Below the pieces are notes generated by a model. The model made no database searches, was not told the origin of the DNA, and was given only the letters and a program-made list of their open reading frames with translations. A DNA stretch of 64,000 bases from Brachyspira pilosicoli (lineage in GTDB: Bacteria; Spirochaetota; Brachyspiria; Brachyspirales; Brachyspiraceae): contig NZ_SAXY01000012.1 of NCBI RefSeq assembly GCF_008016535.1, forward strand, positions 62,001 through 126,000, read 5' to 3'. The position numbers were made by a program, and so were the translations under genes. Numbering within the stretch: the stretch's first letter is position 1; every line of letters begins with the position of its first letter. Below are positions 1 to 64,000 of the stretch, piece by piece.

Positions 1-443
1 ATCTCCATCTTTCTGCCAAATACGGCATCTTCAAGAGAAAGTGTAATATCATGTCTTAAATCATTTCCTCGTCTTTGTCCTCTTGAACTTCTAGAAGAAA
101 ATCCGCCTCCAAAAAAAGAACTAAATATATCATCCAAATCGCCAAAACCGCCTGAACCTCCAAACATTTGTGAAAAATCAAATCCACCACTTCCATAAGC
201 ATCAGCAAAATCACTATGAACGCCTTGAAAACCAAATTGATCATACTGAGCACGTTTCTTCTCATCAGATAATATTTCATAAGCCTCCGTAGCTTCTTTA
301 AACTTCTCTTCTGCTTCTTTATTTCCCGGATTTCTATCAGGGTGATATTGCATAGCTAATTTTCTATAAGCCTTTTTAATTTCATCAGCACTAGCTGTTT
401 TGTTTACTCCCAATACTTCGTAATAATCTCTTTTGTTTGCCAT
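1..443 (-). CDS. dnaJ: Chaperone DnaJ, 5' part (runs off the window's left edge)
   Basis: Partial gene: 147 codons are visible from the ATG at 441-443 with no stop before base 1. Residues 1-70 are a J domain with an HPD loop (YHPDRNPGN), the site that stimulates DnaK ATPase. A Gly/Phe-rich linker follows (repeats such as GGSGGFG and FFGGGF), then the start of the client-binding C-terminal domain ([16 protein letters not shown]). This order is that of full-length type I/II DnaJ. It lies 80 bp downstream of a second, smaller J-protein gene in the same direction and may be cotranscribed with it. The zinc-finger region would lie outside the window, so DnaJ versus CbpA-like cannot be settled here. 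Confidence 0.93.
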
Positions 444-523
444 TTTAACATATCCTCATTAATTAAAATACATAAAAAATAAAAGCTTCTATATATAAAA
501 TCAAAAAATAAATATTAAAAAAA

Positions 524-811
524 TTATTTTCTTCTCTTACTTCCAACTATTATGCTAACACCTAAACCTAAAGCTGCTAGCCCTGTAATAACATATTTAT
601 TATTAGCTAAATACTTAATATTATATTCCATTCTCTTTTTTTTGTCAGATAAAACATCATAAGCCTCAGTAATCTCTTTAAACTTATTAGTAGCTATATC
701 ATCTCCATCATTTCTATCAGGATGATATAATTTTGCTAACTCTCTATAAGACTTTTTTATTTTCTCTTCACTTGCAAATATATTAACATTAAGTATCTTA
801 TAATAATCCAT
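524..811 (-). CDS. Small J-domain protein with C-terminal membrane anchor
   Basis: A 95-residue protein. Residues 1-65 form a complete J domain with HPD at residues 30-32 (LYHPDRND). Residues 73-90 form one hydrophobic helix ([17 protein letters not shown]) followed by a basic tail SKRRK. There is no Gly/Phe linker and no client-binding domain, so it is a type III J protein. The predicted topology is a cytosolic J domain tethered by its C terminus, which would recruit DnaK to the inner membrane. It sits just upstream of dnaJ on the same strand. The J-domain call is firm; the tail-anchor topology is inferred from the hydrophobic stretch. Confidence 0.85.
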
Positions 812-875
812 AAAAATATCCTTAAATTATATATATAAAAACAATTTTCATCAATACAAAAAACTAAACAAAAAA

Positions 876-1568
876 TTAATTATCAAAAAACATTAGACTT
901 TCAACTATAAGCAATAATCCACTAGCTATCCATATACTCTTAGTACCTAAAATATTAGTAAACAAACTACCCAAAAATGCTCCGAACATAAAACATAATA
1001 AAATACTTAAATATATAAGACCATTTTTTAAACCTGTTTTATCTTTATTAAATAAAAATTTAAAAAAATTTTCTGAAGCAGATCTTAAATTCCCAGTACA
1101 CATATTAGTAACATAAGCAAGTCCCTCAACCCTATTAAAAGTTATCATCAAAATACCAGACATAAAAGCTATAAAACTAATAACTAAACTATCAAATAAT
1201 TTTTCAGGTAAAATACCAACTATAAAAAGTATGATAGCATTTATAAGTATTACAACATATTCTAATTCCATTAATTTTTTTTTGTTTAAGATTTTTTTTA
1301 TATATAAAGCAAACCAAATACCTATTACAAACACAAAAATAGATATTAAATAATGAATAGCCTCAAAAAAATTCCTCTCAGCAATATTCATAGCAAAAAA
1401 TATAATATTTCCTGTTTGAGCATAGGCAAATACACCATCTCTTGTAATATAGGTATATGAATCAACAAACCCTCCTATAATGCTAAATATAGATGCTATA
1501 TAAATAGTTTGTGTTGTATGTATTGATTCATTCTTTCCTTTTATAAAAGATATGAGATTGCTTTTCAT
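876..1568 (-). CDS. YoaK-type (DUF1275) membrane protein
   Basis: A polytopic membrane protein with about six hydrophobic segments. The N-terminal pattern GGFVDSYTYITRDGVFAYAQTGNIIFF and the later VTNMCTGNLRSA are typical of the YoaK/DUF1275 family, whose function is unknown. The reading frame is open back to 1676, but I place the start at the Met at 1568. That gives 230 residues, the usual family length; the extra 36 residues would add an atypical hydrophobic leader and have no Shine-Dalgarno sequence. The only weak SD candidate, GGGA, lies 12 nt before the chosen start. The gene diverges from the neighbouring IS481-like transposase, whose left flank begins just upstream. Confidence 0.75.
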   Translation of the reverse strand: MKSNLISFIKGKNESIHTTQTIYIASIFSIIGGFVDSYTYITRDGVFAYAQTGNIIFFAMNIAERNFFEAIHYLISIFVFVIGIWFALYIKKILNKKKLMELEYVVILINAIILFIVGILPEKLFDSLVISFIAFMSGILMITFNRVEGLAYVTNMCTGNLRSASENFFKFLFNKDKTGLKNGLIYLSILLCFMFGAFLGSLFTNILGTKSIWIASGLLLIVESLMFFDN

Positions 1569-1692
1569 ATAAAAAATATTCCCATAAAATTTAATTGCAA
1601 ATATTATAACATAAAACAGTATTTTTAGAAATATATATAATTTTATTTGTGTTAAGGAGTATGAGATATTGGACATTTTTTAGTATAAAAAA

Positions 1693-1747
1693 AGCAGTAT
1701 CCTTGTTATAATATTTTGAACATAAAACAAATAAAAAGGATGCTACT
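1693..1747 (+). promoter_or_regulatory. Transposase promoter and RBS-occluding inverted repeat
   Basis: A TATAAT box lies at 1707-1712. An inverted repeat flanks it: AGCAGTATCCTT at 1693-1704 and AAGGATGCTACT at 1736-1747, with 10 of 12 positions complementary. The right arm contains the ribosome-binding site AAGGA, 7 nt before the ATG at 1748. A transcript started from the internal promoter would begin after the left arm and leave the RBS free. A transcript reading in from outside would fold and mask it. Confidence 0.5.
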
Positions 1748-2683
1748 ATGAAAAAAGATTATAGCACAGAATTTAAATTATTTATAGTGGATGAAGCATT
1801 AGAAACTAAAAATATTAAAAGATTTCTAAAGATAGAAGAAATACCCAAATCTACTTTTTATACTTGGATTAAGAAATATAAAAATACTGGAACAGTTGCT
1901 AATTTTAGTACTAGACCGAAAACTTCTCCAAATATCTTTAATAATCAAGAAGCTATTAATTTAATTATTGAACTCTATACTAAAGAATATCGAGGTAAGC
2001 ATTATATTAAAGCATATTTAAATCGTGAAGGCATTAAGATAGGGGTTACAGCTATAGAGAATGTACTAAAAAGAAATAATCTTTGGAGATATAAAACAAA
2101 AAAGAAAAAGAAGCGATATGATAAGCGTAAATTTGTCTCTAAAATACAAAAAGAAGGCAAAATAGTTCAAATAGACACTAAATATATCAAATTAGGCAGA
2201 AAAACAGTCTATCAGTTCACTGCTGTCGATTTAGCTACTCGCTATAGTTGGAGGCAAATCTATGAGGATAAAACACCTTATAGTGCTTTATCTTTCTTAA
2301 AATATGTATTGAAAACTTCACCTTTTAGGATACAATCTATACAGACCGATAATGGTATGGAATATACTTATCGCTGTATTAATACTCCTAAAATAAATAT
2401 TTTTGATGAATATTGTCTTAAAAATAAATTAGAACGAAGATATATTCCTGTAGCAACACCAAGATACAATGGCGTAGTAGAAAGAGTACACGGTATAGAC
2501 GAAAGAGAATTTTATTCACGATTAAATAAAAATATAACTGTAGAATTATTGAGAGAAAAATTAAAAGAATATACACATTTTTATAACAATCAAAGATTGA
2601 TTTCTTCGTTAGGTTATATTACAATCAAAGAAAGAATCAAAAATATTATAGCAAGTAAAAGTACAATATCTATGGCTCCATGA
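1748..2683 (+). CDS. IS481-like DDE transposase
   Basis: A 311-residue transposase that appears intact. Residues 1-60 are a helix-turn-helix region (FYTWIKKYKNTG), and residues about 60-115 form a second HTH_21-like segment. A catalytic rve/integrase-core domain then begins near residue 135. The DDE residues are visible as IVQIDTKY, IQTDNGMEYT and GVVERVHGIDEREF. The end VELLREKLKEYTHFYNNQRLISSLGY is the usual 'NxxRPHxxLG'-type tail of IS481 relatives. The start is supported by AAGGA at 7 nt. Expression is probably damped by the hairpin described upstream. IS481 is favoured over IS3 because there is one ORF with no frameshift. I could not define the ends of the element. Confidence 0.88.
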   Translation: MKKDYSTEFKLFIVDEALETKNIKRFLKIEEIPKSTFYTWIKKYKNTGTVANFSTRPKTSPNIFNNQEAINLIIELYTKEYRGKHYIKAYLNREGIKIGVTAIENVLKRNNLWRYKTKKKKKRYDKRKFVSKIQKEGKIVQIDTKYIKLGRKTVYQFTAVDLATRYSWRQIYEDKTPYSALSFLKYVLKTSPFRIQSIQTDNGMEYTYRCINTPKINIFDEYCLKNKLERRYIPVATPRYNGVVERVHGIDEREFYSRLNKNITVELLREKLKEYTHFYNNQRLISSLGYITIKERIKNIIASKSTISMAP

Positions 2684-2737
2684 CAAATTTTATCATTTTT
2701 TAACAAATAACTAAAAAAATAAAATTATCTCATAGGC

Positions 2738-2764
2738 TTGAAAAAAAAAATCTTATATTATAAA
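2738..2764 (+). promoter_or_regulatory. Candidate promoter with A10 spacer tract
   Basis: TTG followed by ten A residues (2741-2750) reads as a -35 element TTGAAA at 2738-2743. A -10-like TATAAA lies at 2759-2764, a 15-bp spacer that is short of the ideal 17. Gain or loss of A residues would alter the spacing upstream of a surface-protein gene. Assigned by eye. Confidence 0.35.
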
Positions 2765-2800
2765 CTACTATATATTTTAAAATGAGAGAGCGGGTAAAAG

Positions 2801-3886
2801 ATGAAAAAAGTTATTACAGCACTATTATTTATTTTTAGTATTAATCTATTTGCAATAGACGATATGTTAGACAAAGATAATATGCATAACCTTATAGACG
2901 GAGTAAACTCTACAAGAGCTGGAAGCGATAGAATAAGCACTATTTATAACTTTTCTCCGCTTATGAATCATAATACTCCTTTTAAACTTGGTGTTTCTTT
3001 ATTAGATTTAAGATACATTTTTGACAACACAATCACAAACTCTCAAGGAGAACAAAATTTTGCAATAACTCCTAAAGGATTTATTGGTTTAAGCTATGGT
3101 ATATTCGGCATAGGTTATCAATTTAATTTACATAATAATTTAAATGAAAAAAACGCTCCTATAATATCTACACACTCAGCATCTTTTGGACTTGCAACAG
3201 ATAAATACAGATTATCATTACCTGTATCCGTTGGTGTTGCCGATGGAAGCCGTTATGGTGCTAAATTAGCTATAAGCACAACCCCTAAATTTTCATTTTT
3301 ATTTAGAGGCGGCATATTAGACGAATTTACTATATCATTACATTACGGTATACAACTATCTTCAATAACAAATAATGTAGCAGACACATCAGTAGCTCCT
3401 ATGGTAATAGGCGGAAGCTTATACGGTACTGTTATGCTTTCAAGATTTGATAGTGCCCCTGTACAGATAAGCTTGCCTATAAAACTCGCTTTCTATTATG
3501 GTATAAAGAGCAGATGGGCTACTATTGATGCGGCTTATGCGGAAGATATGTTATTTAATTATTTATATAGTGATGACGGAGAACGTGCTACAGACAGTAT
3601 GCGTTTTTATATAATGCTTCCTGCAAAATTTGAATCTAAACTTGGCGCTTTATATTATTATATAATGACAAGGATCATGTTTGAAGGAAATATTTATAAA
3701 ACTACAGGGCTATATAAACTCTATTACGGTGTAGAGGGCGAATTACAAGTTACATTAGTAGAAAATCTTACATTCGGTCTTACGGCATATGCTGATGGTC
3801 AGGGCTTAATGCGTAAAGACAGAGATTTTGAAATTAATAATGCCTTTGGTGCTGGATTAGACATTTGGGGCATATGGAGATACTAA
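2801..3886 (+). CDS. Predicted outer-membrane beta-barrel protein
   Basis: A 361-residue protein with a signal peptide (MKKVITALLFIFSINLFA, cleavage probably before IDDM). The rest is made of alternating hydrophobic/polar strands rich in Tyr, Gly and aromatics. It ends in a strand closing with an aromatic residue (GAGLDIWGIWRY), as expected for a BAM-inserted barrel. There is no lipobox Cys. I do not recognise a named family. It stands alone between the IS and a flavodoxin gene, with a candidate promoter containing an A10 run upstream and a GCGGG-type SD-like stretch before the ATG. It is probably a surface protein of unknown role. Confidence 0.7.
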   Translation: MKKVITALLFIFSINLFAIDDMLDKDNMHNLIDGVNSTRAGSDRISTIYNFSPLMNHNTPFKLGVSLLDLRYIFDNTITNSQGEQNFAITPKGFIGLSYGIFGIGYQFNLHNNLNEKNAPIISTHSASFGLATDKYRLSLPVSVGVADGSRYGAKLAISTTPKFSFLFRGGILDEFTISLHYGIQLSSITNNVADTSVAPMVIGGSLYGTVMLSRFDSAPVQISLPIKLAFYYGIKSRWATIDAAYAEDMLFNYLYSDDGERATDSMRFYIMLPAKFESKLGALYYYIMTRIMFEGNIYKTTGLYKLYYGVEGELQVTLVENLTFGLTAYADGQGLMRKDRDFEINNAFGAGLDIWGIWRY

Positions 3887-3944
3887 TATTGTAATTTTCA
3901 CTCAATAAAATATAATACTCTATAAAAAATATGGAGTATTATAA

Positions 3945-5309
3945 GTGAATATTTTAGTTATAAATGGAAGCCCTAAGGGAAATAACAGCATTACTTTACA
4001 AACATTACTTTTTTTAGAGAAAGCTTTTACAAATCATAATTTCTCTTTTTTAAATGTTGGTCAAAAAATAAGACACTATCAAAAAAACTTTAATGAAGTA
4101 GAAAAAGAAATAAACAAAGCAGATATAATAATATTTGCCTACCCTGTTTATACTTTTTTAGTGCCATATCAACTGCATAGATTTATAGAATTATTAAAAG
4201 AAAAGAATATTGACTTATCTCAAAAATACGCTACACAAGTATCAACATCAAAACATTTTTATGATACAACAGCTCATAAGTTTGTAGAAGAAAATTGTTT
4301 AGATTTGAATCTTAAATACATAAGAGGATTTTCTGCTGATATGGACGATTTGCTTACTCAAAAAGGTCAAGAAGAGGCTATAGCATTTTTTAACTATTTA
4401 ATATTTTCTGTTCAAAATAATATAAACATAAACTCTAATAGTTATAATAAAGAAAAAAATAATATTAATATTTATAAAAGGCAAGTTGAAAGCTCATCTG
4501 TTAAAGATGAAAACAAAGATGTTGTTATAGTTACAAACTGTGCTAAAGATGACAATAATTTAAGAAATATGATAGAAGATTTTAAGGCTATGTTTAATTA
4601 CAGCACGAGGGAGATAAATATTAGAGAGTATAAATTTCATGGCGGATGTATGGGTTGTTTCGGCTGTGCTATTACAGGTAAATGTGTTTATAAAGATGGG
4701 TTTGATGAGTTTTTAAGGATAGAGATACAAAAGGCTAACGCTATTATTTATGCTTTTACTATAGAAAATCATTATACGCATTCTAGTTTTAAGATTTATG
4801 AAGACAGGCAATTTTGCAATGGTCATAGAATGGTTACTGAAGGTATGCCTGTTGGATATATTGTAGCAGGTAATTATGATAAAGAATATAATTTACAAAC
4901 GCTCATTGAAGCTAAATGCGAAGTTGGAGGAAATTTCTTAACTTATGTTGCAAATGACAATAAAAACAACACTTTAGAGGAATTAAAAAAGCTCTCCAAC
5001 ACTATGAATTATGCTATAATAAATAAATGTTCCCGACCAAAAAACTTTTACGGCATAGGCGGAATGAAAATATTTAGAGATTTAATATATATTATGCAAG
5101 GAATAATGAAAGCTGACCATAAATATTATAAAAAACATAATATATATGATTTCCCTCAAAAACAAAGAGGAAGAATGCTTCAGATGAAATTAGCAGGATA
5201 TTTAATGTCTATTCCAAGCGTACAGAAGAAGATGAGAGGCAAGATGAATCAATATATATTAATGCCGTATAAAAAAGTAATAGATAAAACCTATAAAAAA
5301 ATAAATTAA
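3945..5309 (+). CDS. Tandem flavodoxin-fold NAD(P)H-dependent FMN oxidoreductase
   Basis: 454 residues starting at GTG, with GGAG 8 nt upstream. Residues 1-160 are a flavodoxin-like domain opening with MNILVINGSPKGNNS (FMN phosphate loop) and a conserved FAYPVYTFLVPYQLHRFIELL segment. After an Asn/Lys-rich linker (about 162-190) a second flavodoxin-like domain begins (DVVIVTNCAKDDN). It contains HGGCMGCFGCAITGKC, the Cys cluster typical of the 'flavodoxin family/NADPH-dependent FMN reductase' group. The C terminus adds a basic amphipathic segment. The fusion of two such domains is unusual. The substrate is unknown; a quinone or nitro compound, or an electron-transfer partner, would be typical. 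It is monocistronic as far as can be seen. Confidence 0.75.
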   Translation: MNILVINGSPKGNNSITLQTLLFLEKAFTNHNFSFLNVGQKIRHYQKNFNEVEKEINKADIIIFAYPVYTFLVPYQLHRFIELLKEKNIDLSQKYATQVSTSKHFYDTTAHKFVEENCLDLNLKYIRGFSADMDDLLTQKGQEEAIAFFNYLIFSVQNNININSNSYNKEKNNINIYKRQVESSSVKDENKDVVIVTNCAKDDNNLRNMIEDFKAMFNYSTREINIREYKFHGGCMGCFGCAITGKCVYKDGFDEFLRIEIQKANAIIYAFTIENHYTHSSFKIYEDRQFCNGHRMVTEGMPVGYIVAGNYDKEYNLQTLIEAKCEVGGNFLTYVANDNKNNTLEELKKLSNTMNYAIINKCSRPKNFYGIGGMKIFRDLIYIMQGIMKADHKYYKKHNIYDFPQKQRGRMLQMKLAGYLMSIPSVQKKMRGKMNQYILMPYKKVIDKTYKKIN

Positions 5310-5399
5310 TAATTATTACATAAGTTTTTTAGTATTGTTTTTATTATTAGTATATAATACAATAAATCATTATTACAAATTTATTTTAGGGGTAGAATA

Positions 5400-5555
5400 A
5401 TGATTACAGGTATATCATCAACTAGTAATACCAATAAATATGTGCAAAGCATAGGCGGTGTAGAAGTTACAGTTACAACCGACCTTACAGAGAAAACTAC
5501 AACTATCAATGTAGCGGCAAAAGTAACAGGCGGAGCTTTAAACGCTCAAGCTTAA
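5400..5555 (+). CDS. 51-residue small protein of unknown function
   Basis: The ATG at 5400 is preceded by a strong Shine-Dalgarno (AGGGG, 7 nt upstream), and the ORF ends with TAA at 5553-5555. The peptide begins MITGISSTSNTNKYVQSIGG and continues with a Thr/Val-rich beta-like stretch (VEVTVTTDL, TTTINVAAKV), ending GGALNAQA. It has no signal peptide, no Cys and no transmembrane segment. Codon use includes GCG, GGC and ACC, which are rare in junk A+T DNA here, and this supports a real gene. It lies 36 bp upstream of a secreted ankyrin gene and could be its operon partner. No family recognised. Confidence 0.6.
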   Translation: MITGISSTSNTNKYVQSIGGVEVTVTTDLTEKTTTINVAAKVTGGALNAQA

Positions 5556-5591
5556 AACAAATATTTATAACAATATAATTTTTGGGGATTT

Positions 5592-6254
5592 ATGAAAAAT
5601 ATTTTTTTTATTTTACTAGCTTTATTCTCTTATAAGCTTTATTCTTTAACAGACGATGAAGTAAAATTTTTAAAAGCATGTGAGAACGGAAAATATGAAA
5701 CTGTTATAACTATGTTAGATAGAAAGGTAAATGTAAATGTTACAACAGAAGATGGACTTACTGGTTTAATGCTTGCTTCGCATAAGGGGTATCCTAATAT
5801 AGTAAAACTTCTTATACGACATAATGCTGATGTTAATATAGTAGATAATGTTGGATATAATGCTTTGATATTTGCTGCTTCAGAGGGAAGAAACGATATT
5901 GCTAAAATGCTTATAAAGGCAAAAATAAATATTAATGCCAAAAACAGCTATGGAGAAAATGCTTTGCATGTGGCTTCATACAAACTCTACAGCAATGTTG
6001 TTCAAACTCTAATTGACTCTGAAATAGATATTAATGCGGTCAATAATGATGGAGATAATGCTTTGATGATGGTTTTTATGTCGGCTGCTACAAGGGAAGA
6101 GATGATGCCTACTATTGAAATATTATGTAAAAACGGAATAGATGTTAATGCTAAAGATAAAAATGGAGAATCTATAATAGAATATATAAAAGCTAACTAC
6201 AAAAAAGGAGATGCTTTAATAGAATATTTAAAGCAATATGGTGCTATAGAATAA
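5592..6254 (+). CDS. Secreted ankyrin-repeat protein
   Basis: 220 residues. The signal peptide is MKNIFFILLALFSYKLYS with no lipobox. The rest is four to five ankyrin repeats, seen as DGLTGLMLASHKGYPNIVKLLI, GYNALIFAASEGRNDIAKMLI, GENALHVASYKLYSNVVQTLI and DGDNALMMVF, then a degenerate C-terminal unit. It probably works in the periplasm as a protein-binding scaffold. GGGG precedes the ATG. It follows the 51-residue ORF closely and is followed by scpA, which has its own promoter-like sequence. Two more ankyrin genes lie near 58.6 and 59.8 kb. Confidence 0.85.
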   Translation: MKNIFFILLALFSYKLYSLTDDEVKFLKACENGKYETVITMLDRKVNVNVTTEDGLTGLMLASHKGYPNIVKLLIRHNADVNIVDNVGYNALIFAASEGRNDIAKMLIKAKININAKNSYGENALHVASYKLYSNVVQTLIDSEIDINAVNNDGDNALMMVFMSAATREEMMPTIEILCKNGIDVNAKDKNGESIIEYIKANYKKGDALIEYLKQYGAIE

Positions 6255-6304
6255 TTAAATAATAGGGTTGAATTTTTGCATTTTTATTATATATTATACC
6301 AATT

Positions 6305-7177
6305 ATGGAAAATAATATAAATGAAGATATAAATGTTCAGCCTCAGGAACAAAACTCTAATAATGATTCTAATTCAGCATCATTGCCCAATAATGAATTT
6401 AAAGTTTCTCTATCAAGTATAGATTATGAAGGTCCTCTTTCAATACTATTTGATATGCTTAAAAGAAGCGAGAAAAATATATACGAAGTTTCAATACTAG
6501 AAATAATTGACCAGTTTATAGAATATTTAAAAGAGCAAGCTGCATTAAATTTAGATTCTACAGGTGAGTTTTTAGTAGTAGCTTCAGATTTTCATTTATA
6601 CAAATCAAGAATGTTGCTGCCTCATGATATGGACGATGATAAGTTTACAGATAGGCTTAAATTTGAAATAGTAGAGCAAATGCTTGAGTTTCAAAGATAT
6701 AAAATGGTTTCTGAAGAACTTGACAGGCTTCAAGAATATTCAGACTCTATATTTGAAAGAAAAGATACTGAGAGAGTTAAGTTTTTTCAAAATAATAGTA
6801 GTAGCGAAGATAATGAAATGGCTTGGAAAGATGTTACTCTTTATGATTTAGTATATGCTTTTACAAAGGTGCAATTTGTGCCTGAAACTGATTTGGCTGT
6901 GCTTTCTGGTATGTCGAACTTTCATATAGACAATGCTATTGATATGATAAAAATAAAATTATCTGAAGAAGATGTATTTCCATTTATAGTTTTATTTAAA
7001 GATGGTGTTACAAAAAGACAGCTCGTTACATTCTTTCTTGCTATGCTTGAGCTTGTTAAAGAAAAAGAGATTTTATTGAAACAAGATATAAAATTTGGCG
7101 ATATTTACGTCTTTAAAAGAAAAGAAGACAATAATAATAATAATAATGAATCTAATCAGGAATTAAATAATGAATGA
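6305..7177 (+). CDS. scpA: Segregation and condensation protein A
   Basis: 290 residues. After a 35-residue Asn/Gln-rich leader comes the ScpA signature YEGPLSILFDMLKRSEKNIYEVSILEI, then DQFIEYL and LVVASDFHLYKSRMLLP. The C-terminal winged-helix that binds the SMC head is at FKDGVTKRQLVTFFLAMLELVKEKEILLKQ. ScpA is the kleisin of the SMC-ScpAB condensin acting on the nucleoid. scpB, its usual neighbour, is not here; the next gene is a DMT transporter overlapping by 8 bp. The start lies about 8 nt after a TATTAT box (6292-6297) with no Shine-Dalgarno, so the mRNA may be leaderless. A run of AAT codons makes an Asn tail at the end. Confidence 0.9.
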   Translation: MENNINEDINVQPQEQNSNNDSNSASLPNNEFKVSLSSIDYEGPLSILFDMLKRSEKNIYEVSILEIIDQFIEYLKEQAALNLDSTGEFLVVASDFHLYKSRMLLPHDMDDDKFTDRLKFEIVEQMLEFQRYKMVSEELDRLQEYSDSIFERKDTERVKFFQNNSSSEDNEMAWKDVTLYDLVYAFTKVQFVPETDLAVLSGMSNFHIDNAIDMIKIKLSEEDVFPFIVLFKDGVTKRQLVTFFLAMLELVKEKEILLKQDIKFGDIYVFKRKEDNNNNNNESNQELNNE

Positions 7178-8081
7178 AAATAAATTTAATAATGGCTATA
7201 TATTTGCCATACTAGCAGTTATAATATGGAGTACAAATTTTGTAGCTGCAAGATATCTTCTAGGATTATCTCCTATAGAAATATCATTTTACAGATGGCT
7301 TGTAACTTTTTTAGTATTGACTCCTTTTTGTATAAGAAGTTTAATAAAAAATATTAATTTAGTAAAAGGTTTATGGATAAAAATTATAATAATTTCTATA
7401 TTAGGCATTACTGCTTTTAATACTTTTGTATATTTAGCCGCACATACTTCTAATGCCACTAATATGTCTTTGATAGCAACATTATCTCCTATAATAATTG
7501 CTATAATAAGCAGAATTATATGGAAAAAACATTTAAGCAAAGCACAAAAACAGGGATTATTTATAATTATTTTAGGAGTTGTTATTTTACTCACTAAAGG
7601 AAGTATAGAAGTTATAAGCAAATTAAAATTTTCTATAGGCGATTTATATATGATTTTCGCTGTAACATTATTTGCAGTATATACTATAACATTAAAAATT
7701 AGACCAAAAGATTTCCCTCAAACTACTTTTTTCTATCTTATGGTAGCAATAGGGCTTATTCCGTTAGCAATATTAATGATTCCTAAATACATTAATAATC
7801 AAGCACATATTCTAAACTTTAATTCTGCTATTGTGCTTATATATATTGGTATATTTCCTTCAGCTTTGGGCTTTATATTTTGGAATATAGCAGTGTCAAA
7901 AATAGGAGCTATGAAAGCAAGTATAATATATGATTCTGTGCCTTTTTTCTCTACAGTTGGTGCTATTATTTTACTTCATGAAAAACCATATATAGCACAA
8001 ATAATAGGCGGCGTTTTAATATTAATTGGAATTATATACTCATCTGTTGCCGATAATAATAAAAAAATAGCTGAAAAATAA
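7170..8081 (+). CDS. EamA/DMT-family transporter
   Basis: 303 residues with about ten transmembrane helices in two EamA repeats. The first repeat starts FAILAVIIWSTNFVAARYLLG, and the second holds SALGFIFWNIAVSKIGAMKASIIYDSVPFFSTVGAIILLHEKP. These are typical of RhaT/EamA exporters in the inner membrane, which export amino acids or other metabolites. The substrate cannot be told from sequence. Its ATG overlaps the end of scpA by 8 bp, so translation is probably coupled. It ends with a lysine-rich tail, and an A+T-rich intergenic follows before the convergent Rrf2 gene. Confidence 0.88.
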   Translation: MNENKFNNGYIFAILAVIIWSTNFVAARYLLGLSPIEISFYRWLVTFLVLTPFCIRSLIKNINLVKGLWIKIIIISILGITAFNTFVYLAAHTSNATNMSLIATLSPIIIAIISRIIWKKHLSKAQKQGLFIIILGVVILLTKGSIEVISKLKFSIGDLYMIFAVTLFAVYTITLKIRPKDFPQTTFFYLMVAIGLIPLAILMIPKYINNQAHILNFNSAIVLIYIGIFPSALGFIFWNIAVSKIGAMKASIIYDSVPFFSTVGAIILLHEKPYIAQIIGGVLILIGIIYSSVADNNKKIAEK

Positions 8082-8146
8082 TTTTGTGTTTTGATTTTAT
8101 ATATATAGCTTATTTTTTATATAACTAATTTATATTCTCACTCAAA

Positions 8147-8566
8147 TTATTCTTTTATATCATTAAATACATCTTTTAATGTAATATGTTTTAATTTATC
8201 TTCCATAGCTTTTTGAACAATTTCAAGCTTTGGCTGCAATGCTGAAGTAATTTTTTTTCCAACAGGACATTTTTTATTTGGATTTTCATGAAAACTAAAT
8301 AGATTATCATCGTCTAAACTCTCTACAGCATTAAATATATCAAGCAATGTAATATTTTCTATTTTTCTATTTAATGAAATTCCTCCAGTACCTCTTTTTA
8401 CCATAATAATATCTGCTTTTTGCAACTGTATTAAAATATTTCTTATTATAACAGGATTAACATTAACACTGCATGAAATAAAATTGGAAGTCATTTTCTC
8501 ATTTTTAAAATATAGAATACAAATGAGAGTATGTATTGCTATCGTAAACCTTGAACTAATCTTCAT
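8147..8566 (-). CDS. Rrf2-family transcriptional regulator
   Basis: 139 residues with an N-terminal winged helix-turn-helix of the Rrf2 type (MKISSRFTIAIHTLICILYF...NPVIIRNILIQLQKADIIMVKRGTGGISLNR). A C-terminal dimer helix contains KKCPVGKKITSALQPKLEIVQKAMEDKL. It lacks the three-Cys [2Fe-2S] set of IscR/NsrR and resembles the YwnA subgroup. It is transcribed divergently from the macrodomain-SirTM operon. Four copies of one inverted repeat lie in front of that operon and the gene after it, and are the obvious binding sites. The first copy is about 60 bp from its own start, so autoregulation is possible. The signal is unknown; the Cys in KKCPVG could be a redox sensor (inference). Confidence 0.85.
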   Translation of the reverse strand: MKISSRFTIAIHTLICILYFKNEKMTSNFISCSVNVNPVIIRNILIQLQKADIIMVKRGTGGISLNRKIENITLLDIFNAVESLDDDNLFSFHENPNKKCPVGKKITSALQPKLEIVQKAMEDKLKHITLKDVFNDIKE

Positions 8567-8621
8567 AATAATATCCTTAGGTAAAATTATAATACATTTA
8601 TTTTATTAATGCAAGAAAATT

Positions 8622-8644
8622 ATTGTAATACTTGACATTACAAT
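8622..8644. promoter_or_regulatory. Operator 1 with -35 box of the macro-SirTM promoter
   Basis: Perfect inverted repeat ATTGTAAT-acttgac-ATTACAAT. The spacer carries a consensus -35 TTGACA (8632-8637). A -10-like TATCAT lies 16 bp on, at 8654-8659. Repressor bound here would cover the -35. The palindrome is also 56 bp upstream of the divergent Rrf2 gene. Confidence 0.75.
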
Positions 8645-8657
8645 AAAAAAATATATC

Positions 8658-8680
8658 ATTGTAACAATAAGTATTACAAT
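8658..8680. promoter_or_regulatory. Operator 2 of the macro-SirTM operon
   Basis: Inverted repeat ATTGTAAC-aataagt-ATTACAAT with the same 8-7-8 geometry as operator 1 and one mismatch. It overlaps the -10/start region. It ends just before the GAGGAG ribosome-binding site (8682-8687) of the macrodomain gene. Confidence 0.7.
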
Positions 8681-8692
8681 AGAGGAGACTTC

Positions 8693-9469
8693 ATGAATAA
8701 ATTATTATTTTTAATAGACTTTCTTATGAAAGAAAAAAATTATATATATGACGAAAATTTAACCAAAGCCATAAAAGAAAATGATGAAAAGAAGTTATAT
8801 AATTATTTTAGATGTTTGATGAATATAAGAAGCCCTGATAATATAAGCGAAGAATATTTAAAAATAGAAGATGAATATTTGCAAGAAAGACTTAAAAATA
8901 AAAAACTAACAAGCATAGATGATATAAACCCCATAAAGGATAATTTATATATATGGCAAGGCGACATAACAACTTTAATGATAGATGCAATAGTAAATGC
9001 TGCTAATTCTGCTATGCTTGGCTGTTTTGTTTCGCTTCATAAATGCATAGATAATGCAATACATAGTGCATCAGGAACTAGATTAAGACTCTATTGCAAT
9101 GATATTATGAAAGGCAATCTTGAAAAAACAGGAGGTTGCATCATAACACCTGCATTTAATCTTCCTAGCAAATATATTTTACATACAGTAGGTCCAATCA
9201 TAAAAGATGAAGTTTCAAAAAATGATGAAGAGCTTTTATATAAATGTTATAAATCATGTTTAGAAACAGCTAAAAATAATAATATAAAAAGTATAGCATT
9301 TTGCTCAATATCCACAGGAGAGTTTAGGTTTCCAAATGAACTTGCTAGCTCTATAGCAGTAAAAGCCGTGAGAGATTTTTTAAAGAATACTGAATACAAT
9401 ATAAAAATAGTATTCAATGTATTTAAAGATTTAGATTATAAACTTTATAACAATATTTTAAATAATTAG
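8693..9469 (+). CDS. Zinc-dependent macrodomain protein (ADP-ribosyl hydrolase)
   Basis: 258 residues. An N-terminal helical extension (1-85) precedes a macrodomain opening with WQGDITTLMIDAIVNAANSAMLGC. The zinc-macro signature is present: C111, H116 and C118 (LGC-x4-H-x-C), followed by IDNAIHSASGTRLR. This is the class that removes ADP-ribose from proteins and is found next to SirTM sirtuins in Firmicutes, where it reverses the sirtuin's mono-ADP-ribosylation. Further motifs TGGCIITPAFNLPSKYILHTVGP and STGEFRFPNELA match the family. It is the first gene of a two-gene operon, with the sirtuin ATG 12 nt after its stop, and is controlled by the double Rrf2-type operator upstream. GAGGAG lies 5 nt before the ATG. 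Confidence 0.92.
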   Translation: MNKLLFLIDFLMKEKNYIYDENLTKAIKENDEKKLYNYFRCLMNIRSPDNISEEYLKIEDEYLQERLKNKKLTSIDDINPIKDNLYIWQGDITTLMIDAIVNAANSAMLGCFVSLHKCIDNAIHSASGTRLRLYCNDIMKGNLEKTGGCIITPAFNLPSKYILHTVGPIIKDEVSKNDEELLYKCYKSCLETAKNNNIKSIAFCSISTGEFRFPNELASSIAVKAVRDFLKNTEYNIKIVFNVFKDLDYKLYNNILNN

Positions 9470-9481
9470 GATGTGAAAAAT

Positions 9482-10336
9482 ATGAATGAAAAATTAAATT
9501 ATATTAAATTAGCAGAAAAATTAAAATTAGCTATAGAAAAATCAGACTATATATTAATAGGAGCAGGTGCTGGGCTTTCTCTTTCTGCAGGTTTTTTGTA
9601 TAGCGGCAAACGATTTGATGATAACTTTATTGAATACAAAGATAAATATGGATTAACTGATATGTATAGTGCAGGCTTTTATAACTACCCTACTCTAGAA
9701 GACTTTTTGGGATTTTTTTCTTTATTTGTTTATATTAATAGATATGATATTCCAGCCGATAAAACTCATTTAAATCTTTTGGACATAGTAAAAAATAAAA
9801 ATTATTTTGTAATTACAACAAATGTTGATGGAAGATTTGAAGCAGCTAATTTTGATAAAAATAAACTATTTAAAGTTCAAGGGGATTTTTCTCTTTTTCA
9901 ATGTTCTATTCCATGCAAACAAGAAACTTTCTACAATGAAAAATATATAAGAGAAATGCTAAAACATAGAAAAGATTTAAAAATACCTTCTAATCTTATT
10001 CCAAAATGTCCGTACTGCGGAGCTAATATATCAATGAATCTAAGAAGCGATGACACATTTGTTCAAGATGAAAATTGGTATAAATCCAAAGATAAATACA
10101 AAACTTTCTTGAATGAATCTAAAAATAAAAATATTTTGTTTTTGGAACTATGTGTTGGATTTAATACACCTGCTATAATAAAATATTCTTTTTGGAGAAT
10201 GGCTTTAAAAAATAAAAACTCAATTTATGCATCTATTAATTTAAAAAATGTTTTTTCTATTCCAGATTTAAAAGACCGTTCTATATGCATAGATGATGAT
10301 ATATCCAAAGTATTAAAATATATAAAAAACAAATAA
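9482..10336 (+). CDS. Class M sirtuin (SirTM), protein ADP-ribosyltransferase
   Basis: 284 residues. Sirtuin NAD-binding motifs are GAGAGLSLSAG (27-37) and TTNVDG with N114 and D116. The usual catalytic His is replaced by Gln (Q133 in VQGDFSLFQ), as in SirTM enzymes, which ADP-ribosylate rather than deacylate. Four Cys, C141/C145 (CSIPC) and C176/C179 (CPYC), form the zinc site. In characterised SirTM systems the target is a lipoylated GcvH-L protein; no gcvH-L or lplA2 is encoded next to it here. The ATG at 9482 is chosen over the GTG at 9473 because AGGATG (9468-9473) lies 8 nt before the ATG and overlaps the GTG. It is cotranscribed with the macrodomain gene. Confidence 0.92.
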   Translation: MNEKLNYIKLAEKLKLAIEKSDYILIGAGAGLSLSAGFLYSGKRFDDNFIEYKDKYGLTDMYSAGFYNYPTLEDFLGFFSLFVYINRYDIPADKTHLNLLDIVKNKNYFVITTNVDGRFEAANFDKNKLFKVQGDFSLFQCSIPCKQETFYNEKYIREMLKHRKDLKIPSNLIPKCPYCGANISMNLRSDDTFVQDENWYKSKDKYKTFLNESKNKNILFLELCVGFNTPAIIKYSFWRMALKNKNSIYASINLKNVFSIPDLKDRSICIDDDISKVLKYIKNK

Positions 10337-10370
10337 TTTTAGTTGTAATACTTGACATTACAACTAAAAT
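10336..10370. promoter_or_regulatory. Operator 3 with -35 box of the NAD(P)-binding gene
   Basis: Perfect 14-bp inverted repeat (ATTTTAGTTGTAAT-acttgac-ATTACAACTAAAAT) immediately after the SirTM stop codon. Its core and spacer are identical to operator 1. It embeds a TTGACA -35 (10352-10357), with TACTAT 17 bp on at 10375-10380 as the -10. It may also act as a weak terminator hairpin for the upstream operon. Confidence 0.72.
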
Positions 10371-10382
10371 ATGTTACTATAT

Positions 10383-10403
10383 TTGTAATGATAGCTATTA
10401 CAA
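10383..10403. promoter_or_regulatory. Operator 4 of the NAD(P)-binding gene
   Basis: Perfect inverted repeat TTGTAAT-gatagct-ATTACAA, again with 7-bp arms and a 7-bp spacer, just downstream of the -10. The double-operator arrangement matches that in front of the macrodomain gene. Confidence 0.7.
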
Positions 10404-10449
10404 CTCTTTAATTAAAGAAAAATATTTTATACAAAAAAGGAGAATTAAA

Positions 10450-11083
10450 ATGAAAATTGCAATAATAGGAGCAAATGGAAAAGCTGGAAGATTAATTATG
10501 AATGAGGCATTAGAAAGAGGATTAGATGTTACAGCTATAGTAAGAGATAAAACAAAAATCAATAATTCAAAAGTAAAAGTTATAGAAAAAGATTTATTTG
10601 ATTTAAGAAAAGATGATTTAAAAGAATTTGACACTGTAGTAAGTGCATTTGGAATATGGGATGAGAAAGAACTTGATAAACATTCATTAGTTATGGAACA
10701 TCTATGCAAAATACTTGCAAATACTAATACAAGGCTTATGATAGTAGGCGGTGCTGCAAGTTTATATGTAAATAAAGAGCATACTATGATATTAAAAGAT
10801 GCACCTAATTTTCCAGAGGTTTTTATGAGGGTAGCAATAAGTTCTAATAAAGCATTTGATATATTAAAATAAGAAAGATGTTTTATGGACTTATGTATCA
10901 CCTTATGCAGATTTTCAAGCTAATGGTGAAAAAACAGGAGAATATAATATAGGCAATGATGAATTATTAGTTAATTCTAAAGGCGAGAGTTATATTAGCT
11001 ATGCTGATTATGCGGCTGCTTTTGCTGATGAAATAGTTAATAAAAAATACTTAAATCAAAGAATAACATTCTGTTCAAAATAA
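10450..11083 (+). pseudogene. NAD(P)-binding (YhfK/NmrA-like) reductase, frameshifted
   Basis: The first 140 codons (10450-10872) give a Rossmann-fold atypical SDR: MKIAIIGANGKAGRLIMNEAL, DVTAIVRDKTKI and LMIVGGAASLYV. They stop at TAA right after FDILK. Skipping one base (T10870) lets the protein continue from 10871 to 11083 with the expected C-terminal half: KKDVLWTYVSPYADFQANG, YISYADYAAAFADEI, QRITFCSK. The joined length of about 210 residues is normal for the family. It is therefore a one-base insertion, a sequencing error or recoding. AGGAG precedes the ATG by 7 nt. Its promoter carries the same double operator as the SirTM operon, so it belongs to the same regulon and probably reduces a small electrophile or quinone. 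Confidence 0.8.
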
Positions 11084-11094
11084 TAAAAACAATA

Positions 11095-11127
11095 AAGCGT
11101 ATAAAAGATTATTTCCTTTATACGCTT
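11095..11127. terminator. Bidirectional terminator between the SDR gene and secA
   Basis: Stem arms AAGCGTATAAA (11095-11105) and TTTATACGCTT (11117-11127) are perfectly complementary. They are flanked by T-rich sequence on the right and A-rich sequence on the left, so the hairpin can serve both convergent genes. Confidence 0.8.
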
Positions 11128-11159
11128 ATATTTTTATTTAATTATTTTTTAAATTTATA

Positions 11160-14096
11160 TTAATTCTCTTTATTATCTCTTCCATGACAATGTTTATATT
11201 TCTTACCGCTTCCGCAAGGACAAGGGTCGTTTCTTCCTATTTTGTTTGTCATTTTTACTTGAGCCTGTGCTATTTTTGGTTTAGCATTTTGATTATTATT
11301 GTCCATTGCACTAGCACTGCTCTTCTCTTCAACGCCGCCGTCAAAAGCACTTTCTCTCTTAGTATTATTAAATGCATTAGGCATTATTCTAACTCTCATT
11401 AAAAGATTAATAAGCTCATTGTGAATAACATCCATAGTAGCTACAAACATTTTATAGCCTTCAAGTTTATATTCTGTAAGAGGGTTTTTCTCTGCATATC
11501 CCCTTAAACCAATACCTTCTCTCAAGCTGTCCATAGCAAATAAATGGTCTTTCCACCTATTATCTATAATTGAAAGGAATATGTTTTTCTCTACTTCTCT
11601 AAATATCTTTTCATCTACCTCTAAAGATTTTTTTCTATATGCTTCTAATAATATTTTAGTAAGATTTTTTATTGCATTTTCAACTCCGCCTTCAACTGTC
11701 TTGTTTGCTGCATCTTCATCTATACTAATCAAATAACTGTTAAGCCATTTTGTTATCTCCATAGGATCAACAGTTTTTTTACCGTCTGCTATCTCTCTAA
11801 TTGTAGAATCAGTTACATCAGAGATAATCTCTTCTATTCTTGGCGAAATATCATCAGAATAAAGTATATAATCTCTCTCATCATAAACTGCCATACGCTG
11901 CTGATTCATAACATCATCATACTCAAGTAAATGCTTTCTTATATCGAAGTTTCTGCCCTCAACTTTTCTCTGAGCATTTTCAATAGATTTGTTAAGCCAC
12001 TTGTGTCCAAGCTCTTCTTCTTCACCCATACCCATAGCAAGCATCATGCTAGACACTCTCTCGCCTCCAAAAAGCCTCATCAAATCATCTTCAAGCGATA
12101 AGAAAAATACACTTAAACCAGGGTCTCCCTGTCTTCCGCTCCTACCGCGAAGCTGATTGTCAATACGTCTAGCCTCATGCCTTTCACTGCCTATAACATG
12201 CAATCCGCCAGCCTTTAATACAGCCTCTTTGTCAATCTTAGATTTTTCATTTATTTGTGTGATTCTCTCTACCTTTTCAAGCATCTCTAATGCATTATTT
12301 TTTTCAGCCAACTCTCTAGCCTCATCAAGTTTACTCGCAATAACAAATCTTACAAAAGCCTCTTTATAAAGGTCTATAGACTTTATTTTTTGATTTAACT
12401 CTTCTTTTTTGTAAGGGTCCCTCTCTTTAAATGCCCTATCTCTCATTATTGTAAGTATTTGCTCTATCTCAGAAACACCCTTAGCAATAGGGTTACCTCC
12501 AAGAACAATATCTGTACCACGACCTGCCATGTTTGTAGCAAGTGTAACAGCACCAGGCTCTCCTGCTTGTGCAATTATCTGAGCTTCTCTTGAGTGGTTT
12601 TTAGCATTAAGTACTTCGTGAGTGATTTTATGTCTTTTAAATACTTTAGATAATTCTTCGTTCATCTCAACTGACACTGTACCAACTAACACAGGCTTTC
12701 CTGCATCTTGAAGCTCTTTAATATATTTTGCTAATGCCTCAAATTTTGCTTTTCTTGTTCTATATATTCTGTCTGATAAATCCTGTCTTGCTATAGGCTT
12801 GTTTGTAGGAATAACTGCAACATCTAGCTTATATATTTTATAAAACTCTTCTGCCTCTGTTTCTGCTGTACCAGTCATACCAGAAAGTTTAGGATACATT
12901 CTAAAATAATTTTGGAATGTAATTGTTGCATAAGTCTGAGATTCATTTTGTATAGCAACTTTTTCTTTAGCCTCTATTGCCTGATGAAGCCCATCACTAT
13001 AACGTCTTCCCTCAAGAACACGTCCTGTAAACTCATCTACAATCAAAACCTCTCCGTCTGTAACCATATAATCAACATCTCTTTTAAATACCTTATGAGC
13101 CTTTAATGCCTGATTAACATGGTGAACTATTGTACTGCTTTGAGCACCATAAAGGTTTTCTATATTTAAAAGTTTTTCTACTTTCTTTACACCCTCTTCT
13201 GTAAGGTATACATTTTTATCTTTTTCTATTAATACATAATCACCAGTGCCTGCAACCTCTCTCATTCTCTCATCTGTTTCTGCCTGCTTAAGCATAGGTA
13301 TAATTCTGTCTATCTCATAATACATTTTAATATTTTTTTCTGCAGGTCCTGATATTATAAGAGGCGTTCTTGCTTCGTCTATCAATATACTGTCAACCTC
13401 GTCTACTATGGCATGATAAAACTTTCTCTGCACTTTATCTTCTTTTCTCACAACCATATTATCTCTTAAATAGTCGAAACCAAACTCATTATTAGTACCA
13501 TAAACAACATCGCAATTATAAACAGCCCTTCTCTCTGGCGAATGCGGTCTAGTATTATCAAGTATGCCGACACTAATGCCAAGCATAGAGTATATAGGCA
13601 TCATCCATTCGGCGTCCCTTTTGGCAAGATAATCATTCACTGTAACTACATGTACTCCTAATCCTGTTAAAGCATTAAGATAAACTGCCAAAGTAGCAAC
13701 AAGCGTCTTACCTTCACCCGTTTTCATCTCAGCAATTCTTCCTTGATGAAGCACAGCACCTCCCATTATCTGCACATCAAAATGCCTCATGCCTGTAGTT
13801 CTTAAACTTGCCTCACGCACAACTGCAAATGCCTCTGGAAGCAATTCATCTAATATATCTTGAAGTTTCTTTTTATTCTCTTCTTTTGATAAATCTAATT
13901 CCTCTGTCTTACAGCCTATATAATCCTCTACTCTTTGCCTGAACTCTTTTGTTTTATTAGTTAACTCTTCATTAGTTAATTTCTTTATTTCTTCTTCAAA
14001 TGTTAATGTTTTCTCTGCTATAGGTTTTAATATTTTAGCATCGTTTTGTTCTTTAGAGCCAAATATTAATTTAAATACTAAATCCATCGCTCCCAT
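11160..14096 (-). CDS. secA: Protein translocase ATPase SecA
   Basis: 978 residues, full length. The motor domain NBD1 holds the Walker A loop KTGEGKT (residues 125-131) and the DEVD box in VDEVDSILIDEARTPLIISG. The preprotein cross-linking domain follows, then NBD2 (ATNMAGRGTDIVLGG, GRSGRQGDPG), the helical scaffold (LREGIGLRGYAEKNPLTEYK) and a C-terminal SEC-C zinc motif (CPCGSGKKYKHCHG) that contacts SecB and ribosomes. SecA drives Sec-dependent export through SecYEG. GGAG sits 10 nt upstream of the chosen ATG. It is monocistronic and ends in a hairpin shared with the convergent neighbour. An acidic/Lys insertion near residues 560-640 is longer than in E. coli. Confidence 0.98.
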   Translation of the reverse strand: MGAMDLVFKLIFGSKEQNDAKILKPIAEKTLTFEEEIKKLTNEELTNKTKEFRQRVEDYIGCKTEELDLSKEENKKKLQDILDELLPEAFAVVREASLRTTGMRHFDVQIMGGAVLHQGRIAEMKTGEGKTLVATLAVYLNALTGLGVHVVTVNDYLAKRDAEWMMPIYSMLGISVGILDNTRPHSPERRAVYNCDVVYGTNNEFGFDYLRDNMVVRKEDKVQRKFYHAIVDEVDSILIDEARTPLIISGPAEKNIKMYYEIDRIIPMLKQAETDERMREVAGTGDYVLIEKDKNVYLTEEGVKKVEKLLNIENLYGAQSSTIVHHVNQALKAHKVFKRDVDYMVTDGEVLIVDEFTGRVLEGRRYSDGLHQAIEAKEKVAIQNESQTYATITFQNYFRMYPKLSGMTGTAETEAEEFYKIYKLDVAVIPTNKPIARQDLSDRIYRTRKAKFEALAKYIKELQDAGKPVLVGTVSVEMNEELSKVFKRHKITHEVLNAKNHSREAQIIAQAGEPGAVTLATNMAGRGTDIVLGGNPIAKGVSEIEQILTIMRDRAFKERDPYKKEELNQKIKSIDLYKEAFVRFVIASKLDEARELAEKNNALEMLEKVERITQINEKSKIDKEAVLKAGGLHVIGSERHEARRIDNQLRGRSGRQGDPGLSVFFLSLEDDLMRLFGGERVSSMMLAMGMGEEEELGHKWLNKSIENAQRKVEGRNFDIRKHLLEYDDVMNQQRMAVYDERDYILYSDDISPRIEEIISDVTDSTIREIADGKKTVDPMEITKWLNSYLISIDEDAANKTVEGGVENAIKNLTKILLEAYRKKSLEVDEKIFREVEKNIFLSIIDNRWKDHLFAMDSLREGIGLRGYAEKNPLTEYKLEGYKMFVATMDVIHNELINLLMRVRIMPNAFNNTKRESAFDGGVEEKSSASAMDNNNQNAKPKIAQAQVKMTNKIGRNDPCPCGSGKKYKHCHGRDNKEN

Positions 14097-14319
14097 TATA
14101 GGTAAATCTCCTTTATTAAATCAAAATTGCTTAAACATTATATAAATAACTAAAAATATTCTTTATTTAAACTTAATAATAACATATAATGTAAATATAA
14201 TAAAGTACAAAAAATTATTTTATTTACTATAAAGTAATTAAATAGAAAAAGTAAAATATATTTGACTTTTTTATTTAATAATATAACATAATAAAAAAAT
14301 TTAATTATTAATTAAATAT

Positions 14320-15786
14320 ATGATTAAAAAATTATTTTGTATTATTTTTATAACATTATTTTGCAGCAATCTATTCTCTCAAATTACAAGAAATGAAATA
14401 ACAGAAAAATATATAAAAGAAAATATTGCCGTATTTGAAATACAAGATGTCTCTACAGGATACAGTAAAGATTTAGGTAAAAAAGTTACAACATTAATAG
14501 AAAACTCCCTCACTAGAATGAAAAGATTTAATATAGTAGATAGAAAAAATTTAGATAAATATTTAAAAGAAATGGAGCTTCAATTAACAGGCATCACAGA
14601 TAAGCAAGTTATAGAAATGGGAAAAATATATGGATACAGCAAAGCAATCACAGGAAAAATAACACACTCAAGCACTAGATACGATTATGACAGCTATGAC
14701 GGAACAGGAACAATATATGCTAACGTAGATTTGGTTTTGCAGATAGTTGATGTTTCTACAACAAAAATATTATACTCCTCAAAAATAAGCGGTTCTAGTT
14801 ATTACTCTATAGACAGATATCCATCACAGGCTTTTAGAGATGCGGCTATTGATGAAGCTTGTAATGATTTGATTTATAAAGTAGCTGCCAAAATGAAAAA
14901 TATTTTCAAAATAACTTTAAAAATATCTGATATTACAGATGGAAATATTATACTTTTGGCAGGATATGATCAGGGGCTTAATAAAAATACTAGATTTAAA
15001 GTATATTCAAAATCTGAAGATATAGTTTTACCATCAGGAAATGTTATAGAAAGCAAATATAGTGAAAAAGGTACTTTAAGAATAAAAGATATGGGAAGTG
15101 AATATTCTATAGCAACTGTATCCAGAGGAAGAAATATACAAGTAGGGGACATTGTGAGAGAAACTTATATAGGAAATTTTATTTTTGGGTTTAATATAAA
15201 TTATGCTTCATACAAAATTAATCCTTTAGTAAAAGAGTTTCAAAGTACAAACTCTGCGGGCAAATTAAAAGTAAATCTAAATAAAAATGATTATGCTTTA
15301 GGAATGCATCTTAAATTCGGATATGATTTTCAGCTATTTTCTCCTAATATGAGTATGGGCTTATTATTTGGTGATTTCTTTAAAACTAGCTATGGAATTG
15401 ATACAAGGTTTAATTTTGATATAAACATAAAAATATATCAGGAAATAGTAAGGTTTGTATTAACACCATATGTTGGACTCGGTGTAACTTTTACTGATAT
15501 AGGCGAAGTATATGGTGGGGATTATCAAAATGGAAACTTATTAATACCAAATGGAACTAAAATAAAATCAACTGACATAATGTTAGGTATTGGACTTTTA
15601 GCAAATATACAGTATAATATAACTGATACATTGGGCGTTAATTTAGCGGCAGGATATAGATTTTATACAAAGCCTATTAATGCCGGAACATATTATGAAG
15701 ATAATAGCTTTAGTATGCCTGAAGAAATACAAACTGTGAATCTTACAGGGTTAGAGTTTATGGTAGGAATATATGGACTTTTTTAA
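14320..15786 (+). CDS. CsgG/LpoB-like secreted protein with C-terminal barrel-like domain
   Basis: 488 residues with a signal peptide ending CSNLFSQ (no clear lipobox). Residues about 30-200 match the CsgG/LpoB fold: ENIAVFEIQDVSTGYS, LIENSLTRMKRFNIVDRKNLDKYLKEMELQLTGITD and IGKIYGYSKAITGKIT-type strands. A middle domain (200-285) carries NIILLAGYDQGLNKNTRFKVYS, as in flagellar assembly/CsgG-associated modules. From about 290 the sequence becomes alternating strands (GFNINYASYKI, LGMHLKFGYDF, YVGLGVTFTDIG) ending in LEFMVGIYGLF, like an outer-membrane barrel. No Shine-Dalgarno is visible. Its last 14 bp overlap the next gene. It probably acts in the envelope; secretion or peptidoglycan-synthase activation are both possible. 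Confidence 0.72.
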   Translation: MIKKLFCIIFITLFCSNLFSQITRNEITEKYIKENIAVFEIQDVSTGYSKDLGKKVTTLIENSLTRMKRFNIVDRKNLDKYLKEMELQLTGITDKQVIEMGKIYGYSKAITGKITHSSTRYDYDSYDGTGTIYANVDLVLQIVDVSTTKILYSSKISGSSYYSIDRYPSQAFRDAAIDEACNDLIYKVAAKMKNIFKITLKISDITDGNIILLAGYDQGLNKNTRFKVYSKSEDIVLPSGNVIESKYSEKGTLRIKDMGSEYSIATVSRGRNIQVGDIVRETYIGNFIFGFNINYASYKINPLVKEFQSTNSAGKLKVNLNKNDYALGMHLKFGYDFQLFSPNMSMGLLFGDFFKTSYGIDTRFNFDINIKIYQEIVRFVLTPYVGLGVTFTDIGEVYGGDYQNGNLLIPNGTKIKSTDIMLGIGLLANIQYNITDTLGVNLAAGYRFYTKPINAGTYYEDNSFSMPEEIQTVNLTGLEFMVGIYGLF

Positions 15787-16372
15787 AAGCATAATACTAT
15801 TTTTATTGTTAGCAAAAATATCTTTTGGAGCTTTTTATTTTGCACCTTCTACAAATATGCCTAGTACTAACAGCACAGAAAGTAAAGCTCCTATTATAGA
15901 AAATAATGAAATACTTAGCTCAGAATATACTATAGACACTAACAGCGTTAAATCTATATTTGAAATGAAAGGAACTAATATTATAAATCAAAATGGGGTT
16001 ATAAGCTCATCTGTAATACCTGAAGATGCATATAGAAGTCACCCTTTTAGATATACAGAAGTAACTTTTATATTAGCAGGCTTTTTGTCATATAGTTATG
16101 CTTCACTTATAGTATTTGGACTTGATACTATAGAAAACTCTTTTGTACAGCCATCAACTAGCGGAAGATCAAGATATAAATCGCTATGGATATCTGCTAC
16201 AATATTTGAAATTACTGCTGGGGTTATATTCGGTGCTACGGTTGCTTATGACAGTTATCAGAGGATATACGGCAAGAAAAAAGACGGATTAAGTTTTAAT
16301 TTTGTGCCGTATTATGAACCGTTTCAAAATGATGCGGGTTTTATGTTCACATTGAACTACCCTTATAATTAA
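15773..16372 (+). CDS. Hypothetical secreted or membrane protein
   Basis: 199 residues starting inside the end of the preceding CsgG-like gene (14-bp overlap), so translation is probably coupled. The signal peptide is MDFFKSIILFLLLAKISFG. A low-complexity Asn/Thr/Ser region (about 25-75) follows, then two hydrophobic segments (FILAGFLSYSYASLIVFGL and FEITAGVIFGATVAYDSY) and a Tyr-rich tail ending MFTLNYPYN. No family recognised. Its position suggests a role alongside the CsgG/LpoB-like protein in the envelope. The 3' end overlaps the convergent FtsB-like gene by 26 bp. Confidence 0.65.
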   Translation: MDFFKSIILFLLLAKISFGAFYFAPSTNMPSTNSTESKAPIIENNEILSSEYTIDTNSVKSIFEMKGTNIINQNGVISSSVIPEDAYRSHPFRYTEVTFILAGFLSYSYASLIVFGLDTIENSFVQPSTSGRSRYKSLWISATIFEITAGVIFGATVAYDSYQRIYGKKKDGLSFNFVPYYEPFQNDAGFMFTLNYPYN

Positions 16373-16856
16373 CTACATTATTATCAGCGTGTTTCTTTAT
16401 AAAAATATGTCTATTAACAAATAATACATAAATAGCAAAACTAATTGCTAAAAATATAGCTAAAATAATAACACCCCTAGAATTAATAGCAGCCGCTTCA
16501 GTATTATTATCCACATATTCTTCTGAATTATAATAAAAATCTTTATTATTATCATTTCGTATTATTTTTATGATTTTTTCATTTTTTGAAGTATCTAAAT
16601 ATCCAAAAGTTTTAGCATAAGAAAGTATATACTCTCTGTCATTTGTAAGTCTATCTATACTATTTAATATTTTTTTCTTTTTTCTATCAAGTTCTTCTAT
16701 TTTTGCTCTCTTTTTTTCCACAGTCTGTTTTTGCTTATCTACACTAACAAACCCCTTAGAACTAAACACAAATAAAAAAATAATCAACGCTAAACCAACC
16801 ACTACTATACCATAAAAAATTTCTGCTCTGAGCCTTATATTTAATTGCATAATCAT
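16347..16856 (-). CDS. FtsB/DivIC-like septum-formation protein
   Basis: 169 residues: a short cytoplasmic tail, then a transmembrane helix (FYGIVVVGLALIIFLFVFSS). A basic coiled coil follows (KQKQTVEKKRAKIEELDRKKKKILNSIDRL), ending REYILSYAKTFGYL, the pattern of FtsB/DivIC proteins that bridge the divisome. Unlike the short canonical proteins it continues with an Asn-rich loop and a second transmembrane helix (GVIILAIFLAISFAIYVLFV). The start could be either Met at 1 or 3. It lies upstream of lolD on the minus strand but may have its own transcript. The assignment rests on the helix-plus-coil architecture. Confidence 0.65.
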   Translation of the reverse strand: MIMQLNIRLRAEIFYGIVVVGLALIIFLFVFSSKGFVSVDKQKQTVEKKRAKIEELDRKKKKILNSIDRLTNDREYILSYAKTFGYLDTSKNEKIIKIIRNDNNKDFYYNSEEYVDNNTEAAAINSRGVIILAIFLAISFAIYVLFVNRHIFIKKHADNNVVNYKGSSM

Positions 16857-16928
16857 TAGAAACCTTATAAAATATAACTTTATTATCGGAAGTAAAATCT
16901 AAAAATTAATTATAGCAATATTAAAATA

Positions 16929-17624
16929 TCAATATTCTACTATTTTTTCGCCATATTCTAGTCTTAATTTTCTATCAGCCATACTAGCAATAGATAAAGA
17001 ATGCGTTACAATAATTAAAGTAGATGAAGTTTTCTTAGTCATATCCCACAAAATCTCTCTGATAATTTCAGCATTTTTCTTATCTAAATTACCAGTAGGC
17101 TCATCTGCCAACACAACCATAGGGTTATTAATTAGAGCCCTAGCAATAGCAACTCTCTGTGCCTCTCCTCCAGAAAGCTCCCCTATCCTATGATGCATCC
17201 TATCTTTAAGACCAACCGTCTCAAGTAATTCTTCTGCCTTTAAGCGTGCATTTTTTTTATCATATTTTAACATCAAAGCAGGTATCATCACATTTTCTAT
17301 AGCACTAAACTCACCAAGCAAATTATGAAATTGAAAGACATAACCCAAAGATTTATTTCTAAACTTAGCTAACTGCCCCTCATTCATCTTGCCTATATTA
17401 TTGCCGTTTATGTTAATGCTTCCAGATGTAATATCATCTATACCGCCTATAAGGTTTAAAAGCGTAGTCTTACCGCTTCCAGATTCTCCAGTAATAGCCA
17501 ATATCTCATTTTTATAAATATCCAAACTTATAGATTTTAATACTTCAACTTTTGGAGGTCCAACATATGTTTTTACTAATTTGTCTATAGTTATTAAAAC
17601 TTCTCTATTAATATTATTATTCAT
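16929..17624 (-). CDS. lolD: Lipoprotein-sorting ABC transporter ATPase LolD
   Basis: 231 residues forming a complete ABC ATPase: Walker A GESGSGKTT, Q-loop YVFQFHNLLGEFSAIENVMIPAL, signature LSGGEAQRVAIARAL, Walker B MVVLADEPTGNLD, switch His in IVTHS. The phrase FQFHNLLGEFSAIENV is characteristic of the LolD/MacB branch. With its upstream partner LolC/E it would extract mature lipoproteins from the inner membrane for transfer to the outer membrane. This fits the many lipoproteins in this genome. Its ATG overlaps the end of the permease gene by 8 bp, so the two are translationally coupled. Confidence 0.9.
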   Translation of the reverse strand: MNNNINREVLITIDKLVKTYVGPPKVEVLKSISLDIYKNEILAITGESGSGKTTLLNLIGGIDDITSGSININGNNIGKMNEGQLAKFRNKSLGYVFQFHNLLGEFSAIENVMIPALMLKYDKKNARLKAEELLETVGLKDRMHHRIGELSGGEAQRVAIARALINNPMVVLADEPTGNLDKKNAEIIREILWDMTKKTSSTLIIVTHSLSIASMADRKLRLEYGEKIVEY

Positions 17625-18927
17625 ATCTTAACACCTCAGCAGGTTTGTATTTGCTTGCTATATATGCAGGTATTATAGCAAATAAAACAGAAAGTAAAAA
17701 CGATATAGAAGCAACCATAAATACTTGTGAAAAACGAACTATTGAAGGAAGACCGTTACTTACATAATAAATATCAGGCGGGAAGAAATCAGGCACTATA
17801 GGCACAGTTATAGAAGGGCTTATATGTGCTGGTATAAACCATATAATGCTTACTATAGACTGTAAAAATGCCCTTATAAACTCTAAAGTTTCATTTACAT
17901 AACTTGCAAGAAGTATTCCAAATATCACTCCTAATATAGTGCCAACCCCTCCTATTATAGCCCCTTCCAAAAAGAATACTTTAGCTACATTTGAAGGTCT
18001 TAATCCTAGTGTTTTTATTATAGCAATATCTCTTCTTTTGTCTTTAACGAATATTATCTGACTTGATGCTATGTTTAAAGCGGCTATCAATATAATAAAA
18101 GATAATATTAAACCAAGCATAAGCTTTTCTGTATGAAGTGCCTGAAAAAAGTTTCTGTCAAAAAGCATCCAAGGCATAACATTATAAAATTGCTTTAATG
18201 ATAAATCTATGTCTTTTGCAACCTTATCAGCATCAAAGAAATTTTTTATTTTTACAGCTACCCCCGTTACAGCACCATCATACCCAAGCATTGACTGAAC
18301 TGTCTTTAGAGGAACTATCACCATTTTACTGTCATATTCATAATAACCAGTTTTGTATATTCCTTTTATTGTAAAAGTTGTCTTTTGAGGTCTAAAGCCT
18401 CTTTCAAAACTTCCAGAAGCAGAAACTATATCAATAGTGTCCCCCACAGATAAAGCATAATCGTCCGCCATCTCAGAGCCTATCAAAGCATCGTTAGTGC
18501 CTAAATTTTTATTATCCCCCTCAATAAACTTGAAATACTTAATAAAATCTCTGTCTTTTGTAAATATATCATCTTCAAATGAACGAACTGTAATAAGCGT
18601 AGTAAAAGTATATGTACGCATTATTGAAGGAAGAACTATATAAGGGTAAATGCTTGTTATCTCTTTATTGTCTTTAATATTATCTACAACATACTCATAG
18701 TTTAGAAGAGGCTGGTCACCATAGGCACTGATATTTATATGAGCCCTCATTCCAAGTATTTTATCTCTTATATCATCTTGAAAGCCATTCATAACAGATA
18801 AAACAGTAATCATTACCATATCGCCCACAAGTATGCCGAGTATACATATCACTGTAATTATAGAAACAAATGAAAACTTCTTTTTAGCTTTTAGGTATCT
18901 CACACCTAACATTAATTCTAATCTCAA
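17617..18927 (-). CDS. Lipoprotein-releasing permease LolC/LolE
   Basis: 436 residues from a TTG start at 18925-18927. GGAG lies 7 nt upstream and the protein then begins RLELMLGVRYLKAKKK, as LolC/E proteins do. The frame is open 45 codons further up, but that extension is Lys/Leu-rich, unlike the family, and enters a repeat. The first membrane helix is followed by a large periplasmic MacB-like domain (about 45-270), then three helices (LSFIILIAALNIASSQIIFV, GGVGTILGVIFGILLAS, MVASISFLLSVLFAIIPAY). A single permease gene suggests a homodimeric LolF-type system. It forms an operon with lolD. Confidence 0.9.
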   Translation of the reverse strand: MRLELMLGVRYLKAKKKFSFVSIITVICILGILVGDMVMITVLSVMNGFQDDIRDKILGMRAHINISAYGDQPLLNYEYVVDNIKDNKEITSIYPYIVLPSIMRTYTFTTLITVRSFEDDIFTKDRDFIKYFKFIEGDNKNLGTNDALIGSEMADDYALSVGDTIDIVSASGSFERGFRPQKTTFTIKGIYKTGYYEYDSKMVIVPLKTVQSMLGYDGAVTGVAVKIKNFFDADKVAKDIDLSLKQFYNVMPWMLFDRNFFQALHTEKLMLGLILSFIILIAALNIASSQIIFVKDKRRDIAIIKTLGLRPSNVAKVFFLEGAIIGGVGTILGVIFGILLASYVNETLEFIRAFLQSIVSIIWFIPAHISPSITVPIVPDFFPPDIYYVSNGLPSIVRFSQVFMVASISFLLSVLFAIIPAYIASKYKPAEVLRYE

Positions 18928-19305
18928 AAGAAAACTCCAAAAAATTAAAAGTAATTTAATTGATAATTTTATTATACTGAAAATTTTTAACTTTGTCAAA
19001 AATTGTATTTTTAAAAATGTGTTATCAACTTTTTCCCGCCTTCGCTGTGCGGACTTCGTCAAAGTTTTTACACTTCGGGTACGCTTCGCGAAAGTGCAAA
19101 TATTTCAGCTTTATATCTAATGAATATGTAAATATAAAGAAATATATAAATATAAAAGAAATAATATAATATTTTTAGTTAAAAAAATGCAGTTCTTTTG
19201 CTTCTTTTATACCAATAAAAGAAGTGGGGGTATGGGGGCAAAGCCACCACAAATAAAAAATACTTTTACAAACTTAAAAATTTTTAGTATATATTAAAGC
19301 CATGT
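18928..19305. repeat. Gene-free stretch holding dispersed repeat, copy A
   Basis: No gene is supported here. The GC-richer part 19021-19248, read on the minus strand, matches copy B at 56419-56580. Shared blocks are CTTTGCCCC...CCCACTTCTTTT, CAAAAG-ACTGCATTTTT, TAGATATAAA, TTGCACTTT and GGCGGGAAAAAGTTGA. It contains a perfect 10-bp stem CTTCTTTTAT/ATAAAAGAAG (19201-19224). The rest is A+T-rich upstream sequence of lolC. Confidence 0.7.
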
Positions 19306-20310
19306 TTACACAGAAGTAGTTTTTAATAAGTATAATACATAAAATATATACACTACTAAAAATATAATTCCCTTTACCTTGTTTAAACTTCTTCCTCTAA
19401 AAGTAAATAACAATAATATTAAACCGCTTAAAACCATAATAATATAGTCTATTAAATAATTTTGTGCAGCAGGTAAAACTATTCCTCCAAACTTAAATGA
19501 AGCTATAGAAGATATACCAAGCACAGCACCAACATTAAAAATATTGCTTCCAACAATGTTTCCTATAGATATATCAGCCTCTTTCTTTGAAGCTGCTATC
19601 ACACTTGTAACCAATTCTGGTATGCTTGTACCAACAGCAACAACTATAAAGCCAATAATATGCTCGCTTATAAAATTTCTAAATATTCCAGTAACACCTT
19701 TCAAAAATATATCCGAACCAACAGCAAGAGCAAATATTGATAACACAATTTTAAATATAGCCCTAGAAATGCTGTATGTCTTTGTAGATGATGACACCTC
19801 TTTTTCAAATATAGCAAGCTCATCTTTATCTTTAGAGACAACAGTATATAAATAATAAACATATATGCATAGCAAAACTAAAAGTATTACACCCTCTACA
19901 ACAGATATCTTATCACCAATTAAACTCTTAGTATTAAAATTAAATAAAGTAACAAATAATACAGCATACATTATAAACATAGAAAGCATAGATACATGAT
20001 AAGATTTTTTGCCCGCAGCCATATCCATAAACAAAGCAGATACCCCAAGCACAAATACTATATTAAATATATTGCTCCCAATAACATTACCAACCGCAAT
20101 AGCACTCTCTCCCCTCACAGCACCAAATAAACTAACAAAAAGCTCCGGCATAGATGTACCCATTGCAACAACAGTAAGCCCTATCACTATAGGAGGAATC
20201 TTTAATTTATTCGCAATCATTACACTCCCATCAACTATATATGTACCTCCTAAATATAATAGAAGTATTCCAGCAACCGTAAAAACTATATATAATAAAA
20301 TATTTGTCAT
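19306..20310 (-). CDS. Calcium/sodium antiporter (YrbG/CaxA family)
   Basis: 334 residues with ten or so transmembrane helices in two inverted alpha repeats. Each repeat carries the ion-binding motif: VVAMGTSMPELFVSLFGAVRGESAIAVGNVIGSNIFN in the first and VVAVGTSIPELVTSVIAASKKEADISIGNIVGSNIFN in the second. These define the YrbG branch of Na+/Ca2+ exchangers in the inner membrane. The 16-bp gap to the next upstream gene (20326-20943) suggests cotranscription. No regulatory motif stands out. Confidence 0.92.
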   Translation of the reverse strand: MTNILLYIVFTVAGILLLYLGGTYIVDGSVMIANKLKIPPIVIGLTVVAMGTSMPELFVSLFGAVRGESAIAVGNVIGSNIFNIVFVLGVSALFMDMAAGKKSYHVSMLSMFIMYAVLFVTLFNFNTKSLIGDKISVVEGVILLVLLCIYVYYLYTVVSKDKDELAIFEKEVSSSTKTYSISRAIFKIVLSIFALAVGSDIFLKGVTGIFRNFISEHIIGFIVVAVGTSIPELVTSVIAASKKEADISIGNIVGSNIFNVGAVLGISSIASFKFGGIVLPAAQNYLIDYIIMVLSGLILLLFTFRGRSLNKVKGIIFLVVYIFYVLYLLKTTSV

Positions 20311-20325
20311 ATATAAACTTATCCT

Positions 20326-20943
20326 TTAATTGTTTAATTCTGAATTATTATTATTTTCTGTATTGTTATCAGCTTCTATATTAGCTTTATTACTATTATC
20401 ATCATTATTTTTATTATTTTTTTTGGCTATAATAGATATTATTAAATAAATTAAAAATATTATAAGTATAGATATTATTAAAGCCGTAGAAAACCATAAT
20501 GGAAATAACACCCAAACCCAATTCCAAGCAACAGCATTAAATAATTTTAGTATTATAAATATAAAAGTTAAAAATGTTAAAAAGGCTACTGCTATATTTA
20601 GAACAGGTAATTTATTTTTTGTTTGTACGCTTACTTCATTTGTTTTTGAATTATCTTCATAAGAGCTTTCAGTATTTTCTTTATTTTCTGCATTATCCAT
20701 ATTATCATTTTTTTCTTTCTTAAAAAACAATGAGTAAAAAATGATAGTACCAACAATTAAAATCGCTTCCAAAATTAATAACAGTACAATGTCTCTCCAA
20801 TTAAAAAGAATAGTCTTACTCAAGTTTAATAAACTTAATGCTATTATAAGCATAGGAAGCAGTTTGCAAGAAATATTTAAAAGATTCTTCAAAAAATATA
20901 AACTAGCCATTGTAAAGACATTTTTTATAGTATTAGCTTTCAT
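20326..20943 (-). CDS. Hypothetical membrane protein
   Basis: 205 residues with about four transmembrane helices: ISCKLLPMLIIALSLLNL, IVLLLILEAILIVGTIIFYSLFF, LNIAVAFLTFLTFIFIILKLF and VLFPLWFSTALIISILIIFLIYLIISIIA. A hydrophilic Asn/Glu/Lys loop separates the pairs and an Asn-rich low-complexity tail closes the protein. No family recognised. It lies just upstream of the Ca/Na antiporter gene on the same strand (15 bp apart) and may share its transcript. Confidence 0.7.
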   Translation of the reverse strand: MKANTIKNVFTMASLYFLKNLLNISCKLLPMLIIALSLLNLSKTILFNWRDIVLLLILEAILIVGTIIFYSLFFKKEKNDNMDNAENKENTESSYEDNSKTNEVSVQTKNKLPVLNIAVAFLTFLTFIFIILKLFNAVAWNWVWVLFPLWFSTALIISILIIFLIYLIISIIAKKNNKNNDDNSNKANIEADNNTENNNNSELNN

Positions 20944-21102
20944 AATAAAACACCTATTATTATTTTAATAGTATTTATTATAATGATATTTTTAATTAAA
21001 TTCAAATTATACAAACTTAAAAATAATCAAGTTAAGATACTAATTTCCGACTAATTAACATAATACAATATAATAAAAAACATAAAAAAGGATAAAACAA
21101 AT

Positions 21103-21414
21103 ATGCAAATTTTTAGCGTAGATTATTTACCTACAAACAATTATGAATTATTGGGTTTAGTTAAAGGTAATATTGTACAATCAAAACATATAGGAAAAGA
21201 TATATTAGCTTCTTTAAATACATTAGTAGGCGGCGAAGTAACAAGCTACACAGAAATGATAAACGAAGCAAGAGATATAGCTACAAACAGAATGATAGAA
21301 GAAGCTAAAAAACTTGGAGCTAATGCAATAATAGGAGTTAATTACAGCACTTCTTCAGTATTGCAGGGCACTACAGAGGTTGTTGCTTACGGCACAGCTA
21401 TTATATTAAAATAA
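21103..21414 (+). CDS. YbjQ-family (DUF74) protein
   Basis: 103 residues matching the YbjQ/DUF74 family: ELLGLVKGNIVQSKHIGKDILASLNTLVGGEVTSYTEMINEARDIATNRMIEEAKKLGANAIIGVNY, then VVAYGTAIILK. The family forms pentameric beta-rich cytosolic proteins of uncertain function, sometimes called heavy-metal-binding. The usual Cys-poor sequence is seen here. An AAAAGGA-type Shine-Dalgarno lies upstream. It is 44 bp before the LOG-family gene and probably in the same operon. Confidence 0.9.
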   Translation: MQIFSVDYLPTNNYELLGLVKGNIVQSKHIGKDILASLNTLVGGEVTSYTEMINEARDIATNRMIEEAKKLGANAIIGVNYSTSSVLQGTTEVVAYGTAIILK

Positions 21415-21458
21415 AAAATCAATTAAAAAAACAAAAAATTTTTTAAAGAGGAAATTAA

Positions 21459-22118
21459 ATGAGAAGACAAAGCACAGAATTTGAAGATTTAGATATGAAT
21501 GAAGAGGCATGGCGTATATTTAGAATAATGGGCGAGTTCGTTGATGGTTTTGAAACTATATCTATATACAACAATGCTGTTACAATTTTTGGAAGTGCAA
21601 GAACAAAACCTGAACATCCTCATTATAAATTAGCTTATGAAACTGCAAAATTATTAGCAGAAAATAAATATGATATCATCACAGGCGGAGGTCCTGGAAT
21701 AATGGAAGCAGGAAACAGAGGTGCTTTTGATGCTAATGGAAACTCTATTGGTTTATGCATAAAATTGCCTTTTGAACAAAAAACTAACCCCTATGTAAAA
21801 GAAGAAATTAAGTTTAGATATTTCTTTGCTAGAAAAGTTATGTTTGTAAAATATGCTAAGGCTTTAATTGTATTTCCGGGCGGGTTTGGTACTATGGATG
21901 AAATGTTTGAAACACTTACTCTAGTACAAACTAAAGTGTTAAATAAAATACCAATAATAGTAGTTGACAAGAAATTTTATACTGGGCTTATGGATTGGAT
22001 AGAAAAATATATGATTAATGAAGGCTATATAGACAAAGAAGATTTAAATCTTATGTATCATACAGATGACCCTAAAGAGGTGCTTAGTATAATTAATAAC
22101 TTTTATAATAAAAAATAA
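21459..22118 (+). CDS. LOG-family (TIGR00730) nucleotide-binding protein
   Basis: 219 residues with the lysine-decarboxylase-like Rossmann fold of LOG proteins. A glycine loop ITGGGPGIMEAGNRGAFD is followed by the signature PGGFGTMDEMFETLTLVQT. The family includes cytokinin-nucleoside-5'-monophosphate phosphoribohydrolases and nucleotide 5'-monophosphate nucleosidases (PpnN-like), acting in the cytosol. The length fits the short LOG group. AGAGG precedes the ATG. It is placed between the YbjQ gene and a secreted protein that starts 6 bp after its stop, which suggests one operon. Confidence 0.9.
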   Translation: MRRQSTEFEDLDMNEEAWRIFRIMGEFVDGFETISIYNNAVTIFGSARTKPEHPHYKLAYETAKLLAENKYDIITGGGPGIMEAGNRGAFDANGNSIGLCIKLPFEQKTNPYVKEEIKFRYFFARKVMFVKYAKALIVFPGGFGTMDEMFETLTLVQTKVLNKIPIIVVDKKFYTGLMDWIEKYMINEGYIDKEDLNLMYHTDDPKEVLSIINNFYNKK

Positions 22119-22124
22119 AAAATT

Positions 22125-22718
22125 ATGTATAAAGTTTTTGTAATTATTTTTATTTTCAGCAACTTCCTATTTGCACAATTAAAAGGAATGCCAGAGTTTT
22201 TTAGTTTAGATGGATATAAAACTCTTAAGTTTGGTATGAATATAGAAGAAGCTAATAACAAAATTACAAATTATAATATAGAATTATATGCTGACTTTCA
22301 TCAAGAAATTAAATTAAATGAAAACACTGTTTTAAACATATATAAAAACATTGATGATAAGTTGGCATATTATTTATATTTTTACAATAATTATCTTTAT
22401 AGAATAGAAGTGTGTAATCATATAGGATACAGCTATAATAACAACAATGATTTTTACTACCCTTCTGAGGCAACTGATATAGAGAGTATAAAAGAAAAAA
22501 TAACATTCAAATACGGCAATTCATCTTCCACAGATATAAAATATTATTCGCACTATAATAAACCTTTTGAAGAATACACAATATGGTGGTATTCAGATTT
22601 ATCTAGTGTATCATTATATGTAAAGCCTGATTTAAATAGTTTAGATAAAGTTATAAAATTATATTCTTATAGGCTTTCTTTTTATGATGAAATGAAATTA
22701 AAAGAGATATATAAATAA
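22125..22718 (+). CDS. Hypothetical secreted protein
   Basis: 197 residues with a signal peptide (MYKVFVIIFIFSNFLFAQ). Mature residues show a recurrent pattern seen in small periplasmic proteins: LKFGMNIEEANNKITNYNIELY, a 'first strand plus helix' motif. Many Tyr residues follow (IWWYSDLSSVSLYVKPDL). No lipobox and no membrane helix after the signal. It begins 6 bp after the LOG gene. No function assigned. Confidence 0.65.
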   Translation: MYKVFVIIFIFSNFLFAQLKGMPEFFSLDGYKTLKFGMNIEEANNKITNYNIELYADFHQEIKLNENTVLNIYKNIDDKLAYYLYFYNNYLYRIEVCNHIGYSYNNNNDFYYPSEATDIESIKEKITFKYGNSSSTDIKYYSHYNKPFEEYTIWWYSDLSSVSLYVKPDLNSLDKVIKLYSYRLSFYDEMKLKEIYK

Positions 22719-22799
22719 TTTTTTGGCAATTCTATAATTATATATAAATTACAATATAATTTCTTAATATTTTCTTATATTAAAAAATTATAAAACTCC

Positions 22800-22828
22800 T
22801 TGACAATACTATATCTTTTATATATCAT
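22800..22828 (+). promoter_or_regulatory. Strong sigma-70-type promoter of the YfhO-like gene
   Basis: TTGACA (22800-22805), a 17-bp spacer and TATCAT (22823-22828) form a near-consensus promoter. It lies about 70 bp upstream of the ATG at 22898. AAAGGAAG serves as the ribosome-binding site. Confidence 0.7.
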
Positions 22829-22897
22829 AGCTTATTAAATGTTTTTTATCTAATAACTATTATTTAATCGTATATACAAAAAGGAAGCAGAATAATT

Positions 22898-25453
22898 ATG
22901 AAATCAGTAAAAAGCGAAATAAAATATCCTATTATATTTATAATACTTTCTATACTTTTTTTTGCAAGCAATTTAACATTTTCTTATCTTCAAATGGGAG
23001 ATGTTATTCTTTGGGACATAAAAAATATTAAAGATACTGTATTAAGCGGCAATTTATACTTTTGGAATAATGCCTATTTTACAATATCAGCACCTGCAAC
23101 TGTGCCTATACACCCAAAATCTTTACTAATGACTATTTTACCGTATAAAATATACCCTCAAGTTACAATTATGTTTCATATAGCTGTAATGGGTTATGGA
23201 TTATTTTTATTTTTAAGAGAAAAGAAATTATCAATAAATGCTTCCATATTTGGGGGAATTGCTTTGATGTTTTCTAATGCAATATTTACTCTTATACTTC
23301 CCGGGCATTTAGGAAAATTTGAAACTTATTGTTATTTTCCTTTGGTTTTATATTTCTTATCAAAAGCAATGAATACTGAGAAGTGGAGAGATTTCTTTTT
23401 TACAGGTGCTTTTTTAGGCATTGCTTTTTTGGGAGGAGCTTTAGATGTGGCAATGTATTTTGCTTTGTTTCTCTCTTGTTGTTTTTTATATTTATTATAC
23501 AGCAAGAAAAATAATCTAAAATTAGTTGACTTTATAAAAACTGATATAAAAAAAATAATATTGTTGTGTGTAAAGTTTGCATTAGTTGCAGTATTTTCTT
23601 TTTTAATGTCTATACAAGTTATAATGGTTACAAAAAACACTCAAGACATGGGAGCTGCGGGAGTAGAAAATAAAGAAGACTTATGGAATTGGGCTACAAG
23701 ATGGTCTTATCCGCCTGAAGAAGTATTAGGATTTTTTGTACCCGGACTTTTTGGGTATTATTCTGGAAGTGAAACTCATCCATACTGGGGAAGAATAGCT
23801 AATATGAACGGAGAGCCAAAAACTTCAAACTTCTCTCTCACTGCTGTAAATATTGGATATATAACTTTTTTATTTATAATATTTGCAATATTTATAAGCA
23901 AAAAAAAATACAGCGAAAAATATTTTTGGATAGGTACTGCTTTATTTTTTTTAATAGCAAGTTTTGGGAGGTATTTGCCTATCATATACGGAGCATTATT
24001 TCAAATACCAATATTTAGAGATGCAAGAAACCCTAATAAATTTATAGAAATTATACCTATACCATTTGCAATACTTTCAGCATTTGCAGCAGATTATATA
24101 TTCAAAGCAATAAAAGCAAAAAAAGAAGATAAGCTGCTAAAATACTTAGAAGATGAATATATAGGCATAATTATAGCACAAAAAATAATGTATGCTGTAT
24201 TAATTTTATCTGTTGTATTTGCTGTTATCACTATACTATTAAACGGCTTAATACAAAATGCATTTATTGCTGACTGGCAAGATAAATCTCTATTGATAGC
24301 AAAAAATATATCAATGTCTTTTATAAGATTAGCTCTAATATCATCTACAGTAACACTTTTAATAATGAATTCTGTTTCTTTAAAAGAGATAACATTAAAA
24401 GATAAATATTTATTAGCGGCTCCTTTAATAATATTTATTTTATTCTCAGTTTATGATACAGGCAAAATAAGCATATTAATAATAGGTACAATAATAACTT
24501 TTTTATATATCATAATAGCAAACAAAGAAAAATTATATTATAAATATTTACCATACGCTTTTATGGCTATACTATTTTTAGACTTAATGCAAACAGCAAA
24601 TATATTTATAGTAAAATCCAATATAGATAAAATGTATGAAGGCACTCCTATTACAGAGCATATATTAAGAGAACAAGGCAATGAAACTACAATGCCTATA
24701 CTTATTCCTTATCTATATAGATATACAACACATACAATGCCATATTATAATATAGCACTAACAGAACCGCCAGCAGCAAGCAGATTAAGTAAAGAAATAA
24801 CTGATATGTTTTCAGCATTTAGAATTAATGATTATGTAGGATATGAACCGAGATTAATGGATTTGCTCGGAGTAAGATATATATTAAGCCCTACATATTT
24901 AGATAATTCTATGATTGCTAATGATATCACTAAAATAACAGAATATCAGGATTCTTTTTCTGCTGCTGTATTATATGAACTTAATGGGTATAGAAATAAA
25001 TATGAGTTTGTAAATAGCGTATATAATGCCAAAGATTTTAATGATGGTCTTGGAAGAATGAGAATACCTAATTTTAATTTAGCAAAAGAGGCTATTATAA
25101 CAGACAATACAAACAATATAGTTTTGAATGTTAGCAACTCTATAAGCAAAGTAGAGATGCTTGAATATAGTAACAACAAAGTAGTATTTAATGTTCAAAC
25201 GCCTGATGCTGGTGTTTTGGTATTAAAAGAGAGATATAGCCCAGATTGGAGTGTAAGCATTAATGGAGAGAAAAAAGAATTGCTTAAAGCTAACTTATTA
25301 TTTAGAGGGGTTTATGTTGAAGCAGGAGATAATAATATTGTATTTGAGTTTAACCCTACAATGAAATATGCTTATATTACAATAGTTTCTTGGGCTTTGT
25401 TTATTATAATTTCTATAATAGCAATGTTTAGAAAAAAAGAAGCAAATGAATAA
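22898..25453 (+). CDS. YfhO-like polytopic membrane protein
   Basis: 851 residues. A dozen or more transmembrane helices fill residues 10-590. A soluble C-terminal beta-rich domain (about 600-810: KVEMLEYSNNKVVFNVQTPDAGVLVLKERYSPDWSVSING) follows, then a last helix (YAYITIVSWALFIIISIIAMF). The ending 'LVL.E.Y.PGW...NG' and the GT-C-like N terminus with HPKSLLMTILP are typical of the YfhO family. These are linked in other bacteria to glycosylation of lipoteichoic acid or other polymers using lipid-linked sugars. It probably decorates a surface glycan from the periplasmic side. It overlaps the next gene by 8 bp. Confidence 0.78.
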   Translation: MKSVKSEIKYPIIFIILSILFFASNLTFSYLQMGDVILWDIKNIKDTVLSGNLYFWNNAYFTISAPATVPIHPKSLLMTILPYKIYPQVTIMFHIAVMGYGLFLFLREKKLSINASIFGGIALMFSNAIFTLILPGHLGKFETYCYFPLVLYFLSKAMNTEKWRDFFFTGAFLGIAFLGGALDVAMYFALFLSCCFLYLLYSKKNNLKLVDFIKTDIKKIILLCVKFALVAVFSFLMSIQVIMVTKNTQDMGAAGVENKEDLWNWATRWSYPPEEVLGFFVPGLFGYYSGSETHPYWGRIANMNGEPKTSNFSLTAVNIGYITFLFIIFAIFISKKKYSEKYFWIGTALFFLIASFGRYLPIIYGALFQIPIFRDARNPNKFIEIIPIPFAILSAFAADYIFKAIKAKKEDKLLKYLEDEYIGIIIAQKIMYAVLILSVVFAVITILLNGLIQNAFIADWQDKSLLIAKNISMSFIRLALISSTVTLLIMNSVSLKEITLKDKYLLAAPLIIFILFSVYDTGKISILIIGTIITFLYIIIANKEKLYYKYLPYAFMAILFLDLMQTANIFIVKSNIDKMYEGTPITEHILREQGNETTMPILIPYLYRYTTHTMPYYNIALTEPPAASRLSKEITDMFSAFRINDYVGYEPRLMDLLGVRYILSPTYLDNSMIANDITKITEYQDSFSAAVLYELNGYRNKYEFVNSVYNAKDFNDGLGRMRIPNFNLAKEAIITDNTNNIVLNVSNSISKVEMLEYSNNKVVFNVQTPDAGVLVLKERYSPDWSVSINGEKKELLKANLLFRGVYVEAGDNNIVFEFNPTMKYAYITIVSWALFIIISIIAMFRKKEANE

Positions 25454-25868
25454 AAAAATAATTAAATATAAAATTATACTATTAATAATGGCTTCATTAT
25501 TCTTATTTTGTTTTATTGTAATGAATTATATTAATATTACTAATATAATGAAATACAAAAAAGGTGACATTATAAAAGTTCAAGCGAGTATTGAAGATTC
25601 AAGTTATTATGAATATGGACTTATAAAAAGAAAGTATCCATATTTAGTTTATAGCTTTATTTATGATGACAAAAAAATTACAATAAGCAATATGATAAGT
25701 GATAGCTCTTTTACAAATAAAAAAACTATAACAATATACTATGATACAATTAATAATAGAGAAGTTATGCTTCCATCTATAAAAAGTTTTATACTATCTT
25801 TTATATTTTTTGTTTTAAGTATAATTATTATAGTATATGCTATAAACTTAAAAAGAATATACGCTTAA
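25446..25868 (+). CDS. DUF3592-like membrane protein
   Basis: 140 residues. An N-terminal transmembrane helix (IILLIMASLFLFCFIVMNYI) leads to a small extracytoplasmic beta domain. That domain has the DUF3592 pattern (KVQASIEDSSYYEY...YPYLVYSFIYDDKKITISN...TITIYYDTINNREVMLP), and a second helix (FILSFIFFVLSIIIIVYAI) closes it. It overlaps the YfhO-like gene by 8 bp and is likely coupled to it. It converges on hldD with only 3 bp between stops. Function unknown. Confidence 0.7.
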   Translation: MNKKIIKYKIILLIMASLFLFCFIVMNYINITNIMKYKKGDIIKVQASIEDSSYYEYGLIKRKYPYLVYSFIYDDKKITISNMISDSSFTNKKTITIYYDTINNREVMLPSIKSFILSFIFFVLSIIIIVYAINLKRIYA

Positions 25869-25871
25869 AAA

Positions 25872-26819
25872 TTACATTAAATAACCGCCGCTCTCTTCAA
25901 GCACTTTGGCATATTTTTTTACACCAGTATTAACATCCATAAACTCTTTAGTATATCCTGCTTTTCTCAAATTAGTTAAATCAGCTTGAGTATATTTTTG
26001 ATACTTTCCTTTAAGAGCCTCTGGGAAAGGAATATATTCTATCTCAGAAGAAGGATAAACCTCTTTTAGAGCCTTAGCAATCTCTACAAAACTTTCAGCC
26101 TTACCAGTTCCGCAATTAAATATACCAGAAATATTTTCGTTTTCAAAAAAGAAGTTGTTCACACTTACTACATCATCAACATGTATAAAATCTCTTAAGA
26201 AATTCTCACTTCCCTCAAAGATTTTCATTTTCTCACCTGCTTTAATTTGGTTAAATAAATGAAAAGCAACCGAAGCCATTCTTCCCTTATGATTCTCCTG
26301 CGGACCATATACATTAAAATATCTTAAGCCCACAACCTGACTCTTAATCTTATTATTTCTAAATAAAATATTAACATACCTATCAAATTGATATTTAGAA
26401 AAAGCATAAACATTAAGCGGATACTCATTTTTTTCATCTTCAACAAATCCATTTTCCCCATTGCCGTAAACCGAAGCACTTGAAGCATAAAAGAATCTTA
26501 CTTTATTCTCTAAACAAGCATGCAAAATATTTTGACTATATTCATAATTATTTTTCATCATATATTTTCCATCAGTTTCCATAGTATCAGAACAAGCCCC
26601 CTGATGAAATATAGCATCCACTTTATTATTTTCTACAAAAGAATAAACATCAAAATCTTCTTTGTCTATATAATCTCCAAAAACAACCCTATTTAAATTC
26701 TTATGTTTTGAAGCATTTTTTAAATTATCTACTATTAATATATCATTTATACCTAAATTGTTTAATCCCCTAACTATATTAGAACCAATAAAACCAGCAC
26801 CGCCAGTTACTATAATCAT
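25872..26819 (-). CDS. hldD: ADP-L-glycero-D-manno-heptose 6-epimerase
   Basis: 315 residues of the extended SDR family. The NAD(P) loop is [38 protein letters not shown] is specific to HldD/RfaD, as are the YAFSK catalytic Tyr-x-x-x-Lys, RYFNVYGP(Q)[18 protein letters not shown] and [11 protein letters not shown]. The enzyme epimerises ADP-D-glycero- to ADP-L-glycero-manno-heptose for the inner core of LOS/LPS. This supports a lipid-A-type outer membrane. AAGGAG precedes the ATG. It follows murG on the same strand, 31 bp away. Confidence 0.93.
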
Positions 26820-26850
26820 ATATATATAAATCTCCTTTTAATAATTTTTT

Positions 26851-27933
26851 TTACTTTCTTTTAATTTCTTGCATAATATTAAGAATATCATTAACAATAC
26901 TAGTAACCGCCCTAGAAGTGTAATTCTTTCTAATATTCTCTCTTATCACATCAAGCCTATTTTGATTATTTAAATTTTTTATAATAATATCTCCTAACTG
27001 CTTAGCATCAAGATCCGCCTCATTCATTAAATAAGCCATATCTTTGTTTACTAATTCTAAAGCATTATAATATTGATGATTATCCGTAGCATAAGGGAAA
27101 GGTACTAAAAGTGAAGGCACATTAACCGCTAATATCTCACTAATAGAACTGCTTCCAGCTCTAGATACTACAAAATCAGCAGCATTAAGCAATGTAGCCA
27201 TATCTTTATAATAGCTATGAACTGTTACATCTGTAATTTTCTTATCATTAACTTTTGCTATTATTTCAGAACCCCATTTAGGACCAGCAAGCCATACTAT
27301 ATGCAAATTATTTACATTATCTTTTACATTTTTTATACAGTCTAAAAATATATTATTTAATCTTAATGCCCCTTGAGAGCCTCCCATTACAACAAGCAAT
27401 CTATCATCATCTTTTAATTTCATGATAATTCTAGCAGATTTTCTATTTACAATAAAGAAATCATCTCTAACAGGATTTCCCATTACTTTACCTTTAGGCA
27501 TATATTGTAAAGTCTTAGAAAAAGTAAGATAAGAAGCCTTAGCATCTTTATAAAATATTTTATTAACTTTTCCAGGTATAGAGTTTTGTTCGCATAAAAA
27601 TATAGGTATTTTTTTTAACTTAGCCACATACAACATAGGCATAGAAACAAATCCGCCCATTCCTATAATACATTCAGGTTTATGTTTATTAATGATATTA
27701 TTAGCCTTTAACATTGAAGGTATAAACTTGAGCAAAAAAGCTATATTTTTTAATATATTTCCCGGAGAGTTTATCTCTAAATAATTATAATCATAATGAG
27801 GCGGTATTAAGTTATAATCTCTTGCCGCCACTACAAGCCTAGGGTTATGTCCAAGTTTTTTTAAATGGTCATATATAGAAATAGCAGGTGTGATATGACC
27901 AGCTGTACCTCCGCCGGATAAAATTATATTCAT
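26851..27933 (-). CDS. murG: Undecaprenyl-PP-MurNAc-pentapeptide-UDPGlcNAc GlcNAc transferase
   Basis: 360 residues with a GT-B fold of the GT28 family. Residues 1-15 read MNIILSGGGTAGHITPA, the lipid I-binding glycine loop. Later come CIIGMGGFVSMPMLYVAKLKKIPIFLCEQNSIPGKVNK, MGGSQGALRLN, and the UDP-GlcNAc site SRAGSSSISEILAVNVPSLLVPFPYATDNHQYYNA. MurG makes lipid II at the cytoplasmic face of the inner membrane. It overlaps ftsW by 4 bp, the dcw-cluster order ftsW-murG, but murC/ftsQ do not follow; hldD does instead. Confidence 0.97.
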   Translation of the reverse strand: MNIILSGGGTAGHITPAISIYDHLKKLGHNPRLVVAARDYNLIPPHYDYNYLEINSPGNILKNIAFLLKFIPSMLKANNIINKHKPECIIGMGGFVSMPMLYVAKLKKIPIFLCEQNSIPGKVNKIFYKDAKASYLTFSKTLQYMPKGKVMGNPVRDDFFIVNRKSARIIMKLKDDDRLLVVMGGSQGALRLNNIFLDCIKNVKDNVNNLHIVWLAGPKWGSEIIAKVNDKKITDVTVHSYYKDMATLLNAADFVVSRAGSSSISEILAVNVPSLLVPFPYATDNHQYYNALELVNKDMAYLMNEADLDAKQLGDIIIKNLNNQNRLDVIRENIRKNYTSRAVTSIVNDILNIMQEIKRK

Positions 27934-29024
27934 TCTTCTCTCCTTTGAGTTATTTTTAATAAAATAGCAAACATAATCATATTAACAACTAAAGCATTTC
28001 TACCATAACTTATAAATGGTAAAGGCATTCCAGTTGTAGGAAGCATTAAAGCTGCTACCATCATATTTAAATATGCTTGTGTACTAATAAATATATTTAT
28101 ACCAAAAGATATGTTTTTTAGAAACAAATCTTTTATTCTAGATGAAACTATAAATCCTCTAATAGTAAAAGAAAAAAATAGTAATAATAAAATAATATTA
28201 CCTACAAACCCATGTCTTTGTGCAATAGAAGCAAAAATAAAATCTGTTAAAGCTGCTGGTAAATGAGTACTAACTTCTCTAATATCTTCATCAGGTATCC
28301 CAGTAATACCTCCATAATTAAAAGCTAATTTAGCCCTATTAATTTGATACATCTCTTCTTGTGATTGTGTATGAGGTGTTAAATACGAAGTTACCCTAGC
28401 CTTCATATATGGAGTATTGAGTATAAATATTATAAATATAACCCCAAGTAAAATACCCGTAAAAATTAAATATCTTAATGGAATACCTCCATAAAAAAAC
28501 ATAGAAAAACCAACCATAGCAAATAATAATGCCGTACCAGAATCCGGCTCAACCATTATAAGTAAACATATAATTGCTAATATAAATAAAGGAGGAAGTA
28601 AACCATTTTTAACATGTTTAAGTTTATCTCCTTTATTGGCTAATACACTAGATAAATATAAAACTAATGTTATTTTAGCTATTTCCGAAGGCTGAATAGT
28701 AAAAGTGCCAAAAACAGATAACCATCTCTTAGCATAACTGCCTTCCACAGATATACCAAATATTAAAACTGCTATAAGTAATAATAAAGTACCTATTAGT
28801 ATTGCAGGCATAAATCTATCTATTATATTAAAAAAATCTGGAACTATTAATATTACAACATTAACTCCCAACATTATTATTAATAGTTTAAGATGATTAT
28901 AAAAATAAGGTTCATTTGGTTCATGAATTGTTTGTGCTCCATATATGGCAACTAGTCCTGCAGCAAGTAACGCTATATATATAATAACTAAATATTTATC
29001 AGGTAACAATTTCCTTTTCAACAT
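27930..29024 (-). CDS. ftsW: Lipid II polymerase FtsW/RodA-family (SEDS) protein
   Basis: 364 residues with about ten transmembrane helices. SEDS motifs are seen: KRWLSVFGTFTIQPSEIAKITLVLYLSSVLA, MVEPDSGTALLF with the catalytic Asp, HLPAALTDFIFASIAQRHGFVGN, and the C-terminal TTGMPLPFISYGRNALVVNMIMFAILL. The neighbouring murG (4-bp overlap) favours FtsW, the divisome glycosyltransferase, over RodA. The first residues are cytoplasmic and basic. The upstream neighbour is a barrel-like protein gene 13 bp away. Confidence 0.93.
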   Translation of the reverse strand: MLKRKLLPDKYLVIIYIALLAAGLVAIYGAQTIHEPNEPYFYNHLKLLIIMLGVNVVILIVPDFFNIIDRFMPAILIGTLLLLIAVLIFGISVEGSYAKRWLSVFGTFTIQPSEIAKITLVLYLSSVLANKGDKLKHVKNGLLPPLFILAIICLLIMVEPDSGTALLFAMVGFSMFFYGGIPLRYLIFTGILLGVIFIIFILNTPYMKARVTSYLTPHTQSQEEMYQINRAKLAFNYGGITGIPDEDIREVSTHLPAALTDFIFASIAQRHGFVGNIILLLLFFSFTIRGFIVSSRIKDLFLKNISFGINIFISTQAYLNMMVAALMLPTTGMPLPFISYGRNALVVNMIMFAILLKITQRREE

Positions 29025-29037
29025 AAAAACCTACACT

Positions 29038-29907
29038 CTATAAAATTTTATAAACTAAAGATGCCTTTGCTTCCACAAAAGTACTGCTATCATAATATGG
29101 TAATTTTACATGCAAACCAGAAGATGCTAATATATCAAGAGATAGTCTATTTTGCAAAAATTTAAAACTAATAAAACCAACTATAGCTAATTTATGTGTT
29201 AGTATATTTGAGTTTACAAGATAAGTTAAAGCATAAGAAGCACCTATATAAAAAGGAGATATATTAGCAAGTATAAAAAAATCATTCATAATTTCAAATT
29301 CACTTTTATTATGAAGTATAGCAGTTCTTGAATCATAATAATAATTTTTATCTCCTGCAAAAACATAGTTAAAACTAGTACTATTAATAAAAATAACATA
29401 TGGCAGCTTATATAAAAAATAAGGTGTTATTCCAGCAATTACACCAATAGCATCTGTTTTAGACATTCCAAATAAAGCAGTATAAGAATAATCTACATCA
29501 TTATTATCAAAACCCGCATACCCAAAATTCATAATATTGAATATATAATTAAAATAAGCATTGACCCTTATACCAAAAAAGGATAATGGTCTAATATCTG
29601 CAAACAAACCAACCATATCTGATGATAATGAAAAATTATTCTCTATACCCAAATCAAGCTTTGTTTTTTGAAATATTTGATTTGTTCTATCATCATTATA
29701 AATCGAAGTTCTATAATACAATTTTGTTTGTGCATTAAACTTTATAAAATTATACCCGCCTGCAAAACTCTGTTCAAAATAAAGCTGATGTTTATTATTT
29801 GTATTTATTATAACATCATCCATACCTATATTAAAAAGAGTATTTATATCTGCATATATAATACTAATATATAACAAAAAAATGATAGGAATAAATTTTA
29901 TTTTCAT
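29038..29907 (-). CDS. Predicted outer-membrane protein
   Basis: 289 residues from the Met at 29905-29907, which starts a signal peptide (MKIKFIPIIFLLYISIIYA). The frame is open for 40 more codons upstream, but that extension is low-complexity Leu/Ile/Lys and would bury the signal peptide. The mature part alternates polar and aromatic strands (LYFEQSFAGGYNFIKFNAQTKLYYR, FGIRVNAYFNYIF, SLDILASSGLHVKLPY) and ends ASLVYKIL. It is probably a beta-barrel. It lies 13 bp upstream of ftsW on the same strand, so it could be part of that transcript. No named family. Confidence 0.65.
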   Translation of the reverse strand: MKIKFIPIIFLLYISIIYADINTLFNIGMDDVIINTNNKHQLYFEQSFAGGYNFIKFNAQTKLYYRTSIYNDDRTNQIFQKTKLDLGIENNFSLSSDMVGLFADIRPLSFFGIRVNAYFNYIFNIMNFGYAGFDNNDVDYSYTALFGMSKTDAIGVIAGITPYFLYKLPYVIFINSTSFNYVFAGDKNYYYDSRTAILHNKSEFEIMNDFFILANISPFYIGASYALTYLVNSNILTHKLAIVGFISFKFLQNRLSLDILASSGLHVKLPYYDSSTFVEAKASLVYKIL

Positions 29908-30034
29908 CTTAACATAATCATATAATATAATTTTATAAACATAATATACTTTATAAATTAAAAAAATCAATAGAATTAAAATGATTTTAAATAATAATTT
30001 TGATAGAATTTTTTTGTAAAAAATCAAATAAAAA

Positions 30035-30060
30035 AGGCATTGAGTAAGAACCCAATGCCT
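30035..30060 (-). terminator. Terminator after glgC
   Basis: Stem AGGCATTG (30035-30042) with CAATGCCT (30053-30060). On the minus strand it is followed by TTTTTTATTTGATTTTTT. Located 10 bp after the glgC stop. Confidence 0.82.
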
Positions 30061-30070
30061 AATAAAAAAA

Positions 30071-31357
30071 TTATATTACCGTACCACTCTTAACAACAGT
30101 GTTTTTAGGTATAATTACTATACCATCTCTAATACAGTAAAACTCGCTGTCTTGATGCTGAATTTTCTTTTTATTTGTAATAACAACTTCATTGCCTATT
30201 CTAACATTCTTATCTATAATAACATTTTTAAGCGTACATTTTTTACCTATACCAACCTTCGGCAAATGCTTAACATTTAATCTCTCTATATCTTCACTAG
30301 TTTCATAAAAGTCGCTTCCCATCATAATAACTTTTTCCAAAGTAGAACCGCTCTGAATAACAGAACGAAGTCCAATTACCGACTCTTTAATAGCAGCATT
30401 TTCTATTCTGCATCCGTCAGCGATTATACTAGAAGTAATAGCAGCTTTTTCAACTTTAGAAGAAGACAAGTAACGAACATGTGTATATATAGGAGCATCT
30501 TCATCATAAAAATCAAAAGGCGGGTTTTTGCTTCCGAAAGATATATTAGCATCAAAATAAGCCTTAATAGTACCTACATCTTCCCAATAACCTTGGAAAG
30601 CATAACTAAATACTTTATATTTTTTGATAGCCTCAGGAATAATATCTTTACCAAAATCTATCATTGTAACATCGCTAAGAAGCTCTTTCAAAACATTTCT
30701 TCTAAATACATATATACCCATAGAAGCCAAATATTCTTTTTTAGGGTCTTCTATTTCAAACATCTTTTTTTGTTCATCGCTCAACTTTAAAGAATCTAAA
30801 ACATCATCTTCTTTAGGTTTTTCTTGGAAATTAGTAATCTGTCCTCTTTTATTAACAAGCATTACTCCAAAACCTTTAGCATCTTCACGAACTACAGGGA
30901 CAGTTCCAACAACTATATCAGCACCGGTTTCAAGCATATGTCTTACCATTACATTATAATCCATACGATAAACCTGGTCTCCAGAAAGTATCAAAACATT
31001 ATTAACATAGTCATTATCAAAATGGGCAAGATTTTTTCTTACAGCATCAGCAGTACCTTGATACCAATCTATATTAGTGTCAGTTTGTTCTGCCGCCAAT
31101 ATACTAACATGACCGCCAGAGAAGTTATCAAATCTATAGGCATTGTAAATATGATTATTTAGAGAAGCACTATTAAATTGAGTAATAACATATATATTTC
31201 TAAGACCGCTATTTATACAGTTAGAAACAGGTATGTCAATCATTCTGTAATGACCGCCTAGTGAAACTGCAGGTTTAGAACGATCTTTAACAAGAGGATA
31301 GAGTCTTGTACCTCTGCCCCCTCCTAAAATTAAAGCTACTGTATTGTATGATCTCAT
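30071..31357 (-). CDS. glgC: Glucose-1-phosphate adenylyltransferase
   Basis: 428 residues. The nucleotidyltransferase domain begins ALILGGGRGTRLYPLVKDRSKPAVSLGGHYRMIDIPVSNCINSG, with DQVYRMDYN, NFQEKP and YLASMGIYVF. A left-handed beta-helix forms the C terminus (VIGLRSVIQSGSTLEKVIMMGSDFYE, GIGKKCTLKNVIIDKNVRIG). GlgC converts glucose-1-P and ATP to ADP-glucose for glycogen synthesis in the cytosol and is normally under allosteric control by glycolytic intermediates. It is monocistronic with its own terminator; no other glg genes are nearby. GGAG lies before the ATG. Confidence 0.96.
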   Translation of the reverse strand: MRSYNTVALILGGGRGTRLYPLVKDRSKPAVSLGGHYRMIDIPVSNCINSGLRNIYVITQFNSASLNNHIYNAYRFDNFSGGHVSILAAEQTDTNIDWYQGTADAVRKNLAHFDNDYVNNVLILSGDQVYRMDYNVMVRHMLETGADIVVGTVPVVREDAKGFGVMLVNKRGQITNFQEKPKEDDVLDSLKLSDEQKKMFEIEDPKKEYLASMGIYVFRRNVLKELLSDVTMIDFGKDIIPEAIKKYKVFSYAFQGYWEDVGTIKAYFDANISFGSKNPPFDFYDEDAPIYTHVRYLSSSKVEKAAITSSIIADGCRIENAAIKESVIGLRSVIQSGSTLEKVIMMGSDFYETSEDIERLNVKHLPKVGIGKKCTLKNVIIDKNVRIGNEVVITNKKKIQHQDSEFYCIRDGIVIIPKNTVVKSGTVI

Positions 31358-31442
31358 AAAAAAAACTCCAAATTATTTTACACTTAATTTATATAAATAA
31401 GTATAGTAAAAAAAAATGAAGTTTTCAAGAAGTATAGAAATA

Positions 31443-31832
31443 TCAATTTTTCTTATAACACAAAACATCTTTGAAAGCAGCTGATCCATCATTGAAATTA
31501 ACTGTTACTTTTATAACTGTATCAGAAATAAATTGTAAAGTACCTCCCATTACACCTGTTTGAAAATTATAATTAGGGTCTTCTCCTCTCATATCATCCC
31601 CTGTAACTGTATTTACTTTTCCATCTTGCGGAAGAGTACCTGCTGCATCTTGTGAATAATATAATTTAAATCCTCCTGCACCATCAAATGCTATAGCAAG
31701 ATAAGAACTGCCATTAACTGGTTTAGCACTTACATATGTACCAGTGCGTTTTGAATCTATAGGAGCGGTAGCTGATTTACAAGATAAAACAGCAAACATA
31801 ATTGATAGCATTATTAACAATATTTTTTTCAT
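31443..31832 (-). CDS. Small lipoprotein, paralogue 1
   Basis: 129 residues with a lipoprotein signal (MKKILLIMLSIMFAVLSC, lipobox VLSC). The mature domain is beta-rich and Gly/Asp-rich. It opens with RTGTYVSAKP and closes with VIKVTVNFNDGSAAFKDVLCYKKN. The next upstream gene product shares this layout (GTFKS... and IENVVCDKRN), so the two are tandem paralogues. The second Cys near the C terminus is conserved between them. It is probably anchored in the outer or inner membrane. Function unknown. Confidence 0.7.
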   Translation of the reverse strand: MKKILLIMLSIMFAVLSCKSATAPIDSKRTGTYVSAKPVNGSSYLAIAFDGAGGFKLYYSQDAAGTLPQDGKVNTVTGDDMRGEDPNYNFQTGVMGGTLQFISDTVIKVTVNFNDGSAAFKDVLCYKKN

Positions 31833-31894
31833 AATAATAATTACTCTCCATGCATTTTTTATATTATCGGTATTATATGTTTTTAATTTTATAA

Positions 31895-32287
31895 CTAATT
31901 TCTTTTATCACAAACTACATTCTCAATATTAACAATACCTTGACCTTTCATTGTAACTTCAACTTGATTATCAGAGAGAAAAACTAATTTACAAGTATAA
32001 TCACTATTATATAAATTATAAACATTACCATCGCCTATAAAATTAATGTACTCAATACGGGGATATCCAGGAACTCCCGTTATATCAGTATCATTCTCTC
32101 CGCCAAAGTATATAATAACTCCTCCGCTTTTTACATTTACATATAAATACTTATCATATTTATTACCAAAAATTTTTTGTCTGCTTTTAAATGTTCCCAT
32201 ATATCTATCGGAAATACCTACATAAGCTATATCATAACAAGAGTAGATACAAATAATTATAATAAAAAACAATATTATTTTTTTCAT
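31895..32287 (-). CDS. Small lipoprotein, paralogue 2
   Basis: 130 residues with a lipoprotein signal (MKKIILFFIIIICIYSC, lipobox IYSC). The mature part starts YDIAYVGISDRYMGTFKSRQ and ends QVEVTMKGQGIVNIENVVCDKRN, matching the layout of the downstream paralogue (62 bp away). Sequence identity is low, indicating an old duplication. Lipoprotein localisation is inferred from the lipobox. Function unknown. Confidence 0.68.
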   Translation of the reverse strand: MKKIILFFIIIICIYSCYDIAYVGISDRYMGTFKSRQKIFGNKYDKYLYVNVKSGGVIIYFGGENDTDITGVPGYPRIEYINFIGDGNVYNLYNSDYTCKLVFLSDNQVEVTMKGQGIVNIENVVCDKRN

Positions 32288-32462
32288 TATTATCCTAAAA
32301 TCAAATTATATAATATATATTCGTCAAATAATTTTTATTATATTATAAATATAATAAAAAAAATAGTTTTTTACAAATTAATCAAAAGCAATAAAATAAT
32401 TGACTTTTTTCTTAATTATTATAATATCATTTATATATTCTAACATATTTTAGGAAAAATAA

Positions 32463-32849
32463 ATGAAAAAAATTATAATAATTTTATCTGTTTCTTTTTT
32501 ATTTTTAGCATGTTCAAATAAAGGATATAAAAATATTAATAATATAGAAAAAGCAATTAAATTAGTAAATAGCTCAACAAATCTTATAATTCTAGATGTT
32601 AGAACAAGAGAAGAATATTTAGCAGGGAATATTCCAAACTCAATTAATATAGATGTACTAAGTCAAGATTTCAAATCAAAAATAGATATGTTAGATAAAA
32701 ACAAAGAATATTTAGTATATTGCAGAAGCGGAAATAGATCTGCCATTGCATCCAGCATAATGTCTACAAATGGATTTCTTAATATTTATAATTTGCAAAA
32801 TATAGCATATCAAGATTTTGCTAATGCAATGCTTACAAATAATAAATAA
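32463..32849 (+). CDS. Rhodanese-domain lipoprotein
   Basis: 128 residues. Signal with lipobox FLAC, then one rhodanese domain: LIILDVRTREEYLAGNIPNSINIDV and the active-site loop YCRSGNRSAIASSIM with the catalytic Cys. Such periplasmic single-domain rhodaneses carry persulfide sulfur (sulfurtransferase activity). A TTTAGGAAAA Shine-Dalgarno precedes the ATG. It is followed by polA, which has its own promoter. Confidence 0.9.
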   Translation: MKKIIIILSVSFLFLACSNKGYKNINNIEKAIKLVNSSTNLIILDVRTREEYLAGNIPNSINIDVLSQDFKSKIDMLDKNKEYLVYCRSGNRSAIASSIMSTNGFLNIYNLQNIAYQDFANAMLTNNK

Positions 32850-32874
32850 TAAATATCAATAAAAAATAATATTT

Positions 32875-32903
32875 TTGCATAATTTTTCTTTTTGTTATAT
32901 AAT
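32875..32903 (+). promoter_or_regulatory. polA promoter giving a probable leaderless mRNA
   Basis: TTGCAT (32875-32880), a 17-bp spacer and a perfect TATAAT (32898-32903). The polA ATG is at 32910, exactly where transcription should start, and there is no Shine-Dalgarno. Confidence 0.6.
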
Positions 32904-32909
32904 AAAAAA

Positions 32910-35687
32910 ATGAAAAAAACATTTCTTATTATTGATGCTTTTGGTATACTTTATAGATATCATTTTATTTTTTTGAAACGCCCTCTAATAAACTCTAAAG
33001 GTCAAAATGTGTCTTCAATCAATGGTTTTTTAAGAACATACTTTTCTTTAATCAACACCTACCCTGCTGATTATACTGCAATAGCATTAGACAGTTCAAG
33101 ACAAACTTTTAGAAGCGAAATATATAAAGCCTATAAAGAAAATAGAGAAAGCATGCCTGATGATTTAAGAAGTCAAATACCTATATTATATAATCTTATA
33201 GATGCACTTGGAATTACAAGGATAGTTCTTGATAATTATGAGGCTGATGACATTATAGGATGCATTGCACAAAACAATAAAAAAGAAAATATTAAAACTA
33301 TAATATATTCTCCTGATAAAGATATACTTCAGCTTGTTGATGATAATACTAAAGTAATAGCAAGCAATAAAGATAATGAATTAGTTGAATATGACATAAA
33401 TATGGTTAAAGAAAAGAGAGGAGTATTTCCAAATCAGATTATAGATTTACTTTCATTAATGGGAGACGCTTCTGACAATATACCGGGTGTTAAAGGAATT
33501 GGAGAGAAAACAGCTTTAAAACTCCTTGAAGAATATGACTCATTAGACAACATTTATAAAAATATTGATTCTATAAAAGGAAAGATACAAGAAAAACTTA
33601 TTGCTGATAAAGACAATGCATATATGAGTTATGAACTTGCTGCAATTAAAAGAGAGATAGAAGAATTAAATATAGATTATAAAGAAATTGAAAAAAATAA
33701 AATTAATATAGATGAAGTTAATAAAATATTAGATGATTTAGAATTAAAACAAATAAGAGATAAAATTAATTCATATATATACGGCTCTTCTTCAAGCAAA
33801 AAAGAAGAAAAGGTACAAATATCTCAAACAAAAAAAGAAACTAATAATGCAGAAAATAGTACAGAAAAAACTACAATAGTATCTAACGCTAAAGATAATA
33901 ATGCTAAATATTATTTAATAGAAAATGAAACAGAACTAAAAAATCTTTTAAATGATATAAACGCTAAAAAACTTGTATGCATAGATTTTGAAACTACAGG
34001 GTTAGACACTTTAACAGATGAAATAATAGGAATATCATTTGCAATAAAATCAAAAGAAGCTTTTTATTTAGACTTAAGCGGAAGAACAAATATAGATAAG
34101 GAAGCTTGCAAAAAATTAGTGTTTGACACTTTAGCAAAAGAAGACATAAAAATAATAGGTCATAATTTAAAATATGAATACAAGATGATGCGTGCCATAA
34201 ACAAAAAAATTGGCAATATATATTTTGATACTATGGTAGCTGCTTATTTGATTAACCCAAGCAGAGGCAGATACAATATGGACGACCTTGCTTTAAGTTA
34301 TTTATCATACAACACCATAAAATATAGTGACATTACAGATAATGCTAAAAAAACTTTACTTGATGTTGATTTAAAAGATGTTGTTGAGTATGCTTGTGAG
34401 GATGCTGATATTACATTTAGATTTTACGAATATTTTGCTCCGCTTTTAAATACATATAATCTTGAAGAATTATTTTTTAATGTAGAGATGCCTCTTATCA
34501 GTGTGCTTGCTGATATGGAATTTGATGGTGTTTATATAAGCACAGAAAAAATGAAATCTTTATCAGATGAATATGCTTCACTTTTAGAAAAAACAAAAGA
34601 GAAAATATACCAACAAGCAGGAGAAGAGTTTAATTTACAATCTCCAAAACAGCTTGAATATATTTTATTTGAGAAGCTAAAAATAAAATCTACTAAAAAA
34701 ACAAAAACAGGTGCTTATTCAACCGATGAAGAAGTGCTTAGAGATCTAGCACCAAGAGAAAAAATTGCTGAGTATATGCTCACCTACAGAAAATACTCAA
34801 AATTAAAAAACACATATCTTGATGTATTTCCTACACTAGTACATAAAAAAACTAATAGAATACATGCTTTTTTCAATCAAACTGTAACAGCAACAGGACG
34901 TTTATCTTCATCAGAGCCTAATTTGCAAAATATACCTGCAAGAGGCGATGAAGGCAAAGATATTAGAAACACTTTTATAGCAGAAAAAGGAAATGTATTA
35001 ATAGCAGCTGACTACTCTCAAATAGAGTTAAGATTATTAGCACATTTTAGTAATGACCCTGTGTTAGTAGAAGCTTTCAAAAACAATGACGACATACACA
35101 GAAAAACTGCAATGAAAATATATTCTGTAAGTAAAGAGCATGTAACTCCTTCAATGAGAAACACTGCAAAAATAATTAACTTTTCTATCATCTATGGTAA
35201 AACAGCATTCGGACTTTCAAAAGAATTAAATATATCAAGAAAAGAAGCTGATGATTTTATTAAAGGATATTTTTCAACATATTCTCAAGTAAAACCATTC
35301 TGTGAAAAGGTGATAGAAGATGTAAAAGCTAAAGGTTATGTACGAACTATGCTTGGAAGAATTAGAGATTTATCTAAAACTATAAACTCATCAAATGCGG
35401 TTGTAAGAAATGAGGCTGAAAGAATGGCATTAAACACACTCATTCAGGGAAGTGCAGCTGATATGATAAAAGTTGCTATGATTGCAATACATAAAGAGTT
35501 TAAAAATCATTTTAAAACTGCTAAAATTGTTATGCAGGTGCATGATGAATTGGTTGTTGAAGTTTCTGAAAAAGAAGCTGATAAGGCGATGACTATAATG
35601 AAAGAGATAATGGAGCACTCTGTTAAAACTAATGTTCCTATTACAGTTGATATACATAAGGGATTAAGTTGGGGAGATATTCATTAA
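32910..35687 (+). CDS. polA: DNA polymerase I
   Basis: 925 residues. The 5'-nuclease domain (about 1-285) shows ALDSSRQTFRSEIYKAYKENR, GDASDNIPGVKGIGEKTA. A 3'-5' exonuclease domain (about 330-510) starts with CIDFETTGLDT. The polymerase domain has GRLSSSEPNLQNIPARG, the catalytic AADYSQIELRLLAHFS, the O-helix RNTAKIINFSIIYGKTAFGLS and MQVHDELVVEV. In the exonuclease, the third DEDD residue (NLKYD in E. coli) is Glu (NLKYE, 34176-34178), which may weaken proofreading. The ATG at 32910 is preferred over an in-frame TTG at 32892 because the TATAAT box lies between them. It is followed by a HAD phosphatase gene 3 bp on. Confidence 0.96.
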   Translation: MKKTFLIIDAFGILYRYHFIFLKRPLINSKGQNVSSINGFLRTYFSLINTYPADYTAIALDSSRQTFRSEIYKAYKENRESMPDDLRSQIPILYNLIDALGITRIVLDNYEADDIIGCIAQNNKKENIKTIIYSPDKDILQLVDDNTKVIASNKDNELVEYDINMVKEKRGVFPNQIIDLLSLMGDASDNIPGVKGIGEKTALKLLEEYDSLDNIYKNIDSIKGKIQEKLIADKDNAYMSYELAAIKREIEELNIDYKEIEKNKINIDEVNKILDDLELKQIRDKINSYIYGSSSSKKEEKVQISQTKKETNNAENSTEKTTIVSNAKDNNAKYYLIENETELKNLLNDINAKKLVCIDFETTGLDTLTDEIIGISFAIKSKEAFYLDLSGRTNIDKEACKKLVFDTLAKEDIKIIGHNLKYEYKMMRAINKKIGNIYFDTMVAAYLINPSRGRYNMDDLALSYLSYNTIKYSDITDNAKKTLLDVDLKDVVEYACEDADITFRFYEYFAPLLNTYNLEELFFNVEMPLISVLADMEFDGVYISTEKMKSLSDEYASLLEKTKEKIYQQAGEEFNLQSPKQLEYILFEKLKIKSTKKTKTGAYSTDEEVLRDLAPREKIAEYMLTYRKYSKLKNTYLDVFPTLVHKKTNRIHAFFNQTVTATGRLSSSEPNLQNIPARGDEGKDIRNTFIAEKGNVLIAADYSQIELRLLAHFSNDPVLVEAFKNNDDIHRKTAMKIYSVSKEHVTPSMRNTAKIINFSIIYGKTAFGLSKELNISRKEADDFIKGYFSTYSQVKPFCEKVIEDVKAKGYVRTMLGRIRDLSKTINSSNAVVRNEAERMALNTLIQGSAADMIKVAMIAIHKEFKNHFKTAKIVMQVHDELVVEVSEKEADKAMTIMKEIMEHSVKTNVPITVDIHKGLSWGDIH

Positions 35688-35690
35688 CTT

Positions 35691-36347
35691 ATGAAGATTG
35701 CTTTTTTTGATTTGGATAAAACTATTATAAAAAAAGATTCTATTGTACCTTTTATGTTTTTCTACTTAAAAAAAAATCCTAAAAGTTTTATTTATTATAT
35801 TAGATTAATTCCATATTTTATTTTATTTCTTTTAAAAATTATAGACAATTCAAGAATTAAATACGAAATAGCTCATATTTTTACAAACATTTCTATAGAG
35901 TTTGGAGATAGTATCGGAGAAGAGTTTGCAAACACAGTTGTGCCTAGTTTATATTACAATGATGCTATAAAAGAAATAAATAAATTAAAAGAAGAAGGCT
36001 ATCAGCTTATAATGGTTACAGCAAGTTTTGAAATATATGCAAAGTTTATAGGAAAAAATTTAGGATTTGATAGAGTTATGGGTACAGAGTTATGGATTTT
36101 TAGAGATAAATATACTGGCTTTATGTATGGAAAAAATTGCTACAATGAAGCTAAAAGACATAGACTTTTCACAGAGGGAATTTTTAAAAAAAATATATCT
36201 CAAAATATTGTATACAGTGATTCTATTAGCGATTTACCCTTCTTCGCCTTTGCTGCTAAAAAAGTATGCGTTAATCCTGATAAAAAATTAATAGAATATG
36301 CTATAAACAACAAAAAGAATAATTTTTCTATAGTGGAATGGAAATAA
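35691..36347 (+). CDS. HAD-IB family phosphatase (SerB-like)
   Basis: 218 residues. Motif I is FFDLDKTIIKKDS, motif II is MVTASFEIYA, and motif III/IV is IVYSDSISDLPFFAFA followed by KKVCVNPDKKL. This is the HAD-IB group (phosphoserine phosphatase and related phosphatidyl or sugar phosphatases). The stretch FIYYIRLIPYFILFLLKII is a hydrophobic cap helix, so membrane association is possible. It starts 3 bp after polA. The substrate is unknown. Confidence 0.86.
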   Translation: MKIAFFDLDKTIIKKDSIVPFMFFYLKKNPKSFIYYIRLIPYFILFLLKIIDNSRIKYEIAHIFTNISIEFGDSIGEEFANTVVPSLYYNDAIKEINKLKEEGYQLIMVTASFEIYAKFIGKNLGFDRVMGTELWIFRDKYTGFMYGKNCYNEAKRHRLFTEGIFKKNISQNIVYSDSISDLPFFAFAAKKVCVNPDKKLIEYAINNKKNNFSIVEWK

Positions 36348-36362
36348 AAATGGAGTGTTTCA

Positions 36363-37412
36363 ATGGACAATATAGAAAATGAAATTAAAGAAATAATTAA
36401 AGAGCCAAAAGAAAATATTTTAACTGCAATAAACACATTAATAGAAAAGAATAATTTAGATTATGCTAAAAAAATTGCATTGCAATTAATAAATAAAAAG
36501 CCTAATTATAAAGAAGGCTATTTAGTATTATCTGACATATTTTATGAAGAAGAAGATTATAAAAGTGTAATACATATTTTAGATAAAGCATTAGAGTATC
36601 TTCCAAAAGATAAAGATATATTAGAAAGCAAAATAGAAGCGTTAATTAGCACTTACAAATATGAAGAGGCAAAGTCAACTATAGAAGAGATAATATCTTT
36701 AGGTAATGTTAATGCTAGTGTATATGGACAGTATGGGGTTTTGCTTTCAATAGAGATGAAATATAAAGAAGCTATTGAGAAATTTAAAATGGCTATATCT
36801 TTAGACAAAGAAGATGTATTATCTATGATTAATATGTCTATAGTTTATGCTGCAATATATGAATATGATAATGCTATAGAGATATTAGAAAAAGCTTTGA
36901 ATATTAGTAAAGATTCTAATATTCAAGAGAAAATTGATAATATAAAAAAACAAAAAGAAAACTCAATGTTTCATTTTTCAAAGTTTACCGCAATTAATGC
37001 CAAGCCTGATAAATTTAATTTAATTGTACCAGAAAACTTTAATGCTTGTATAGAAAATAATGTATTAAAAATTGAAAACGATGAAAAAACTATTTCTATA
37101 TTATTAAGCTATGATAATTCTAAATATGATGAAAAAGAGATAACTCAAATATTAAATAATTTTAAAGCAGAAAATAAAAACCTTTATTCTATAATATCTC
37201 CTCTATCTGTCGTAAGAAGAAAAGAACATAACGATATATTTGGCTCTATAATTTTTAATTGTAAAACTAAAAACAATAATTTATTTAATGCTATGGCAAT
37301 AGTAGTAAAAGAAGAAGAGTCAATAGTGCTTACTATTATATCAACACTCGCTACAAGCAATAATTTAATATTTTTAGCAAAAGAAATAATTAACAGCTTA
37401 TATATAAAATGA
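36363..37412 (+). CDS. Tetratricopeptide-repeat protein
   Basis: 349 residues. Residues about 15-200 hold TPR units: DYAKKIALQLINKKPNYKEGYLVLSDIF, SVIHILDKALEYLPKDKDIL, YKEAIEKFKMAISLDKEDVLSMINMSIVY and YDNAIEILEKALNI. A C-terminal alpha/beta domain follows (about 215-349), containing IVPENFNACIENNVLKIEN. No signal peptide, so cytosolic. It overlaps a diguanylate cyclase by 4 bp (ATGA-type), implying coupled synthesis; the TPR may scaffold or regulate that enzyme. A Shine-Dalgarno (GGAGTG) precedes the ATG. Confidence 0.82.
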   Translation: MDNIENEIKEIIKEPKENILTAINTLIEKNNLDYAKKIALQLINKKPNYKEGYLVLSDIFYEEEDYKSVIHILDKALEYLPKDKDILESKIEALISTYKYEEAKSTIEEIISLGNVNASVYGQYGVLLSIEMKYKEAIEKFKMAISLDKEDVLSMINMSIVYAAIYEYDNAIEILEKALNISKDSNIQEKIDNIKKQKENSMFHFSKFTAINAKPDKFNLIVPENFNACIENNVLKIENDEKTISILLSYDNSKYDEKEITQILNNFKAENKNLYSIISPLSVVRRKEHNDIFGSIIFNCKTKNNNLFNAMAIVVKEEESIVLTIISTLATSNNLIFLAKEIINSLYIK

Positions 37413-38218
37413 TTAAAGAAATAAATAAAATAATAAAAACTCTAAATAATATACCTGAACCATTTTCTGTAGACGGCATAATAAAAACATTTGAAAAAAG
37501 CTCTAAAAAAATAATAAAAAATTTTGCCTTATATTTTTATAAAGATAATAATTCAAATCTATGGTATTCAACTTCAAAAAATATATTAAAAGAAAATCAT
37601 AATAAATATAAATTGCAGGCAAGAAATTATGAGTTTGGATATTTAATAATAGAAAGCTCTATTGAAAAAGAATATTTAGAAATATTAGTAAATCATTTAT
37701 CTATAATACTCTATAGTGAAAAATTATCATTTTTGGCAAATAGAGATAAACTTACTAATTTATACAATAGAGGTTATTTATTAAAATATTTGGAAAACAA
37801 AAAGGATGAAACATATTCTGTAATTATAATAGATTTAGATAAGTTTAAACATTATAATGATAATTATGGACATAATGTAGGTGATCATGTATTGAAAATA
37901 GCTTCAAAGGTAATGAGAGAAACTCTAAAAAAGATTAAATATAATTCACTTCTTGCAAGATACGGAGGAGAAGAGTTTACTACAGTTATTGATACAAAAA
38001 CTAAAAAAGAGCTTTTTAATATAATGGAGATTATAAGAAAGAAAATATATGAAACAGATTTTTCAACCGATGAATATTCTCTAAAAGCAACTGCTTCATT
38101 CGGCGGTGCAATTAAAACAGATGATGATACAATTAATAGTTTAATAGAAAAAGCAGATAAAGCATTATATAAAGCAAAAGAAACAGGAAGAAACAAAAGC
38201 ATTGTTTTTAATAGTTAA
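37409..38218 (+). CDS. GGDEF diguanylate cyclase
   Basis: 269 residues. An N-terminal GAF-like region (about 10-110) leads into a GGDEF domain opening DKLTNLYNRGYLLKYLE. The metal-binding segment is VIIIDLDKFKHYNDNYGHNVGDHVL and the active-site loop is LARYGGEEF. The family's inhibitory RxxD site is absent just upstream of that loop (KYNSLLARYGGEEF), so product inhibition is not expected. It makes c-di-GMP in the cytosol, which in spirochaetes controls motility and surface state. It is coupled to the TPR gene (4-bp overlap) and ends before a strong bidirectional hairpin. Confidence 0.92.
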   Translation: MIKEINKIIKTLNNIPEPFSVDGIIKTFEKSSKKIIKNFALYFYKDNNSNLWYSTSKNILKENHNKYKLQARNYEFGYLIIESSIEKEYLEILVNHLSIILYSEKLSFLANRDKLTNLYNRGYLLKYLENKKDETYSVIIIDLDKFKHYNDNYGHNVGDHVLKIASKVMRETLKKIKYNSLLARYGGEEFTTVIDTKTKKELFNIMEIIRKKIYETDFSTDEYSLKATASFGGAIKTDDDTINSLIEKADKALYKAKETGRNKSIVFNS

Positions 38219-38266
38219 AATTTATTTATTTTCTTAAATGATTTTCTTCTTATACCTATAAATAAA

Positions 38267-38294
38267 AAAGCTATACCTAAAAAGATATAGCTTT
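38267..38294. terminator. Bidirectional terminator
   Basis: AAAGCTATA (38267-38275) pairs with TATAGCTTT (38286-38294). It sits between the convergent cyclase and YitT-like genes, with A-rich and T-rich flanks. Confidence 0.78.
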
Positions 38295-38320
38295 CTATTC
38301 ATCATAATTTTAAAATATTA

Positions 38321-39037
38321 TCATATAAGATTATATTTTATGTTTTTTATGAAATATTTTTTTATGTATGGAACAAATTCTATTCTTTTATCAAGTATTT
38401 TACCTACAAAATCAACTGCCTTTCCAAGCGTACAAGCTGTAAATATAGTCCCTATTCCAAGACCTTTTATATGACCTAAAAAAATAAATGTAATTATTGC
38501 TGTTGTTAAAAGACAAATTATATCACATGTTATTTTTATTTTAGAATACGGTACTTTTATTATACTATGTAACTCTCTTGTGAATAAATCAGTAGGTATT
38601 ATAGGAAGTCCACATCTATTTGATAAAGCTATTCCAAATGCTAATATAAAATAACTTATTATAAAATATATTATTCTGCTTGTTATGGTTAATGGAAGAT
38701 AATTGATCCAAGCAGCATGTATATCCACAAATTTACCAAAACAAAATCCTACAACAAAACTAAATAAATATTCTCCAACAAATTTTTTTCTTAATATCAT
38801 GAGTATTAATACGAGCGAAGATTGAAAAATATAAGTAAAAGTTCCAAGAGATATTTTTTTGATAACTTCAGAAAAAGCATATGGCACACTTGATATAACA
38901 GATATTCCAGAACCTGAATAAAGCATTAATACCACACCAAAACTGTTCATAATTACAACTAAAATCAATGCTAATTCGCCGCTAATTATAAAATATTTAT
39001 TTTTATTATCTAATGAAAGCTCATTTTCTGATATCAT
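38321..39037 (-). CDS. YitT/YczE-like membrane protein
   Basis: 238 residues with about five transmembrane helices. The pattern NSFGVVLMLYSGSGISVISSVPYAFS, later GIALSNRCGLPIIPTDLFTREL and GLGIGTIFTACTLGKAVDFVGK, matches the YczE/YitT-type (DUF6198) membrane proteins of unknown function. Residues 1-15 are a polar leader. A short basic C-terminal tail follows. It is a single gene; its upstream region is the repeat-bearing stretch at 39038-39459. Confidence 0.75.
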   Translation of the reverse strand: MISENELSLDNKNKYFIISGELALILVVIMNSFGVVLMLYSGSGISVISSVPYAFSEVIKKISLGTFTYIFQSSLVLILMILRKKFVGEYLFSFVVGFCFGKFVDIHAAWINYLPLTITSRIIYFIISYFILAFGIALSNRCGLPIIPTDLFTRELHSIIKVPYSKIKITCDIICLLTTAIITFIFLGHIKGLGIGTIFTACTLGKAVDFVGKILDKRIEFVPYIKKYFIKNIKYNLI

Positions 39038-39459
39038 AAGATTTATCCTTATATAGTATGTATACTTATTATTTTTTAATTCATATATTATATAGATAAT
39101 TAAATACTAATCAAGGAATTTATTATAAGTTTATTTTGAATTTATTTGGAATTCCCGCCCTTTATTTATTATAATTTATTTTGAATTTTTTATTTTTATT
39201 ATATTTAATATTTATATAGAAATTAGAGCCCCCGCCCAAGTTTTTTTAAATTTCAAAATATCTCCTACGCACGGTGAATAAAATTTTATATATAATAAAA
39301 ATTAAAATTAATAATTAAATATATATTTATAATTTTACTCTGCGTGCGGTGAAGAGATTAAAAATAAAATTTGGATAGTTTTAGAATCAAAAGTAGTATT
39401 TAAAAAGGCGATACTTTATAAAAGATACCGCCTCAAATTAATGTGTCTAAATTATTTTA
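39038..39459. repeat. Gene-free stretch with GC-richer repeat motifs
   Basis: No gene is supported. A+T-rich DNA is interrupted by short GC-richer motifs: GGAATTCCCGCCC near 39150, GAGCCCCCGCCCAAG near 39226, CTACGCACGGTGAA near 39264, and ACTCTGCGTGCGGTGAA at 39338. The last recurs as ACTCTGCGTGCAGT at 56354-56367, just before another repeat cluster. The downstream part contains the terminator of the macroglobulin gene. Confidence 0.55.
39406..39433 (-). terminator. Probable terminator of the macroglobulin gene
   Basis: AGGCG (39406-39410) pairs with CGCCT (39429-39433), and an inner CTTT/AAAG stem lies across a small internal loop. On the minus strand TTTTTAAATAC follows. Confidence 0.5.
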
Positions 39460-42400
39460 TTATTTAGCTTCTATAACAACTTTATGCTGTCCGTCATAAC
39501 CGAACACCTCTGGATTATACATCTCTTCAGCCTTAGTAGCAGGAAGTAAATATTCACCAGGTGTAACAGCACGAACTACATATTTGTATACATGCTCACC
39601 CTTATCAAGAACATCAGCAAATAACAATATTTTATCATTATAGTTTTCAATGTGATTAAATCCGCCCCACCACCAAGTATTATTATAATTTCCTGTAATG
39701 TTTTTAATTTCGCTGCTTTCTGTAGCAAATGAAGAGTTTAATATTCTCATACCAGAAGCAATAGGAGTATCCACCACAACGAAATGTCTTTCATAAGGAA
39801 CTGTAACTTTTACCACAACAACATATTCTTCGCCTTGTTTGAATTTCTCTTTAGTAAGGTCTAATACTCTTCCGTCTTTAGTTTGATACTCTCTGACAAT
39901 ATTTATTCCCATATCTCTATTAACAGCCAACTCACGAGGAGCATAAGTAAGTCTTACACCATAATAAAGTCTTCCAGCACCATTTCTTCTAATATTTGCT
40001 ATAGAAGCTCTTGTATTTAAATTGCTTAATCTCTCATTCATAAACTCACTTAAAGCATAATTTTGTGTTAAGCTAGGCTGAGTTCTTGAATTAAAGTTTT
40101 CAGCAAGTAAAGTTTTACCCTGATATATAAACTCTGCTTTGAAATTAGGTTTAACATTTTCGTATTTTTTATAATACATATTCATAGCAGCAAATACTGA
40201 TACATTGTCTTGAGTGTTTAAATATCTTCCGTTTTTTCTTGACTGAACAAGCCAGCGAACCACTTTTTCATTGATAGCATTATCATAACCTGTCTCAATT
40301 AAAGCATATAAAGCAGCTGAAGTATCTCTCACTGATGAAGAGTGTATCCAATAAAGATTTTTATATCTCTCTTCTAGTTCATAATGAGCAGTATTAGGGT
40401 CTTCTTTTATAGTGTTAAGTATATATTGTCTAACATCAGCAAATGCTTTGTTATTGTATTTATTATAATACATAGCTCTCATTAATTGCACCTGTCCATA
40501 GAAAGGTATATTATTAACTTGAGGATATATTCTGTCTATTATAGCTTTCACATCGTTATTCTTGTATTCACCTTCTGCAAGAACTGCCGCAATATAAGCT
40601 ATAGATGAAAGATTAATATACTCATCAAACCAGAAGCTAGGTTTTTCAGCCTCTCCGCTCTTAGCATAATTATTAATATATTCTAATGCCAATTTTAGAG
40701 AGTTTTCGTCTATAGTGTAGCCCTCTTTTTTAGCTTTAATCATAGTCTCAGCAGCATAAGCAGTAAGCCAAGGAGATATCCAAGTTTTGCTAGGATAATA
40801 AGAGAATCCTCCGTTAGCACTTTGATAAGTAGGCATAGCTTTTAAGAAGCTGTTTACTGTATTGTCTAATTCTTGTTCTGCTATATCAGTAAGCTTCATA
40901 TCAACTAATAATCTCTTAGATGTTATTATAGGGTACACTCTTGATAACTGTTGCTCTAAACAAAGATAAGGATAATTTATAAGATAATTTATTCCCCCTG
41001 TAAGTTCGCTAAATACACTAGGAGACATATAAACTTCTAAACTTCCAGCACCTTTATAAGCCTCTGTAGCATTTGGCACTCTAATCATTAAATCAGTATT
41101 GCTATTTGTAGTGCTTGAGAATGCTGCAACAGATTCTGTAGTCATAGGAATATTAACTTTAAATGTTTTCTCTACAGCATCAGTATATTCCCCGCCTTTA
41201 GCAAGTATTGTAACTTTAGCCTCTCCGCTATTTGTAGCTATAATATCAAATCTTACATCAGCATTACCGCCTTTAGGCACAGTTATTTTTTGATTAGCAT
41301 TTTGTATTAAAGCATTAGAAGATACAGCCTGAACTTCTATCTCTAAATCTTTATCAGAATAATTGTATACTATGCTTCCAGCCTTAAACTTATCTTCAAC
41401 ATAAGCAAACTCTGGAAGTGTAGGCATAAGCATAATATTTTTCTTAACTACCACAACATCATCAGAAGCACCGAAATAACCGTCTTTATTTATAGCAGAA
41501 GCCATTATTCTAAAAGATGTAATGTTATCAGGCAAATTAAATGTAACAGTAGCTTTACCATTAGCATCAGTTTTTACTCTACCTTGATAGAAAGCAGTTG
41601 TTAAGAAATTTTTTCTTATACTGAATACATCCATACCCATAGCCTCAACTTTGGCCATAAGCATATTGTCTGCTCTCATACCGTCTCCGCCCGGTGTGTC
41701 CCCTTTCTCGCCATAGTTACGCTGACCTATTAAGTGTATTCTTGTGTCGGCACTTGCAACACTCAAAGGTCTCTGTCCGTAGAAAGTATTAAACCAATTT
41801 GGAGTTTTATAGCCTATTAAATTCAATACTCCAACATCAACCACACTTAGCATAACTTCTGTTTCCATAGGCTCACTTTCTTTAGTTTCAACATATAAAT
41901 CAACTGTCATCTCATCACGAGGCTCTAAACTATCAGCAGATTTTGTTATTGTTACATTAAGCTCTTTTTCACGAGGAGATACTGAAAGCCCTGCATAACC
42001 AATCTTAAATGATGGCTTTCCTTCGTCAGTAGCATAATTAGTATAAGACTCATTTTCAACTCTACCCTTAACAAGTGAAACACCCACATAAACATTAGGT
42101 AAATATTCAGGTTTTATAGGCACTTCTATTAAAGCAGTAGAACCTTCAATATTTGTAACAAAAGAATCTATTACATATTCTCTCTCAACTGTTACTAAAG
42201 CAGCAGCAGATTCATAAGGAGATTTTACCATTATTCTTGCTGTTTCATAAGGTTTATACTCTTCTTTTTCTGTGATAAGCTCAAGCAAATCATCATCAAA
42301 CATAGCCCAAGGAGCATAATCTTTACCTATAACATACATATATTCATCAGCTGCAACTTCTCTATTTTTAGAGTCTTTTGCCCTTGCTAATATTATATAA

Positions 42401-45213
42401 AGTCCTGAATTTGTAGGAGTAAAGCTATATGCAACAGGGTCTTTTTTTGTTGTAACTGTAGTAGTTTCAATAACATCATCAATTTGAGTAGATTCCCATT
42501 CAAATCTTCCGCCTGTTATAGCCTTTCTTACAGACTCCCAATGCCTTCTTATAACTTGAACTTCTATTTTTTTACCTTCAAGTCTGTTTCCTTCAGCATC
42601 AACTGCAATAAACTCTAACTCTGTAGGCTTATCAGTCTCCAAGAAATAACCTTGTCTTTTTATACCAATATAATAATCACTTCCATGAACCAACACGCTT
42701 TTAGTTGTACTTACTTTTTGAGAATCTTCACCTAACACAGTTGCTTCTATTGTAACATAAGCAGAATGTATCGAGAGGCTTGCATCCACTGTCGGACTAT
42801 AAGCATATTCTCCGTTTTCATCTAATGAACCAGTGCCTGTAGCTATTGTAGAATAATAATTATTATAATACTCATCTTCAAACCAGCTTAATTTTGTGAA
42901 TCTAAATCCTGCATTGTTAGGAGGAGTGAAGAAAGTTTCATTCATAGATATATTATAATCAACTCTATTAGATATCATAGGCTCGCCGAATAAATACCAG
43001 CCAGACATCTTAATAGGCATAGTGTCGCCTAAATAATAATTTTTATCTTCAACCCAAAGTCTGCTTTCATATTCTAAAGGCTTAAACTCTTCAACTCTAA
43101 AGCTCTGTGATAAACTATAAAGCTCTTCTTCATTATTTTTTTCATTAGAATTAAATGCAACTCTCACGCTATAATAACCAGTAGGAGCATCTGCAGGAAG
43201 AGTAAAGTCTATTAAATAAGAACCAAATTCATTTAAACTTACATCTCCCTTATAAATCTCTTCTCCTCTTGAGTTATTAACAGTAAATGAACCATCTTTC
43301 AAATTAGTAGGTATATTCCAATTTCCAATAATATTTTCTCTTACAACACCTTTTATATGCACCTCTTCGCCTGCCTTATAAAGTCCTCTCTCTGTAAACA
43401 TAGAACCATTATACTCTTTATCAGCAGGTGAATAATCATAACTTATATCCATTCTCCAAGGGGAAACGCCTGTGCCCCAATCGCTATTTATGAAAGATAC
43501 ATCATCACCTTTTGTAACTATTGCCCATTGTCTTGGAGTATCCCATCTGCTTGCTCTTTTTATTCCAAAACTTCTAAAACCTTTAGTAGTAGCTATTCCG
43601 TTTTCATCTGTTGTTGCTTTTTCTAATACTCTATTAAAATCATCTCTTATCTCTACTTCTGCACCTGCAACAGGCATTCCTGTTTTTAAGTCTGTTACAA
43701 ATATTGTATTTGAATCGCCCGAAAACTTTCCTGTTACTCCCATAGATGTTATTTGTATTTGAGAAGATGTTGAATAATCGTACTCGCTTTGGTAGCCTGT
43801 TTTAGTTTTAAACTCTATTGATAAAAGTCCGTACTCTTTATTATTCACATAATTTGTTAAATAGAGTGCTGTTGTAATGTATCTATTTCTTTCAACATTT
43901 GGAGTATATTCTGTATTGTTATTATAGCCAAATAAGTTTTTATATTGATTAGTATAATTTCTAAACTCAGCACTTTCATCATATCTATATACTTCTCTAT
44001 TTACAAACAAGAAAGGTATAATATTTTCTTTATCAACATATCTGCTTTGTATATAAATAGTGTTAGGGTTCATTACCTGCACTGGAAGTTTTACGCCTTC
44101 ATAAGATTCTACAACTCCCATTCCAGATGGTATTGAAACACTTGGGTTATAATCTGTAACATTTAAAGTAATGTTTTGCTCTTCGCCTAAAGTTTGTCCG
44201 TAAATATCTTTTAAGCTTCCTTTGATTTTTATATTATAAGTGATATTAGGGTTAAATCTAAGTGCATAAAGTGAGAAGCTTTTAGAAGACCATGAGTTTT
44301 GTTCTATTTCTTCTTGTGTAGGAAGCTGAATTTGCGGGCTTATTTCAATGTTTTTTATTAAGTCAGCCCATTCTACTCTTGTACTAAATCTTAATTCTGG
44401 AGCTTTAGGAGAGTATGAAGCTGTTACTGTTTGCTCTTCTTCTCCATTAAAATAAAAATTATCATGTGTAGAGAAATTAAAAGTGTCATTATCTGCTGTG
44501 CCTAAATCTCCATTGATTGCAGCGAGCCCTTCTTCTATATACACTGTTATTTCATCATCTTTGGCTAAAGCATTTTTAGGTTTTATAACTAATACCTGCT
44601 CTAACTCATATTCATTAATTTCCCATTCTCTTAAATCTTCTATTTTTGCATACCTAACATCAAAATCTATCTCTCTATAATTGTTGCTTGCTATTAATTC
44701 TATTTTCTCTTTTGCACTTTGCAAGTATATTGGCATGTTATAATAAATAACTATATTAACATCTGTAGGAAGGTCTGATTGTCTGTCATAAGGAGAAGTT
44801 TTTTGCATTATTGGTCTTAAAGTATTGAAAGTCCAAGTATAATCATCTTCTAATACCTCTCCTGTAAGTTCGCTTTTAATTCCTTTTTTAAGCGTAACTT
44901 CTATTTTTGTATTGCCCGGCAAACTCTCACTAGGATAAAAAGCCAAAGTATTAACAGAAAGCCACCTGTATTTACCTTTAACATCTATATTAAAATTAAA
45001 ATATTGATTAGTTACTTCTTTTACAGCTTGCAATGCAATCATTTGCTGATTGAAGGTTACTGTTATTGCTTCGTAGTTAGCTCTGCTTGTATTCTCTCCG
45101 ATAGGAGTAGTTCTGTCGATACTAACAGCACCAAATAAAGATAAACTGCTCATAAAAATAAATGACATAATAATAATATAAAATGTTTTTAGTATTAGAA
45201 TGGACTTTCCCAT
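39460..45213 (-). CDS. Bacterial alpha-2-macroglobulin with thioester
   Basis: 1,917 residues. A signal peptide with no lipobox Cys (ends SSLSLFGA) is followed by Ig-like MG domains, with bait-region-like sequence in the middle. The thioester site YPYLCLEQQ is at residue 1418 (CLEQ codons at 40951-40962), followed by the alpha-helical thioester domain and a receptor-binding-like C terminus. The layout is that of YfhM-type bacterial macroglobulins, which trap attacking proteases in the periplasm. In E. coli the relative is a lipoprotein paired with penicillin-binding protein PbpC; neither feature is present here. It is monocistronic. A peptide about residue 1130 is met by IHLIGQRNYGEKGDTPGGDG, a likely exposed bait loop. 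Confidence 0.93.
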   Translation of the reverse strand: MGKSILILKTFYIIIMSFIFMSSLSLFGAVSIDRTTPIGENTSRANYEAITVTFNQQMIALQAVKEVTNQYFNFNIDVKGKYRWLSVNTLAFYPSESLPGNTKIEVTLKKGIKSELTGEVLEDDYTWTFNTLRPIMQKTSPYDRQSDLPTDVNIVIYYNMPIYLQSAKEKIELIASNNYREIDFDVRYAKIEDLREWEINEYELEQVLVIKPKNALAKDDEITVYIEEGLAAINGDLGTADNDTFNFSTHDNFYFNGEEEQTVTASYSPKAPELRFSTRVEWADLIKNIEISPQIQLPTQEEIEQNSWSSKSFSLYALRFNPNITYNIKIKGSLKDIYGQTLGEEQNITLNVTDYNPSVSIPSGMGVVESYEGVKLPVQVMNPNTIYIQSRYVDKENIIPFLFVNREVYRYDESAEFRNYTNQYKNLFGYNNNTEYTPNVERNRYITTALYLTNYVNNKEYGLLSIEFKTKTGYQSEYDYSTSSQIQITSMGVTGKFSGDSNTIFVTDLKTGMPVAGAEVEIRDDFNRVLEKATTDENGIATTKGFRSFGIKRASRWDTPRQWAIVTKGDDVSFINSDWGTGVSPWRMDISYDYSPADKEYNGSMFTERGLYKAGEEVHIKGVVRENIIGNWNIPTNLKDGSFTVNNSRGEEIYKGDVSLNEFGSYLIDFTLPADAPTGYYSVRVAFNSNEKNNEEELYSLSQSFRVEEFKPLEYESRLWVEDKNYYLGDTMPIKMSGWYLFGEPMISNRVDYNISMNETFFTPPNNAGFRFTKLSWFEDEYYNNYYSTIATGTGSLDENGEYAYSPTVDASLSIHSAYVTIEATVLGEDSQKVSTTKSVLVHGSDYYIGIKRQGYFLETDKPTELEFIAVDAEGNRLEGKKIEVQVIRRHWESVRKAITGGRFEWESTQIDDVIETTTVTTKKDPVAYSFTPTNSGLYIILARAKDSKNREVAADEYMYVIGKDYAPWAMFDDDLLELITEKEEYKPYETARIMVKSPYESAAALVTVEREYVIDSFVTNIEGSTALIEVPIKPEYLPNVYVGVSLVKGRVENESYTNYATDEGKPSFKIGYAGLSVSPREKELNVTITKSADSLEPRDEMTVDLYVETKESEPMETEVMLSVVDVGVLNLIGYKTPNWFNTFYGQRPLSVASADTRIHLIGQRNYGEKGDTPGGDGMRADNMLMAKVEAMGMDVFSIRKNFLTTAFYQGRVKTDANGKATVTFNLPDNITSFRIMASAINKDGYFGASDDVVVVKKNIMLMPTLPEFAYVEDKFKAGSIVYNYSDKDLEIEVQAVSSNALIQNANQKITVPKGGNADVRFDIIATNSGEAKVTILAKGGEYTDAVEKTFKVNIPMTTESVAAFSSTTNSNTDLMIRVPNATEAYKGAGSLEVYMSPSVFSELTGGINYLINYPYLCLEQQLSRVYPIITSKRLLVDMKLTDIAEQELDNTVNSFLKAMPTYQSANGGFSYYPSKTWISPWLTAYAAETMIKAKKEGYTIDENSLKLALEYINNYAKSGEAEKPSFWFDEYINLSSIAYIAAVLAEGEYKNNDVKAIIDRIYPQVNNIPFYGQVQLMRAMYYNKYNNKAFADVRQYILNTIKEDPNTAHYELEERYKNLYWIHSSSVRDTSAALYALIETGYDNAINEKVVRWLVQSRKNGRYLNTQDNVSVFAAMNMYYKKYENVKPNFKAEFIYQGKTLLAENFNSRTQPSLTQNYALSEFMNERLSNLNTRASIANIRRNGAGRLYYGVRLTYAPRELAVNRDMGINIVREYQTKDGRVLDLTKEKFKQGEEYVVVVKVTVPYERHFVVVDTPIASGMRILNSSFATESSEIKNITGNYNNTWWWGGFNHIENYNDKILLFADVLDKGEHVYKYVVRAVTPGEYLLPATKAEEMYNPEVFGYDGQHKVVIEAK

Positions 45214-45456
45214 AAATACCCCCAGATAATATTCAATTCTAATGTTATAACATAAATAATTTTAAAGTAAATAATAAATTAACATATTTTTTATTTTTTG
45301 ATGTTTATTATAATTCAAATTTATATAAATAAATTAAATTTATTAAATAATATAGCTATTTTATACTTTAATAATTTACTAATATTTTATGAGAAACTTA
45401 AAATATATATTTAATTTTAAATTCATTATATTTTAATTGTAGATATATTTATAATA

Positions 45457-45882
45457 TTAATTATTTTTTATAACTTCTCTAAATTTTGAAATATTAAACA
45501 CCCTTGTAGTTTTGCTCTTTTCAAGAGATGCTCTTATTATAAGAAGTTTATGATTAAGCAAACTCTCATAAACATAATCGCTATCTAACACAATAGATGA
45601 AAGTTTATCTTCAGTAGCCTTACAATCCAAATTATCAGGCAAATCATCATCAAATCTAAAAAAAGTTTTATGAGATGCAAATACAAAATCTTTACTGTTC
45701 CAATTAATTATAATAGTTTTATTTTCTTTATTAATATTTACTATTAGATGAGTATCTTCGCTCCAAGATGATAATTTATAGGCAAGAAGTTTATAACTAA
45801 TGTTTTTATCATCTTCTAAAACTTCCCACTCATCTGGTTTTATCTCATAGATTTCAGGATTCATTATATCTTTATCGTCCAT
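45457..45882 (-). CDS. Hypothetical cytosolic protein
   Basis: 141 residues, acidic, without signal peptide or membrane segment. Sequence is beta-rich (THLIVNINKENKTIIINWNSKDFVF, HKTFFRFDDDLPDNLDC). No family recognised. It is 43 bp downstream of the sialidase-like gene on the same strand and may be cotranscribed. Confidence 0.6.
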   Translation of the reverse strand: MDDKDIMNPEIYEIKPDEWEVLEDDKNISYKLLAYKLSSWSEDTHLIVNINKENKTIIINWNSKDFVFASHKTFFRFDDDLPDNLDCKATEDKLSSIVLDSDYVYESLLNHKLLIIRASLEKSKTTRVFNISKFREVIKNN

Positions 45883-45924
45883 AAATATCTCTCTCCCAAT
45901 AATAAAACAAAGTCTACTATATTT

Positions 45925-47019
45925 TTAATCTAAAGTAAATACACTTAAAAATATTTTTCTTGTTTTATCTTTATTATTATCATGACCATAGTAAACACAA
46001 TATATGCTGTTGTTGTTATTAGCACACCAAGGATAACCGCAATCAACACTTTTCATTTTATCTTCTATAATTATCTCTTTTTTTTGTATATCATAATCAG
46101 AGTAATTTTTTAAATCATTCAAGTCGTTTAGTAAAATTGCTCTAACCCCATAAGGCTTTAATCTATATCCATAACTTAATAAGACTCTATTATCATCAAT
46201 CTTTAAAGGATGCAAAGGATAGCCTTTAATATTTGTAAAATGAGGCCTAGTAAAGCTCTTTCCATTATCTATAGAATAGCTTAAAGAAGTAAAAGCATAT
46301 TCATCATTAACATGCGTCCTTATAAATGCCCACAATACATTATTATGATATATAAGAGAAGGCTCAACATATTCTATTTTGCTTTTTTTATTCTCAATTT
46401 TTCTGTATTCAGTTTCACACAAAAAACTCTTTATATCCCAATTAATTAAATCTTTAGTATATATAGTGTAGCATTGATATTTAGAATTATTTTTATTTAT
46501 ATATTTTTTGTAAGCATATATAGGCATAAGTATTTCATTATTTACTTTTACCATACTGCCCCTCGCCGCAAAGTTCTTCATTCCATTTTTTAATACAATA
46601 GTATTAGCCTTTGAAAAAGTTTTGCCATTATCATAACTAATACAGTAGCCTATGCCGCTTAATAATGCCACTGTATTATCGTATTTCAAAAAAGTATTCT
46701 CTTTTAATAAATCTGTTTCACTTTGCGGGTGAAAAGTATATCTAAAATAGTAAGCGATTATAGTTTTATCATCAACCCTAAAAAGCTGCACATCTTGTTT
46801 TGCTGCATCATCTTCTTTGGCTATTTCTGCAGTATTGATTACTTTGTTTTTATAATAAGTTATGAGAATAGCTTTACTTAAAGAATGAAGATGAGAATAA
46901 TTTTTTTTGTTTTTTGGAGCAAGCCTAAAACTTATTAAATATTTATCTTTTTCTAATTTCAATATAGAAGGAAAAGCTGGATATTCATTTTTGCTGCAGT
47001 ATAAAATTTGTCTATTCAT
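45925..47019 (-). CDS. Sialidase-fold (BNR/Asp-box) protein, cytosolic
   Basis: 364 residues. Two Asp-box motifs are visible, SYDNGKTFS and SIDNGKSFT, and a beta-propeller pattern runs throughout (KYLISFRLAP, RVDDKTIIAYYF, VEPSLIYHNNVLWAFIRTH). This resembles exo-alpha-sialidase or BNR-repeat glycosidase-like proteins. No signal peptide is seen, so it would be cytosolic unless the start is mis-set. The classic RIP motif and the Arg triad cannot be confirmed. It may act on a sugar after import, or be a non-enzymatic propeller. It precedes a hypothetical gene. Confidence 0.6.
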   Translation of the reverse strand: MNRQILYCSKNEYPAFPSILKLEKDKYLISFRLAPKNKKNYSHLHSLSKAILITYYKNKVINTAEIAKEDDAAKQDVQLFRVDDKTIIAYYFRYTFHPQSETDLLKENTFLKYDNTVALLSGIGYCISYDNGKTFSKANTIVLKNGMKNFAARGSMVKVNNEILMPIYAYKKYINKNNSKYQCYTIYTKDLINWDIKSFLCETEYRKIENKKSKIEYVEPSLIYHNNVLWAFIRTHVNDEYAFTSLSYSIDNGKSFTRPHFTNIKGYPLHPLKIDDNRVLLSYGYRLKPYGVRAILLNDLNDLKNYSDYDIQKKEIIIEDKMKSVDCGYPWCANNNNSIYCVYYGHDNNKDKTRKIFLSVFTLD

Positions 47020-47075
47020 AATTAATTTTAAAAAAAAGTTTTATAATTTTTATATAATAATTTTCGGCATAAAAA

Positions 47076-47107
47076 AACCCGCACACATAAAAATATGCAT
47101 GCAGGCT
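47076..47107 (-). terminator. Terminator after the heptad-controlled outer-membrane protein gene
   Basis: On the minus strand AGCCTGCATGCATA pairs with TATGTGTGCGGGTT (including G-U pairs), followed by TTTTTTATGCC. Confidence 0.7.
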
Positions 47108-47129
47108 TTTATTTATTTATTACAAAAAA

Positions 47130-47891
47130 TTAGAATCTCAAAGTAATACCTATACGAGGAAGTATTAAAGCTCTTATATTAGCGAACACAGCAAAACTTT
47201 TTAAGCCTTCAAATTGAGGAACATCAAATACAGGTTTAGCCCAAGGAGCAACATAATAACCTAAATCAAACAAAGAAATATCTATACCAACTTGTACAGG
47301 CCAATTAGCACCCATTTTAGGAAATAATTGTATTCTCCAACCCAATTCAAGAGATAAATAAAAACCGCCATGAGAATATAAGCTAGTAATACCATTAGCC
47401 TCTATATTTGGACCATAACCATTAGCCCTCAAAGCAGTTCCTCCTATTCTTGGAGATAAGAAAAAGCCAAAAGGAGCATTCTTCCAAAAGAAGAATTTAA
47501 CATTTAAAGACCAAGGAATAGTGCTGAAAGTTATTTTGTCTTGTCCAGCTTTAATCTCTCCAACAGAAAAACCAATATCAAGCCCAACTGTCATAAAATT
47601 AAGAGGTGCAAAATCATAACTAAAACCTAAACCAAAAGCATAATGACTTGAATTAAAATTTTTTCCTGCAGTATCTGCACCTCCAGATGTAACCATTTTG
47701 TCTATATTTAAAAACCTAACACCAATATCAAAAAGCCCTGCATATAATGTAGGACCAAAGTTAATACCAAATAAACTCCTGCCATGCATATAATCCCAAA
47801 AAGCATTTCCTGTTTTCTCACCAATATTTTGTGCAAACAACCCTGTGCTTAATGATAAAATCATCATAAAGCCTATAATAAGTTTTTTCAT
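47130..47891 (-). CDS. Outer-membrane beta-barrel protein behind a heptad-repeat leader
   Basis: 253 residues. The signal peptide is MKKLIIGFMMILSLSTGLFAQ. The mature part is a Gly/aromatic barrel pattern (GINFGPTLYAGLFDIGVRFL, FGLGFSYDFAPLNFMTVGLDIGFSVGEI, FYLSLELGWRIQLFP) ending RALILPRIGITLRF. The C-terminal Phe is the usual BAM recognition signal. It resembles small variable surface proteins of intestinal spirochaetes (family recall, not searched). GGAG is placed about 9 nt before the ATG. The upstream leader contains eleven 7-bp tandem repeats and an ORF that ends in an ATGA overlap with this start. Confidence 0.75.
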   Translation of the reverse strand: MKKLIIGFMMILSLSTGLFAQNIGEKTGNAFWDYMHGRSLFGINFGPTLYAGLFDIGVRFLNIDKMVTSGGADTAGKNFNSSHYAFGLGFSYDFAPLNFMTVGLDIGFSVGEIKAGQDKITFSTIPWSLNVKFFFWKNAPFGFFLSPRIGGTALRANGYGPNIEANGITSLYSHGGFYLSLELGWRIQLFPKMGANWPVQVGIDISLFDLGYYVAPWAKPVFDVPQFEGLKSFAVFANIRALILPRIGITLRF

Positions 47892-48124
47892 AAGACAAAC
47901 TCCAAAAGTATTTTTTTATTTATAAATAAATAACTATATGTTTCCATATAGTTATTATTTTCTTTTGCAATTCCGAAAGAGCCTGCATTAAACATAAAAT
48001 ATAATTTTTTTAAGACTGTAGACTGTAGACTGTAGACTGTAGACTGTAGACTGTAGACTGTAGACTGTAGACTGTAGACTGTAGACTGTCTAGTAGTTGT
48101 TAATAAATTCCTATATTGCATCAT
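47888..48124 (-). CDS. Leader ORF containing the heptad repeats (possible)
   Basis: A 78-codon frame from ATG at 48122-48124, through the repeats (encoding repeated QSTVYSL), to TGA at 47888-47890. The stop overlaps the outer-membrane protein ATG as ATGA. No clear Shine-Dalgarno, but the ATG is close to where transcription should begin. Any change in the number of 7-bp units by one or two would shift its frame. I regard it as a possible translated leader or regulator, not a conserved protein. Confidence 0.35.
   Translation of the reverse strand: MMQYRNLLTTTRQSTVYSLQSTVYSLQSTVYSLQSTVLKKLYFMFNAGSFGIAKENNNYMETYSYLFINKKILLEFVL
48013..48089. repeat. Eleven tandem AGACTGT heptads
   Basis: 77 bp made of eleven perfect copies of AGACTGT, 122-198 bp upstream of the outer-membrane protein start. 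Seven-base units are prone to slipped-strand change and are out of frame with translation. It sits between the promoter (48131-48159) and the gene. Not a CRISPR, since there are no spacers. Confidence 0.95.
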
Positions 48125-48130
48125 ACAGTT

Positions 48131-48159
48131 AACATATCATATTTTAATAATTTTGTCAA
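48131..48159 (-). promoter_or_regulatory. Promoter of the outer-membrane protein transcript
   Basis: On the minus strand TTGACA (48154-48159), 17 bp, TATGTT (48131-48136). It lies upstream of the heptad tract, so the repeats are in the transcribed leader. Confidence 0.6.
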
Positions 48160-48190
48160 GAAGTTTTTATATAGTTTAATTGAATTTTAT

Positions 48191-48281
48191 TTATAGTTTT
48201 TCTATTTCTTCTATTGTTAGTACCGTTAATTTACTAATTAAATTAATATCCATATTTTCTTTTTTCATTCCTTGAGCAATC
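48191..48281 (-). pseudogene. Remnant of a Rpn-type PD-(D/E)XK nuclease gene, C-terminal end
   Basis: The minus strand reads IAQGMKKENMDIN and, after a one-base frameshift, ISKLTVLTIEEIEKL-stop. This is the C terminus typical of Rpn (recombination-promoting nuclease/putative transposase) proteins. Nothing upstream matches, so it is a decayed fragment. Confidence 0.55.
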
Positions 48282-48314
48282 GGACACTATATTTTTAGCT
48301 ATATAATAAAATAA

Positions 48315-50357
48315 TCAAATATTTACAGCATAAGAAAGTACGCCATTAACTATCTCTTCTCTCACCTTTCCGCTTTCAACTAACTTTTTTAATAATTCGC
48401 TTACCCTTTTTTCATCTTCATTAAAACTAATAGCTATCATATGAACAGTATCAGGCTGCCTCATTAAAAAATTTACTATATCTTCTTCAGTGATTTTTTT
48501 AGTATTTCCTTTTGCCTTATCTGACACGCTCGGCACATCTATTTCAATACTGCAATTTGCCTCAAAATATTTTTTTGCTTTTTCCATCTCTTCATCAGTT
48601 AATGCCTTAGCTTTTTCATTAGCCGTTCTTCTAGTGGCTGTAACAAGCTGAACTCTATCAGGTTTTATTTTATTTACTATTTTTATTATATCATCAAGCT
48701 CTTCTTCGCTGTCATTAATTCCTTTAAGTAAAAATACCTCAAGCCAATACTCACCCTCAAAAACTCTTCTAAACTCTATAAGCCCATTAACCATTTTGTC
48801 AAAATCAATTTCTTTATTAGGCTGGTCTATTAACTTAAAAGTATCCATATTACCAGCATCAAGAGAAGGTATAATTAAATCAGCCATAAGCAAATTAGAA
48901 CGCATCTCCTGTTTATAAAACAAAGAACCATTTGTTATGATGCATACAGGAATATCAGTTATCTGTTTGATTTCATAAATTAACTTTTTTAAATCTTTAT
49001 ATAATGTAGGCTCACCAGAACCTGCAAATGTTATATAGTCAATGTTTTTATTATTAAGCAAAGCCTCTTTCAATTCATATATTATTTCATCAACAGAATA
49101 ATAATTAGCAAGATTAGTTTTAGTATTTTCTTCAGAACCCAACTGACAATATATACAATTATAAGAGCAAGTTTTATGAGGTATAACATCTATACCTAAA
49201 GAATTACCAAGCCTTTTTGAAACCACTGGTCCGAATACTCTTTTTGTTTTTAATTTTGATTTAGTTTTATTTTGATTAAGAAGCAAAGGCTCTTTAGTTT
49301 CTTTTTTGGCGTTGTCGTATCTCTCTTCATTTGCCTTATAGAATGCATTCGTAACCTTGTCAAGAAGTTCTCCGTCTAAACTAAATACTGATAAAGCAAA
49401 TATTTCAGGCTCTTCATAATGAGTTTCTTTATTGTTTTTATATTCTTTTTTTACTGCCTTTTCTATAGCCTTTACTTTTTCTTTTATCTCATCTTCTTCA
49501 AGCATATCAGTTTTATTTAGTACGATGATAGACTTTTTCTTTATCAATTCTTTACTATACTTTTTTAATTCGTTTCTAAGTTTTTTGTAAGTATCAAGCA
49601 CATCCTCATCAGTTAAATCTATAACAAAGCATAAAGCGCCAGTTCTTTCAATATGTCTTAAAAAAGTAAGCCCAAGTCCAGCACCTTCGCTAGCTCCTTC
49701 TATAATACCAGGAATATCAGCAATAACAAAACTTCTCTCATAGTCCAAATAACATACCCCCAAATTCGGAGTAAGCGTTGTAAAAGGATATGATGCTATT
49801 TTTGGATTCGCTCTTGTAAGTCTTGCAAGCAAACTTGATTTACCAGCATTGGGCATACCAACAAGTCCAATATCGGCTATAAGTTTAACTTCTAATCTTA
49901 TATTTAATTTTTCACCGTCTAAACCATGCTGAGCGTAGTCTGGTGCTTGATTAGTCGCAGTGGCATAAAATTTATTTCCTTTGCCTCCTTTGCCTCCTCT
50001 TGCAGCTGTAAAACTCTGCCCGTCTTCAAGTAAATCAGCTAATATATTATTTGTATCATCATCATAAACAACCGTGCCTATAGGAACTCTTATAACAACA
50101 TCATCGCCCTTTTTTCCATCACTGAGTCTTGCCCTTCCAGGCTCTCCGTCCCTTGCTCTAAATCTTTTTCTGCTTTTTATCTTTCCGAAACTGTTTATTC
50201 TCGCATCAACTCTCACTATTACATCTCCGCCTTCTCCGCCGTTTCCTCCATCAGGTCCCCCCATAGGTACATGTGCTTCTCGTCTGAAACTTACACAGCC
50301 TGCACCTCCATGTCCTGCCTCTATCTCAAAATTTACTACATCTATAAATTGTTCCAT
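48315..50357 (-). CDS. obg: Obg GTPase fused to a radical SAM protein
   Basis: 680 residues in one uninterrupted frame. Residues 1-158 are the Gly-rich Obg fold (GGPDGGNGGEGGDVIV, GGKGGKGNKF), and 159-340 are the G domain with GMPNAGKSS (167-175), PFTTLTPNLG, DIPGIIEGA and NKTD. After a Lys/Glu linker (350-372) a second protein starts, FGPVVSKRLGNSLGIDVIPHKTCSYNCIYCQLG. This has a radical SAM cluster at C397, C401, C404, then FAGSGEPTLY and a C-terminal winged-helix (622-680). It resembles COG0731 Fe-S oxidoreductases. The Obg OCT domain is missing. Obg normally controls ribosome assembly; fusion suggests a coupled RNA modification role (inference). It diverges from rnc. Confidence 0.92.
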   Translation of the reverse strand: MEQFIDVVNFEIEAGHGGAGCVSFRREAHVPMGGPDGGNGGEGGDVIVRVDARINSFGKIKSRKRFRARDGEPGRARLSDGKKGDDVVIRVPIGTVVYDDDTNNILADLLEDGQSFTAARGGKGGKGNKFYATATNQAPDYAQHGLDGEKLNIRLEVKLIADIGLVGMPNAGKSSLLARLTRANPKIASYPFTTLTPNLGVCYLDYERSFVIADIPGIIEGASEGAGLGLTFLRHIERTGALCFVIDLTDEDVLDTYKKLRNELKKYSKELIKKKSIIVLNKTDMLEEDEIKEKVKAIEKAVKKEYKNNKETHYEEPEIFALSVFSLDGELLDKVTNAFYKANEERYDNAKKETKEPLLLNQNKTKSKLKTKRVFGPVVSKRLGNSLGIDVIPHKTCSYNCIYCQLGSEENTKTNLANYYSVDEIIYELKEALLNNKNIDYITFAGSGEPTLYKDLKKLIYEIKQITDIPVCIITNGSLFYKQEMRSNLLMADLIIPSLDAGNMDTFKLIDQPNKEIDFDKMVNGLIEFRRVFEGEYWLEVFLLKGINDSEEELDDIIKIVNKIKPDRVQLVTATRRTANEKAKALTDEEMEKAKKYFEANCSIEIDVPSVSDKAKGNTKKITEEDIVNFLMRQPDTVHMIAISFNEDEKRVSELLKKLVESGKVREEIVNGVLSYAVNI

Positions 50358-50458
50358 TTTTTTTATTACCTATCTTTTTATACTATTTTTGATAAGAAAT
50401 TATTATATTATAAAATAACTTTTTATCAATCATATAATAAAAAATATATATTTTATTG

Positions 50459-50486
50459 TTGACTAGTTTTATATTCATTGTATCAT
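50459..50486 (+). promoter_or_regulatory. rnc promoter giving a probable leaderless mRNA
   Basis: TTGACT (50459-50464), 16 bp, TATCAT (50481-50486). The ATG at 50496 is about 10 nt past the -10, with no room for a Shine-Dalgarno. Confidence 0.5.
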
Positions 50487-50495
50487 AAATCTATT

Positions 50496-51194
50496 ATGAT
50501 AAATAAAATATTATTAGATTGTGAAAAAGTTTTGCAATATAATTTCAAAAATAAAAACTATCTCTTAGAAGCAATAACACACAGAACTTTTGCAAATGAA
50601 AATGGAAACATGAAATATAATCAGCGTCTTGAGTTTTTAGGGGATTCTGTACTTTCTCTTATAATATCAGAACATATATATAAAGAATATAATAGTATAA
50701 AAGAAGGAAAACTATCAAAAATTAAATCTTATTTAGTTTCTCAAAATACTTTAGCTAATATATCAAAAAAATTAAAACTTGGAGATTTTCTTTTGTTAGG
50801 AAAAGGTGAAGAAGCTTCGGGCGGAAGAGAAAGAGATAATATGCTTGAAGATTTATTTGAAGCTATAATTGGAGCAATATATTTAGATTCAAATTTAGAA
50901 AACACAAAAAACTTCGTTATGAGAGTTTATAAAGATATATTAAATAAATTAGACATTAATAATTTTGATAAAGATTATAAAACAATACTTCAAGAAATGG
51001 TGCAAAAACAATATAAAATTACACCGACATATAAATCATATGAATATAACGAAAATGATAATATAATGTTTAGAGTAGAAGTTTATGTAAAAACAAAAAA
51101 ATATGCCTATGGAGTTGGAAAAAGCAAAAAAGAGGCAGAGATGAATGCGGCTAAAAAAGCAATAGAATCAATAGAAGAAATAGAAAATATATAA
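50496..51194 (+). CDS. rnc: Ribonuclease III
   Basis: 232 residues from the ATG at 50496; an in-frame TTG at 50478 overlaps the promoter and is rejected. The catalytic domain shows NQRLEFLGDSVLSLIISEHIY and DNMLEDLFEAIIGAIYLD with its metal-binding Glu/Asp residues. A double-stranded RNA-binding domain follows (YKTILQEMVQKQYKITPTYKSYE, GVGKSKKEAEMNAAKKAIESIEE). The enzyme cuts dsRNA in rRNA processing and mRNA decay. It is divergent from the obg fusion gene and followed by rpe 38 bp on. Confidence 0.96.
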   Translation: MINKILLDCEKVLQYNFKNKNYLLEAITHRTFANENGNMKYNQRLEFLGDSVLSLIISEHIYKEYNSIKEGKLSKIKSYLVSQNTLANISKKLKLGDFLLLGKGEEASGGRERDNMLEDLFEAIIGAIYLDSNLENTKNFVMRVYKDILNKLDINNFDKDYKTILQEMVQKQYKITPTYKSYEYNENDNIMFRVEVYVKTKKYAYGVGKSKKEAEMNAAKKAIESIEEIENI

Positions 51195-51232
51195 AAAATA
51201 TATAATAATATATTAATAAAAAGGATAAAACA

Positions 51233-51880
51233 ATGAATAAAATAATGATAGCACCATCTATATTAACAGCATCTTTTTCTAATTTAGAATCTACTATAAA
51301 AGAACTTGAAGAAGCGGGAGCTGATTATTTGCACTTAGATATAATGGACGGAAGCTTTGTTCCTCAAATAACATTTGGTTCTAAAATTGTAGCAGATATA
51401 AAAAAAATTACATCTTTACCTCTTGATGTTCATTTAATGATAGTTAATCCAGAAAAGCATATTGATGATTTTGCTAAGGCTGGTGCTGATATTATTAGCA
51501 TACACTATGAAGGAAATATTCATTTGCATAAATTAATAATGCAAATAAAAGCTCATAATATAAAGGCAGGAATCGTTCTTAATCCTCATACAAGAGTTGA
51601 TGTTATAGAGCCTCTTATAGATGATATTGATAATGTTCTTATAATGTCTGTTAATCCGGGATTTGGAGGTCAGAAGTTTATAACAAATTCAATTAAAAAA
51701 ATTGAAGAAACAAAAAAGCTAATAGGACAAAGAGAGATTATCATATCCGTTGATGGCGGAATTAATCTAAACACTTGCAGCGATGTTATAAAAGCAGGAG
51801 CTAATTTACTAGTTGCAGGAAGTGCTATAATAGACAGCAAAGATAAAAAAGAAACTATTAAACAATTAAGAAACTTTTAA
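51233..51880 (+). CDS. rpe: Ribulose-phosphate 3-epimerase
   Basis: 215 residues, complete TIM barrel. Signatures are APSILTASFSNLESTIKELEEAGADYLHLDIMDGSFVPQITFG, LDVHLMIVNPEKHIDDFAKAGAD, IMSVNPGFGGQKFI and SVDGGINLNT. It interconverts D-ribulose-5-P and D-xylulose-5-P in the pentose phosphate pathway, in the cytosol, using the metal held by the conserved His/Asp residues. AAAAGGA precedes the ATG by about 8 nt. It lies downstream of rnc, with a strong hairpin after it. Confidence 0.97.
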   Translation: MNKIMIAPSILTASFSNLESTIKELEEAGADYLHLDIMDGSFVPQITFGSKIVADIKKITSLPLDVHLMIVNPEKHIDDFAKAGADIISIHYEGNIHLHKLIMQIKAHNIKAGIVLNPHTRVDVIEPLIDDIDNVLIMSVNPGFGGQKFITNSIKKIEETKKLIGQREIIISVDGGINLNTCSDVIKAGANLLVAGSAIIDSKDKKETIKQLRNF

Positions 51881-51908
51881 AAAATTATTAAAATTATTTT
51901 TTATATAA

Positions 51909-51943
51909 AAAAGGCTTAAGTTTTTAATTAAACTCAAGCCTTT
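51909..51943. terminator. Terminator between rpe and the response-regulator gene
   Basis: AAAGGCTTAAGTTT pairs with AAACTCAAGCCTTT with one mismatch, followed by TAATTTTT. The reverse strand also has T runs, so it serves both convergent genes. Confidence 0.85.
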
Positions 51944-51962
51944 AATTTTTATCAATAGCTAT

Positions 51963-52352
51963 TTATTTTTTATTATTTTTCTTATGCTCTATAGCATCAT
52001 TTACTATAGGCACTAATGTTTCAAAATCAAGCGGCTTTTCTATAAGTCTAAATACACCTTCAGCTATAATCTCTTTTACCATATCAGTATTTCCATATGC
52101 TGTTATAATTATTATAGGTATAGAGTTTTTTCTTTTTTTCATCTCTCTTATAAGAGCAAGCCCTGTCATAGAAGGCATAAGCAAGTCCGTAATAATAACA
52201 TCAACAGGATTATGTTCTAATATTGTTATAGCAACTTTTCCATTTTCTGCAGTTAATACCTCAAGGTCATGTGCTTCAAGAGTATAGGTTATAAGATTAC
52301 GTATATTCTCTTCATCATCTACTGCAAGTATTAAGGGTTTACCATTAAGCAT
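51963..52352 (-). CDS. Single-domain response regulator
   Basis: 129 residues, only a receiver domain: ILAVDDEENIRNLITYTLEAHD, phospho-acceptor Asp in VDVIITDLLMPSMTG, IITAYG and the conserved Lys in LIEKPLDFE. There is no output domain, so it works like CheY/Spo0F or in a phosphorelay. No histidine kinase is nearby. It is 14 bp downstream of gltX on the same strand and may be cotranscribed. Confidence 0.9.
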   Translation of the reverse strand: MLNGKPLILAVDDEENIRNLITYTLEAHDLEVLTAENGKVAITILEHNPVDVIITDLLMPSMTGLALIREMKKRKNSIPIIIITAYGNTDMVKEIIAEGVFRLIEKPLDFETLVPIVNDAIEHKKNNKK

Positions 52353-52366
52353 ATATCATACCCCTA

Positions 52367-53812
52367 TTATATATATTTAGATAATCTGTATAAAATATTT
52401 TCTTTACCCAAAAGCTCGCATATATGTGATAACTCAGTACCAGCACTGCTTCCTGTTATAACATATCTTATAGGGTGATACAAATTAGGTCCTTTAAGAC
52501 CAGTTTCTTTTTGAGCTTGTTTTATTAAATCTTTCATATATTGGTCAGTTATTTCATCAGTATTTTCTATATTAGTTTTAATAAACTGAAGAAGATTTTT
52601 ACTTTCTTCTTTATTTACAATCTCTTTCATCTCGTCTGTAAGCTCAAAATCATTTTCAAAAAATACAGGCACATATTTAACAATATCAGATAAAACAACA
52701 CAATTATGTCTTATAACAGAAATAAGTTTTTTAGCCCAAGCATACTCTTGTTCTGTATAATTTTCTTTTAAAAATCCTCCCTGTATAAGATAAGGTAAGA
52801 ATAATTCTGCAGCCTCTTCCAAACTAAGATTTTTAATATGCCAAGCATTTAAATGTCTTAATTTAGCAGTATCAAATATAGCAGGACTCTTAGAAAATCT
52901 ATCTAAAGTGAAAGCCTTAATCATATCTTCATCATTCATATTTTCCATAGCTTCAGGGTGAGTCCAACCGAGTAAAGCAAGGAAGTTTCTCATAGCTTGA
53001 GGCAAAAATCCTTCATCTTTATATTCCATTAAAGTGGCAGCACCATGCCTTTTTGATAATTTCTTTCTGTCATTACCAAGTATTGAAGAAGTATGGGCAA
53101 ATCTAGGAACTTCTGCTCCCAATGCCTCATAAATAAGTATCTGTTTGGGAGTGTTAGATATATGATCCTCTCCTCTTATAACATGCGAAATCTTCATAAG
53201 CATATCATCTATAACTACAGCATAATTGTAAGTAGGAAAACCATTCTCTCTAACAATAATAATGTCGCCAATTTCATCGCTATTAGTCTTAACAACACCT
53301 CTAACAAAATCTTCAAACACTATTTGCTGATTTTTAGGGACTCTAAATCTTATCTTAGCAGGCTCACCATTAGCAACTCTTCTTTTAGCCTCTTCTAATG
53401 GTATATCCTTACATTTGCCATCATAAATTATAGGCTGATTTAGAGTTTTTTGCATATTTGACTTTTTTTCTAACTCTTCAGAAGTACAAAAACAATAATA
53501 TGCCTTTCCCTCTTCCATAAGTTTTTCAGTGTATTTTTTATATATATCAAGTCTTTCAGATTGAAAATATGGACCATAATCTCCGCCAACTTCTGGGCCC
53601 TCATCCCAATCAATCCCAAGCCATTTTAATGATTTGATAGCCATATCAACGGCTTCTTTTGTGCTTCTATCTTGATCTGTATCTTCTATTCTTAAAATTA
53701 ATTTTCCTTTTATTGATTTTGCATATAACCAATTAAATAATGCTGTTCTTGCATTTCCTATATGTAAAAAACCAGTCGGAGATGGAGCAAAACGAACTCT
53801 AATATCTGACAT
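52367..53812 (-). CDS. gltX: Glutamyl-tRNA synthetase
   Basis: 481 residues, class I synthetase. The HIGH-type motif is RFAPSPTGFLHIGNARTALFNW (residues 6-27) and the KMSKS-type loop is DRKKLSKRHGA (about 247-257). GEDHISNTPKQILIYEALG and the anticodon-binding C-terminal domain are present. It charges tRNA-Glu in the cytosol and is the normal length for a bacterial enzyme. A GGATATTTTT-type weak Shine-Dalgarno precedes the ATG. No tRNA gene accompanies it. Confidence 0.97.
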   Translation of the reverse strand: MSDIRVRFAPSPTGFLHIGNARTALFNWLYAKSIKGKLILRIEDTDQDRSTKEAVDMAIKSLKWLGIDWDEGPEVGGDYGPYFQSERLDIYKKYTEKLMEEGKAYYCFCTSEELEKKSNMQKTLNQPIIYDGKCKDIPLEEAKRRVANGEPAKIRFRVPKNQQIVFEDFVRGVVKTNSDEIGDIIIVRENGFPTYNYAVVIDDMLMKISHVIRGEDHISNTPKQILIYEALGAEVPRFAHTSSILGNDRKKLSKRHGAATLMEYKDEGFLPQAMRNFLALLGWTHPEAMENMNDEDMIKAFTLDRFSKSPAIFDTAKLRHLNAWHIKNLSLEEAAELFLPYLIQGGFLKENYTEQEYAWAKKLISVIRHNCVVLSDIVKYVPVFFENDFELTDEMKEIVNKEESKNLLQFIKTNIENTDEITDQYMKDLIKQAQKETGLKGPNLYHPIRYVITGSSAGTELSHICELLGKENILYRLSKYI

Positions 53813-53974
53813 AAAAAAATATCCTTAAATTATTAACTTAACTTATTATACAATAAAAAAAATAAATATCAATTAATAATATTATAAATTTATCCGCATA
53901 AAACAGATAAAAAATAGATAAAAATAACTACTATTATATAAAAAAATTATATTGAAAAATAGAAAAATATATTA

Positions 53975-53997
53975 TATAATTGCTTTTATATTTGGAG
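53975..53997 (+). promoter_or_regulatory. TATAAT box and RBS of the HD protein gene
   Basis: TATAAT at 53975-53980 and GGAG at 53994-53997, 6 nt before the ATG at 54004. These settle the start, since an in-frame TTG at 53980 overlaps the -10. Confidence 0.55.
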
Positions 53998-54003
53998 TTA
54001 TTA

Positions 54004-54576
54004 ATGGCAAGCATAGAAAGAGAAAAAGCTATAGAATTATTTAAAAAATACAATAAAGAATCATCTCTATTTAAACATGCCCTATCAGTTGAGGCAGTAA
54101 TGAGATATTTTGCTAATAAATATAATGAAGATTCTGAAGAATGGGCAATGGTAGGATTTTTGCATGACATGGATTATGAAATGTTTCCTAATGAGCATTG
54201 TGTAAAAGTAAAAGAAATATTAGAAGAGGAAGGCTTGCCTGAGAGTTTTATTAGAGCTATACAGAGTCATGGATTTGGAATATGCACTGATATAGAGCCT
54301 ATCACTAATATGGAAAAAACTTTATATGCTGTAGATGAGCTTGCAGGTTTTATTTTAGCTTGTGCTTTGGTAAGACCTTCAAAGAGTTTAGATGATATGG
54401 AAGTGAAATCAGTTAAGAAAAAATTAAAAGATAAAGCTTTTGCTGCTAAAGTTGATAGGAATATCATAAATACTGGTGCTGAGAGACTTAATATATCATT
54501 AGATGAATTAATAAAAGAAACTATAGAAGCTTTAAAACCTATACAAGAGAGTATAGGATTACAAAAAATATCTTAA
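54004..54576 (+). CDS. HD-domain phosphohydrolase (HDIG type)
   Basis: 190 residues. HD motifs are FKHALSVEAVMRYFA, WAMVGFLHDMDYEMFPNEHC and IQSHGFG, giving the His/His-Asp/His metal set of the HDIG family (YqeK-like/RNA or nucleotide phosphohydrolases). The C-terminal half is helical (VDELAGFILACALVRPSKSLDDMEVKSVKKKLKDKAFAAKVDR). It starts a four-gene row with a nicotinamidase-like gene, ogt and an acetyltransferase. The substrate is unknown. Confidence 0.88.
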   Translation: MASIEREKAIELFKKYNKESSLFKHALSVEAVMRYFANKYNEDSEEWAMVGFLHDMDYEMFPNEHCVKVKEILEEEGLPESFIRAIQSHGFGICTDIEPITNMEKTLYAVDELAGFILACALVRPSKSLDDMEVKSVKKKLKDKAFAAKVDRNIINTGAERLNISLDELIKETIEALKPIQESIGLQKIS

Positions 54577-54598
54577 AAATAATTTTTAGGTTTCCATT

Positions 54599-55240
54599 AT
54601 GAGTAAGGTTAAGATACTAACAATAGTAGATATGCAAAATGATTATATGGAAGGCGGTCCTATGGCTGTTAATGGAGCTATTAGCCTTATACCTGTAATT
54701 AATGACCTTATAAAAAATGGAGAATATGATGCTGTAATAGCTACTCAAGATTGGCATCCGTCAAATCATATATCTTTTGCTTCAACTCATAATAAAGAAC
54801 CATTTTCCAAAATTAGAGTGATGGATCAAGAAACTGGAGATGAAGATATTTTAACGCTTTGGCCTCGTCATTGTGTTGCTAGAACTTTTGGTTCTGCTAT
54901 TGTTGATGAATTAAAAAAGAAAAAAGATTATATTTATGTTCAAAAGGGTGTGGATGCTGATGATGAGGGGGTATCTGGATTTTCTTATATGCATAAAGAC
55001 TTTATAGATGCTGCAAAAGAAAATAAAGAGGTGCTGATATTAGATTTTGTGGGGGTTGCTTTGGATTATGCTGTTTATTATACAGCAAGAGATACGGCTG
55101 AATATGTAACTTCTATTAATGCTGAATATTTAGTTAGTGTAAATGTATTAGAATACGCCACTGCTGCAATGAACCCTGATAAAGTATATGAATTATATTC
55201 TAATACAAAAAACATTAATCTTAAAAAGGTTCATCTGTGA
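54599..55240 (+). CDS. Nicotinamidase-like protein lacking the catalytic Cys
   Basis: 213 residues of the isochorismatase/nicotinamidase fold. The catalytic Asp (TIVDMQNDYMEGG), the metal site (TQDWHPSNHISFA and WPRHC) and the Lys (YVQKGVD) are retained. But the nucleophile position reads VALDYAVYYTA where PncA has TDYCV: Ala158, codon GCT at 55070-55072. A single mutation from Cys would not give GCT. It is therefore either inactive as a nicotinamidase or a binding protein. It lies 23 bp after the HD gene, and the downstream ogt starts in its stop codon. Confidence 0.85.
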   Translation: MSKVKILTIVDMQNDYMEGGPMAVNGAISLIPVINDLIKNGEYDAVIATQDWHPSNHISFASTHNKEPFSKIRVMDQETGDEDILTLWPRHCVARTFGSAIVDELKKKKDYIYVQKGVDADDEGVSGFSYMHKDFIDAAKENKEVLILDFVGVALDYAVYYTARDTAEYVTSINAEYLVSVNVLEYATAAMNPDKVYELYSNTKNINLKKVHL

Positions 55241-55761
55241 ATATTATAAGACTTGAAAATAGTCAGATAGATGATGATAAAGTGTTTTTGTATAAAAGCC
55301 CTATTGGAAACTTGTATTTAACTCATTATAAAGATTATATCACTTCTATTTCTTTCCAAAACAATTATAATATAAACACTGATAAAGAACCTAACATTAT
55401 AAAAGAAGCAAAAAAACAATTAGATGAATATTTTGGATTAAAAAGAAAAATATTTGATATACCAATAGCAGTATACGGAAGTGATTTTCAATATAAGGTG
55501 TGGATTGAAACTTATAAAATTCCTTTTGGAGAAATAGAAACATATTCTAACATAGCAAAAAAAATATCTAATAGTTCAGGAAGTATTTTTAGAGCTGTTG
55601 GAAGTGCTGAAGGAAAAAACAAAATACCAATTATTATACCATGTCATAGAGTAGTTTCTAAAGATTTAAAATTAACTGGATATGCAGGCGGAATAGAAAA
55701 AAAGGAATATTTATTAAAACTTGAAGGTTTTAAAATAAATAATTTAAAGATAATAAAATGA
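55237..55761 (+). CDS. ogt: Methylated-DNA-[protein]-cysteine S-methyltransferase
   Basis: 174 residues from GTG at 55237, overlapping the stop of the previous gene (GTGA). The C-terminal domain has the acceptor-Cys motif IIIPCHRVVSKDLKLTGYAGGIEKKEYLLKLEG and the upstream YKVWIETYKIPFGEIETYSNIAKKI. The N-terminal ribonuclease-like domain is short. It directly repairs O6-methylguanine by suicidal alkyl transfer. The coupling to its neighbours suggests a cotranscribed operon. Confidence 0.95.
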   Translation: MNIIRLENSQIDDDKVFLYKSPIGNLYLTHYKDYITSISFQNNYNINTDKEPNIIKEAKKQLDEYFGLKRKIFDIPIAVYGSDFQYKVWIETYKIPFGEIETYSNIAKKISNSSGSIFRAVGSAEGKNKIPIIIPCHRVVSKDLKLTGYAGGIEKKEYLLKLEGFKINNLKIIK

Positions 55762-56312
55762 TAAAGAAAAGTTATAATACAAGCAGATTACTTTTAGTGC
55801 AGCCTAACCTTGAAATGGCTAATTCTATTTTTGATTTTTACTATAGAAATAAAGAGTTTTTTAGAGAATTTGACCCTTATAGACCTGATATATTTTATAA
55901 ACTCAATACGCATAAAAACATTATAAAAAAAGAAATTGATGATACTAAAAATTCAAGAATGCTTAAATTTTATCTATTTAAAATAGAAAATAGAAAAACA
56001 ATCATAGGAATGATTAGTTTTGCCAATATAGTAAAAGGCTCTTTTTTATCTTGTACTGTTGGATATAAATTAGATAAAGATGAAACAAAAAAAGGCTATA
56101 TGACAGAGGCATTAAAATATGCAATAGATATAGTATTTAAAGAATTAAAGCTTCATAGAATAGAAGCAAATATTATGCCGCATAATAAACCTTCATTAGA
56201 TTTAGCAAGAAGATTAGGTTTTGAATATGAAGGACTAGCTAAAAAATATTTAAAAATCAATAATAAATGGGAAGACCATATACATATGACTATATTGAAT
56301 GATGATGTATAA
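55758..56312 (+). CDS. GNAT-family N-acetyltransferase (RimJ/RimL-like)
   Basis: 184 residues with the RimJ/RimL pattern: LLLVQPNLEMANSIFDFYYRNKEFF, a central beta4 with SCTVGYKLDKDETKKGYMTEALKYAIDIVFKEL, and HRIEANIMPHNKPSLDLARRLGFEYEGLAKKYLKINNKWEDHIHM. The acetyl-CoA loop is DETKKGYMTEAL. It probably acetylates a ribosomal protein N terminus or another small amine. ATGA overlap (4 bp) with ogt. Followed by a repeat-bearing gap. Confidence 0.9.
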   Translation: MIKKSYNTSRLLLVQPNLEMANSIFDFYYRNKEFFREFDPYRPDIFYKLNTHKNIIKKEIDDTKNSRMLKFYLFKIENRKTIIGMISFANIVKGSFLSCTVGYKLDKDETKKGYMTEALKYAIDIVFKELKLHRIEANIMPHNKPSLDLARRLGFEYEGLAKKYLKINNKWEDHIHMTILNDDV

Positions 56313-56883
56313 TTTTCCTAATAATGATTTTTTTAATTAATATTATAAGATTCACTCTGCGTGCAGTTTATAATCAATAAAAAAAAATTAAAATAAGTAT
56401 ACTGAAATATTTTCATGTCTTTGCCCCACACTCCCACTTCTTTTGGTGACCCAAAGAAACAAAAGGACTGCATTTTTACGAAATATAGACATAAACATAT
56501 AGTGTCATTATATATATTTTTTTAGATATAAAATTTGAATACTTGCACTTTTTGCAACTTTTTGCGGCGGGAAAAAGTTGAATAAAATAAAAAACTTATA
56601 TGACAATTTTTTAAGTTTTGTGATTTGTGGGGACTAGCCCCCTGCGAAGCGTGCCCTTAGGGTACACACCCCCACTTCTTTTGCGACCGAAGGAAGTGCC
56701 TGTGACGTGACCCAAATAAGCAAAAAGGCTATATTTTTTGACTAATTCACAATATTACAACATTAATATATATTCTAAAAATATTAGATATAGCATGTGC
56801 GTTTTTTGCAACTTTTTTGAGCGACAAAAAAGTTGATAATAATCTATAAAATATGTTTAAGTTTTATATATGATTAAATTATA
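56313..56883. repeat. Gene-free stretch with two tandem repeat copies (B and C)
   Basis: No gene is supported. Two related units lie in tandem: copy B (56419-56580) and copy C (about 56661-56835). Each runs from a CCCACTTCTTTT block to a stem-loop: CAACTTTTT-N8-AAAAAGTTG (56555-56580) and CAACTTTTTT-N7-AAAAAAGTTG (56809-56835). Copy A is at 19021-19248 in inverse orientation. ACTCTGCGTGCAGT (56354-56367) repeats the motif at 39338. Between the copies is GGGGACTAGCCCCC, a further palindrome. Confidence 0.75.
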
Positions 56884-57597
56884 TTATCTTTTATACACAG
56901 AATAAGCGTAAGATATTATAGCGGATGCTGCTGATACATTAAGTGAATCAAAATCGCTGCAGGCTCTTATTATAATGCTGCCGTCAGAATTCTTTTTCAA
57001 ACTCTCCCTTACTCCGCTATGCTCATTTCCAAGTATAATAGCTGTAGGGGTGTCAAACTTAAATGTTTCTAATGATGTGTCGCCCTTCTCGCTCGCATAA
57101 TATACCCAAAAACCTTTCTCTTTCATTATTTCAATAGCCCTGTTAAGATTAGTTTCTATTGATATAGTCAAATGATAGGCAGCACCAGCCGATATCTCAT
57201 AAACCTTTTCATTTATAGGAGCAGCATTGTCTTTAGGTATAATAATGCCTCCCAAATCAAAAAAATATGCATTTCTTATAATAGCACCCAAATTATGAAC
57301 ATCAGTTATAGAATCAAGTATAAATATGAGCGGCGTATTAGTTTTCTCTAAAGCCCTATCCAAAAAAACATCAATACCTATCTCAGCATTTTCTTTCACA
57401 CTCGCAACAATAGAATAAACCTTTCCTACAATGCTTTCCATCTCTCTTTTGTCAACATTTTTAATTAAAACTTTCTTTCTCTCAGCAAGCTTAATTATTT
57501 CTTTTTCTCTTTTAGATATAGGAAATTTAATATAAATAACATCAACCAAGTCTTTAGATAGAGCTTCAACTATAGCATTTTTCGAGCTAATAAACAT
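56884..57597 (-). CDS. SpoU/TrmH-family rRNA methyltransferase (RlmB-like)
   Basis: 237 residues. An N-terminal substrate-binding domain (1-75, SSKNAIVEALSKDLVDVIYI) precedes a SPOUT domain with the knot motifs LDSITDVHNLGAIIRNAYFFDLGGIIIPKDN, AIILGNEHSGVRESL and DSLNVSAASAIISYAYSVY. This is the RlmB/TrmH branch of 2'-O-methyltransferases acting on 23S rRNA G2251 in E. coli. Its ATG overlaps the galE stop by one base (TAATG), so the two are coupled. Confidence 0.9.
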   Translation of the reverse strand: MFISSKNAIVEALSKDLVDVIYIKFPISKREKEIIKLAERKKVLIKNVDKREMESIVGKVYSIVASVKENAEIGIDVFLDRALEKTNTPLIFILDSITDVHNLGAIIRNAYFFDLGGIIIPKDNAAPINEKVYEISAGAAYHLTISIETNLNRAIEIMKEKGFWVYYASEKGDTSLETFKFDTPTAIILGNEHSGVRESLKKNSDGSIIIRACSDFDSLNVSAASAIISYAYSVYKR

Positions 57598-58586
57598 TAT
57601 TTCCTATAACCATTAGGGTGATTTTTATGCCAATTCCAAGCAGTTTCAACTATTTTCTCTAATGAGTCTATAGTAGGAGTCCAACCCAACACCTCTTTAG
57701 CCCTATCACTGCTAGCAATAAGTTCAGATGAATCCCCTGCCCTTCTTGGACAAACTTCTGCAGGTATAGAGTGCCCTGTTACTTTTCTAGCCACCTCTAT
57801 AACCTCTTTTACACTAAATCCGTTTCCATTGCCTAAATTACAAGCAACACTCTTACCGCCATTTTTAAGATAATTCATAGCAGCAATATGTGCCAAAGCC
57901 AAATCGCATACATGTATATAATCTCTCAAACAAGTGCCGTCTGGTGTAGGATAATCATCGCCAAATATTTTTATGTTTTCTCTTTTTCCAAGAGGAACTT
58001 GAAGTATTAGAGGTATTAAATGTGATTCTGGGTTATGGTCTTCTCCAATATCTCCGTCAGGATGAGCACCAGAAGCATTAAAATATCTCAAAGCCACATA
58101 ATTAAAATCATAAGCTTTTGTATACCAAGAAAGTATCTTTTCTAATGCAAGTTTACTATCTCCATAAGGATTAGTAGGCTCTTTTCTGCAATCTTCTTTT
58201 AGAGGAATAGTTTCCGGCTCTCCATAAACAGCAGCAGTAGAAGAAAATATAAAGTTCTTTACTTTAGCTTTAAGCATAGCATTAAGAAGATTTATAGAGT
58301 TAGATACATTGTTATGATAATATTTAGCAGGATTTTGTACACTTTCCCCTACTTCTATATAAGCACATAAATGCATAACAGAATCAATATTATGTTTAGC
58401 AAATATTTCGTCAAGTAAAGTGCTATCTCCAATGTTTCCCTGATAAAAGTTCTTACAATCTTTAATAGCCTCTTTATGACCATACTCAAGTGAATCTATT
58501 ACAACAGTATCTATATTCTGTTTTAAAAGTTCACGCACCACATGAGAGCCAATATAACCAGCTCCTCCACAAACTAAAACAGCCAT
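57597..58586 (-). CDS. galE: UDP-glucose 4-epimerase
   Basis: 329 residues, extended SDR. The NAD loop is VCGGAGYIGSHVVRELL. Further motifs are HLCAYIEVGESVQNPAKYYHNNV, SSTAAVYGEPETIPL, YGDSKLALE (catalytic Tyr-x-x-x-Lys), RYFNASGAHPDGDIGEDHNPESHLIPL and LRDYIHVCDLA. It interconverts UDP-glucose and UDP-galactose for glycan or LOS synthesis, in the cytosol. AAGGAG precedes the ATG. It is followed in the same transcript by the SpoU-family gene. Confidence 0.95.
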   Translation of the reverse strand: MAVLVCGGAGYIGSHVVRELLKQNIDTVVIDSLEYGHKEAIKDCKNFYQGNIGDSTLLDEIFAKHNIDSVMHLCAYIEVGESVQNPAKYYHNNVSNSINLLNAMLKAKVKNFIFSSTAAVYGEPETIPLKEDCRKEPTNPYGDSKLALEKILSWYTKAYDFNYVALRYFNASGAHPDGDIGEDHNPESHLIPLILQVPLGKRENIKIFGDDYPTPDGTCLRDYIHVCDLALAHIAAMNYLKNGGKSVACNLGNGNGFSVKEVIEVARKVTGHSIPAEVCPRRAGDSSELIASSDRAKEVLGWTPTIDSLEKIVETAWNWHKNHPNGYRK

Positions 58587-58612
58587 AATAAAAAACTCCT
58601 TTTTATAAAAAA

Positions 58613-59362
58613 TTAATTTTCAGCACCTAAACTCTCTAAAAGCTCTATTGTTTCGCTATCATTAGCATAATATAAAACACCATCTCCATCTTCATCAGTG
58701 CTGTTAATATCAAAACCCAAGTCATTAACCAAATATTTGATAACTTCTATATTATCATTTAAAGAAGCAATATGAAGCCCATTAGCATCATAAATATTCT
58801 TAGAATCAACTAAATCGGGATGTTCCTGAACCAACATTTTTACTTCATCAACACTTCCAGTACCGCAAGCCCACAAAAAAGCATTCCACCCATCTTCATC
58901 TTTCATATAAGGATCAGCATTATTGTCAAGCAAATATTTCATTATTCCTAAATCCCTATAAAATATAGCAAATATCAAAGGCGTAGCTCCATCTATACTG
59001 TAACTGTCATCCATAAACTCACTGTATTCACTTTCATCTGTGCTTATAGTATAATCAATTAATTGACTATCCATCTCTACCAATTCTGCCACCCTTTTCA
59101 AGCTATGATTCCTTATAGCATCAAATATATCATACTCCTCACTATATTCCCCTTCTTCTCTATCTTCATAAGAAAATGCATAAGAACTCTTAATATCAAC
59201 AAACTTACCATTTACTTTCACAACATTAGTATACTCTTTATGATATATATTATTAGGGTCGCTAACATAAACTTTATTATTAACTACAACTTCAGATTCT
59301 TTCTTACAAGAGAATAAAACAATAGATAATACTATCAAAATTATAAACAATACTCTTTTCAT
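58613..59362 (-). CDS. Ankyrin-repeat lipoprotein
   Basis: 249 residues from the Met at 59360-59362, which starts a lipoprotein signal (MKRVLFIILIVLSIVLFSC, lipobox LFSC). Six extra codons upstream are possible. After an acidic region (EDREEGEYSEEYDIFDAI) come ankyrin units: DGATPLIFAIFYRDLGIMKYLLDNNADP, DGWNAFLWACGTGSVDEVKMLVQEHPDLV, NGLHIASLNDNIEVIKYLVNDLGFD. It is likely a periplasm-facing membrane-anchored scaffold. It lies 26 bp upstream of galE on the same strand. Confidence 0.85.
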   Translation of the reverse strand: MKRVLFIILIVLSIVLFSCKKESEVVVNNKVYVSDPNNIYHKEYTNVVKVNGKFVDIKSSYAFSYEDREEGEYSEEYDIFDAIRNHSLKRVAELVEMDSQLIDYTISTDESEYSEFMDDSYSIDGATPLIFAIFYRDLGIMKYLLDNNADPYMKDEDGWNAFLWACGTGSVDEVKMLVQEHPDLVDSKNIYDANGLHIASLNDNIEVIKYLVNDLGFDINSTDEDGDGVLYYANDSETIELLESLGAEN

Positions 59363-59596
59363 AAAATTCAAAACCGCCATTTCATATAACTTATAAATAA
59401 TTATACTATAAAACCTAATTATTTTCTATAGCAACATAACAATAATAAATAAAAAGCAACAATAATCAATATAAAAAATATTTACTATTTTAATAAATAA
59501 ACTGTTATAACTAATATAAATCAATATAATAATATAATTGACTTTTTTAATAAAAAATATTAGACTCTGCTTAAGATTTTTTAGGAGATTTTATTT

Positions 59597-59836
59597 ATGG
59601 GACACAATATAATAGACGGATACAGAAAAATAGAAGGAAATTATCCAACATATAGAGAATATTTAATACATTTCTATTGTAAAGATTGCTCTAATTTTTG
59701 GACTGTAGATGATAAAGAAATCAATATAGTAGAAGATGATGATTTAACCAATATAGATGATATAATAGATGATTCTGTATCAAACTGCCCTATATGCGGT
59801 TCAACAAATATAGCAAGAAGCAACAAAAATAATTAA
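59597..59836 (+). CDS. Small zinc-ribbon protein
   Basis: 79 residues. Two Cys pairs, YCKDCSNFW and CPICGSTNI, form a zinc ribbon that brackets an acidic stretch (EDDDLTNIDDIIDDS). TTTAGGAG precedes the ATG, a strong start. Such short proteins bind zinc or act as nucleic-acid or protein adaptors. No named family. Its 3' end overlaps the convergent ankyrin gene by 4 bp. Confidence 0.75.
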   Translation: MGHNIIDGYRKIEGNYPTYREYLIHFYCKDCSNFWTVDDKEINIVEDDDLTNIDDIIDDSVSNCPICGSTNIARSNKNN

Positions 59837-60306
59837 TTATTTAATTTGTTCTTAATAAGTTCTATAATCTCTTTAGAATTAATTTCATTAGCTAATTGCA
59901 GTGCATCTTTATCTTCTTCATTTTTAATGCCTAAATTAGCACCATTTTCTATTAATATTTTTGCCGCATGAATATTATAATTTTTTAAAGCTATTATTAA
60001 AGCAGATTCATTTTTAACATCAACATCATCTAAATTAGCACCATTATCTAGAAGAAAGTTCACAGTTTCGATAGCCCCATCTTCAGCCGCATACATAAGA
60101 GGCGTTTTATTACTAAAATCTCTAGCATTGATATTTATACCAGACCTAAGTAAATATTTAATCTTTTTTAAATCTCCATACAAACAAGCTATATGTATAT
60201 TGTCATTATTAGAATCTAGCCTAATATTTTTTAAAGCTCGTTTTAATATAGGTGTAAGTATAACAAGACCAACTATTACAATAATGATTATAGTACTATT
60301 TTCCAT
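59833..60306 (-). CDS. Membrane-anchored ankyrin-repeat protein
   Basis: 157 residues. An N-terminal helix (STIIIIVIVGLVILTPIL) is followed by three to four ankyrin repeats: NDNIHIACLYGDLKKIKYLLRSGININ, NKTPLMYAAEDGAIETVNFLLDNGANL, ESALIIALKNYNIHAAKILIENGANL, EDKDALQLANEINSKEI. The anchor lacks a cleavage site, so the repeats probably face the cytosol. It is a single gene, overlapping the convergent zinc-ribbon gene by 4 bp. Confidence 0.82.
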   Translation of the reverse strand: MENSTIIIIVIVGLVILTPILKRALKNIRLDSNNDNIHIACLYGDLKKIKYLLRSGININARDFSNKTPLMYAAEDGAIETVNFLLDNGANLDDVDVKNESALIIALKNYNIHAAKILIENGANLGIKNEEDKDALQLANEINSKEIIELIKNKLNN

Positions 60307-60393
60307 AATGCAAAATCCTATGATTTCAAATCATAACTTAAGAACTCTACTATAAAAACAAAAAATATTTTAATTTTGTAAAAGTATATAATA

Positions 60394-61836
60394 TTAATTA
60401 TTCAAATAAATTATATCTTTATTTTTAGTATCTATAACAATATTTTTTCCGTCAAACTTTTTGGCATCTTTATAAACTACATAAGGAATATTTAGTGCCT
60501 TTAATAATATAGATGAATGTGAAAGCGAACTTCCATTTAAAGATATTACACCTTTTATATTATCAGTAAAATTAGCTACAGTCGATACATAAATATTATC
60601 CGATATCAAAATAATATCCTTATTTTTAGGAATTTCTATCTTTTTATCTAATAAAACAGCTAATACTTGATTTAATATATCTAAAATATCATACTTTCTT
60701 TCTCTCATGTATAAATCGTCAAACTCATTAAAACAATCACACATATTTTGCATAATATTTGTATATAAATATAAAGCCGTATGTTTAGAAGTTTCAAGCA
60801 AATTATCTACATCGTCAATAACAGCCTCATCAAGAAGCATAGTTAAATGAGAATCAAATATAAGTGCTTCATCATTGCATAAATTTTTCCCTTCTATTAT
60901 CTGCTTTTGTTTTAGTATTTCTTTTCGTACAGTCTCTATAGCATATACAAACTTTTCTTTTTCAGCTTTTATATCAATCTCTCTTTGTTCTTCATATCCT
61001 ATTTTTATATCCAAATCAACATATTTAGCTAAGGCAGAAACATTTCCCTCGCATACAACCTCAAAATCAGAGTTTACAGCATATGATTTTTTCACTTCAT
61101 TATCTGCTACTTCAAATTTACCATCAAATAAATCTTTTAAACTTTCCAAAAAGTTCTGAGCATTTTCTCCTTTAGCATATACTTCAACAATATCATTATA
61201 TTGAATGCTCAATAAAGAAATTTTACTCATACTATCAGCCGATATTATGTTCTTGTTTTTAGTCTTATTTGTGATAAGTACAGAACAATTGCTTTTTGAA
61301 ACCATATTCATAAACATAAATATAGGTCTTGCATGCAATCCGTTTTTTAATAATATTTTATATTCCTGCCTTAGATAATCTTTTAAATCATTATTAGCAG
61401 CATTTTCTTTTTCCGTTTCCTCATCATCATCTATATACGATTTTTTTGCATCTAAACTATTATTCAATTCTCTTTTTATTTCGTCTATATTTTTATTTAA
61501 AGAAGATTCAATAGCTGCTAATATTCCGCCTTCTAAAAAAGGAGCAGATGTTAGTTTTACTTTTTCTTTTTTATCATCATCAAGCATAGATATGGCCATC
61601 TCTGAACTAATAAGAGCACTGCCCAAATCACAAAAAATAATAATACCGTCATCTGTATACATCTCTTCTATTAGGTTAAAAATATCTGTAGGATCCGTAC
61701 CTAATTCTTTAAAATCATCACCAACCCCGCCAGAAAAACCTATAGGTACCTCTGTTTTAGTAATATCATAAATATATTTTTTTATACTTTTTGCAAGTTC
61801 ATTACTATGCGAAACAAAAATTAAACTAACCACCAT
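60394..61836 (-). CDS. dhaM: Dihydroxyacetone kinase phosphotransfer subunit (EIIA-HPr-EI fusion)
   Basis: 480 residues in three modules. Residues 1-130 are the mannose-type EIIA of DhaM with its His in VSHSNE (H10) and the GSALISSEMA loop. Residues 155-240 are HPr with GLHARP (His168). Residues 255-480 are an N-terminal Enzyme I module with an active His in SSLSHSSIL (H440) but no C-terminal PEP-binding part. It relays phosphate from Enzyme I/HPr to the DhaL-bound ADP. It ends the operon dhaK-dhaL-dhaM. A fragment of a closely related Enzyme I module recurs at 63871-64000. Confidence 0.93.
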   Translation of the reverse strand: MVVSLIFVSHSNELAKSIKKYIYDITKTEVPIGFSGGVGDDFKELGTDPTDIFNLIEEMYTDDGIIIFCDLGSALISSEMAISMLDDDKKEKVKLTSAPFLEGGILAAIESSLNKNIDEIKRELNNSLDAKKSYIDDDEETEKENAANNDLKDYLRQEYKILLKNGLHARPIFMFMNMVSKSNCSVLITNKTKNKNIISADSMSKISLLSIQYNDIVEVYAKGENAQNFLESLKDLFDGKFEVADNEVKKSYAVNSDFEVVCEGNVSALAKYVDLDIKIGYEEQREIDIKAEKEKFVYAIETVRKEILKQKQIIEGKNLCNDEALIFDSHLTMLLDEAVIDDVDNLLETSKHTALYLYTNIMQNMCDCFNEFDDLYMRERKYDILDILNQVLAVLLDKKIEIPKNKDIILISDNIYVSTVANFTDNIKGVISLNGSSLSHSSILLKALNIPYVVYKDAKKFDGKNIVIDTKNKDIIYLNN

Positions 61837-61863
61837 TACATCCTTTTTATTAATTTTTTATTA

Positions 61864-62469
61864 TTATAAATAAGTCATTAAACTCTTTATAAGCATATAC
61901 ATAGAAGTAGCACCAGGATCTTGATGCCCAATACTTCTATCTCCCAAATAACTAGCCCTTCCTTTCGTAGCCAGCATATCAATTGTAGATTTCATGCCGT
62001 TTTCTGCTGCTGATAACACATTTTCTTTAAACTTCTCTATATCATTAACATTTTCTTTCATAGCGTTCAAAGCAGGATATAGAGTATCAAGCATAGTTTT
62101 TTCGCCAGCCTTAGATTTACCCAAAGCAGCTATAGCATTAGTACCTTTATTAAATATTTCAGTTATATCACTTAAAGATAAATCTTCTTTTTTATTAGCT
62201 ACTATGCCTGCATTAAGAAAAAAAGTACCATACAAAGGGCCAGAAGCTCCGCCTACATTTTTTATTAAAGCAGTTGCAGCTGTTTTAAATAAAGTTGCTA
62301 TATCATTTGTATTAGGTATAGCCTCTTTTACAAACTTAAATCCTCTGCTAATATTTATACCATGATCAGCATCTCCAATATCAGCATCTAATTTACTTAA
62401 ATAATCTTTATTCTCTTCATAAACATCTGCTAAATTATTAATCCATAATTTAATATTATCTATATTCAT
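61864..62469 (-). CDS. dhaL: Dihydroxyacetone kinase ADP-binding subunit
   Basis: 201 residues. The DhaL metal- and nucleotide-binding motifs are visible: LDADIGDADHGINISRGF, GGASGPLYGTFFLNAG, SKAGEKTMLDTLYPA and GRASYLGDRSIGHQDPGATS. In PTS-type Dha kinases the ADP stays bound and is rephosphorylated by DhaM. It is in the operon between dhaK (20 bp upstream) and dhaM (27 bp downstream). AAAGGATG precedes the ATG. Confidence 0.96.
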   Translation of the reverse strand: MNIDNIKLWINNLADVYEENKDYLSKLDADIGDADHGINISRGFKFVKEAIPNTNDIATLFKTAATALIKNVGGASGPLYGTFFLNAGIVANKKEDLSLSDITEIFNKGTNAIAALGKSKAGEKTMLDTLYPALNAMKENVNDIEKFKENVLSAAENGMKSTIDMLATKGRASYLGDRSIGHQDPGATSMYMLIKSLMTYL

Positions 62470-62488
62470 AAGCTCATCCTTTAATTTA

Positions 62489-63484
62489 TTACATTCCCCA
62501 TCTTAAAGCAGCAGTATGTACAGGATAATCCCAAAGTTTTAATATATCATCATTTACTTTCATTAAACTTATAGAAGCACCTGCCATATCTATAGAAGTA
62601 ACATAATTACCTACAAGATTTCTAACTATCTTTATATTTTTTTTATTAGCAATTTTTTCAACAGTATTGAAAAGCAAATAAAGTTCCATTAAAGGAGTTC
62701 CTCCCATACCATTAACCATACAAATAACTTCATCATTATTTTTATAAGGTATATCAGAACAAATAATATCCATCATCATCTCAGCAATTTCATTAGCACT
62801 TTTCACAGGCATTCTTTCTCTTCCTGGTTCGCCATGTATTCCTATACCCATTTCCATTTCACTATCAGATATATCAAAAGTAGGTTTACCAACAGCAGGA
62901 ACAGTACAAGATGTTAATGCCATACCCATAGAACGAGCATTTTCTTTACAATAATTTGCATATTGCATTACTTTATCTATATCATCTCCCCTTTCAGAAG
63001 AAGCACCGCAAACTTTCTCAAAAAATACAGTAGCTCCAATTCCTCTTCTGCCTGTAGTATATAAACTATCTTTAACAGCCACATCATCATCAATAATAAT
63101 ACTTCTAGCATCTATTCCATCAGCCTTACACATCTCTTCAGCCATTTGAAAGTTTATAACATCTCCAGTATAATTCTTTACTAAAAATACTATTCCCTTA
63201 TCATTCTTTACAGATTTAGCAGCCTCTTCCATTTGATCAGGAGTAGGAGAAGTAAATACAGCACCAGGGCAAGCAATATCAAGCATACCATAACCAACAA
63301 ATCCTGCATGCAAAGGTTCATGCCCAGAGCCGCCTCCAGATACTAAAACAACTTTGTTTCCCTGATTAGCCCTCTTTACATACATAGGTTCATAGTTCAC
63401 TTTTATTATATCACCATGAGCCTTTTGCATACCTTGAAGTTCTTCTAAAATAATATCATCGATGTTGTTAATGATTTTTTTCAT
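62489..63484 (-). CDS. dhaK: Dihydroxyacetone kinase substrate-binding subunit
   Basis: 331 residues from the Met at 63482-63484, which has GGTGG 6 nt upstream. The frame extends 11 codons further but without support. The sugar-binding motifs are [43 protein letters not shown] and [12 protein letters not shown], whose His forms the hemiaminal bond to dihydroxyacetone. Last come [18 protein letters not shown] and [12 protein letters not shown]. It starts the dhaKLM operon, which makes dihydroxyacetone phosphate in the cytosol. Confidence 0.96.
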
Positions 63485-63660
63485 AGCTTCCACCTTTTTA
63501 TAAATGATTACTATCAAATTATAATTAAAATACTATATTTTTGCAATATTTATATTAAAATAAATAATTATGTTATTTTTATAATATTTAATTATAAATT
63601 GCTTGCAATTATTTTTTAATAAATATATCATTAGCCAATATAATATCAAGGGGGGGTAAA

Positions 63661-63949
63661 ATGCTAAAAAAAAATATCCATTTCAATATTAATAGTTGCA
63701 TTTTCTGTAATATCTTTATTTGCTCAAGAAACAACAACAACTACTACTACTGACACAACTGCTGCAGGAGAAAAACCAAGACAACAATTGGATCAGAATT
63801 TCGTAGATGCTTTAATGAATCAAGATGAGTCTCTTCTAATTAGTGCTATAGAATCAGTAACTCCTGAGGTAAAAGCAGTATGTTTTGAAGTATCAAGCAA
63901 ACTGTCTACATCATTAATAACAGCCTCGTCAAGAAGCATAGATAAATGA
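63661..63949 (+). pseudogene. Secreted protein gene, frameshifted at an A9 run and truncated
   Basis: The ATG at 63661 follows a G7 run (63650-63656). Nine A residues (63666-63674) put the start out of frame with a signal-peptide-like sequence. One fewer A would give MLKK-ISISILIVAFSVISLFAQ, then a Thr-rich stretch and NFVDALMNQDESLLISAIESVTPEVKA. The frame then enters sequence antisense to an Enzyme I segment and stops at 63947-63949. It is therefore a small secreted protein gene that is out of frame at its start and cut at its 3' end. Confidence 0.55.
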
Positions 63950-64000
63950 GAATCAAATATAAGAGCAGCATCATTAGAGATATTTTTTTCTTCTATCTTC
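63820..64000 (-). pseudogene. Enzyme I/DhaM-like fragment, antisense, broken at ~63871
   Basis: The minus strand from the right edge reads KIEEKNISNDAALIFDSHL, SMLLDEAVINDVDSLLDTSK, HTA. It matches the DhaM EI module (NDEALIFDSHLTMLLDEAVIDDVDNLLETSKHTA) encoded at about 60775-60900. The DNA is also highly similar. The match ends near 63871; the frame then runs through unrelated sequence to TGA at 63820-63822. The gene of origin would continue to the right of the window. Confidence 0.65.

Follow-up and report, generated by a model that had tools for sequence, protein, structure and literature searches.

The Zn-Macro and SirTM genes

The window, a 64 kb stretch of Brachyspira pilosicoli DNA to which all positions below refer, belongs to a genome of 2.76 Mb that is 99.98% complete. 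It carries two adjacent genes on the forward strand, with a divergently transcribed regulator gene upstream and a reductase gene downstream. The first of the pair (nt 8693–9469) encodes a 258 aa protein with an N-terminal extension, predicted from its relatives to be a zinc-dependent macrodomain (ADP-ribosyl)hydrolase (Zn-Macro). The second (nt 9473–10336) encodes SirTM, a class M sirtuin and predicted protein ADP-ribosyltransferase. Both reading frames are uninterrupted, and the SirTM start is more probably the ATG at nt 9482 (284 aa) than the GTG at nt 9473.

The macrodomain protein scores 323 bits against the NCBIfam model NF003163 ('protein-ADP-ribose hydrolase', curated cut-off 272), and its nearest solved structures are 8RSI (MorMacro), 5KIV and 8RSL (E 4.5e-73 to 5e-65), with 8RSI the closest. 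The C-x4-H-x-C zinc loop, which stands in place of catalytic loop 1, is present as C111, H116 and C118 (nt 9023–9046, forward strand), and this alignment rules out a non-zinc MacroD identity. An N-terminal stretch of about 80 residues can be aligned with 8RSI and 5KIV, beginning at residue 4 or 7, and probably represents the three-helix extension typical of the (MacroD-type) Zn-Macro subfamily. The zinc motif read in the initial annotation is borne out by these residues, by NF003163 and by the three structures, and when checked for placement in a non-zinc class the protein falls among the Zn-Macros instead.

SirTM is too divergent to match the Pfam SIR2 model, and among solved structures it is related only to SpySirTM (5A3A, E 2.4e-60) and a fungal Macro-SirTM fusion (8RSN). 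Alignment to 5A3A equates N117, D119 and R191 with Asn118, Asp120 and Arg192 of SpySirTM, the catalytic positions having been named by Rack et al. in 2015 (PMC4518038). The catalytic histidine of the HG motif is replaced by glutamine (Q136-G137), and C144, C148, C179 and C182 would provide a four-cysteine structural zinc site. All of these residues are invariant across 74 aligned SirTMs. A deacylase sirtuin was rejected on the QG motif and the lack of a SIR2 match. The residues first picked out (Asn/Asp, Gln for the catalytic His, four cysteines) hold, and the nearest solved structure is SpySirTM.

SirTM adjoins Zn-Macro on the same strand here and in the 13 other SirTM-positive Brachyspira loci. 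The agreement of both proteins with their families and catalytic residues is far beyond chance. Judged by sequence, both enzymes are members of known families and the pair is of a known kind, the 'minimal operon', which upholds the initial proposal of a reversible mono-ADP-ribosylation module beside a divergent regulator in a spirochaete. Minimal operons have been described from Methanobrevibacter oralis (MorMacro), Enterococcus faecalis and Treponema pedis (PMC11490716), and share with the Brachyspira pair the adjacent genes, identical catalytic motifs and the absence of GcvH-L and LplA2 beside them; they differ in that the Brachyspira pair has a SifR/HypR-type operator pair in common with a YwnB-like reductase, and a host without detectable lipoylation genes. 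The extended SirTM operon of S. aureus and S. pyogenes (PMC4518038) shares the catalytic residues (34% identity for SirTM and 47% for Zn-Macro over aligned solved chains) and a link to oxidative stress, but the Brachyspira locus has no GcvH-L, LplA2, OYE or LLM gene. The GcvH-L and LplA2 genes that mark the extended type, along with available lipoylation, are thus absent from the operon and undetected in the genome.

The regulator, its operators and the YwnB-like reductase

The divergent gene (nt 8147–8566, reverse strand) encodes a 139 aa Rrf2-family repressor of the YwnA/SifR type, which scores 101.8 bits against Pfam PF02082 and has 1YLF and B. subtilis YwnA (1XD7) as solved relatives. Its C100-P-V-G aligns with YwnA 1XD7, corresponding to the CPV motif cysteine at the start of helix 5. 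Both C100 and C16 are invariant in the Brachyspira alignment (12 rows), and are also present in all eight SirTM-linked Rrf2 proteins from outside the genus. SifR-type monothiol sensors have been described with one conserved cysteine; because C16 is conserved as well, the protein is classed as SifR/YwnA-like and not as SifR.

Between the Rrf2 and Zn-Macro genes, TTGTAAY-N7-RTTACAA occurs twice at a distance of 36 bp; it includes the experimentally defined operator bound by SifR and HypR, TGTAA-N9-TTACA (PMC9218516). The first predicted operator (nt 8623–8643) encloses the −35 box (TTGACA, nt 8632–8637) and the second (nt 8659–8679) abuts the −10 box (TATCAT, nt 8654–8659). A similar pair precedes the reductase gene: the first (nt 10343–10363), a 21-mer identical to nt 8623–8643, encloses the −35 box (TTGACA, nt 10352–10357), and the second (nt 10383–10403) lies just 3′ of the −10 box (TACTAT, nt 10375–10380). 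The window contains no exact site besides these four, and the whole genome has five. In the SirTM-positive Brachyspira loci examined, one or more exact operators stand before every Zn-Macro gene (14/14) and every YwnB gene (13/13), with constant spacing relative to the −35 and −10 boxes. In one genome (G001) the pair is chromosomally distant from Rrf2-YwnB and the operator is still kept. SifR leaves this operator upon quinone attack at C102, its CPV cysteine (PMC9218516), the residue that corresponds to the invariant C100 of the Brachyspira Rrf2.

The reductase gene (nt 10450–10872, forward strand) encodes a YwnB-like, NAD(P)H-binding quinone reductase and carries a frameshift close to a run of A at about nt 10865, which leaves 140 of about 211 aa; the remainder runs on in another frame to nt 11083. 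Most relatives have an intact orthologue of about 211 aa (one other copy, L062 of G025, is likewise broken), and the full-length orthologue at L015 matches S. pneumoniae YwnB (4R01) with an E value of 3.7e-56. The frameshift suggests that the SifR-type regulon is partly decayed in this strain. SifR controls YwnB, a quinone reductase (PMC9218516). In B. subtilis, catechol induces ywnA and allicin induces ywnAB. Compared with the SifR/YwnA regulon of S. pneumoniae SifR and B. subtilis YwnA-YwnB (PMC9218516), the Brachyspira version has the same CPVG-cysteine Rrf2, operator consensus and YwnB-type neighbour, the consensus occurring upstream of the predicted target genes including YwnB; it differs by the added ADP-ribosylation pair, the second conserved cysteine (C16) and the tandem operator pairs.

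The conservation of two cysteines, as opposed to one in SifR-type sensors, means that the inducer of Rrf2 could differ, and that disulfide or HOCl stress could take the place of quinones, with the rest of the scheme proposed below unchanged. The operator is also that of HypR, which senses HOCl and HOSCN through Cys33-Cys99′; C16 beside C100, and C32 in the window copy, place a potential disulfide partner at hand, and the induction of ywnAB by allicin points the same way. The S. aureus HypR-MerA system resembles the Brachyspira locus in operator half-sites and in having an Rrf2 thiol sensor. However, the score against the NCBIfam HypR model is far under the cut-off (59.9 versus 180), the Cys33 equivalent C32 occurs in the window copy alone among the 12 rows, and the adjacent gene codes for the quinone reductase YwnB rather than MerA. 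A HypR-like stimulus is a credible but less than even prospect, and quinones and related electrophiles are the preferred candidate inducers.

Other genes in the genus carry similar sites. The same paired operator lies upstream of a flavodoxin/ferredoxin (4Fe-4S) gene in G009 (L065:3697-4600) and G014 (L063:4594-4962), so the predicted regulon has another electron-transfer protein in SirTM-negative species. A single operator-like palindrome precedes a Na+/H+ antiporter gene (about 475 aa) at L070:4315, L071:4446, L073:4387, L074:4305, L068:4706 and L069:4824, and may reflect regulon membership or conservation by descent. In the three nearest relatives, a gene of 292–295 aa lies between Rrf2 and an EamA transporter (L015:3916-4803, L016:6088-6966 and L017:3864-4742); it is absent from the window (nt 8082–8147), and the L017 copy has no Pfam match.

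A variable cassette in Brachyspira and its counterparts in gut Bacillota

SirTM was found in 14 of 29 Brachyspiraceae genomes, all of one genus. The gene order of positive loci is Rrf2-operators-ZnMacro-SirTM-operators-YwnB, and that of negative loci is Rrf2-operators-YwnB, with the same outer neighbours. In loci without the pair, these neighbours are seen on the SecA side (L058, L066, L067), the FMN-reductase side (L059) and the side of a 447 aa gene (L060-L062); L067 is the Rrf2-YwnB locus of G001, whose SirTM/Zn-Macro pair sits elsewhere. A tree of Rrf2-YwnB from 20 genomes shows at least four changes between presence and absence of SirTM, on branches marked by a star. The pair is thus a variable cassette inside a SifR-type regulon, and its pattern is compatible with repeated loss and with repeated gain alike. 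The description of the module as mobile fits its recurrent presence and absence at fixed sites, but no transposase or integrase was noticed in the neighbourhoods viewed, an unsystematic inspection. The regulator cannot be called dedicated to the pair, as first proposed: an Rrf2 orthologue occurs in all 14 SirTM-positive genomes and in 9 of 12 SirTM-negative genomes of Brachyspira, and sister genomes lacking SirTM keep Rrf2 and its operators beside the YwnB-like reductase. It follows that Rrf2 is older than the pair or wider in scope.

At L020:5339-7002 (G021, an 86% complete genome), Zn-Macro and SirTM are each split into two frames, through decay or draft errors, and the operator pair and YwnB are intact. 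G001 (L057) has the most divergent SirTM, unlinked from Rrf2-YwnB, and is the only Brachyspira with a lipoate ligase-like gene; a neighbouring frame starts like a dehydrogenase E1 alpha subunit.

The Brachyspira SirTMs form one clade (support 100), and AU tests bearing on a horizontal origin of this clade reject neither its grouping with other spirochaetes nor that with Ruminococcus (p about 0.69 each). A SirTM match was present in 45 of 296 sampled Spirochaetota genomes, most of those outside Brachyspira belonging to one family. SirTM in a spirochaete is not new, since it was reported in Spirochaetaceae in 2015 (PMC4518038) and the Zn-Macro of Treponema pedis was used in a 2024 study (PMC11490716). 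The genus does lie outside the best-studied hosts, as initially stated, but those two reports and the wide occurrence of the pair in gut Clostridia temper the point.

Several hundred more SirTM relatives occur in genome contigs, those listed being mostly from gut Clostridia. A CP[VI]-type Rrf2 lies within 5 kb of SirTM in 8 of 79 non-Brachyspira loci, in varied gene orders, and four of these also have YwnB. With up to one mismatch, the operator was found at six of the eight Rrf2-linked loci versus one of the 71 without such a link (p 7e-7); the link is weaker for the strictly exact 10-letter motif (4/8 versus 3/71, p 0.0014). Control motifs and spacings gave 0–2 matches in the same 437 kb. In distant gut Bacillota, too, TGTAA-N9-TTACA goes with Rrf2-linked SirTM loci.

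Many Clostridia loci have a different regulator, an HxlR protein with an N-terminal CPV cysteine, upstream and divergent. This cysteine is the one by which HxlR/DUF24 proteins respond to electrophiles. Counted near SirTM (0.53 Mb in all) and far from it (the rest of the flanking sequence at those loci, 0.33 Mb), HxlR genes number 25 and 3, PNPOx-ferredoxin genes 22 and 0, nitroreductase genes 17 and 0, and radical-SAM genes 17 and 0. A 263 aa protein without a significant Pfam match is encoded upstream of SirTM/Zn-Macro at L122:6356-7144 and at six other Clostridia loci (8 near, 0 far). At Clostridia-type loci L112, L115, L119, L123, L140 and L151, no Zn-Macro was detected within 5 kb of SirTM, and some such loci adjoin a nitroreductase or PNPOx-ferredoxin gene.

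The operators might be there just for the YwnB-like reductase and for autoregulation by Rrf2, with Zn-Macro/SirTM a constitutive passenger whose operator pair is left as a by-product of insertion. This would agree with the coming and going of the cassette and with the operator pair upstream of YwnB in SirTM-negative genomes, but it is unlikely: the Zn-Macro promoter has one or more operators of its own with correct −35/−10 geometry in all 14 genomes, including the unlinked G001, and operators also precede the PNPOx-Zn-Macro-SirTM operons of Bacillota. Control of the pair by Rrf2 remains the favoured reading. Still more improbable is a defence or toxin-antitoxin role, in which SirTM would be a toxin that consumes NAD or ADP-ribosylates, and Zn-Macro its antidote. 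Macrodomains that act as antitoxins (DarG) do exist, as do sirtuin defence proteins that consume NAD, and presence varies among close relatives, but redox genes are consistent neighbours of the pair, its operators are of a stress type, and an obligate antidote fits poorly because several Clostridia have SirTM with no Zn-Macro detected nearby. An anti-phage system was rejected, neither protein matching any PADLOC model at E ≤ 0.01.

Substrate and proposed mechanism

Lipoylated GcvH-L is so far the one substrate known for SirTM; those of minimal pairs are stated to be unknown (PMC11490716). The initial annotation had looked to lipoyl proteins as targets, which does not hold for this host as far as the searches reach. 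These were HMM searches for GcvH, ligase/LipB and lipoyl domains (a very divergent acceptor or ligase would escape them); they detected neither GcvH nor LplA/LipB in the genome, and the GcvH and ligase searches were each positive in 13 of 14 control genomes. Three biotinyl/lipoyl-domain matches were obtained, two of them biotin carriers with AMKM and the third a weak match in a protein unlike a carrier. With GcvH and ligase missing and the carriers being of the biotin type, a lipoyl target was rejected for this host. Across the Brachyspiraceae, no GcvH exceeded the cut-off and a lipoate ligase occurred in G001 only, so that 13 of 14 SirTM-positive Brachyspira show neither. A weak, short GcvH match in G009 (20.4 bits) proved to be a biotin carrier (EAMKMEN), and similar matches elsewhere were for this reason not counted. 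Among 40 SirTM hosts outside Brachyspira, 7 have a full-length GcvH, 12 a ligase match over the cut-off and 28 neither; many are MAGs whose completeness is not established, but three are named isolates, Mordavella massiliensis An420c, Blautia sp. MSJ-19 and Ruminococcus sp. Marseille-P6503.

That the pair acts as in S. aureus and S. pyogenes, SirTM modifying a lipoylated GcvH-like carrier and Zn-Macro reversing it, is strongly disfavoured despite the homologous enzymes, their full set of catalytic residues and the sole known substrate, given the missing lipoylation genes here and in nearly all SirTM-positive Brachyspira and the inability of MorMacro, the Zn-Macro of a minimal pair, to demodify GcvH-L (PMC11490716). 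Together these observations indicate that the target in Brachyspira is something else.

The reading we favour, with a probability of about 0.7, is an electrophile-responsive mono-ADP-ribosylation switch acting on a non-lipoyl substrate, formed by a minimal SirTM/Zn-Macro pair inside a SifR/YwnA-type thiol-stress regulon. Repressor binding, electrophile sensing and the transferase and hydrolase activities are those we infer from characterised relatives. In the unstressed cell, an Rrf2 dimer would sit on the tandem operators, one at the −35 box and one at the start region, and keep the YwnB-like reductase gene as well as the Zn-Macro/SirTM pair repressed. Rrf2 would be released once its CPVG cysteine C100, perhaps with C16, is modified by quinones or other electrophiles that react with thiols. 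YwnB would then reduce quinones, SirTM would use NAD+ to mono-ADP-ribosylate its acceptor, and Zn-Macro would strip the mark off again. The acceptor would be other than lipoyl-GcvH-L because the genome appears to be without lipoylation.

What sets the system apart from described ones is the predicted SifR/YwnA-type control and the missing lipoyl substrate. The literature searched, which included few subscription journals, held no paper joining SirTM to Rrf2 in this way or to Brachyspira, and neither SifR/HypR-type control of a minimal pair nor a host without lipoylation genes was met there. More tentatively, the minimal pairs of gut anaerobes may serve general electrophile-stress signalling, in which thiol-sensing repressors of two unrelated families, SifR/YwnA-type Rrf2 and HxlR, would switch on a lipoate-independent, reversible mono-ADP-ribosylation whose target is perhaps a redox flavoprotein or a ferredoxin encoded within the regulon itself. 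A host without detectable lipoylation rules out the one known class of SirTM substrate, and its small genome, defined operator and predicted inducer make the substrate question of minimal pairs directly testable. The proposed switch would join SifR/YwnA electrophile sensing with bacterial protein ADP-ribosylation, two subjects unconnected in the literature searched, and if the wider view is true, the staphylococcal and streptococcal lipoyl-GcvH-L system would be a specialised branch of general electrophile signalling.
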